From NCBI GenBank assembly GCA_938010655.1, contig CALLVA010000184.1, positions 1-34,306 on the forward strand: a DNA stretch of 34,306 bases, given 5' to 3'. The DNA is from an uncultured Parvularculaceae bacterium. Lineage in GTDB: Bacteria; Pseudomonadota; Alphaproteobacteria; Caulobacterales; Parvularculaceae. This document shows positions 1 to 34,306 of this stretch, in pieces. The stretch's first letter is position 1. The number at the start of each line of letters is the position of its first letter. The notes beneath the pieces are model-generated. The model saw only the letters and a program-made list of their open reading frames with translations. It made no database searches and was not told where the DNA came from. The position numbers and the translations under genes were made by a program.

Positions 1-1
1 A

Positions 2-706
2 GCAAAATTGGATTCATTGAGTTCAATTATAAATACATCGCCTGAATTAGCGGCAGCAGCAATTAAATTGCGGTCTGATGTCGAGTTTCAACAATTGGTC
101 GCGCTCTATTCAGAAAAAATCGTCGATCTAACAGAAAAGCGATATCAGTTTGGCGAAAACCATCCTTTAAGAGTTGCGTTAGAAAAAGATACAAAAGCAC
201 TATCTTCGCGCATAGCCTCAAAAGGCGCATCGGTCACCGGGCTTCCTGCAGACGAAATCCTAAGCCTCGTCGAAATGTCGACCTCAGATGTACAGGCGCA
301 AAAATTGAATGATCTATTGTCATTTTCAATTGATAAAGCAGGCCTTGAATCTGAACTGGATATGATCAGCCAGCAAATTGACACTCAAAAAGCGAAGATT
401 AAAGACCTCATTGGCACAGCTTCAGCTTTAGATGATTTGCAACGCGATCATCAAGTTGCTGAAGCGATTTTTTCATCTGCGATTGCCCGCAATGACACTA
501 GCCGCTCAGATATTTTCACGGCCTATCCGCTCATTCAGATGATCGAACCGCCAAGTATTCCAACGGAGCCTAGCAATCCATCATTCAAGCTAACTGTCGC
601 CCTTTGTATTATGGCCACGATTTGTATTTTGATGGCTTTCACACTTGCATGGTTGCGCCGTCCTTTAATCGAAAGTGTCTTCCGGGGGATCAATGCAAAA
701 TCTTAA
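2..706 (+). CDS. Polysaccharide co-polymerase (Wzz/GumC type), C-terminal part
   Basis: This is the C-terminal ~235 residues of a chain-length determinant or polysaccharide co-polymerase, the inner-membrane protein that works with Wzy to set polymer length or export. The reading frame is open to the left edge, so the true start and the first transmembrane helix lie outside the window; the TTG at base 8 is not a credible start. What remains is a long, mostly helical periplasmic coiled-coil segment, then the Pro-rich pre-membrane motif (EPPSIPTEPSNPS) typical of the family, one transmembrane helix (about FKLTVALCIMATICILMAF) and a short basic cytoplasmic tail. No BY-kinase Walker motifs follow, so this is not a full Wzc-type fusion. 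Its end overlaps the next gene by 14 bp, suggesting translational coupling. The family call is firm; the exact substrate is unknown. Confidence 0.85.
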   Translation, partial: AKLDSLSSIINTSPELAAAAIKLRSDVEFQQLVALYSEKIVDLTEKRYQFGENHPLRVALEKDTKALSSRIASKGASVTGLPADEILSLVEMSTSDVQAQKLNDLLSFSIDKAGLESELDMISQQIDTQKAKIKDLIGTASALDDLQRDHQVAEAIFSSAIARNDTSRSDIFTAYPLIQMIEPPSIPTEPSNPSFKLTVALCIMATICILMAFTLAWLRRPLIESVFRGINAKS

Positions 707-2003
707 TTTTATAGAAAAGATATTGTTCAAAACTATTGTTTTGACATGGGTCTTCTATCTATTCGGCGCTTTATATGTTGTCGGCCCAGTCTTAGGGTGG
801 AGCGTGGCTGGTATTGCTTTTGGCTCTTTTTACCTTGGCGACAAGGCGATCAAAGCTTCGAAGATGTATAATGATATTCCGATCGGCGTATGGATTTGGA
901 CAATTTCTATGCTTGGTATGTTAGTCGTTCTTTGGATTGGTCATACAACGAATGGGCTTGGCGTCCCAGCTACGATCAAGTCTACCATTGGTTGGGCTAA
1001 GGGGTGGGCTTTGTTTCCTATTTTTATCTTTATAGGGACAACTTTTAAAATTAATCGCGAGGTGATCATTCGCGCATATTGTGTGCTGGGCCTAACTACC
1101 TTGATATTGTCCCCAATATTCTTAGCCGCTCCTTTTATTGGATTGCCAGAAAAACTATATGTTTCTCCTCTAAAAGTCGTTGGCGGGCCGGGCCCTGAAT
1201 TTTTCGCCGTTTATCTCTATACGTTGGATCCTACAGCAGGGGCGCGTTGGCAATTTTTTACACCTTGGTCTCCTTTTGCAGGGCTTATCGGTGTATTATC
1301 AGTTTTAATCTGTGCGGAAGATCGAAATCTCTTTTTTAAAACAGCGGGAATCGCTGCTGGCACAATGATGGTTTTTCTAACCTTTTCAAGAATGAGCTTG
1401 ATTGGCATTGTCGTATGCGCGGGCGTTGGGTATGGCGCTCGGCTGTTAACAAATAAAGTTGCATGGAGCAGCGCGGCTTTGCTGACATCGATCTGCACTT
1501 TAGTCGCGGGAAGTTTGTTCAACGGTGTATTGACAGCGATTGATAAATTTCACGGTGCAAGGGCGTCATCAACCCGTGTAAGGTCTACTCTACAGAGAAT
1601 TGCGCGAGAAAGATGGGCAAATGAAGCGCCATTTTTTGGTCATGGGTCTGTCGAGCCTGGCAGCCATCTGGTTGAATATATGCCCATTGGGAGCCATCAC
1701 ACTTGGTTCGGTTTACTTTTTGTTAAGGGTATCGTCGGTGTTTTCATGCTCGCAATCCCCATGTTATGGACGATTTTCGAAGCATTTATCTATACCGTTG
1801 CATCTCCAAGGGGACGTTTATCCTTAGGCATTATGTTGGCTATATTGTTCTTTTCCTTTGGAGAAAACATGGAAATGCAAGTCTATATGTTTTGGCCAGC
1901 CTTGGTTTTAGTCGGCATCACAATGCGGGAAATTCAGGAAATGCGCGCGCCCGAGGAGCAAATATCAGAGCAATCTGAAGGCCGTCTCCTGGAATCTGCT
2001 TAA
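693..2003 (+). CDS. O-antigen ligase/polymerase-like (Wzy/WaaL family) membrane protein
   Basis: Predicted multi-pass inner-membrane protein of about 436 residues that would polymerise or ligate lipid-linked glycan repeat units on the periplasmic side. Long hydrophobic helices fill most of the sequence. The large periplasmic loop near the C-terminal third carries GHGSVEPGSHLVEYMP followed by GSHHTWFGLLFVKGIVGV, resembling the Wzy_C loop pattern (Gly-rich turn, conserved His, then a helix with G-x-x-G). The frame could extend to a GTG at 675, but the ATG at 693 is preceded by GGGGGA at a good distance and is preferred. The gene overlaps the co-polymerase gene and is separated from the H-NOX gene by 79 bp. 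Ligase and polymerase cannot be told apart from sequence alone; the co-polymerase neighbour favours polymerase. Confidence 0.8.
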   Translation: MQNLNFIEKILFKTIVLTWVFYLFGALYVVGPVLGWSVAGIAFGSFYLGDKAIKASKMYNDIPIGVWIWTISMLGMLVVLWIGHTTNGLGVPATIKSTIGWAKGWALFPIFIFIGTTFKINREVIIRAYCVLGLTTLILSPIFLAAPFIGLPEKLYVSPLKVVGGPGPEFFAVYLYTLDPTAGARWQFFTPWSPFAGLIGVLSVLICAEDRNLFFKTAGIAAGTMMVFLTFSRMSLIGIVVCAGVGYGARLLTNKVAWSSAALLTSICTLVAGSLFNGVLTAIDKFHGARASSTRVRSTLQRIARERWANEAPFFGHGSVEPGSHLVEYMPIGSHHTWFGLLFVKGIVGVFMLAIPMLWTIFEAFIYTVASPRGRLSLGIMLAILFFSFGENMEMQVYMFWPALVLVGITMREIQEMRAPEEQISEQSEGRLLESA

Positions 2004-2082
2004 CGACAGAACACTATTTCAGTGAATGATTTCATTAAGGATTTTTTGGTAGATTTACCTTTTTTAAGGGGAGATGTTAATC

Positions 2083-2634
2083 ATGCTCGGACTTGTCTTT
2101 ACTGAATTCATGGAAATGGTTGAAACTGCCTTTCCAGAAAATGTTTACGAAGCCTTACTAGACCTGGCTGAAAGCCAGTTTGAAAGTGGCGGCGATTACA
2201 CGAGTGTTGGGAACTATCAATCGATCGAAATGCTCGGCCTCGTTGGGGAATTAAGCAAAAGAACAGAGATTCCCGTGCCTGACCTTGTTGAGGCATATGG
2301 CAAACATCTTTTTGGGCGGTTTAATGCGAGATATGCTCAATTTTTTACAGGCGTGTCTCATAGTTTCGAGTTTTTATCGGGTATAGAAAGTCGAATACAC
2401 TCCGAAGTGCGAAAATTATATTCCGAGGCGAAACTCCCAACATTTGTTTGTGAGTTACCAGACTCGCAAACACTCATCATGCATTATAATTCAGAACGCC
2501 CGCTTGCGCATTTAGCGAAAGGCTTAATCGCAGGGTGTATTGATTACTTTGGAAACGATATTGATTGTGAATTCATAGAATTGTCAGGTGGAGAAAATAA
2601 AAAGGCAACCTTCATTCTGCGGGAAGCAGCCTAA
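2083..2634 (+). CDS. hnoX: H-NOX haem nitric-oxide sensor protein
   Basis: Stand-alone H-NOX (HNOB) domain of 183 residues, a soluble haem protein that binds NO and controls a partner kinase. The N-terminus MLGLVFTEFMEMVE matches the family start. The proximal haem-ligating His is H106 (in GIESRIHSEV), and the haem-propionate motif YxSxR is Y135-S137-R139. Counting from this motif, the position equivalent to the distal Tyr140 of the O2-binding Thermoanaerobacter protein is Leu144, which predicts NO/CO rather than stable O2 binding. An upstream in-frame ATG at 2074 abuts the AAGGGGAG ribosome site with no spacing, so the ATG at 2083 (about 9 nt spacing) is chosen. The kinase gene starts 1 bp after this stop, the usual H-NOX/kinase arrangement. 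Family call is very firm; ligand choice is inference from one residue. Confidence 0.95.
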   Translation: MLGLVFTEFMEMVETAFPENVYEALLDLAESQFESGGDYTSVGNYQSIEMLGLVGELSKRTEIPVPDLVEAYGKHLFGRFNARYAQFFTGVSHSFEFLSGIESRIHSEVRKLYSEAKLPTFVCELPDSQTLIMHYNSERPLAHLAKGLIAGCIDYFGNDIDCEFIELSGGENKKATFILREAA

Positions 2635-2635
2635 T

Positions 2636-4348
2636 ATGGAGAATGCGGCGCTCAATCGTCGATATGAACGTGAAAGACGCGTGCGGAAACAGGCGGAAAA
2701 TCTGCTTGAAGACAAAAGTCGTGAACTTTTTGAAACAAACCAGAAATTGAAGAATATGCTGGTTGACCTTGAAGCGCAGGTGCAAGCGCGTACTGAAGAA
2801 TATAAAAAAGCAATGCTAGAGGCGGAGTCTGCAAATAAAGCAAAGTCTACCTTCCTGGCGACAATGAGCCATGAAATCCGCACGCCCTTAAATGGGATTA
2901 TAAGTGGTCTTGGGCTTGTTAAAGATAAAATTTCAGAATCGGAATATCGGGCGCATATAGAAATCGCCTATAATTCGGGAAACGCGCTTCTTGGAATCAT
3001 GAATGATATTCTTGACCTCTCAAAAATTGAAGCGGGTCACATGCAAATGGAAGAATCAGTTTTTGACCTCCATCAAGAGCTAAACCTTGTCGCTGATTTG
3101 TTTAGTAGTCGCGCTCAAGAAAAGAACCTTAAGCTTAAAATTGATATTGATAAATATCTTTCCAAATGGTGGATTGGCGATGCGGGGCGCATCAAGCAAA
3201 TCTTACTCAATTTTGTTTCCAATGCGATCAAATTTACGGACCATGGCGCAATAGTTATTGCAGCGGCGCAAACCACAGATGGCGAAATTTGTTTTTCTGT
3301 AGCAGATGACGGTATTGGTATCCCGGAAGATAAAAGACACTTATTGTTTCAAGATTTTCAGCAAGTAGACACATCTTATTCCAGACGGTTCTCTGGAACA
3401 GGTTTGGGATTGGCAATTTGCAGAAGTTTGACAGAATTGATGGGCGGCACCATCGGTGTTGATAGTATTGAAGGAGAGGGCAGTCGGTTTTGGGTGAAGC
3501 TCCCGCTGAAGCAAGGAGAAGCAGTCGAGGTTGCCTTCAATAAAGTGCAAGAGCCAGATGAATTATTTGGCCGTATTCTGCTTGCAGAAGATAGCTCCAC
3601 AAATGCGCTTGTGGCGCAAGCCTTATTGCGCCTGAAAAAGCTAAATGTTGACCGTGTTGTAGATGGAGCAGATGCTGTGACTGCTTGGCGCTCGAAACCA
3701 TATGATCTTATTCTAATGGATTTATCCATGCCAAATATGGATGGATTTGAAGCAACTAAAATTATTCGCCAAGAAGAAAAATCAAATAAAAAGATTCCAA
3801 TTCTTGCTTTGACAGCAAATGTCTCAAGCGAAGATCTCGAAGCCTGTATGACAGTTGGGATGAATGGCGTTATTTCTAAACCGATTCAAAGAAACGAGCT
3901 TTTTTCTAAATTGATTGAGTGGTTACCAGATGCTCAATCTGAACATAAAGTTACTGTATCAAAAAATAACGACAACAATATTCTTGAGACTGAAGTCTTT
4001 TCCCATGAAAAATTTGCAGATGATTGGCAAGACCTGCCGGTGCAAGTTCAATTCGATATTATCACATTGTTTGCGGATGAAATGAAAGAAAGAGAAATTG
4101 CTATTCTCAACTTGATCCGTCGCAAAAAATGGGTACCTGCAAAGAAAGAAGCGCATGCTTTAAAAAGTGCGGCGGGGAATGTTGGTGCTAATCGGTTGTA
4201 TAAATTGGCTGCGAAGTTAGAAAAAACGCTCGTTTCTGATCATAAAGAAGCTAAAGCACATGCTGCTTTATTAACGGATGTTTGTTCGGCCACAGCCATT
4301 GAAATCAATCAACACCGCGAACGTTTACGTTATAAATTGAGTGCATAA
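2636..4348 (+). CDS. Soluble hybrid histidine kinase (HisKA-HATPase-REC-HPt), H-NOX partner
   Basis: Cytoplasmic hybrid sensor kinase of 570 residues with no transmembrane segment or recognisable sensor domain of its own. Residues 1-70 form a charged coiled coil. The H-box SHEIRTPLN carries the phospho-acceptor H79; the ATPase has the N-box (NFVSNAIKF, ~192-200), G1 DDGIGIP and G2 GTGLGLAI. A receiver domain (~312-430) has the phospho-acceptor D362 in LMDLSMPNMDG. A C-terminal HPt domain carries H507 in KKEAHALKSAAGN. All four phosphorelay sites are present, so the internal relay should be H79 to D362 to H507 and on to the response regulator. A longer start (GTG 2588) would run back through the H-NOX gene; the ATG at 2636 with GGGAAG upstream is preferred. 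The lack of a sensor domain and the H-NOX neighbour imply that H-NOX is the sensory subunit. It resembles HnoK-type kinases. Confidence 0.93.
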   Translation: MENAALNRRYERERRVRKQAENLLEDKSRELFETNQKLKNMLVDLEAQVQARTEEYKKAMLEAESANKAKSTFLATMSHEIRTPLNGIISGLGLVKDKISESEYRAHIEIAYNSGNALLGIMNDILDLSKIEAGHMQMEESVFDLHQELNLVADLFSSRAQEKNLKLKIDIDKYLSKWWIGDAGRIKQILLNFVSNAIKFTDHGAIVIAAAQTTDGEICFSVADDGIGIPEDKRHLLFQDFQQVDTSYSRRFSGTGLGLAICRSLTELMGGTIGVDSIEGEGSRFWVKLPLKQGEAVEVAFNKVQEPDELFGRILLAEDSSTNALVAQALLRLKKLNVDRVVDGADAVTAWRSKPYDLILMDLSMPNMDGFEATKIIRQEEKSNKKIPILALTANVSSEDLEACMTVGMNGVISKPIQRNELFSKLIEWLPDAQSEHKVTVSKNNDNNILETEVFSHEKFADDWQDLPVQVQFDIITLFADEMKEREIAILNLIRRKKWVPAKKEAHALKSAAGNVGANRLYKLAAKLEKTLVSDHKEAKAHAALLTDVCSATAIEINQHRERLRYKLSA

Positions 4349-5751
4349 TGTCTAAATCTAGAAATATTTTGAGTGTAGAAGATAGCCCATCTGTTGCACG
4401 CACCTATCAAGGGCAATTATTAGCGCTTGGGCATAAGGTCGTTATTGCAGGAACGGGCCGTGAGGCCAGAGATGCCTATAATGATGCTGATTGTGTGCTC
4501 CTTGATTTAGGCTTGCCTGATGAAAATGGCATGGATATTCTTCTGGATTGGAAAGCCACGAATAAAGAAAAACCTGTTATTGTCATTACTGGTAATGGCT
4601 CCATGAGCTTGGCGATTAAAGCAATGCATGCTGGAGCGGAAGACTTCCTTGTTAAACCGTTCCCTGGGGAACGTTTGCGCACGACACTCGAAAATACACT
4701 GGAGAAATATTTTCTAACCAAGACAGTCAACACTTATAAGAAAATAACGGATCGCGATGCGTTTCATGGGATCACGGGGGCCTCTCTTGAAATGCAAGCG
4801 GTCTACCGCACGCTAGAAAGTGCGGCGCGCAGTCGTGCAACCGTTTTGATTACAGGAGAAAGTGGGACGGGCAAAGAACTGGCGGCGCGAGCTGTTCACG
4901 AGATCAGTGACCGGGCTGGCAAACCCTATATCGCTCTCAATTGTGGTGCTATCCCAAAAGATCTCATCGAGAGCGAAATATTTGGTCATGTGAAGGGGGC
5001 GTTTACGGGCGCGACCAATGACCGTGATGGTGCTGCTTCTTTAGCGAATGGTGGTACATTATTCCTGGACGAAATCGGCGAACTTGATATTGGGTTGCAG
5101 TCAAAACTATTGCGCTTTTTGCAACTGGGTACGTTTCAAAAAGTCGGCGGGTCCAAGACGATTAAAGCGGATATTCGCTTTATTGCGGCGACGAATAGAA
5201 ATCCAATTGAAGCCGTGGAAATGGGTCTTTTGCGTGAAGACTTATATTATAGATTAAATGTTTTACCGATTGAGTTACCACCACTGAAAGCTCGTGGCGG
5301 AGATGTTGTGCTTATTGCAAATTCATTCTTATCGAGGTTTGCTGCTGAGGAAGAAAGAGAGTTTACCTCCTTTTCACCGGAAGCGCTTGATTTGCTCAAA
5401 ACACATAATTGGCCGGGGAATGTTCGAGAACTTGAAAATGTTATCCGGCAAATTATCGTCCTCAATGAGGGGCCGATTGTTGAAGACTATATGGTCAACA
5501 CAGCTGTTTTTGGGACTTTAGGAAAATTTAGTCATCAACCAGCAGCCACCTCTTCTGAGGTGGTCCAAACAAGTCGCCCTCAAGCAGAGCCAACTGCGCC
5601 GAAACCCCTTTGGATGGCTGAACTTGATTATATTGATGCAGCGATTGAATATTGTGATGGCAACGTACAGCAAGCGGCGCGACTTTTAGAGATTAATCCG
5701 TCAACCATCTATCGAAAAAAGACACGCGCCGAAGCGCGTGTATCAAGGTAG
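4348..5751 (+). CDS. NtrC-family sigma-54-dependent response regulator
   Basis: A 467-residue transcription activator, coupled to the kinase by a 1-bp overlap of stop and start (TAATG). Domains in order: receiver (~5-120) with acidic pocket E11/D12 and phospho-acceptor D53 ([11 protein letters not shown]); AAA+ domain (~140-375) with Walker A GESGTGKE (170-177), the sigma-54-contacting loop GAFTGA (218-223) and Walker B LFLDEIGE; and a Fis-type helix-turn-helix at the C-terminus (about [20 protein letters not shown]). The intact GAFTGA loop means it should open sigma-54 promoters rather than act as a plain repressor. It is the likely final acceptor of the H-NOX/kinase phosphorelay. Its targets are not shown by the sequence; the surrounding polysaccharide genes are the obvious candidates. 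The last codons also contain a terminator for the opposing gene. Confidence 0.95.
5714..5741 (-). terminator. Rho-independent terminator with UUCG tetraloop, inside the regulator's 3' coding end
   Basis: Read on the minus strand, this is a perfect 8-bp stem ACACGCGC / GCGCGTGT closed by a TTCG tetraloop (cUUCGg) and followed by C and TTTTTT. It lies 36-55 bp beyond the stop of the minus-strand fusion transferase gene and is well placed to end that transcript. On the plus strand there is no T-run after the stem, so it would not stop the regulator operon in the same way. The stem is encoded by the last codons of the sigma-54 regulator (residues ...TRAEARV...), so one stretch serves as both protein-coding DNA and terminator. 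Confidence 0.85.
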
Positions 5752-5776
5752 GGTGCAAGTTTAGTAAATCGCAGGC

Positions 5777-7207
5777 TTAGTAAGCGCCGCGACCAGTCAA
5801 TACGACCCATGGGGTCAATAATAGAATTAGAAAATCACTGATTACACTGCGTGATTTTGAATATGCAATATCCATATCAGCTTGATGCTCAAACGGAATA
5901 TTCGCGCGGCCAGAAATTTGCCATAAGCCAGTAATGCCAGGTTTACAATCAAGACGTTTGCGTTGCTCCTCAGTATACATGTCAACTTCGCAAGCTAGCG
6001 CTGGGCGTGGTCCTACAATGGACATATCGCCGGTAAAGACGTTGAAAAGCTGCGGCAGCTCATCAAGGGAAAATCGGCGTATAAATTTCCCAATCGGCGT
6101 CACGCGAGGGTCATCTTTCATCTTATAGCAAATACCTTCTCGTTCACTTTGCCCAATCAAAGCCGCGCGCCTTTCTTCAGCATCCAAATACATTGAGCGG
6201 AATTTGAAAATTTTGAATGATTTTCCATTCAGTCCAATGCGTTTCTGCGTGAAAAAGGCTGGTCCTTTTGACGTTGCCGAAACAGTGCCTGCAAGAAGGG
6301 CCAATATAGGGGAAAGGCACAATATCAAGATCGTCGCGAGGGCTAAATCCATAATTCTACGGCTAATTTGTCCCGGCTCGCGAGAGGCGAAAGCGTTCTG
6401 CCAATGTTGAAACGCATTGACACAAGCAAGCGACAGAAACTCTGGGTTGCCTAAAACATATCTTTTAAAGAGGCGTTTTGGTTCTTGCGCGAAACGCCAA
6501 ATCCATTCCAACCCATTATTCCGAATAACTTCTGGCGCGCGTGGAATTTTACCTGAATAATATTCAAACAGACCCCCAACGCCCATACCGAGACTGATAT
6601 TCAGGCGATCCCAGTTTTTTTGGAGCCATATATCTTGCTCCGGTACGCCCATCGCCACGAAGAGAATGTCAGCGCCAGATCTATTGATGAGGTCAATAAT
6701 ATCCTGTTCTTCCTCTTTGTCGAAATATCCATGGTGGGTTCCCGCAATTTTGAGATTTTTAAAATGCCGACGGGCCCAAAGAGATGTGCCTCGTGCATTC
6801 CCTTCAACCGCGCCGAGGAAGAACACTGACTTTCCTGCGCGTTCAGCGTCTCTCAGAAGTAGTGGAAACATATCTGTTCCATTTAAGTTATCTTCAAAAT
6901 GTTGACCTGTCAGGCGCGCGGCAATATCCATCCCTGATCCATCAGGCAATCTATAGTCAGCGCTATGAACAGCATTTGCGTAAGTATCGTTTTTAGCAAG
7001 CTGATTAGCACAGTGAGCATTTATAAAACAAACGCGGTTCTTGCCAGGAGACTCAATTAGCATTTTTGAGGCGAGAGAGCGTGTCGTCGAAACAAGGGTC
7101 AGATTAAATAAGCTAACAGTCTCATGTGTTGGATTCTGACTAGTATCATATAGTGGCTCAGGCGCAGTATTATGTTGGTGTACGGTATTATTAAAAGCTA
7201 AGACCAT
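5777..7207 (-). CDS. Fusion: WecG/TagA (GT26) glycosyltransferase + polyprenyl-phosphate sugar-1-phosphate transferase
   Basis: A 476-residue protein joining two steps of lipid-linked glycan assembly. Residues ~30-260 are a WecB/TagA/CpsF (GT26) domain, which transfers a second sugar onto a polyprenyl-linked acceptor: FINAHCANQL, then LPDGSGMDIAARL, FFLGAVEGN, and FVAMGVPEQDIWL with MGVGGLFEYYSGKIPRAP. Residues ~282-476 are a bacterial sugar-transferase domain: a membrane helix (IMDLALATILILCLSPILAL), QKRIGLNGKSFKIFKFRSM, the catalytic Asp-Glu pair in LDELPQL (382-383), MSIVGPRP and GITGLWQISGR, the usual signature of initiating phosphoglycosyl transferases. The two enzymes are normally separate. 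The ATG at 7207 follows AAGGAG at good spacing. It is transcribed towards the H-NOX operon, away from the flippase operon, and ends at a strong terminator. Specific sugars cannot be predicted. Confidence 0.92.
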   Translation of the reverse strand: MVLAFNNTVHQHNTAPEPLYDTSQNPTHETVSLFNLTLVSTTRSLASKMLIESPGKNRVCFINAHCANQLAKNDTYANAVHSADYRLPDGSGMDIAARLTGQHFEDNLNGTDMFPLLLRDAERAGKSVFFLGAVEGNARGTSLWARRHFKNLKIAGTHHGYFDKEEEQDIIDLINRSGADILFVAMGVPEQDIWLQKNWDRLNISLGMGVGGLFEYYSGKIPRAPEVIRNNGLEWIWRFAQEPKRLFKRYVLGNPEFLSLACVNAFQHWQNAFASREPGQISRRIMDLALATILILCLSPILALLAGTVSATSKGPAFFTQKRIGLNGKSFKIFKFRSMYLDAEERRAALIGQSEREGICYKMKDDPRVTPIGKFIRRFSLDELPQLFNVFTGDMSIVGPRPALACEVDMYTEEQRKRLDCKPGITGLWQISGRANIPFEHQADMDIAYSKSRSVISDFLILLLTPWVVLTGRGAY

Positions 7208-7540
7208 TTGAATTCTCCTTCGTTGCCCCCCTAGTCGCAGAATTCATTCCATTTTAAAAAATAGGGGTGTACGGAAGAGATATGTAATATTTTCAAGTGC
7301 TTAGTCGAAAGGGGTGAAAATTCAGCGCTTTTGAATATCATGCATTTTGCAATGGTTAATCAATCTTCACCGCAATTGAGTGTTGCTTTTTGCAAGAATA
7401 ACTTCTCCAAAAAAGCTATGCCAAAACGTAAAAATCACTAAAAGCGCAATAAAAACAGTCGTGTAAGGTGGTGTCAGGCTGTTTATGCTGGGTTGGCGCA
7501 AAGATTGAGATGTAAGGGATAACCGTAAGGAAGTCGTCAA
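7208..7540. promoter_or_regulatory. Divergent intergenic region between fusion transferase and flippase operon
   Basis: This 333-bp A+T-rich gap holds the promoters for both divergent polysaccharide transcripts and no credible gene. I see the ribosome site of the minus gene (AAGGAG at its right side), the ribosome site of the flippase gene (AAGGAAG, 7527-7533), a weak sigma-54-like element near 7493, and two similar small inverted repeats, TGCA-TTT-TGCA (7341-7351) and TTGC-TTTTT-GCAA (7383-7395), whose centres are about 43 bp apart. No clean sigma-70 pair stands out. The regulatory reading is inference. Confidence 0.5.
7493..7509 (+). promoter_or_regulatory. Possible sigma-54 (-24/-12) promoter of the flippase operon
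   Basis: The sequence TTGGCGC-N5-TTGAG has the -24 GG at 7495-7496 and the -12 G at 7507 with the correct 10-nt spacing. Compared with the consensus YTGGCAC-N5-TTGCW it has CGC for CAC and, more seriously, GA instead of the near-invariant GC at -12. It lies about 32 bp before the flippase start codon. It is reported because a sigma-54 activator is encoded next door; alone, the match is too weak to be convincing. Confidence 0.25.
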
Positions 7541-8797
7541 ATGCATCACATTGCTCAATCATTCATGAGAAACAAAAGTTTCCTAACTGATATTGGAACA
7601 TTCATTGGATCAGAGATGATTGCCAAGATCAGTCGGCTTGCATTGCTCGTTATTATGGCGCGGGCACTTTCGCCAGCAGAGATTGGGATTGCAGCCCTTG
7701 CACTGGCTTGCGGAGATTTTTTCAAAGGTCTTACTGAAAATGGTATAGGTCAAAAAATTGTTTCTGCCAAAGATGATCAACTCGATGCCTATACAAATGC
7801 AGCCCACAAAATGGGATGGATCTGGTGTTTATCTCTCTGCGCTTTGCAACTTGCTTTGGCCCTAGTGATTTATATTTTCACCGGTCAGACATTATTACCA
7901 ATTCTGATTGCGTGTCTTGCAGGACAGTTTCTTTGGATGCCAAGTGGGCTACCATCTTGCTATCTTGCGACGAAAGCAAAGAAGCTGAAACATATTGCCG
8001 CGATCAACACATTTCAAATTTCGACAAGCAACTTATTGAGCATTGCGTTACTCGTAATTTGGCCAACACCGCTAAGTCTTGTTTTGCCAAAATTACTAAC
8101 AGCACCTGTGTGGCTTTTCTTGATCAAAAAACTACACCCTTGGAAGCCAACAGCTGTAACGACAACTCTGCCAATTGCTGAAATTCTTGCTTTTAGCATT
8201 CCCGTAACTGGGATTGAAGGGTTGAAATCTCTTAGACTCCATGCCGACAAGATTCTTATTGGTGCAATTGCGGGTGTCGATGTTCTTGGTGCTTATTACT
8301 TTGCTTTTAATGCTGGTTTGACATTAGCGACCACACTTTCAGCCGCCTTTAATTTCGTCTTATTCCCTTATCTTTGTGCTCAAAAAGACCACAGAAACAG
8401 AGAAGTGGTTCTGAAACGTTTTATGCTTGGTGTAGCTGTTATTGTTGTACCTGGGGTCATACTTCAAGCGAGTTTAGCGCATTTATATGTCCCCGTCGTG
8501 TTCGGTGAAGAGTGGCGTTACATGTCCCCCGTCATTGCGATTTTGAGCTTTACAGCCATTCCAATGATTTTGTGGAATGCGGTTGCCCAGTGGTTGCGCT
8601 CTTTAGGGTCTGCAAAAACGGAACTTGCCGTTGCAACAACTTTGACAATCGCACTGATCTTCAACGTTCTCATATTTACAGACTCAGGCTTGCACAGCCT
8701 CGCGACAGGCTTTGTGCTTTCACACCTTCTGATCCTTGGCACCGCCATTGTTCTTTTTGTACCTAAAAAAATTCAATCCATTCACATTAGCTCGTAG
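7541..8797 (+). CDS. Wzx-type polysaccharide flippase (MOP/MATE superfamily)
   Basis: Integral inner-membrane protein of 418 residues with about twelve hydrophobic helices, which would flip lipid-linked repeat units to the periplasm. The N-terminal half matches the polysaccharide-synthesis flippase pattern (SEMIAKISRLALLVIMARALSPAEIGIAALALACGD, shown here only as the first helix region, starts near residue 24), and a central positively charged loop (about GIEGLKSLRLHADKILIGAI) is typical of the family. The ATG at 7541 has AAGGAAG upstream; a second in-frame ATG at 7565 has no such site. It is the first gene of a four-gene plus-strand run, with 8 bp to the first GT2 gene. Together with the Wzy-like gene and the initiating transferase it completes the core of a Wzx/Wzy-dependent pathway. 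Confidence 0.88.
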   Translation: MHHIAQSFMRNKSFLTDIGTFIGSEMIAKISRLALLVIMARALSPAEIGIAALALACGDFFKGLTENGIGQKIVSAKDDQLDAYTNAAHKMGWIWCLSLCALQLALALVIYIFTGQTLLPILIACLAGQFLWMPSGLPSCYLATKAKKLKHIAAINTFQISTSNLLSIALLVIWPTPLSLVLPKLLTAPVWLFLIKKLHPWKPTAVTTTLPIAEILAFSIPVTGIEGLKSLRLHADKILIGAIAGVDVLGAYYFAFNAGLTLATTLSAAFNFVLFPYLCAQKDHRNREVVLKRFMLGVAVIVVPGVILQASLAHLYVPVVFGEEWRYMSPVIAILSFTAIPMILWNAVAQWLRSLGSAKTELAVATTLTIALIFNVLIFTDSGLHSLATGFVLSHLLILGTAIVLFVPKKIQSIHISS

Positions 8798-8805
8798 GAA
8801 ACCCC

Positions 8806-9741
8806 ATGAAAGATTTCGCCGTTATCATACCTTGCTATAATGCAGCAAAGACAATTGGAAAAACCATCCAATCTGTTTTGAACCAAACACACCAAAGCTG
8901 GTCAATCTACATCGTGGACGATGGATCAACAGATAATACACTTTCTGTTGTCGAATCCTTCTGTCAGGAAAATGACGATATCCATGTGCTTGGTCAATTC
9001 AATCGCGGTGTAAGCTCTGCTCGCAACCGGGGATTACAGAATGCAAAAGGCAAATATTTTGCTTTTCTCGATGCGGATGATGAGTGGGCAGAAGATAGAC
9101 TGGAAACCTTAGCTAAAGCATTTCTGCAAAAGCCAGAAGTTCATATTATTTATGGGCGCGTTGGTTTTTTTCAAGAAAACTCAAATGAAATAGGGGCTGT
9201 TTCAACGATTAAGCCAAATAGCCTAACTCTTCTTGATATGTTGAGCGAAAACCAAACTTGCACCATGTCTAATGTTACAGTGCGCGCAACAGCCATTTCT
9301 ACCATTGGTTTGTTTGATGTCAGAATGTCTCATGGCGAAGATCGTGAATGGTTGCTGAGGGCAATTCATAAAGGCGTTCAAATTCAAGGGATCAACGAAA
9401 TACTGACATTTTACCGTTTGTCTTTAGGGGGATTATCTGCAGACCTCGAAAAAATGCATAAAGGATGGAATGAAACGCTAGATCGTTTAGTAGCGAGTGG
9501 CGCGAAAATATCTGCAAAGCAAAGAAACCAAGCAGAAGCCGTGTATCTTCGATATTTAGCGCGCCGCGCTCTTCGAATGGGGGCGCACTCAAAGCAAGCG
9601 CGCCAATATGTCATTCGCGCTCTTGGCTTGTCTCCCACAAAATATTTTGAAAACTTTCACCGCGGCCTCGCAACACTTATCGGCGCATTCGCTTCAAGCC
9701 TTCTCCCAAAGTCCCTCAACACAGTCATCTTTACACGATAG
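8806..9741 (+). CDS. Family 2 glycosyltransferase
   Basis: GT-A fold glycosyltransferase of 311 residues, cytoplasmic or membrane-peripheral, adding a sugar from a nucleotide-sugar donor to the growing lipid-linked glycan. The start FAVIIPCYNAAKTIGKTIQS, the nucleotide-binding VDDGSTDNT, the motif GVSSARNRGL and the metal-binding FLDADDEW are all present. A catalytic-base candidate lies in HGEDREWLLRA, the usual ED position. The last ~100 residues are an extension with the block YLRYLARRA that is also present in the next gene. Ribosome site is AGGA before ATG 8806. Acceptor and sugar are not predictable. Confidence 0.92.
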   Translation: MKDFAVIIPCYNAAKTIGKTIQSVLNQTHQSWSIYIVDDGSTDNTLSVVESFCQENDDIHVLGQFNRGVSSARNRGLQNAKGKYFAFLDADDEWAEDRLETLAKAFLQKPEVHIIYGRVGFFQENSNEIGAVSTIKPNSLTLLDMLSENQTCTMSNVTVRATAISTIGLFDVRMSHGEDREWLLRAIHKGVQIQGINEILTFYRLSLGGLSADLEKMHKGWNETLDRLVASGAKISAKQRNQAEAVYLRYLARRALRMGAHSKQARQYVIRALGLSPTKYFENFHRGLATLIGAFASSLLPKSLNTVIFTR

Positions 9742-9749
9742 GAAAAATC

Positions 9750-10772
9750 ATGAAAAAAGTATCTATTATCATCCCATGCTACAATGTCGAAAAATATATC
9801 GGCGAAGCGCTACAATCTGCCTTAGATCAAACATATTCTAATATTGAAATTCTTGTTATTAATGATGGTAGTACAGATGATTCTGTACAGGTAGCGTCGC
9901 AATTTGATGACCCTAGAATTCGTATTGTTACGCAAGTGAACCGTGGCCTTAACGGCGCGCGGAACACAGGTATCAACGAATCTACAGGTGAATATTTTGG
10001 ATTTCTTGATGCAGATGATTTGTGGCACCCATCAAAAGTTGCAGAACATGTCGCACATCTCAATGGCTCTCCTGATGTTGGTATGAGTTTTTCGTGGTCA
10101 GAAATGATCAACGATGATGGCGAAGCTCTTGGTTTAACGCAAGCTGCTAAAACGAAAGGCATCACCGCGAAAGACATCTTCTGCCGCAATCCGATTGGCA
10201 ATGGCTCCGCCGCGATTATTCGCAAAACAGCCATTGAAGACTTAACTCATTATTTTGCAGGGGAAACAGACCGCAAATGCTATTTCGATGAAACATTTGC
10301 ACAATCAACAGATATTGAATGTTGGGTGCGGTTTGTGCTCGACACTAAATGGAAAATTGAGGGTATCGCAAAACCTCTGACATATTATCGTATTAATGAA
10401 GCGGGTCTTTCTGCGAATGTCATGAAGCAATATGATAATTGGGAAAAAATGTATCTGCGCACTGAGCGGGACCACCCAACATTTGTCAAACGATATGGCG
10501 AACGGGCGCGGGCCTATCAATTGCGGTATTTGGCGAGACGCGCTGTCAATTCGCGGGACGCAGGTTTGGCTTGGGCGCTTATTCGCCAAGCGTTGCAAGC
10601 GTGGCCGAAAATTGTGTCTGAAGAGTTCGCCAAAACACTAACAACATTCGGCGCAGCCTTTGTTCTTCGTTTTTGTGGCGTGAAATTCTATACGAAGATC
10701 GAGTCCACTCTTCTTAATGCACAAGCCAGCACTCCAGCACCAAAATCTATTTCAATCGGAGCAACATCATGA
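9750..10772 (+). CDS. Family 2 glycosyltransferase, tandem paralogue
   Basis: A 340-residue GT2 enzyme with VSIIIPCYNVEKYIGEALQS, INDGSTDDS, GLNGARNTGI and FLDADDLW. It follows the preceding GT2 gene by 8 bp and is clearly related to it along the whole length, including the shared C-terminal block (QLRYLARRAV here, YLRYLARRAL there), so the two probably arose by tandem duplication and then took different linkages. The active-site acidic motif corresponding to ED is STDIECWVRF here, a variant of the paralogue's GEDREWL. It ends in an ATGA overlap with the GT4 gene, a sign of coupled translation. Confidence 0.92.
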   Translation: MKKVSIIIPCYNVEKYIGEALQSALDQTYSNIEILVINDGSTDDSVQVASQFDDPRIRIVTQVNRGLNGARNTGINESTGEYFGFLDADDLWHPSKVAEHVAHLNGSPDVGMSFSWSEMINDDGEALGLTQAAKTKGITAKDIFCRNPIGNGSAAIIRKTAIEDLTHYFAGETDRKCYFDETFAQSTDIECWVRFVLDTKWKIEGIAKPLTYYRINEAGLSANVMKQYDNWEKMYLRTERDHPTFVKRYGERARAYQLRYLARRAVNSRDAGLAWALIRQALQAWPKIVSEEFAKTLTTFGAAFVLRFCGVKFYTKIESTLLNAQASTPAPKSISIGATS

Positions 10773-11794
10773 AAATCGTACACCTCGTAGATGACAATAA
10801 GCCAGGCGGCGTTCTCGTTATGGTCAATCGCTTGAAAAGTCTAGCGTTTCAAGATTCAACTCATTCTATCACTTTTGTGAAGAGGGGATCATTTTTAGCC
10901 CAAAAAATTGATGCGGATTTGATCATTTCTCATTTAGCGATGAGCTGGCGCAATCTTCCTTTTCTGATTTCATTGAGAAACAGACATGCCAGCGTAAAAC
11001 TCATTCATATTGAGCATACATATTGCACTGGTTTTGAAATTCACAATGTGAAACATACAAAACGCTTTAGAAACATGTTGCGCATTTCATATAGCCTGTT
11101 CAATTCAATTATTGCTGTATCAAACGCACAATCCGAGTGGATGGAAAATGCATCCCTTGTTGCGCCAGATAGATTAATTGTGGTGCCAAATTGTGTGGAT
11201 TTGAAAAAATTTGAACAAGTTGCGCAAAGCCCCAAAAAGACAGATAAAATATCTATTGCTGCTATTGGAAGGTTTCATCGGCAAAAAGGGTTTGATCTTT
11301 TGATTCAAGGATTTCTAGCCACCAAAAATCCCAATTTGGAATTGAAGCTTGTGGGATATGGCCCTGATGAAAAATCTCTCAAGAAGTTGGCGGAAAAAGA
11401 TTCAAGAATTATTTTTGAAGCTTTCAGCGAGACACCACAAGACATTTACAAAGAAGCGACTTTTGTCGCTGTGCCGTCGCGTTGGGAAGCGTTTGGCTTG
11501 GTCGCGCAAGAAGCAAGAGCCGCAGGTTGTGTCGTTTTGTCTTCGGGCATTGATGGTCTTAAAGAGCAATCCGTGTCTACTGAATTGGTTGCCGAGGCAA
11601 CATCCGAAGGATGGACAGCTCTGCTAGAGAAATTGCCAAATATGCAACGCACTCAACTTATCAAAAGAGGACGTCAACAAACTGTCTTGGAAGAAATCCG
11701 GTTTTTAATGCGATGGGCTGAGCTTTTCAAAGATGATAGAGCATCTTCATTTCAGAAAAAACGCCTTCGCAATGTGTTATCTTTGGTGGGGTGA
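10769..11794 (+). CDS. GT4-family glycosyltransferase
   Basis: A GT-B fold retaining glycosyltransferase of 341 residues. The N-terminal Rossmann-like half begins MKIVHLVDDNKPGGVLVMVN. The C-terminal half carries VVPNCVDLKKF, ISIAAIGRFHRQKGFDLLIQ, LVGYGPDEKSLK and the donor-binding E-x7-E motif in EAFGLVAQEARAAG, all typical of GT4 enzymes. The start overlaps the GT2 stop by 4 bp (ATGA), and this is the last glycosyltransferase of the run. Its product would be a further sugar addition to the repeat unit; the donor cannot be told from sequence. Confidence 0.92.
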   Translation: MKIVHLVDDNKPGGVLVMVNRLKSLAFQDSTHSITFVKRGSFLAQKIDADLIISHLAMSWRNLPFLISLRNRHASVKLIHIEHTYCTGFEIHNVKHTKRFRNMLRISYSLFNSIIAVSNAQSEWMENASLVAPDRLIVVPNCVDLKKFEQVAQSPKKTDKISIAAIGRFHRQKGFDLLIQGFLATKNPNLELKLVGYGPDEKSLKKLAEKDSRIIFEAFSETPQDIYKEATFVAVPSRWEAFGLVAQEARAAGCVVLSSGIDGLKEQSVSTELVAEATSEGWTALLEKLPNMQRTQLIKRGRQQTVLEEIRFLMRWAELFKDDRASSFQKKRLRNVLSLVG

Positions 11795-11893
11795 AAAATA
11801 TATACGCTTTCTTTTGGTTTGAAAAATCCTTAGTATGCATAAGATATTGATGGATTATTTTTAAGTCACATACTTTTGAGTTGAAAGCTAGAT

Positions 11894-12601
11894 ATGCCCA
11901 ACACAGTTTTGCCAAACGCCTTCCGGCTTGCCCCGCCGCCGGAGCAGGTTTTTATAAGGCCTGATTTTCATACTCAATATTTTCATCCCCTCTTATCATT
12001 AGAGCTCTCTGATATCTTTAATGATCTTGAAGGCCCCATTCATTTTATTGATCCCATTGAACCTTATGATGGCTATATAGGTGATTATACGAAGGCTTTT
12101 CATACTTATTATTGCCGAGAGAATTGGATCAGCTTTAAAATTGTTGATGGGCGATATGAATTTGAAGGCGCTGAAGAATTTTTCGAAAAGTCCTATTGGA
12201 AAACCCATGAAGTCCCTGACACGATCCATGAAAGCGTAAGAGATGGTTGGAAAGAGGCGGTTAATGATTATTATCTCAAAAAATCCGCGAAATATGACGA
12301 ATGGCGCGCCGCGCTCGTGGAGGATATGAGCGCTAACCTCACCAAGCACGAAATTAAGCGTGATCATTTTGGTGGCCGCCCCCATGAGGCAAACTGGATC
12401 TGTACTGAGTTTCCTTTATCAATCGACAAAGAAGATGAAAAAGCCTCTGGGGCACGAAAAAGTTTTTATTACCCGTTGACAGAAGACGGCCGTCGCTTTC
12501 GTTATATTGGTTTCGTCGAAGCCTTTGACTGGTCCTGCGCTATTCACTTATTTTATGACCCTAAAGAAAAAAGGGCACTTCAAACTTTTGATTGGACTTG
12601 A
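11894..12601 (+). CDS. Hypothetical protein, unrecognised
   Basis: I do not recognise this 235-residue protein. It is soluble-looking, with no signal peptide or transmembrane helix, rich in aromatic and acidic residues (many Tyr, Phe, Trp, Asp and Glu) and with a short Pro-rich N-terminus (RLAPPPEQ). The middle is a charged helical stretch (around ESVRDGWKEAVNDYYLKKS). It starts 99 bp after the GT4 gene, across a very A+T-rich spacer, and ends 12 bp before the convergent RND pump gene. No strong ribosome site precedes the ATG. Codon use and length support a real gene. Whether it belongs to the polysaccharide cluster or just borders it is unclear. Confidence 0.65.
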   Translation: MPNTVLPNAFRLAPPPEQVFIRPDFHTQYFHPLLSLELSDIFNDLEGPIHFIDPIEPYDGYIGDYTKAFHTYYCRENWISFKIVDGRYEFEGAEEFFEKSYWKTHEVPDTIHESVRDGWKEAVNDYYLKKSAKYDEWRAALVEDMSANLTKHEIKRDHFGGRPHEANWICTEFPLSIDKEDEKASGARKSFYYPLTEDGRRFRYIGFVEAFDWSCAIHLFYDPKEKRALQTFDWT

Positions 12602-12613
12602 AGGTGGACTAAT

Positions 12614-15600
12614 TCACTCCGCCAAAGCTTGTGTGCCTACTTCTTCTTTGAGTTCCCCTTCCAGCTTCCTTGTGACATCCAGGGGGGACCCTGTTTTGCG
12701 GGCCATCAGGCTATAGGCTGCCGGGACCAATATCATCGTGACAAATACTGAAGCGATGACACCAAACAGAATGACGATGCCGATGGCTTGGCGAGTCTCG
12801 GACCCTGCACCAGAAGAGAGGATAAGGGGTAGGGAGCCTGCTGCCGTTGTCAATCCGGTCATGATGATGGGCCGGAACCGCACCATGGCTGCTTTTCGTA
12901 ACGCTTCATCAAAAGGCTTGCCCTGATCGCGTAATTGGTTCGCAAATTCGACAATCAAAATACCGTTTTTCGCGGCCAATCCGATCAGCATGATTAAAGC
13001 GATTTGCGTGTAGATGTTTAAGCTTGTGCCTGTAACGAGCAAGCCAAACAAGCCGCCGCCAATGGCAACAGGGACACAGAGCATAATCACCAAAGGATGC
13101 ACATAGCTTTCAAATTGTGCAGCCAGAACGAGGAAGACGATCAGTAAGCCAACGGCAAAAACAAAGAGGATAGATGATCCAGATGTTTTGAAATCAAGCG
13201 ATTGACCTTTAAAATCAAATGTTGCTTCCTGCGGCAAGACATCCCTTGCGATAGCTAACATTTCATCAAGCGCCGTTCCAAGGGGAACGCCATCTTCAAG
13301 GCCTGCTTCGATTGTAATCGCGCGCGCGCGATTATATCTGTTAAGAGTGGGGCTATCTGCAACGGACCGTATAGAAACAATACTGGAAAGGGGAATAAGC
13401 GCGCCAGACCTGTCGGACCGTACATAAATATTTTCAATGTCGTTTGGCGAATTTTGTTCGCTTCTCAACCCTTCAAGAATAACGTCATATTCTTCACCAT
13501 CTTCAATATATGTTGTCACCCGTCTTGAGCCGAGCATCGTTTGTAAGGTTGACCCAATCTCAGAAACAGTGACCCCTAAATCTGCAGCGCGTTGATAATC
13601 AACCTGCAGCCGGAGTTGAGGCTGTGTTTCTTTATAATCCCAGTCAATATCCACAAGGCCGATATTTGCCTCTTCCAATGCGGCCACATAAGTCCGCTGC
13701 CAATCTGTGAGGGTTTCATAAGAGGGGCCCCCAATCACAAATTGAACGGGTTTTCCTGTGCCGCCGCCAAGGCCCTGTCGCATAATCGCAAATGCGCGCA
13801 CGCCCGGCAGATCGGAAAGCTTGCCGTTCACTTCACGGATAATTTCATTAGCTGGTCGGCGGTTGCCCCAATCATCCAAGGAAACAATGACAACCCCTTG
13901 ATTGAAGCCGCCGCCCCAGCCCGGTGCGCGGAGAAGGAGACGCTGAAATTCGCCTGTTTCCGTATAAGGCATTAAACGACGTTCTACTTCATCCATATAG
14001 GTTTCAATGAAATCATATGTCGCGCCTTCCGGTCCCCGAATGCGAATGAAGAAACCGCCACGATCTTCTTTTGGCGCATATTCACTTTCAATGTTTTTGA
14101 AGGTGACCCATGAAGCCAAAACGATGATCCCGAAAGCCGCACTGACAATGAGAGGCCGCTTCACAGTGGCATCATAAATGCCGCCATAGAGCGACTCAAC
14201 CTTGTTCACGCCTCGGGCAAAGAGATTGAGGAAATTATGAATAGGGCCAGTTCTTTGGGCGCGTTTTTTCAGTATTTTTGACGCAAGCATAGGGGCAACC
14301 GTTAGAGCCACCAAACTTGAAAAAGCAACAGCCGCCGCCATGGTTAAAGCAAACTCTGTGAATAGGCGGCCAATATCGCCTTGCATGAAAGTAATCGGTA
14401 CAAAGACGGCGATGAGAACAAGGGTTGTCGCAATAACGGCAAAACTCACTTGGCGAGAGCCTTTATAAGCCGCCACAAGAGGGGTTTCGCCTTCTTCGTC
14501 CATATGGCGGTGAATATTTTCAAGCACCACAATGGCATCATCCACAACCAACCCAACAGCGAGCACGAGCGCGAGCAATGTGAGAAGATTGATCGACAAG
14601 CCGAGGGCAAAGAGCAGGGTGAAAGTAGCGATAATAGAAATCGGCACTGTGACGGCCGGAATAATTGTCGACCGAATGCTGCCGAGGAAGAGAAAGATCA
14701 CGAGGACCACGAGGATCACGGAAATGAATAAAGTGCGATAAACTTCTTTGATTGATTCATCGATGAAAACGGAGCTGTCATAGCTTTCATAAATTTTCAA
14801 TCCATCAGGCAAGGTTGTGTTCAAGTTCTTGGCAAGGTCTCTGGCCAAAGCGGCAACTTCGACTGTGTTGGCCGTAGATTGCTTAATCACGCCGAGGCCG
14901 ACCATAGGGATGCCATTGCCCCGGAACATATTTCTGTCTTCGACTGTCCCTCGTTCAACACGGGCAACGTCCCCCAAGCGAACCAGATATCCACCATCGC
15001 CTTGGCCTATCACGAGATTGGCAAAATCATCTGCGGTTCTGAATGCTCGATCAATCCGCACCGTGAATTGTCTTGTCTCAGATTCAATACTACCTGCTGG
15101 CGCCTCCACATTTTCGCTGCGCAAAGCTTGCTCAATCGCACTCACAGTAAGGCCGCGGGCGGCCAAAGCTTTGCGATCTATCCATACGCGCATGGCATAG
15201 TCGCGGCTGCCCCCAACCCGAACACGGGCAACACCATCTACAGCGGAAAATTTGTCAGTCAAAAACCGATTGGCATAGTCAGACAATTCAGGCGTTGTCA
15301 TATTTTCACTGGCCAGATTAAACCAGATGATCACATCATCACTTGAATCCGCCTTTTCAATTTCTGGCGGATCAGCTTCATCCGGGAATATATCAAGGAT
15401 ACCGGAAATACGATCACGTATATCATTTGCGGCAACGTCAATATCTTGATCGACAGAAAATTCAACGGTGATGCGGGAGCGCCCGTCGGAGGAGCGCGAT
15501 GAAATAAATCGAATGCCTTCGACGCCCGCAATTCTGTCTTCGATGAGCTGCGTGATCCGTGTTTCAACAACGGTCGCCGACGCGCCAGTATAGCGCGTAT

Positions 15601-15742
15601 CAATGGAGACAATCGGCGCATCAATATCTGGATATTCGCGAAGCGGCAGCCGTTCAAACGAGACCAACCCAAAAACGATCATCAGCAATGCGAGGACTGA
15701 GGCAAAAACGGGTCGCTTAACGGAAATATCTGTAAGAGCCAT
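12614..15742 (-). CDS. RND multidrug efflux pump, inner-membrane subunit (HAE1/AcrB family)
   Basis: Proton-driven inner-membrane transporter of 1042 residues, the normal AcrB size. The N-terminus (DISVKRPVFASVLALLMIV) is the family start, with two large periplasmic domains and twelve transmembrane helices implied by the hydrophobicity pattern. The proton-relay aspartates are D401-D402 in GLVVDDAIVVLENI (helix 4), and the helix-10 lysine lies in IGLAAKNGILIVEF. The acidic pair and Lys identify a drug (HAE1) rather than heavy-metal transporter. It is the third gene of an operon reading outer-membrane factor, adaptor, pump, starting 3 bp after the adaptor stop. No regulator gene lies next to it. 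Substrates cannot be predicted. Confidence 0.96.
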   Translation of the reverse strand: MALTDISVKRPVFASVLALLMIVFGLVSFERLPLREYPDIDAPIVSIDTRYTGASATVVETRITQLIEDRIAGVEGIRFISSRSSDGRSRITVEFSVDQDIDVAANDIRDRISGILDIFPDEADPPEIEKADSSDDVIIWFNLASENMTTPELSDYANRFLTDKFSAVDGVARVRVGGSRDYAMRVWIDRKALAARGLTVSAIEQALRSENVEAPAGSIESETRQFTVRIDRAFRTADDFANLVIGQGDGGYLVRLGDVARVERGTVEDRNMFRGNGIPMVGLGVIKQSTANTVEVAALARDLAKNLNTTLPDGLKIYESYDSSVFIDESIKEVYRTLFISVILVVLVIFLFLGSIRSTIIPAVTVPISIIATFTLLFALGLSINLLTLLALVLAVGLVVDDAIVVLENIHRHMDEEGETPLVAAYKGSRQVSFAVIATTLVLIAVFVPITFMQGDIGRLFTEFALTMAAAVAFSSLVALTVAPMLASKILKKRAQRTGPIHNFLNLFARGVNKVESLYGGIYDATVKRPLIVSAAFGIIVLASWVTFKNIESEYAPKEDRGGFFIRIRGPEGATYDFIETYMDEVERRLMPYTETGEFQRLLLRAPGWGGGFNQGVVIVSLDDWGNRRPANEIIREVNGKLSDLPGVRAFAIMRQGLGGGTGKPVQFVIGGPSYETLTDWQRTYVAALEEANIGLVDIDWDYKETQPQLRLQVDYQRAADLGVTVSEIGSTLQTMLGSRRVTTYIEDGEEYDVILEGLRSEQNSPNDIENIYVRSDRSGALIPLSSIVSIRSVADSPTLNRYNRARAITIEAGLEDGVPLGTALDEMLAIARDVLPQEATFDFKGQSLDFKTSGSSILFVFAVGLLIVFLVLAAQFESYVHPLVIMLCVPVAIGGGLFGLLVTGTSLNIYTQIALIMLIGLAAKNGILIVEFANQLRDQGKPFDEALRKAAMVRFRPIIMTGLTTAAGSLPLILSSGAGSETRQAIGIVILFGVIASVFVTMILVPAAYSLMARKTGSPLDVTRKLEGELKEEVGTQALAE

Positions 15743-15745
15743 GAC

Positions 15746-16885
15746 TTAATTTCCTGCGCTTGCAGCGCTACTTTGACCAGTAGAGCTGCCATTTGAGGAA
15801 GGGGTGTCGGGCTGATCATTAGGGTTGTCTTGAATGTTCAGGGGGCTGCCGTCGCGCACGCTGATCAAGCCGTCTGTGATCACTTTTTCGCCAGCCTTTA
15901 ACCCTTCGAGCACTTCGACCTGACCATTAAGGCGTAAGCCGATTTTAATTTCTTGGCGCCGGGCAACAGGATTTCCCTCTGCATTCTGATCAGCCACATA
16001 CACAAAATTAAGGGGTCCCCTTGGCTCAATAGAGCCTTCAGGAATAGACAAAGCAGTTCGTGGGTTGGATTGCACTTTAACCGTCATAAACATGCCAGAG
16101 CGCAGGAGAAGCTCATCATTTGGCAAAGTGGCGCGCACTCTGATGCTGCGTGTCACAGGGTCAATCGCATTATCGATGCTGGTAACGCGTCCTGCGAATG
16201 TCATATCTGGCAAGTCTGTGGTAACAGCATTTATTTCTGTCCCCACAGTGAGCGCGCGTAGGAAAATAGAAGGGACAGGAAACTCTAGCCTCATTTCGCT
16301 ATCATCAATCAGTGTGGAAACCATATCCCCCGGCGTGAGGAATGTCCCCACACTGACTTCCCTAAAGCCCAAAACACCGTCAAATGGCGCAACCAAAATA
16401 TGATCTTGCAAGCGCGATTGAACCGCCGCTTTTTGCGCTTTGGCGCTATTATAATCCCGCCGCGCTTGATCCAGTTCCGACTGGGAGACGGCCTTTTGTT
16501 TGGCCAAACGGGTGACCCGCTGCAATTGGCGATACGCTTCATTTTCAGTTGCTTCGGCCGCTTCCAGCAACGCGGCCTGTTCTGCTTGCGCCAGAATGAG
16601 TAATGTTTTACCCGCAGTCACACGCTCTCCATCATCAAAGTAAACAGCCGTCACTCGATCCGCTGCATTCACGGAGAGGCGAACCTGCTCTTTCGGTTCT
16701 AATGTGCCGAGCGCCTCAACGACATTTGCAAATTCAACTTCTAGCACTGTTTCCACATACACATGCGCTTTGCGAGGCCCTTTGCCTCGTCCCGGTTGCG
16801 CAAAAGCGATGGATATCATGGCCATGTAAGCGATGATCAGACCAATAATATAAGGGAGGCATTTTCTGGTTGAGAGAAGGGTCAT
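15746..16885 (-). CDS. RND efflux periplasmic adaptor (membrane-fusion protein)
   Basis: Periplasmic adaptor of 379 residues linking pump to outer-membrane channel. An N-terminal signal sequence with a hydrophobic core (IIGLIIAYMAMISIAFA) ends before AQPGRG; there is no lipobox, so it is probably either cleaved and soluble or anchored by this helix. The order is lipoyl half (VTAVYFDDGERVTAGKTLL), alpha-hairpin (~115-170, Gln/Ala-rich, LAKQKAVSQSELDQARRDYN), second lipoyl half (LVAPFDGVLGFREVSVGTFL), beta-barrel and membrane-proximal domain. The C-terminus is Ser/Asn/Gly-rich. It starts 4 bp after the outer-membrane factor gene, so the three are one transcript. Confidence 0.94.
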   Translation of the reverse strand: MTLLSTRKCLPYIIGLIIAYMAMISIAFAQPGRGKGPRKAHVYVETVLEVEFANVVEALGTLEPKEQVRLSVNAADRVTAVYFDDGERVTAGKTLLILAQAEQAALLEAAEATENEAYRQLQRVTRLAKQKAVSQSELDQARRDYNSAKAQKAAVQSRLQDHILVAPFDGVLGFREVSVGTFLTPGDMVSTLIDDSEMRLEFPVPSIFLRALTVGTEINAVTTDLPDMTFAGRVTSIDNAIDPVTRSIRVRATLPNDELLLRSGMFMTVKVQSNPRTALSIPEGSIEPRGPLNFVYVADQNAEGNPVARRQEIKIGLRLNGQVEVLEGLKAGEKVITDGLISVRDGSPLNIQDNPNDQPDTPSSNGSSTGQSSAASAGN

Positions 16886-16889
16886 CAGA

Positions 16890-18311
16890 TTATTTGTCCG
16901 CTGTTTTCAGGAAAGAAGATAATTCAGTGTGGGACCATACGCCGCCAAGATTCCGATAGACGGAAATAGCGGTTTGCGTAATGGCAATTTCATTGATCGC
17001 AAGCCGGTCTTCGCTGGCAAGCAATGTTCTTTGAGCGTCAAGGACTTCGAGATAGTCATCCAGTCCTTCATTATACCGAAGAGTTGCCAGATTTAGAGCA
17101 TTGCGTGACGCCCTGACAGCTTTCTCAAGATCATCGCGTCTTTTTATTTCCGCGAGATAATCTGTCAGAGCAGATTCTGTATCTCTCAGCGCATTTAGGA
17201 CAGCTTGTTCATAGAGCGCCGCTGCTTGCCGCGCTCTGGCATTTGCAACATCGATTCTCGCTCTCGCGCTGCGCAAATCGGGACCGGCCCAGCTGATCGA
17301 TGGTCCAACCCCAAAACCAAGCGTGTTCACCTCGATCGTGTCATCCGGCAAATCCAGCAAGGAGAGCACATTGGCATTGACCGAAATGACGGGGAAAAGA
17401 TCCGCTCTGGAAACATCTTCAAGGGCCGCAAAAGACCCAAGCTCTGCCTCTGCTTGTCGGACATCCGGTCTGCGGCGAATATAGGCCTCCATATCACTAT
17501 CCGGCAGAGGGCGTTGCAATTGAGGAATCGGGTTTTGATCGGCACCAGTTGTTTCTATTAAGACAATGAGGTCCTGGCGGGGCAGGGCGGTTAGGGCGGC
17601 CAATTGCGTCATAGCATTATCGCGCGCGGCCTCCAAAAGGGGGATAGAGGCCAAAGTGGATCGATATTGCGCGCGGGCCCGTTGCAAATCGAGATCGCTT
17701 CCGCGTCCATTCTCGAGAAGTGTTTCAACCAATTGCACACTTTCCTCTTGAAGCGCCGCGCTTTTTTTCGCCACTTCAATGCGCACGGACGCCCCTTGAA
17801 AAGCCGTATATGCTAAGCCTGTTTGACTGGCGATAATCACCGCCAAGTCCCGCCGCCCCTCTATAGAAGAGGTCAAATCATACCGCGCGGCGCGGCGGGC
17901 AGCGCGCAAGCGCCCAAATAAATCAGCTTCCCAGGACAATACGGGGCGGATTCTTGCAAATGTATCCGTGGATTGGTTCTGCCCTGCAGCGCGGCCCAGC
18001 TCTATCTCGGCTGTGGTTGACGTCGTCGGGGTCAAATCTATTCCGGCTTGGCGGGCGAGCGCTTCCAGCGCGTCAATCCCCGCCGTCGAGGCAGCGAGAT
18101 CATAATTTTGTCGAAGCGAAGTCTCGATCAAACGGGCCAAAATCGGATCATCAAAGCTCTGCCACCAATCAGGTGCCGCAACTGCTTCACGCGTGTTTGA
18201 AGAGTTGAGCGGCGCTGGAGGCGCAGACACACAAGCGCTAAGGCCAAGACAAAGGGCGCATGACAAGGCTTTAAAGCTATGTATTTTCCGAAAAAAGGTC
18301 ATTTTTAACAT
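16890..18311 (-). CDS. Outer-membrane efflux lipoprotein (TolC/OprM, NodT type)
   Basis: Outer-membrane channel subunit of 473 residues. A lipoprotein signal (LCLGLSAC, Cys27) is followed by SAPPAPLNSSN and the family entry PDWWQSFDDPILARLIETSL. Two OEP repeats with long amphipathic helices follow, including the late block LRYNEGLDDYLEVLDAQRTLL. It forms the trimeric exit duct for the adaptor and pump encoded downstream. The start may be the ATG at 18311 or the in-frame ATG 9 bp later; neither has a strong ribosome site. This gene leads the operon, whereas in many RND operons it comes last. Confidence 0.94.
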   Translation of the reverse strand: MLKMTFFRKIHSFKALSCALCLGLSACVSAPPAPLNSSNTREAVAAPDWWQSFDDPILARLIETSLRQNYDLAASTAGIDALEALARQAGIDLTPTTSTTAEIELGRAAGQNQSTDTFARIRPVLSWEADLFGRLRAARRAARYDLTSSIEGRRDLAVIIASQTGLAYTAFQGASVRIEVAKKSAALQEESVQLVETLLENGRGSDLDLQRARAQYRSTLASIPLLEAARDNAMTQLAALTALPRQDLIVLIETTGADQNPIPQLQRPLPDSDMEAYIRRRPDVRQAEAELGSFAALEDVSRADLFPVISVNANVLSLLDLPDDTIEVNTLGFGVGPSISWAGPDLRSARARIDVANARARQAAALYEQAVLNALRDTESALTDYLAEIKRRDDLEKAVRASRNALNLATLRYNEGLDDYLEVLDAQRTLLASEDRLAINEIAITQTAISVYRNLGGVWSHTELSSFLKTADK

Positions 18312-18327
18312 ACTTATGAGAATAGTG

Positions 18328-18340
18328 CGTCAATATGACG
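18328..18340. promoter_or_regulatory. Perfect inverted repeat CGTCA-N3-TGACG upstream of efflux operon
   Basis: The 13-bp sequence CGTCA-ATA-TGACG is exactly symmetric and ends 17 bp before the first codon of the efflux operon. An 8-bp palindrome GTGGCCAC (18340-18347) adjoins it, and a further TGACG half-site occurs at 18377-18381. The position fits an operator for a dimeric repressor. No repressor gene is adjacent, so the binder is unknown. Inference from symmetry and position only. Confidence 0.4.
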
Positions 18341-18347
18341 TGGCCAC

Positions 18348-18666
18348 TTAATTTACTGAAAAGCTCGCACAATTTTTGACGTTCTCTCGTTGTGTCCATG
18401 GTCAAAATACAAGCCATTCTCGGGCATCATAGACAATTTTTGAGGGATTAGGCCAGCCAGGGAAGGCGCGCTATAGATCTTTCCGGCGATGGGCGGCTTA
18501 AACAGAGAAATTTAGCGAAAGTATCGGCCCGAGATAGGTGTTTTAGCAGGCCGTTTTTGAGAACCACAGGATACTGGCGAGATATCTAAACTTCCTTCAC
18601 CAAACCATTAAAACCTTGAATGATAAATATAAATGCAACTTCATGCTGCCATGGGAGAAGAGCAAA
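18348..18666. other. Intergenic stretch between efflux operon and tRNA-Phe; no gene seen
   Basis: No credible coding region lies here. On the minus strand a TATGAT box (plus positions 18426-18431) could be a -10 for the efflux operon, but no good -35 pairs with it. A 5-bp stem CGGCC (18525-18529) / GGCCG (18549-18553) followed by TTTTT occurs on the plus strand, but no plus-strand gene runs into it and its loop is long, so I do not call it a terminator. Confidence 0.4.
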
Positions 18667-18741
18667 TGGTGCCCGGGGGCGGATTTGAACCACCGACACG
18701 CGGATTTTCAATCCGCTGCTCTACCCCTGAGCTACCCGGGC
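18667..18741 (-). tRNA. tRNA-Phe (GAA)
   Basis: On the minus strand a complete cloverleaf of 75 nt including an encoded CCA. The acceptor stem is GCCCGGG / CCCGGGC, the D-arm GCTC / GAGC, the anticodon stem GCGGA / TCCGC with loop TTGAAAA giving anticodon GAA, a 5-nt variable loop GTGTC, and the T-arm GGTGG / CCGCC with one G.U pair and loop TTCAAAT. The discriminator base is A. It stands alone, with no second tRNA next to it. Confidence 0.97.
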
Positions 18742-18946
18742 CTGAAATGTGGGCGAGCCGACATGTCAAGAAGGCTGGATATACGGGCTTGCGTTTTGCT
18801 TGTCTACACTTTTGGTGGGGTTTTGGGCCTATTTTTCGAGAACTGGTTAAAGCTTGGGGTTGGGCGCTGTTTCTGGCTGGAACGGGCGCTTTATCATTGC
18901 GTTGGAATGGCTTAAAGACGGGTAAGTTGAATGTAAGGAGTGCCTG

Positions 18947-19399
18947 ATGAGCCTGGACCACACATCTTTGGGGAAAATGACGGATCAACCTGATTCGCCG
19001 GAAACGGCTGTGTTGGATCCGGTGCCGAACCCGCATCCTGATGTGGAATATTTAGCGCGTTTCGTGGCCCCTGAATTTACGTCACTTTGCCCCGTGACGG
19101 GCCAACCTGATTTTGCGCATTTGGTGATTGATTATTGCCCAGCTGCGCATTTGGTTGAATCAAAATCGCTGAAAATGTTTCTGACTTCTTTTCGCAATCA
19201 TGGGGCATTTCATGAAGGGTGTACGATTGATGTCGCCAAGCGCATCATTCAGGCGATCAACCCCAAATGGCTGCGCATATCAGGATATTGGTATCCACGC
19301 GGGGGCATTCCGATTGATGTTTTTTATCAAACAGGCGAGCCGCCAAAAGGGCTTCATGTGCCAGATACGGGCGTCGCTTCTTATCGAGGGAGAGGATAA
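18947..19399 (+). CDS. queF: NADPH-dependent 7-cyano-7-deazaguanine reductase (QueF)
   Basis: Short, unimodular QueF of 150 residues, which reduces the nitrile of preQ0 to preQ1 in queuosine synthesis. The catalytic Cys48 sits in [15 protein letters not shown] with Asp55 as the acid partner; ESKSLK (71-76) is the family's NADPH-contact motif, and FHEGCT (His89-Glu90) helps bind the substrate. The ATG at 18947 follows AAGGAG at 7 nt. It opens an operon in which each start touches or overlaps the previous stop. No other queuosine genes are in the window. Confidence 0.95.
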
Positions 19400-20388
19400 T
19401 GAAAAAAACGATCACACTTTTGGGGCTGAGCCTTTTTGCAGCGGCATGTGCCACTTCTTATGAGGGGCAATCGCCAGAGAAAAAAGCGATTGTCGACGCA
19501 ATGATTGCTGATGGCGTTCAGGAGAAAGTTGGACGTCGTATGCGGCCCATGCCGACGCGGGGCCCGGGGCAGGTTGTGGCGGAAGCACTGCCAGAAGAAT
19601 GGATGTCTCTCGATCCTGAGAATACGATCTATTTAGATCTTCCCCAAGGCCGCGTTGTAATCGCGCTTACGCAAGATTTAGCGCCCGGGCATATTGAGCA
19701 GATTAAGACTTTGCTTGACGAAAATTATTATGAAGGTTTGCATTTTTATAGGGTGATTGAAGGGTTCGTGGCACAAGGCGGCGACGAAAGCGGTGAAAAA
19801 CCAAAGGGCAGCGCGGCAGAAACCTTGCCCGCTGAATTTGATGAAGCATGGCGACAAGAATTGCCGTTCACATGGTTGGATGTTGAAGATGGGTATGCGG
19901 ATCGTGTTGGGTTTGTGAATGGGTTTCCTGTTGGGCGAGATATGCGCAATGGCAAAACATGGCTGGCGCATTGCACGGGGGCTTTTGCCTTTGGTCGTGA
20001 AAATGCGCGAGATAGTGCGTCTACTGAGTTTTATATTACCTTACAGCCGCAGCGCTATCTGGATCGAAATTTGACTGTATTTGGTCGGGTTGTTTGGGGC
20101 ATGGAACATGTGCAAGCGATCACGCGCGGTAAGCCAAATAATGGCGGGGTGATTGAAGATAAGGCGCGCTGGACTGAAATTACAGCGATGAAATTGGCCA
20201 AAGATGTCCCCGCTGATGAGCGGCTGGATCTACAGATGCTCAATACCAATTCTGAGTCATTTGCAGATTTGATGCTTGCCAGATTGAACCGGCCAGAAGA
20301 GTTTTTCTATTTCCGCCCGAACCATGTCGATCTGTGCCAATTGCCATTGCCGGTTCGCCTTAAGCCAAGCGCGGATGACGCCGAGTGA
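19399..20388 (+). CDS. Cyclophilin-type peptidyl-prolyl isomerase, lipoprotein
   Basis: A 329-residue envelope lipoprotein: the signal ends in LFAAAC with Cys17 as the lipidated residue, and Thr-Ser follows, so it is probably sorted to the outer membrane. The cyclophilin domain (~75-280) keeps FYRVIEGFVAQGGDESG (Arg and Gln of the active site) and GAFAFGRENARDSASTEFYIT, then LTVFGRVVWGMEHV. There is an extra insertion between these blocks (around LPFTWLDVEDGYADRVG) and a C-terminal extension of about 50 residues ending in a Pro-rich stretch, both longer than in PpiA/PpiB. Likely job: folding of periplasmic or outer-membrane proteins. It overlaps queF by 1 bp and the Nudix gene by 4 bp. Confidence 0.92.
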   Translation: MKKTITLLGLSLFAAACATSYEGQSPEKKAIVDAMIADGVQEKVGRRMRPMPTRGPGQVVAEALPEEWMSLDPENTIYLDLPQGRVVIALTQDLAPGHIEQIKTLLDENYYEGLHFYRVIEGFVAQGGDESGEKPKGSAAETLPAEFDEAWRQELPFTWLDVEDGYADRVGFVNGFPVGRDMRNGKTWLAHCTGAFAFGRENARDSASTEFYITLQPQRYLDRNLTVFGRVVWGMEHVQAITRGKPNNGGVIEDKARWTEITAMKLAKDVPADERLDLQMLNTNSESFADLMLARLNRPEEFFYFRPNHVDLCQLPLPVRLKPSADDAE

Positions 20389-20984
20389 GTGGGGACAAGC
20401 GAGGGCCATGGACCCTAAAAAATCAAACGACGGTCTATGATAATCCTTGGATGCGGGTTGATGATCATAAAGTGATCCGGCCAGATGGCGCGCCGGGGCA
20501 ATATGGTGTGGTGCATTTTAAAAACCTCGCCATTGGGGTTTTGCCGATTGATGCTGAAGGCAATACGTGGCTTGTGGGGCAACATCGTTTTCCGTCGGAT
20601 GAATATAGTTGGGAATTGCCAGAAGGGGGCGGACCCTTGGGGGATGCGCCTTTGGATAGCGCGAAGCGGGAATTAGCCGAAGAAACAGGGCTGCGCGCCG
20701 CGCATTATGCGCCGCTTTCAGAATGCCATCTGTCCAATTCCGTTACAGATGAGCGCTGTATTTGCTATCTGGCGTGGGGCCTGACCCAAGGTGAGGCCGC
20801 GCCAGAGGGCACAGAAGACCTTCAACGACGCAAAATTTCGTTCGCTGATCTCTTGGAAGACGTGATTTCGGGAAAAATTTCGGATAGTCTAACTATGATC
20901 ATGGTGATGACTGCTTATATAAAAGCCAAGAAGGGGCTTCTCCCCCCAGAAATTGCGACCTTGTTGCTGAATCAAGAGCGCTAA
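20385..20984 (+). CDS. Nudix hydrolase, ADP-ribose pyrophosphatase-like
   Basis: A 199-residue Nudix protein, probably hydrolysing ADP-ribose or another nucleoside-diphosphate sugar. The Nudix box reads G-x5-D-x7-RELAEETGL (around GGGPLGD...), so the first conserved Glu of the consensus is Asp here while the metal-binding REL-x-EE part is intact. The N-terminal half (WMRVDDHKVIRPDG, VGQHRFPSDEYSWELPEGG) resembles ADP-ribose pyrophosphatases, which place the box after an ELP-E/A-G motif. Translation starts at GTG within a GTGA overlap with the cyclophilin stop. Six bases separate it from the start region of cysE. Confidence 0.9.
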   Translation: MSGDKRGPWTLKNQTTVYDNPWMRVDDHKVIRPDGAPGQYGVVHFKNLAIGVLPIDAEGNTWLVGQHRFPSDEYSWELPEGGGPLGDAPLDSAKRELAEETGLRAAHYAPLSECHLSNSVTDERCICYLAWGLTQGEAAPEGTEDLQRRKISFADLLEDVISGKISDSLTMIMVMTAYIKAKKGLLPPEIATLLLNQER

Positions 20985-20996
20985 AAGGATATGACG

Positions 20997-21806
20997 ATGA
21001 ATGCTTCTTTAGAGAAAACAGCAGAGGTGGTCCGCTTGCCCATTGCCCAAATTTGGTCGCGCATTCGAGAAGAGGCGCAAGCCGCTGCCGCGAATGAACC
21101 CATCCTCGCCAGTTTTCTAAACGCTACCATTCTTAATCATAAGAGCTATGCCAAAGCGCTCAGCTATCGTTTAGCGCAAAAGCTTTCGGACGCAGATATG
21201 AACGCCATGTTGTGGCGCGAAGTTTTGAATGATGCTTATGGGGATGCGCCTGATCTGGTGGAGGCGGCGCTCGCCGACACGTTGGCCGTTTATGAGCGGG
21301 ACGCGGCTTGCCAGCAATATATTCAGCCTTTCCTGTATTTTAAAGGCTTTCATGCAATTCAGTCTCAGCGTGTTGCGAACTGGTTATGGCATCATGACCG
21401 CCAAGCATTAGCGCTATATCTACAATCTCGTATGTCAGAAATATTCGCGGTGGATATTCACCCGGCGACCCCCATGGGCAAAGGCTTGTTTATGGATCAT
21501 GCCACAGGTGTGGTCATTGGCGAGACAGCGGTGATCGGCGATAATGTTTCCATGATGCAATCCGTGACCCTTGGGGGCACGGGCAAAAAAGGCGGTGACC
21601 GTCATCCTAAAATCGAAGATGGGGTTTTGATTGGAGCCGGGGCGAAAGTGCTTGGCAACATTACTGTCGGCACAGGCGCCAAGATTGCTTCTGGCTCTGT
21701 GGTACTGGAAGATGTGCCGCCCGGATGTACCTATGCTGGTGTGCCTGCAAAAGCCGTGGGCGAATGCGCGGGAAAAGCATATGCCGACATGGACCATAGG
21801 TTGTAA
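20997..21806 (+). CDS. cysE: Serine O-acetyltransferase
   Basis: CysE makes O-acetylserine from serine and acetyl-CoA, the first step of cysteine synthesis. The N-terminal helical domain (~1-140; WSRIREEAQAAAANEPILASF) is followed by a left-handed beta-helix of hexapeptide repeats, with the active-site His in FMDHATGVVIGE and the loop TLGGTGKKGGDRHPKI. The C-terminal tail lacks the usual terminal Ile (it ends ...MDHRL); CysE normally needs that Ile to bind cysteine synthase. An earlier ATG at 20991 directly abuts the AAAAGGAT ribosome site, so the ATG at 20997 with ~7 nt spacing is chosen. Last gene of the queF operon. Confidence 0.94.
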   Translation: MNASLEKTAEVVRLPIAQIWSRIREEAQAAAANEPILASFLNATILNHKSYAKALSYRLAQKLSDADMNAMLWREVLNDAYGDAPDLVEAALADTLAVYERDAACQQYIQPFLYFKGFHAIQSQRVANWLWHHDRQALALYLQSRMSEIFAVDIHPATPMGKGLFMDHATGVVIGETAVIGDNVSMMQSVTLGGTGKKGGDRHPKIEDGVLIGAGAKVLGNITVGTGAKIASGSVVLEDVPPGCTYAGVPAKAVGECAGKAYADMDHRL

Positions 21807-21902
21807 GCTGCGCATTTTCTAATTTTGGACACAAATAAGTGCTGCATTGCGCTCGCATTTGAGTCAAAATGGTTAATGAATTAATAATAATGAGGGGCCG
21901 TC

Positions 21903-23513
21903 GTGCCAAAGATATACGATTTCGTCGTGGTCGGCGGGGGATCTGCTGGTTGTGTTATGGCCAGTCGCCTATCAGAAAATCCAAAATTACAAGTTTGTTT
22001 GCTTGAAGCAGGCAAGCCTGACAAAGATCTGCGTATCCATGTGCCTGGCATGCTTGGGGAGTTGCTGGCGTCGGGCGCGCATGATTGGCACTATTCCACG
22101 ACACCGCAACGGCATTTGAATGGGCGCTCGGTGCGTTGGCCCCGCGGGAAAACAATGGGCGGTTCTTCCAGCGTCAATGCGATGTGTTATCAGCGGGGGG
22201 CTTTATCTGATTATGATGACTGGGCCGCGACGGGCATAAAAGGGTGGAGCGGCCTGGACGCGCTGCATTATTTTAAAAAGTCTGAGAAATATTCTGGCGG
22301 CGCAGATCAATGGCATGGCGACCAAGGGCCTTTGGCGGTAAGCCGCCCTGAAGATTTGCATCCGGCCACACAAAAATTTCTCGTTGCTGCGGCGCAAGCT
22401 GGATATCGCCATGTGCAAGATTTTCATAATGGCAACCGCGAAGGTTTTGGCGCATTTGATACGACTACGGAGAATGGCCGACGTTGTTCGGCGGCAAAAG
22501 CCTATCTCTCACAAGAGGTTCAAGAACGGCCTAATCTAACCATTGAAACGGGTGCGATGGTGACATCGATTATCCTCGACGGGAAGCGCGCGGCCGGTGT
22601 GGTCTTTAAACAAAATGGCTCCGAGCGGCGCGTGGCGGTTTCACGAGAAGTGATTTTATCTGGCGGCACGATCAATACGCCGCAATTAATGTTATTATCG
22701 GGCATAGGCCCAGCGTCGCATTTAAAAGATGTGGGCATTAAGACGGTGGTGGATTTGCCTGGTGTTGGCGAAAATCTGCAGGATCATGTTGATGTCGCGC
22801 TCCAGATGAATACGCGCAAAGGCAGCGCGATTGGCTATACCCCAACGGGACTAGCGCAAATTGCGGGGTCATTGGTCCAATATGCGGTGAGCCGAAAAGG
22901 CATTATGGCATCGAATTTGGCGGAAGGCTGCGGGTTTTCCAAGAGCCGCGCTGGCGTTTCAAAACCAGATATTCAATTTCACTTCTTGCCCGGCATGTCA
23001 GATGATCATGGTAAGGAGCGCTTTATTGGAGAACAGGGAGTAACGTTACACGCCTGTTGTCTTTACCCAAAATCCAGAGGCACTATTCGGTTGAATTCCA
23101 AGAATCCATTTGACCAACCTGCGATCGATCCAAATTATCTTTCTCACGAAGAAGATTGGGACGTTTTAATCGCGGGATGCGAACAAGCTTATCAAATTAT
23201 GCATCAACCTGCCTTTAAAGATATTCGCAAAGGTATGCGTATGCCGCTAGATCAACCTCAAACCAAAGAGGGATGGCGCGGGATTATCCGGTCACGCGCG
23301 GATACGATTTATCATCCTGTTGGGACATGCAAAATGGGGCCGCAAGTGGATGAAATGTCTGTGACGAATAATGCTGGGCGTGTGCATCACATGAAGGGCT
23401 TACGCGTTGTGGATGCGTCATTGATGCCAAAATTGATTGGTGGCAATACTAATGCACCAACCATTATGATGGCCGAAAAAATCGTCACTCATATGATGTC
23501 GCAATTACAATAG
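21903..23513 (+). CDS. GMC-family FAD-dependent oxidoreductase (choline/alcohol dehydrogenase-like)
   Basis: A 536-residue flavoprotein oxidising an alcohol group. The N-terminal FAD site is [18 protein letters not shown] with ...LLEAG; GMC signature 1 is around [13 protein letters not shown], signature 2 is [18 protein letters not shown], and the C-terminal catalytic His-Asn pair sits in [10 protein letters not shown] and [14 protein letters not shown]. It has no signal sequence. Length and motifs fit choline dehydrogenase (BetA) and medium-chain alcohol dehydrogenase (AlkJ) equally; no betaine or alkane genes adjoin to decide. The GTG start follows GAGGGG. The last 9 bp overlap the convergent radC gene. 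Confidence 0.93.
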
Positions 23514-24269
23514 ACCTAAGCTTTTAAAGCTTACATGTTGTCCGCGCCCAATGATCAAATGGTCATGCACTTTTACGCCGAGAGCGGTTGCTGCTGAGAC
23601 GATTTGATTGGTCATGTCGATATCAGCGCGGCTTGGGGTTGGGTCGCCTGAGGGGTGATTATGCACAAGAATGATCGAGGTCGCGTTTAAGACCAGAGCG
23701 CGTTTAATCACTTCTCTTGGATAAACAGGCGTGTGATTGACTGTGCCGGTTTGTTGTTTTTCGTCCGCAATGATCACATTTTTATTATCCAGAAACAGAA
23801 TTCTGAATTGTTCAATTTGTTCCGTTGCCATAGCAGCGCGGCAATAGGCGAGAAGGTCCGCCCACGATGTAACGACTTGTTTGCCGAGCACATTATCTTG
23901 CGCCAGTTTAATGCCTGCGGCTTGCACAATTTTAAGTTCAGTGGCAACGCCTTGGGAAACTCCTTTAATTTCTAAAAGCCTTTCCAGCGGCGCGCCCAAC
24001 ACATCGGCGAAAGTGCCAAAAACGCTGATCAATTCTTTGGCAAGCGGCTTCACATCTCTTCTTGGAATGGCGCGGAACAATAAGAGTTCTAGCAATTCAT
24101 AATCTTGCACGCCGTCTAGGCCGGCTTTGCAAAACCTTTGGCGCAACCGTTCGCGGTGTCCTGCATTGATATTTTTTGGCTTTGTAGGTGTCTGCGCCGG
24201 AATGGATTCGGTGTTGCCAATTTGTTCGGCGTCCGCAATCTTTTCGAATTTCAAACTTGGCTCACGCAC
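23505..24269 (-). CDS. radC: RadC family JAB/MPN-domain protein
   Basis: RadC (UPF0758) protein of about 254 residues. A basic N-terminal extension precedes helix-hairpin-helix-like segments ([34 protein letters not shown]). The C-terminal JAMM metal-binding site is complete: upstream Glu plus [16 protein letters not shown]. Despite the name, a role in DNA repair is not proven for this family. The GTG at 24269 has AGAGG at good spacing; a TTG six bases upstream is a possible alternative. It lies 11 bp downstream of map on the same strand, an order common in alphaproteobacteria. The stop region overlaps the GMC gene end to end. Confidence 0.93.
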
Positions 24270-24280
24270 GGGCAACCTCT

Positions 24281-25132
24281 TTAGCTAGCGCTGGAATAGG
24301 GCGGGCGGTCTAGCCCTTTGGGGGAGGCAGTGAAGATTTCAAAACCATCTTTGGTCACGGCGAGAGAATGTTCAAACTGGGCCGTGAGAGATTTATCGCG
24401 CGTTACGGCAGTCCATCCATCTTTCAGCATTTTCACATCCGGTCGACCGACATTGATCATCGGTTCAATCGTAAAGAACATGCCTTCTTTCAATTTTGTG
24501 TCCGGGGCATAATGTTTGTGGTTGCCATGGGCAAATTCGCCATAGTGGACGACATTCGGGGCCATATGAAAAACTTGCCCGACACCGTGCCCACAAAAAT
24601 CCCGGACCACAGAAAACTTGGCGGCTTCCGCATGGCGCTGAATAGCATAGCCTATATCGCGCAAAGAAGCGCCCGGCTTGACCATTTTAATGCCCTTCCA
24701 CATTGCTTCAAACGTTGTGTCCACAAGGCGCTGCGCCAGCACTTTTGGCTCCCCTGCATAAAACATCCGAGATGTATCTCCGTGCCAGCCATCGACGATG
24801 ACTGTCACGTCAATATTAGCAATGTCACCATTTTTCAAAGGCTTGGTCCCGGGAATGCCATGACAAATAACGTGATTGGTGGAGATGCATGTGGAATGGC
24901 GATAGCCGCGATAGCCTATCGTGGCGGGGAGGGCCTTATGATCAAGAATATATTCATAAGCGCGCTTATCCAGATCAATGGTTTTGACACCGGGTTGCAC
25001 ATATTCCGTCAGCATATCAAGGCAGCCTGCGGCAATCTGACCAGCAACGCGCATGCCTTCAAAATCAGCTTCGGTGTGAATCTTAATATCGTCGACTTCG
25101 TCGATATCTGCAGTGCAACTATCATTATCCAT
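24281..25132 (-). CDS. map: Methionine aminopeptidase, type I
   Basis: Removes the N-terminal Met from nascent proteins using two divalent metal ions. The 283 residues include all five metal ligands and the catalytic His: VICHGIPG (His), [14 protein letters not shown] (two Asp), [11 protein letters not shown] (His), FTIEPMIN (Glu) and [10 protein letters not shown] (Glu). An acidic N-terminal tail of ~20 residues ([14 protein letters not shown]) precedes the catalytic core. No good ribosome site is visible before the ATG. Together with radC it makes a two-gene unit; the opposite-strand neighbour starts 164 bp away. Confidence 0.96.
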
Positions 25133-25236
25133 GAGCGGGACTATAGGGCGCGCCTCTTGGAAGGAAAAGGGGGCTAATGCGCCAAAAAGCTGAAAATAAA
25201 GGAAAATGATAGATCAATAAGCTTTTCCACAAAGCG

Positions 25237-25267
25237 TTGACAGAAGCCCTCTCTCAGCTGGTATAAA
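25237..25267 (+). promoter_or_regulatory. Sigma-70-type promoter of the DUF885 lipoprotein gene
   Basis: A perfect -35 TTGACA (25237-25242) is followed after 19 bp by TATAAA (25262-25267) preceded by TG (extended -10, TGGTATAAA). The spacing is longer than the usual 17 bp, but the extended -10 may compensate. Transcription would start near 25274, about 22 nt before the ATG. Confidence 0.6.
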
Positions 25268-25295
25268 GCCTCTTAACCATAATAAGGGATACCCC

Positions 25296-27149
25296 ATGAA
25301 ACGCATATTATTGATCGCCGCATCCGCCTTGGCGCTTAGCGCCTGTTCAACACTCTCTGACACAATGTCCAAAGCCCCCGGCATGGCCAAAGAGGCTATG
25401 AGCAAAGTTTCTGACTCAGAAACAGCACGGCTCAACGCTTGGTTCGACGCCAGATATGAAGAGCAGCTTCAGATGAGCCCTATCGGCCTGACCTATTTGG
25501 GGCGCAAAGAACGCTATGGCGAGATTGATGATATGTCGATTGAGGCGGCAGATAAAAAGCTTGAATGGATGGCCAATAGCGTTGCCGAAATGAAAGCCAG
25601 TTTTGCTTATGACAAGCTTTCAAACGAAGCGAAACAATCTTACGACATTTGGGAATATCAATATAATCAACAAAAAGAAGGCGCAGCCTTCCGCAGCAAC
25701 GCTTACATTTTTGAACAAATGGGCGGCCCGCAATCTCAAATGCCAACTTTTATGATTTCGCTGCACAGCGTCTCAGAAGAAAGCGACATGGTGGCATATG
25801 TTTCTCGTTTGAAAGAAATGAGCCGCGCGATGAACCAGCTCATCGATCAAGCAAAAGCCAATAGCGATGGCGGCGTTCGCCCCCCTTTATTTGCGTATGA
25901 AGGCGTGTTGGATCAATCGCGCAAAGTGATTACGGGCGAGCCCTTTACAGACGGTGAGCCTTCTTCGCTCTTGGCGGACGCAAAGAAGAAAGTTGCAGCG
26001 CTAGTCAAAGACGAAAAAATCTCTGAAGCGCGCGGCGCAGAACTTGTTGCTGAAGCTCAAGCCGCGTTATTGTCTGATGTAAAGCCAGCTTACAAACGCT
26101 TGATCAGTTTTCTCGAAGCCGACAAAATTTATGCCGATAAAGTGGCCACAGGCGTTGGGAAACAGAAAAACGGCGATGCATATTATAATTATATGCTAAA
26201 GGTCATGACCACCACTGACATGACAGCTGATGAAATTCATGAGTTGGGATTGGCCGAGGTGGACCGTCTAACCGCTGAGATGATTTCTTTGAAAAATCAG
26301 GTTGGATTTGAGGGCGACCTTCAAGATTTTTTCCAATTTATCAGAACTGACAAGCAATTCTATTATCCTGATACGGATGAAGGGCGACAGGCTTATATTG
26401 ATGATGCCACAGCCGCAATCGACGCGCTTGAGTTGGTCACGCCTGAATATTTTGGGATTATTCCAAAAGCAGATTTGGTCGTGAAGCGCGTGGAGCCGTT
26501 CCGCGAACAAGATGGCGCTGCGCAGCATTATCAGTCAGGCACACCAGATGGTTCAAGACCAGGCGTCTATTACGCGCATTTGTCTGATATGACGGCCATG
26601 CCGAAAAATCAGCTTGAAGTGATCGCTTATCATGAAGGCACACCGGGCCACCACATGCAGATTTCAATTGCGCAAGAGCTTACAAGCGTCCCGCAATTTA
26701 GAACGCAAGCGGGCTTTGGGGCATATATTGAAGGCTGGGCGCTTTATTCTGAATTGCTTGCCAAGGAAATGGGTGCATATGAAGATCCGTATTCGGACTT
26801 TGGTCGTTTAACCACAGAAATGTGGCGTGCCATTCGCCTTGTGGTCGATACGGGTCTCCATTCAAAAGGCTGGACGGAACAAAAGGCGATTGATTATTTC
26901 GTCAATAATTCCCCAGAGCCGCTTGAAAGTGTGACCTCCGAAGTTCGGCGCTATATCGTATGGCCCGGCCAAGCAACATCTTATAAAATTGGGATGCTGA
27001 AAATTCAGGAACTGCGCGCGAGAGCAGAAGCAGCTCTTGGCGATGAATTCGATATTAAAGGCTTCCATGATACGGTATTAGGCGGCGGGTCTCTGCCGTT
27101 GGAAATTCTGGAGCGCCGTGTTGATCAGTGGATTGCGGATCAACAATAA
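25296..27149 (+). CDS. DUF885 family lipoprotein, probable zinc metallopeptidase
   Basis: A 617-residue envelope lipoprotein with signal MKRILLIAASALALSAC (lipidated Cys17). The rest is mostly helical and matches DUF885 proteins. The motif YHEGTPGHHMQ (His446-Glu447, His452-His453) is an HExxH-like zinc site with insertions, and the later block GFGAYIEGWALYSELLAKEMG supplies the third-ligand Glu, as in M2/M3-like peptidases. The fold family is known; peptidase activity is inferred. AAGGGAT precedes the ATG at 5 nt. Its stop lies 3 bp from the stop of the convergent oxygenase gene. Confidence 0.92.
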   Translation: MKRILLIAASALALSACSTLSDTMSKAPGMAKEAMSKVSDSETARLNAWFDARYEEQLQMSPIGLTYLGRKERYGEIDDMSIEAADKKLEWMANSVAEMKASFAYDKLSNEAKQSYDIWEYQYNQQKEGAAFRSNAYIFEQMGGPQSQMPTFMISLHSVSEESDMVAYVSRLKEMSRAMNQLIDQAKANSDGGVRPPLFAYEGVLDQSRKVITGEPFTDGEPSSLLADAKKKVAALVKDEKISEARGAELVAEAQAALLSDVKPAYKRLISFLEADKIYADKVATGVGKQKNGDAYYNYMLKVMTTTDMTADEIHELGLAEVDRLTAEMISLKNQVGFEGDLQDFFQFIRTDKQFYYPDTDEGRQAYIDDATAAIDALELVTPEYFGIIPKADLVVKRVEPFREQDGAAQHYQSGTPDGSRPGVYYAHLSDMTAMPKNQLEVIAYHEGTPGHHMQISIAQELTSVPQFRTQAGFGAYIEGWALYSELLAKEMGAYEDPYSDFGRLTTEMWRAIRLVVDTGLHSKGWTEQKAIDYFVNNSPEPLESVTSEVRRYIVWPGQATSYKIGMLKIQELRARAEAALGDEFDIKGFHDTVLGGGSLPLEILERRVDQWIADQQ

Positions 27150-27152
27150 GAC

Positions 27153-27986
27153 CTATCGCGAAAGCTTTCTCAGCACTTTATAGCCGAAAGCTTTTGCATT
27201 ATCACGCAAGGGATGGTTGCCGGTTCTGCCGGGGGCCATTCCTTTTTTGCGTAAGATACTATTCATCAAATGAATATCTGCCTCTTTGTCGCTTTGTTCC
27301 GAGCGCCAAGTGATCGACAGGGAAATAGAGGTTTTATCGCCATTTTGAACCCAATGCGGCGCTTTAACGGGCACATGTAGCGCTTTGCCCGGTGTTAAAT
27401 GAAACGCCGTTGCCTTGGTTTCAAATTCATCCTTATGCACCATATTGCGATGCCCACCAGTATGATAGGCTTCATGCATTTCAGGGGTGAGGATATCCGG
27501 GTCATTAACCGGATAAACCCGCATGGTTTTTTCTCCTCTAATTTGCATCAAAATATTATGCTCTGGGTCCATGTGAAACGGCGTGACAGAATTAGGGGAG
27601 GAAATGAAAATAAAGCCTTCTTGGCGATATCGCTTTCCCGTTGCAGCTTCAATTTGCGCACCCAAATCACCGAGACAAGATTCTAATAAAGCTTTATAGG
27701 TTGCGTCATGTTCAATATTTTTGAGCACCATCCATGAGCCATTTTCTTCAATGGATAAAATCGTCTCTTCAATGGACAACCCATTTTCTGGCGTCGTTTC
27801 GGGGTCTTGATTGACGGGCACTTTGCCACTGGAATATTCAACGCGGTTTTGTGGCAAAGATTTTGATAATTCAACCAGCCGCTCAAGCGCGAATAATTCA
27901 TTAGTCTCTAGCTGATGGTCCAGAACCAATGGCCTTGCAGGATAGTGCTCTGCGAAATTCAATTTTGAAGTGTCTGTAAAAATCAT
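27153..27986 (-). CDS. JmjC/cupin_8-like Fe(II)/2-oxoglutarate oxygenase
   Basis: A 277-residue protein with a JmjC-like double-stranded beta-helix. The iron facial triad is probably H138-x-D140 in TPFHMDPEHN and H211 in HVPVKAPHWVQNG, the form seen in cupin_8 transferases and hydroxylases. Lys or Arg for 2-oxoglutarate binding may be in MRVYPVND or SITWRS. The substrate of this bacterial subgroup is unknown to me; it may be a protein or small-molecule hydroxylase. Its start overlaps the preceding GNAT gene by 4 bp (ATGA), so the two are co-translated and probably act on the same substrate or pathway. Confidence 0.88.
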   Translation of the reverse strand: MIFTDTSKLNFAEHYPARPLVLDHQLETNELFALERLVELSKSLPQNRVEYSSGKVPVNQDPETTPENGLSIEETILSIEENGSWMVLKNIEHDATYKALLESCLGDLGAQIEAATGKRYRQEGFIFISSPNSVTPFHMDPEHNILMQIRGEKTMRVYPVNDPDILTPEMHEAYHTGGHRNMVHKDEFETKATAFHLTPGKALHVPVKAPHWVQNGDKTSISLSITWRSEQSDKEADIHLMNSILRKKGMAPGRTGNHPLRDNAKAFGYKVLRKLSR

Positions 27987-29089
27987 ACGGCCCCCTGTTT
28001 TCTGGCGCTTAAGCTTTCAAGCTTCCGACAGACCGTAAGAACAGGGCCGCCAAAGCTTGTTTTTAGACTGATATTGAAATGTCCAATTTCGCGGCGTTCC
28101 GCCCACAGATGATTAATCATCGGATGATTTTCTTTCGCACAACTATCCATATAGAGAGCGACTTTACCGTCTAATGTTTGTTCCATCAAATCGAGTTCGA
28201 TCATCACGCCGGGAGAATATCGGCTATAGTCTGAGCTATAGGCAATTTTATAGGAATAACCGACACCATCGCTGATAAAATTCACTAACATTGCCAAAGG
28301 TTTCTCGTCTAACATCAACCGTTGGAAGAGAAGTTTACCCGTTTTGAAAGAGCCATCAATAGCATCCCGGAAGAAATGGCGCGTGCCTGCAGAGGCGCGT
28401 AAAGATGTGCCTTCGTCGCCTTTCCAGCTGCTATCTTCAAGATCCATGAACATGCTTGTCCATTCCTTCAAATCGCTGGCTTCTCGCAAAGTCTCAAACC
28501 GAACCTGGCCTTCTTCGTCCAGTCGGTTGCGCAGACGCCGAAGTTCTTTGCGCTTTTTGCCTCTAATGTGGTGTCCAAGATAAGTGTCAAAATCATCTTC
28601 AGAGGCAAGCGCAGCTCTTTTGTAGCTGAAGGATTGATAGGATTGCCGCTTGGTGATGTTAGATAAACATGCCGCAAAAGGGCCATTCATGTCGATACGG
28701 AACCATTGAATAAATGTCCCATCTCGCGACGTATCCGCCCATTCGAGGGTCGCTTCAAGAAATGCTTGTTCATAGCCGGGCAAAATCAGCGGCCCGCCAA
28801 AAAAGGATTGGTCATGTTGCCATGTGGAAAGATATGGCACAGGCAAGCGAGCATAGCCGGTCATCAAACGAAAAGGGACATAGCCCACCATTCGGCTGCC
28901 TTCATAGGCGAAAACATGGATTGGGGCGGCCTCTGCGCTCGCATTTTCAGGCAAGCTCAATGCGGGCAAAACATTCCAAGGCTCAAAAAAAGGGTTTGGT
29001 TCATTGGCTTGATCTGCCAATGCTTGCCAATCATCGCGGCGATTCGCGAGACGTTCCGGGTCTCGGATGGCTTTGATGGTTAATGCCAT
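27983..29089 (-). CDS. GNAT-fold acyltransferase (BioF2/CelD-like, FemX-related)
   Basis: A 368-residue protein with the Acetyltransf_6 (BioF2-like) type of GNAT domain in its second half: KKRKELRRLRNRLDEEGQVRFET, the acyl-CoA-binding region through WTSMFMDLEDSSWKGDEGTSLR, then LLFQRLMLDEKPLAMLVNFI and GVGYSYKIAYSSDYSRYSPG. This class acylates sugars or amines and often occurs in exopolysaccharide or lipid clusters. The N-terminal half (~1-160) is a second, degenerate GNAT-like half with EGSRMVGYVPFRLM. It is translationally coupled to the downstream oxygenase gene by an ATGA overlap. The substrate is unknown. Confidence 0.87.
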   Translation of the reverse strand: MALTIKAIRDPERLANRRDDWQALADQANEPNPFFEPWNVLPALSLPENASAEAAPIHVFAYEGSRMVGYVPFRLMTGYARLPVPYLSTWQHDQSFFGGPLILPGYEQAFLEATLEWADTSRDGTFIQWFRIDMNGPFAACLSNITKRQSYQSFSYKRAALASEDDFDTYLGHHIRGKKRKELRRLRNRLDEEGQVRFETLREASDLKEWTSMFMDLEDSSWKGDEGTSLRASAGTRHFFRDAIDGSFKTGKLLFQRLMLDEKPLAMLVNFISDGVGYSYKIAYSSDYSRYSPGVMIELDLMEQTLDGKVALYMDSCAKENHPMINHLWAERREIGHFNISLKTSFGGPVLTVCRKLESLSARKQGAV

Positions 29090-29243
29090 GAATACGTGTT
29101 CCCGTTTTTAAAAATCGCTCAATATCAGGCAGATGGACCCAAGCGCCTCAAAGGTCAATGCAATTTTTATGCGCCTTTTCATCGACTGTATTTTAGACAA
29201 TTCAGATGGTGACGGGAAGGGCAGGGGCAGATAAGACCAGCCC

Positions 29244-30431
29244 ATGGCTCAAACTTGGCATATGGACGTTATTATTCTCGGCGCTGGCGCGGCGGGATTA
29301 TTTTGTGCGGCGGAAGCTGCAAAGCGCGGACGGCAGGTTTTGGTGCTCGACCACGCAGATAAAATCGGGGAAAAAATCCGAATTTCCGGCGGGGGGCGCT
29401 GTAATTTCACCAATATTGATACGAAGCCAGAGAATTTTCTGTCCGAAAATCCCCGCTTTTGTATCTCTGCTTTAAAGCGTTTTTCGCCCCAAGATTTCAT
29501 TGATCAAGTCGATCAGGCTGGCATTGCATGGCATGAAAAAAAACTCGGCCAGCTTTTTTGCGATGGTAAGGCGACCCAAATTGTCGACATGCTGATCCAA
29601 AATGCCAAAAAGGCCGGGGTGACGCTTCAAACTGGGACAGCGATTGATCAAGTCACCAAAACGGCAGATGGTTTTGAAGTTATGACCCGCGCTGGTCTGG
29701 CCAAAGCGCGACAATTAATTGTTGCGACAGGCGGGAAATCCATTCCCAAAATCGGGGCGACAGGGCTGGGTTATCAAATTGCCACACAATTCGGATTGCC
29801 TCTCATAGAGCCGCGCCCCGGCTTGGTGCCATTAACGTTTGAGGGCGCCGCCAAAGAGCAAGCTTCCGCCTTGTCCGGTCTGAGTGTTGAAGCGGTTGTT
29901 CGCGCTGGAAAAGCAGCTTTTCAAGAAGGGTTTCTTTTCACCCATCGCGGATTATCTGGCCCCAGTATCCTACAAATTTCGTCCTATTGGCGAGAAGGAC
30001 AAACGATCGAAGTTGATCTTAGTCCGCAAACGGACATTTATGAAAGTTTGCGTTCTCAAAGACAACAATCGGGCCGCGTCGCTATTCAAACGGCCTTGTC
30101 GGAAATGCTGCCGAAAAGATTAGCGCAATCTGTTACAGAGGCTGAAGGGTGGAAGGGCAATCTGGCAGATTGGTCTGATAAAAAACTGAAAGCCTTAGCT
30201 GCGCGATTGCATCAATGGCAGGTTCTGCCCGCCGGGTCAGAAGGCTATCGCACAGCGGAAGTCACTCTTGGGGGCGTGGATACAAAAAGCCTCAATTCTA
30301 AAACCATGGCCGCAAAGGACGTTCCCGGATTATATTTTATCGGCGAAGTTGTGGATGTCACAGGTTGGCTCGGCGGATATAATTTTCAATGGGCATGGGC
30401 CAGTGGCTACGCAGCGGCGCATGCGGTTTAA
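29244..30431 (+). CDS. HI0933-family NAD(P)/FAD flavoprotein (BaiN/RdsA-like)
   Basis: A 395-residue flavoprotein of the HI0933/YhiN group. The FAD-binding start VIILGAGAAGLFCAAEAAK is followed by ISGGGRCNFTN, LIVATGGKSIPKIGATGLGY and the C-terminal YFIGEVVDVTGWLGGYNFQWAW signature, each in its normal position. The reaction is not settled; members include bile-acid reductases and uncharacterised oxidoreductases. Either the ATG at 29244 or the one at 29262 may be used, as neither has a clear ribosome site. The first few hundred bases also encode other-frame open reading which I regard as shadow. Confidence 0.92.
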   Translation: MAQTWHMDVIILGAGAAGLFCAAEAAKRGRQVLVLDHADKIGEKIRISGGGRCNFTNIDTKPENFLSENPRFCISALKRFSPQDFIDQVDQAGIAWHEKKLGQLFCDGKATQIVDMLIQNAKKAGVTLQTGTAIDQVTKTADGFEVMTRAGLAKARQLIVATGGKSIPKIGATGLGYQIATQFGLPLIEPRPGLVPLTFEGAAKEQASALSGLSVEAVVRAGKAAFQEGFLFTHRGLSGPSILQISSYWREGQTIEVDLSPQTDIYESLRSQRQQSGRVAIQTALSEMLPKRLAQSVTEAEGWKGNLADWSDKKLKALAARLHQWQVLPAGSEGYRTAEVTLGGVDTKSLNSKTMAAKDVPGLYFIGEVVDVTGWLGGYNFQWAWASGYAAAHAV

Positions 30432-30512
30432 ACAGCGCTCGGCCTTTATTCGCAATGTTCTCAATATGTCCCGTTTTATCCCCGTCTAAAAAGCGTGTGA
30501 TAAGATGCAAGC

Positions 30513-30752
30513 ATACCCGCTCACTGGGAGGCCTTTGGATATCCGGCCAATGGGGAGTGGGGGATGTATGCCGAACGGGGACGCTAGGATGGTTTACTAA
30601 CGTTCGGTCGTGCTTCAGAGTTCGGGTATAAATGACCCGCTGAAGCGTTGCAAAATACAGGGCGCAGGCCGTCATTTTGGCGATCTTGCATTTGCAATAG
30701 AAGGTCACGGCCAGCTTCAATGAAAGTTTGCGCCCACCCTCCCGACGTTTTT
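30513..30752 (+). ncRNA. Candidate structured RNA of unknown class
   Basis: Inside a 462-bp gap between two convergent genes lies a heavily paired element. An outer stem GGGAGG (30526-30531) / CCTCCC (30738-30743) encloses: CCGAACG (30571-30577) / CGTTCGG (30601-30607); a 12-bp hairpin GCTTCAG-CGGGT / ACCCG-CTGAAGC (30612-30646, AGTT bulge, 7-nt loop); and a three-way junction closed by GGGCGCA (30660-30666) / TGCGCCC (30729-30735), with arms GGCCGT / ACGGCC (30667-30712, containing GATC/GGTC and TTGC-ATTT-GCAA) and AGCTT / AAGTT (30713-30728). The junction has no unpaired bases. Several pairs are G.U on the plus strand and would be A.C mismatches on the other, so plus is favoured. A TTTTT run follows (30748-30752) and a weak TAAGAT box precedes it (30501-30506). 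I see no hallmarks of tmRNA, RNase P, 6S or SRP RNA. End points are approximate. Confidence 0.6.
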
Positions 30753-30893
30753 CAACATTAGTGCAAGCTAGTGGGATTTTATGCTGTTTAAAATTATCAT
30801 GCTTAGAATCTGGTATCGATGCTGAGCGTATTAAAAAACCGCCCAGCAGAAATCACCATATTTGCGCTACACTTAATCGATGTAGAGATAGAC
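30753..30893. other. Rest of the convergent intergenic region; no gene seen
   Basis: A+T-rich spacer between the candidate RNA and the end of the nitronate monooxygenase gene. It contains a small inverted repeat CTACA (30867-30871) / TGTAG (30881-30885) and a palindrome GACTTAAGTC (30891-30900) over the monooxygenase stop codon, neither with a proper T-run for a terminator. Confidence 0.4.
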
Positions 30894-31880
30894 TTAAGTC
30901 GCCAAGGCTTTTCTCGCGGCGTGATAGTCCCGGGCCATTCTGGCAATCATATCACCAGCGGGTTCAATCTTATCGACCGACCCAATGCCTTGGCCAGAAC
31001 CCCAAATGTCTTTCCAGGCTTTCGCGTCGCTATTGCCCCCTGAGCCAAAACTCATTTTGCTGGGGTCTGATTCTGGAAGATTAGCCGGGTCGAGGCCAGC
31101 ATCCACAATGGATTTTGCCAGATAATTCCCGTGTACCCCTGTAAATAAGTTTGTATACACAATATCTTCCATACTGCCTTCAACAATGCCTTGCTTATAT
31201 CCATCGGTCGCATTGGCTTCTTGTGCCGCAATGAAGGCAGAGCCAATATAGCCTGCATCTGCGCCAAGTGCTTTGGCTGCCAAGACGCCGCGGCCTGTGG
31301 CGATGGAGCCGGAGAGGAGGAGGGGTCCATCAAACCATTCTCTAATTTCCTGAATCAGCGGAATGGGCGAAAGCGTACCGGCGTGGCCGCCCGCGCCTGC
31401 GGCAACAGCGATTAATCCGTCTGCGCCTTTTTCGATCGCCTTTCGCGCAAATTTATTATTGATAATATCGTGCAATACAATGCCGCCATAAGAGTGAATG
31501 GCTTCATTGACATCTTCGCGCGCGCCCAGCGACGTAATCACTACAGGCACCTTATGTTTGACGCATGCTTCAAGGTCATGTTGCAAACGATCATTTGAGC
31601 GATGCACGATTTGATTGACCGCAAAGGGAGCTGCTTTTTGCGTTGGGTTCTGCGCGTTATGATCATCAATTGCTTCTTTGATCTCGGTCAGCCATTCATC
31701 CAGCTTTTCCGCCGGACGTGCATTCAGCGCCGGGAAAGACCCAATAATCCCTGCCTTACATTGGGCAATAACCAATTGCGGGTTGGAGACAATGAACATC
31801 GGCGCTGCAACAGCGGGCAGGGCCATATCAGCAATATAGGCGTCGAAAATTTCGCGGGCTTTTGGGTTGGCAGACGTCAT
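30894..31880 (-). CDS. Nitronate monooxygenase family FMN protein
   Basis: A 328-residue TIM-barrel flavoenzyme of the 2-nitropropane dioxygenase/nitronate monooxygenase family, which oxidises nitronates such as propionate-3-nitronate. The order is PAVAAPMFIVSNPQLV, GIIGSFPALNARP, FAVNQIVHRSN, GADGLIAVAAGAGGHAG (with the GGHAG catalytic His loop), LLLSGSIATGRGVLAAKALGAD and IGSAFIAAQEA. These are the usual FMN-phosphate and active-site motifs. AGGAG lies at good spacing before the ATG. Convergent with the flavoprotein gene across the structured region; 72 bp downstream of the prepilin peptidase gene on the same strand. Confidence 0.92.
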   Translation of the reverse strand: MTSANPKAREIFDAYIADMALPAVAAPMFIVSNPQLVIAQCKAGIIGSFPALNARPAEKLDEWLTEIKEAIDDHNAQNPTQKAAPFAVNQIVHRSNDRLQHDLEACVKHKVPVVITSLGAREDVNEAIHSYGGIVLHDIINNKFARKAIEKGADGLIAVAAGAGGHAGTLSPIPLIQEIREWFDGPLLLSGSIATGRGVLAAKALGADAGYIGSAFIAAQEANATDGYKQGIVEGSMEDIVYTNLFTGVHGNYLAKSIVDAGLDPANLPESDPSKMSFGSGGNSDAKAWKDIWGSGQGIGSVDKIEPAGDMIARMARDYHAARKALAT

Positions 31881-31952
31881 TGAAACTCCTGAAAATGAGA
31901 TTGGAGCCGGAGAATAGAAAAGCCTGTCAGGCCGGGCAAGAAGAGATGACAG

Positions 31953-32726
31953 TTAAAGCGGCAAAGGCCATAAAACACAGAGGGCGCCCGCAAAAGCGAG
32001 AAAGGGCCCAAAGCGAATGGCCGTGAGCCCGGTGATTTCCCGGCCTTTCAGTTTGGCGATTAATATTGCAAAAAGCCCGGCCGCTGCGGCGATCAGAACG
32101 ACAATGGGTAAGATCATCCAGCCGCCCCAAGCGCCAATCGCGCCAAGCAATTTTGCGTCGCCAAGGCCAAGCCCGTCAATTTTGCGCACTTGTCGATAAA
32201 AAGCGCCGGTGGCCCAAAAGCTGATAAACCCGGCCAGTGCCCCAATAAGTGCATCGGTCAGAGGCACAAAGAGCGCCGACATATTCACCAATAGCCCCGC
32301 AATCAGCAACGGCATGGTGAGCATGTCTGGCAAATAGCCCGTCTGCCGGTCAATCTCTCCAAGGGCGATCAAAGTTGCGATGAACCCAAAACAGGCTAGC
32401 GCGGTCCAATTCAAGCCGAATTGATAAAGGCATAAAGCCGCCCCGAGCGCCGTGAGGGCTTCGATTAGGGGATAATGCGAAGAGATGGGCGCCGCACAGT
32501 GACGACATTTTGCCTTGGTTGCGAAATAACTGACCAAGGGGATCAAGTCCCGCGCGCCAAGAGACGTTTTGCAAGATGGGCAGCGAGATCTCGGCCCCCA
32601 AATCGTCAGTCTTTCTTCCTGCGCCACCAAGCCAAATTGCGCCGGGCCACGCGCGATCACGACATTTAAAAAACTACCAATGCACAAGGCAGCCAAAAGC
32701 AGTAAAAGAACCAAAAATACCATCAT
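31953..32726 (-). CDS. gspO: Prepilin peptidase / N-methyltransferase (GspO/PilD type)
   Basis: Membrane aspartic protease of 257 residues that cleaves and methylates type II pseudopilins or type IV pilins. The N-terminal helix leads into a cytoplasmic loop with the zinc tetracysteine C49-P-S-C52 ... C74-R-H-C77. The two catalytic Asp are D126 in EIDRQTGYLPD and D190 in the GxGD motif GLGLGDAKLL. About eight hydrophobic helices are visible. It is divergent from gspC, so the secretion operon and its processing enzyme sit side by side but are transcribed apart. The gene could equally serve type IV pili, which are not in the window. Confidence 0.94.
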   Translation of the reverse strand: MMVFLVLLLLLAALCIGSFLNVVIARGPAQFGLVAQEERLTIWGPRSRCPSCKTSLGARDLIPLVSYFATKAKCRHCAAPISSHYPLIEALTALGAALCLYQFGLNWTALACFGFIATLIALGEIDRQTGYLPDMLTMPLLIAGLLVNMSALFVPLTDALIGALAGFISFWATGAFYRQVRKIDGLGLGDAKLLGAIGAWGGWMILPIVVLIAAAAGLFAILIAKLKGREITGLTAIRFGPFLAFAGALCVLWPLPL

Positions 32727-32813
32727 TTCCGCCTACACTTATTTGGCGATACTCGCTAGCACTATGAAAAAATAACAACACAGCCTTAAATGACATGATT
32801 ACGTCTTGTTTCA

Positions 32814-32844
32814 GGGTTAACCCAGTGGCGTAGTATGATATAAT
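32814..32844 (+). promoter_or_regulatory. Sigma-70-type promoter of the gspC operon with overlapping palindrome
   Basis: A perfect -10 TATAAT (32839-32844) follows TTAACC (32817-32822, 4 of 6 to TTGACA) after 16 bp, and would start transcription near 32851, about 42 nt before the GTG of gspC. The -35 lies within a perfect 10-bp palindrome GGGTTAACCC (32814-32823), which could be a repressor or activator site. The promoter call is reasonable; the operator role is inference. Confidence 0.6.
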
Positions 32845-32892
32845 AATTGGTGAGGACATCTTGTCAGTGACTTGTTTTTATTCGGAGATATT

Positions 32893-33849
32893 GTGACGGC
32901 TTCCCCTGCAAACAGTTTTGCCAGAGCTGCTGCCCGCGCAAAGCCGACGGGTAAAGCCATTGGCTGGCACCGACTGGCTGAATTTGCCTTGCTCATTCTC
33001 CTGGCATGGTTGCTGGTCAGCCTTGTTTTGGCGGTCATTACGCCGATCAATAATTCAACCGCGCCTGTTGGTCCGGCGCGGATAACACAGCAAACGCCAG
33101 ACATTGACCCAACAATTTTTGCCCGGTTTGATCCATTTAAAGGCCCGTCCCGCAGCGCGCAGCAAGAAGAAGTTCAGCAGCAACAAGAAGAGACCAACGA
33201 GACCACCCTCAATCTGACCCTCTTTGGCGCGTGGCCAAATGGTGAAGGCGAGGGCAGCGCGATTATTGGGCAAAGTGCTGGAAATCAACAACTATATCGT
33301 GTCGGCGGGGCAGACGAAGAAACAGAAATCATGGATGGGGTGGGACTTGCCGAGGTGCATCCTGGATATGTGATCCTCTCGCGCAATGGTATTCGTGAAA
33401 GCCTGTATCTGCCAGACCGTGTTTCCGATGGGACCACGTCTTTTGTCATTCGAGGCAACCCTGTGCCCCGTAATCTGCCCCGGCAGGCAGGCACCAGCCA
33501 ACCCGCAGATTGGACGATTTATCCGCCAGTCGCAGATGGTTTGTCCAAAACGGAAGATGTTATTGAAGCGCTCACAAATGTATTTGAATTTCAACCGCAG
33601 CTGGATGCTTCCGGTAATTTCTCAGGTTTTGCGCTGTTCCCGTCCGGCGATCCAACCTTGTTTCGCAAGGCTGGTTTTCAATCAGGGGACATGATCACAG
33701 GCATAAATGGCCGCGTTGCCCCCGGTGATGCCGGTGATTTGTTGGATTTGTTCAGCGAGCTGTCGCCAAACGACCCAATTAACCTTACAGTGCAAAGAGG
33801 CGGCGCCCGGACGAACATAACGCTGCGATTAACGGATATGATGCAATGA
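32893..33849 (+). CDS. gspC: Type II secretion protein GspC
   Basis: Inner-membrane GspC of ~318 residues, the link between the inner-membrane platform and the secretin. It has a short cytoplasmic head, one transmembrane helix (~28-50, FALLILLAWLLVSLVLAVI), a Pro/Gln-rich periplasmic linker, the homology-region domain (~95-165; LTLFGAWPNGEGEGSAIIG, VILSRNGIRESLYL) and a C-terminal PDZ domain (~235-315; GFQSGDMITGINGRV). The frame extends to a TTG at 32872, but the GTG at 32893 follows GGAG at ~6 nt and is chosen. It overlaps gspD by 4 bp (ATGA). Confidence 0.92.
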   Translation: MTASPANSFARAAARAKPTGKAIGWHRLAEFALLILLAWLLVSLVLAVITPINNSTAPVGPARITQQTPDIDPTIFARFDPFKGPSRSAQQEEVQQQQEETNETTLNLTLFGAWPNGEGEGSAIIGQSAGNQQLYRVGGADEETEIMDGVGLAEVHPGYVILSRNGIRESLYLPDRVSDGTTSFVIRGNPVPRNLPRQAGTSQPADWTIYPPVADGLSKTEDVIEALTNVFEFQPQLDASGNFSGFALFPSGDPTLFRKAGFQSGDMITGINGRVAPGDAGDLLDLFSELSPNDPINLTVQRGGARTNITLRLTDMMQ

Positions 33850-34306
33850 AGAAGTCACTTCTCTCGAGCCTGTTTCTAGGGGCAAGTCTTTGCCTCGGTG
33901 CCCAAGCGCCACTGGCCGGCATGATGCCCGCTTATGCGCAGACGGGCGGCTTGAATTATCAGCAAGCAGATTTGCGACAAGTGATAAAAGATGTGTCTGT
34001 TCGTACGGGGCGGTCTTTTGTGATCGGACCTAATATTCAGCAAACCATCACCATTTATTCGCCCGAACAGGCAACACTGACCCCCGACGAAACATGGGAA
34101 ATGTTTCTGGCGGCTTTGCAAGTTAGCAATCTCGCGGCTGTGCCTATTGGGCCGAATGAATATAAAATTATTCTGAATGATAAAGCCACGCGCGAAGGCG
34201 GCTCTGGCTTTGGCAATGCGGCAGGCGGCGAATATGTCGTTCGCGTTGTCTCCCTGACTTATGTGGACTCGCGCCAAGCGGCTAATTCTTTGAAGGCGTT
34301 GGTTTC
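33846..34306 (+). CDS. gspD: Type II secretion secretin GspD, N-terminal part
   Basis: The first ~153 residues of the outer-membrane secretin; the frame stays open past the right edge. After a signal peptide (MKKSLLSSLFLGASLCLG, likely cleaved near AYAQTGG) comes the N0 domain (LNYQQADLRQVIKDVSVRTG, FVIGPNIQQTITI, WEMFLAALQVSNL) and the beginning of N1 (YVVRVVSLTYVDSRQAANSL). Start overlaps gspC by 4 bp, giving coupled translation. The pore domain and the rest of the operon lie outside the window. Confidence 0.93.
   Translation, partial: MKKSLLSSLFLGASLCLGAQAPLAGMMPAYAQTGGLNYQQADLRQVIKDVSVRTGRSFVIGPNIQQTITIYSPEQATLTPDETWEMFLAALQVSNLAAVPIGPNEYKIILNDKATREGGSGFGNAAGGEYVVRVVSLTYVDSRQAANSLKALV

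Follow-up and report, generated by a model that had tools for sequence, protein, structure and literature searches.

A dispersed multicopy family of predicted structured non-coding RNAs in Parvularculaceae

Introduction

The window (the whole stretch of DNA analysed here, 34,306 nucleotides long) carries an intergenic region in which a set of nested stems had been noticed. Does this region encode an RNA, and if it does, what kind of RNA is it? The original prediction placed an elaborate structured RNA at 30513–30752, transcribed from the plus strand as an independent gene that lacks the hallmarks of the common housekeeping RNAs and may be undescribed.

Results

The window copy and its surroundings

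The window copy of the structured RNA (30515–30745, plus strand) is flanked by two convergent genes. The neighbour on the 5′ side (29244–30431, plus strand) encodes a flavoprotein of the TIGR00275 family, whereas the best NCBIfam relative of the 3′-side neighbour (30894–31880, minus strand) is FabK, with a score under the FabK cutoff.

30515..30745, plus strand: structured RNA, its core running from P1 as far as the 3′ strand of the pseudoknot; covariance model match of 85 bits, architecture common to the full-length copies
30748..30752, plus strand: run of five T, possible transcript 3′ end of the window copy, from the sequence

The plus strand of the window copy folds with −92.9 kcal/mol (z = −2.0; 4 of 200 shuffles were equal or better), the minus strand more weakly (−80.2, z = −1.5). 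As this folding energy is unimpressive alone, the case rests on comparative evidence. No tRNA or tmRNA was found at 30513–30752, and the terminator scan recognised no canonical terminator in the window copy. Rfam 15 gave no match at gathering level and none at E values up to 10 in 30400–30900, which agrees with the suggestion that the RNA is of an undescribed kind. Six paralogous loci gave no Rfam 15 match at E values up to 1.

A dispersed family in two genera

DNA search with the window copy yielded six weak matches elsewhere in its own genome, most of them near contig ends, and these six copies, used as DNA queries, matched further places. R1, a covariance model built on the 5′ domain, matched 19 places in the genome of the window and two in a second genus within the same bacterial family. 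A second covariance model (R2), built from 16 copies, matched 19 places in the window's genome (G000), five in G012, three in G018 and two in G004; a later DNA search added two partial places in G012 (C104 and C167). The copy number is at least 20 in the window's genome, contig-end halves included, and 2–7 in each of the three sister-genus genomes (G004, G012, G018). The window's own assembly, an alphaproteobacterial MAG, breaks at many of the RNA copies.

R2 found no match in the other 58 genomes of the family. Among 398 genomes sampled from the order and 385 from the class, it matched none beyond those named. A pattern combining the promoter-like box with P1 matched four named GTDB contigs, all labelled ‘MAG: Parvularculaceae bacterium’. 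The best false match of R2 scored 17.9 bits in ~0.67 Mb of viral DNA; the listed copies scored 29–101 bits. The plasmid collection, searched with copy C203, and viral contigs, searched with two specific patterns, gave no match. A 14-mer pattern listed 80 loci in viral contigs, none of which was backed by the covariance model, and a short BLAST match to the window DNA in G021 was discarded because it sits in apparent coding sequence. A literature search found no paper on non-coding RNA of Parvularculaceae.

Judged from sequence comparison, the locus belongs to a family of predicted non-coding RNA genes, ~200–250 nt long, that is dispersed in many copies, previously unlisted and without Rfam match. 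The original prediction was right about an independent, structured plus-strand gene, but not about a single one. The window copy shares the full architecture with the other full-length copies and is the most diverged member; the family could be discovered from this one diverged copy by reading raw sequence.

Secondary structure of the family

The MAFFT alignment of all 5′ domains put P2 wrongly, and an alignment based on the covariance model (A5) was used. The following helices are referred to below.

30516..30522, plus strand: P1 5′ strand, pairs with 30555–30561; 7 bp, all cells paired (100%), double changes at 4 of 7 pairs
30555..30561, plus strand: P1 3′ strand, pairs with 30516–30522; covariation
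30531..30533, plus strand: P1b 5′ strand, pairs with 30545–30547; 95.8% paired, 3 of 3 pairs double-changed
30545..30547, plus strand: P1b 3′ strand, pairs with 30531–30533; covariation
30570..30577, plus strand: P2 5′ strand, pairs with 30601–30608; helix 93.6% paired, 7 of 14 pairs double-changed
30601..30608, plus strand: P2 3′ strand, pairs with 30570–30577; covariation
30612..30646, plus strand: P3 variable arm, 30612–30618/30640–30646 and 30623–30627/30635–30639; from the window fold
30660..30735, plus strand: P4, outer stem GGGCGCA (30660–30666)/TGCGCCC (30729–30735)

A5 was fitted to the model structure, so its pairing counts favour that structure: 95.8% of 380 cells are paired (30–47% in slid controls), both-sided changes occur at 14 of 24 pairs, and 50 cells carry a both-sided compensatory change vs 14.3 in shuffles. 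The slid controls and the letters of P1 itself leave little doubt on the fold despite this bias; P1 appears as CCCGCTC/GAGTGGG, CCTAATC/GATTAGG, CCTGATC/GATCAGG and CCTGACC/GGTTAGG. For the 5′ domain as modelled (P1, P1b and P2), covariation amounts to proof at the level of sequence.

All 22 copies compared keep the seven base pairs of the outer P4 stem, which has four versions: GGGCGCG/CGCGCCC, GGGCGCA/TGCGCCC, GGGTGCG/CGCACCC and GGGTGCA/TGCACCC. Most copies have an unpaired C/U-rich P4 loop. P3 is longer, branched and variable in sequence in other copies, the segment between P2 and P4 measuring 34–89 nt; compensation is visible between paralogues also here (GCCTG-ATGCAA-CAGGC vs GCTCG-ATGCAA-CGAGC). 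The 5′ domain measures 95, 92 or 91 nt. Here and in the P3 segment there are length differences that are not multiples of three, so a reading frame is not kept, and together with the stem compensation they rule out a protein-coding gene.

The counted pairs contain 51 G·U cells vs one A·C cell, an asymmetry which means that pairing is kept only in the plus-strand transcript, as the original prediction had it. One of the pairs it named in this connection, G30570·T30608, turned out to be the closing pair of P2 (G·U in nine copies, G-C in seven). Substitutions among the homologues preserve the stems by compensatory change: of the stems seen at 30513–30752, P1, P1b and P2 are backed by covariation in 16 copies and outer P4 is intact throughout. 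The predicted fold holds for these elements; its three-way junction without unpaired bases and its inner P4 pairs are peculiar to the fold of the window copy, the other copies not sharing them. The pseudoknot, palindromic loop, promoter-like box and multicopy family described here had not been part of the prediction. Taken together, a real structured plus-strand RNA is almost certain.

Some copies carry insertions. Copies C74 and C150 of the window's genome (L012 and L015, ~40–240) share one additional domain, an insertion in P4; it contains TAGAAGGCCACGGC, which resembles TAGAAGGTCACGGCC of the window's own P4. In the G004 copy C243 (L060, ~1590–1740, minus strand) an insertion of ~110 bp splits the P1 loop.

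A predicted pseudoknot closes the fold

The comparison of copies showed a predicted architecture of four hairpin arms (P1–P4), closed by a pseudoknot in which the 3′ end pairs with the P1 loop.

30525..30531, plus strand: pseudoknot 5′ strand TGGGAGG, within the P1 loop, pairs with 30738–30744
30738..30744, plus strand: pseudoknot 3′ strand CCTCCCG, pairs with 30525–30531

The mean duplex energy of loop and tail partners taken from the same copy was −7.4 kcal/mol. When partners were swapped between subfamilies the mean was −6.15, with 3 of 500 swaps as low as own partners, and shuffles gave −4.1, with 0 of 200 as low. G30531 is shared by the last pseudoknot base pair and P1b.

The apical loop of P1 is palindromic in most lineages

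The tip of P1 carries a self-complementary sequence.

30537..30544, plus strand: apical palindrome GGATATCC, candidate kissing-loop site; palindrome in 13 of 14 lineages

The loop reads GGATCC, GGTACC, GGATATCC, GGACGTCC, GGTATACC or GTCGAC. With one representative of each lineage, 13 of 14 have a loop palindrome of 6–10 nt, the sequences differing, vs a mean of 1.4 and a maximum of 6 in shuffles; the loop segment was picked after inspection of the loops, and the lineages share ancestry. P4 loops, taken for comparison, contained a palindrome in 2 of 12. The palindrome is missing from subfamily B2 (five copies) and from the single copy C84. A palindrome of 6 nt is unable to fold on itself, and its natural reading is pairing between two molecules. 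Because of the post-hoc choice of segment, the shared ancestry and the B2 and C84 exceptions we regard the palindrome as a strong lead, not as proof; to judge by the loop sequences, homodimer formation by loop–loop kissing at this site has about an even chance of being real.

A promoter-like region precedes the copies

Two boxes stand upstream of P1.

30476..30484, plus strand: TTATCCCCG box at the −35 place of the promoter-like region, 17 nt before the −10-like box
30501..30506, plus strand: TAAGAT, −10-like box, from the alignment of upstream regions

Almost every intact copy, in either genus, has TTATCCC(C/G) in this position; in C31 it reads TTATACCC. The motif is followed after ~17 nt by a −10-like box, which in other copies is mostly TATACT or TACACT, also TACAAT, and stands ~8 nt ahead of P1. 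The conserved consensus is TTATCCCC-N17-TAYACT. The pattern TTATCCCC-N15..19-TANANT has 19 sites in the genome vs 0–1 in the reversed control. Most of them precede RNA copies; some of the others precede ORFs or tRNA-like sequence. The consensus scan found no standard TTGACA/TATAAT sigma-70 promoter, and the −35 place is in this sense unusual. The RNA very probably has a transcript of its own, and the copies, sharing one conserved promoter-like region, are probably co-regulated. The window copy combines a weak −10 box (TAAGAT) with an inner P4 from which the C/U-rich loop is missing, and might therefore be decaying or specialised.

The box also occurs in other settings. In C91 and C134 of the window's genome (L100, L101) the same TTATCCCC..TATACT box is followed by another well-folding intergenic repeat of ~280 nt, which R2 did not recognise; this is possibly a second RNA family sharing the promoter. 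In C146 (L099, 168–420) the box precedes a small uncharacterised ORF, not this RNA. A CTCAAC..GTTGAG inverted repeat lies upstream of that box and a similar CTCAA..TTGAG before the box of RNA copy C69, which suggests that the two may have a regulator in common. A TTATCCCC-type box was also seen ahead of a lysozyme-like ORF in two sister-genus genomes (L083, L086).

Genomic setting and spread of the copies

The copies are intergenic; most have convergent neighbours or lie at the 3′ end of a gene. Their neighbours, assigned by eye from translated ORFs, differ among copies: greA, rplI, era, hisD, RadC, fliG and others. At the 3′ side of RadC the RNA is present in G004 and absent in G012, and the RadC gene of the window (23505–24275) has no RNA copy behind it. 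Copy positions are not syntenic, so the family moves or is moved.

Copies of subfamily A are ~80–100% identical in pairwise matches and have a REP-rich 5′ flank of ~300 nt in common. What is conserved from one genus to the other is confined to the promoter-like box and the RNA. REP-like palindromes (GTAGGGCGGGT..ACCCGCCCTAC) stand beside many RNA copies. In C158 of the window's genome (L021/L104) a gene for a RAYT (Y1) transposase adjoins an RNA copy together with such palindromes. RAYT (PF01797) was detected in the window's genome only, and not in G004, G012 or G018. Family expansion in the window's genome coincides with REP palindromes and the RAYT transposase; our guess is that the copies hitch-hiked there with the REP/RAYT system.

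Other routes were looked for. The best inverted matches at the ends of the copies were 7–11 nt long, about shuffle level, and differed in sequence between copies; terminal inverted repeats not having been found, a MITE was rejected. The four genomes contained no RVT_1 reverse transcriptase (controls positive in 3 of 14), which speaks against a retron msr/msd or a group II intron, and no TnpB (Cas12f1-like Zn ribbon; controls positive in 6 of 14, own MAG 78.5% complete), which speaks against a TnpB omega RNA. The IscB RRXRR domain had no match in the four genomes, and the positive control gave none either.

Discussion

What is the role of this RNA? There are two serious readings: a trans-acting RNA and a selfish element. 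According to the former, the RNA would be transcribed from its own conserved promoter, two molecules would pair through the palindromic loop at the P1 tip to form a kissing-loop homodimer, and the RNA would act in trans, its probable partners being a protein or mRNAs bound at the unpaired, C/U-rich loop of P4, while gene copies spread in the genome. The trans-acting step is the weakest, and the dimer step is a lead. We put a trans-acting function, as opposed to a purely selfish element, only just short of an even chance; the whole chain, that of an own-promoter, probably dimerising, trans-acting family spreading within genomes, is more tentative and somewhat improbable in full. A non-autonomous mobile element whose structure serves its own spread without host benefit, here carried with the REPs by RAYT, is possible, if on balance doubtful. 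The at least 20 copies in one genome vs 2–7 in the sister genus, the pairwise similarity and shared REP-rich flank of subfamily A, the non-syntenic positions as seen behind RadC and the RAYT gene adjoining C158 all speak for it, and the narrow range of two genera and the lineage-specific copy numbers also fit an element with no host function. Against it, the low-copy genomes without detected RAYT keep promoter, pseudoknot and pairings, the unit conserved between genera is just promoter and RNA, and neither terminal inverted repeats nor a reverse transcriptase was found.

The position of most copies where genes converge or end, and the terminator-like hairpins with T runs after some of them, could also be explained by a cis-acting gene-end element (a bidirectional terminator, transcript stabiliser or insulator) resembling large REP/BIME clusters. 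We think this improbable: a terminator would not need a promoter-like box or a plus-strand-specific pseudoknotted fold, the G·U vs A·C asymmetry argues against it, and the scan recognised no terminator in the window copy. An origin as a nuclease-associated guide or scaffold RNA (IscB/HEARO, TnpB omega RNA), or as a retron or group II intron relic, would fit a multicopy, structured and pseudoknotted RNA, as many such relics are; however, neither the region nor its paralogues matched Rfam, no RVT_1 or Cas12f1/TnpB domain was found (nor RRXRR, for which there was no positive control), the copies have their own promoter-like box, and the self-paired pseudoknot strand at the end leaves no flank-derived guide, which makes this origin very improbable. 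A chance structure in an intergenic repeat, for which the window-copy folding energy of only z = −2.0 might speak, has a negligible probability and is refuted by the covariation counts, both the compensatory cells and the pairing relative to slid controls.

It is rather unlikely that the trans-acting family amounts to a new bacterial RNA class, in which a homodimer with an evolving palindrome and a dedicated family promoter has a trans function and multiplies together with its promoter as one unit. If it did, the differing subfamily palindromes would stop pairing between subfamilies. The family raises two testable questions: whether small multicopy bacterial RNAs act as homodimers, and how RNA genes that bring no transposase or reverse transcriptase with them are able to spread.

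Comparison with known systems

HDV-like ribozymes start P1 with G and have the catalytic C in the J4/2 joiner. The family resembles them in helix order, in its 7-bp P1 and in the P1 loop, where a 3-bp hairpin lies together with a strand that forms a pseudoknot with the 3′ end, but its P1 starts with C-G and it has extra arms. Only 1–2 nt separate P4 from the 3′ pseudoknot strand in the copies, leaving no room for a joiner with the HDV catalytic C, and an HDV-like ribozyme was rejected on these grounds. In retroviral dimer initiation loops, too, an apical palindrome keeps self-complementarity rather than sequence; these RNAs are unrelated, and the kissing-loop analogy concerns the loop principle only.

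Like REP/BIME sequences with their RAYT, the family consists of dispersed intergenic copies beside REP-type palindromes, one of them adjoined by a RAYT gene. REPs are short simple palindromes, whereas the unit of the family is a promoter-like box with a multi-helix RNA. It occurs also in genomes lacking a detected RAYT (G004, G012, G018), and it was not classed as a REP/RAYT element.

‘Cuckoo’-type alphaproteobacterial sRNAs have CCUCCUCCC anti-SD loops; the P4 loops vary between copies and have no common CCUCCUCCC, which excluded this type. Multicopy trans-encoded sRNAs of Alphaproteobacteria are among the RNAs described in surveys of Rhizobiales (PMC2873474, PMC3927594). The family is like these in being intergenic, in several copies per genome and of the same bacterial class, with a C/U-rich loop in some copies. 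It differs from them in its size of ~200–250 nt, its 3′-end-to-loop pseudoknot, its self-complementary loop and the missing Rfam match, and no homology to them was found. GOLLD, ROOL and OLE are presented in PMC12286853 as ornate RNAs forming RNA-only oligomers. The family shares with them that it is a structured bacterial non-coding RNA of little-known function, for which a multimer is predicted; it is much shorter, multicopy, dispersed and of another fold, its oligomers being a prediction only. To the known RNAs it adds a structurally supported family without Rfam match, and it unites two uncommon features: multiplication to some twenty copies within a small genome, and preservation of a loop's self-complementarity, not of its sequence.
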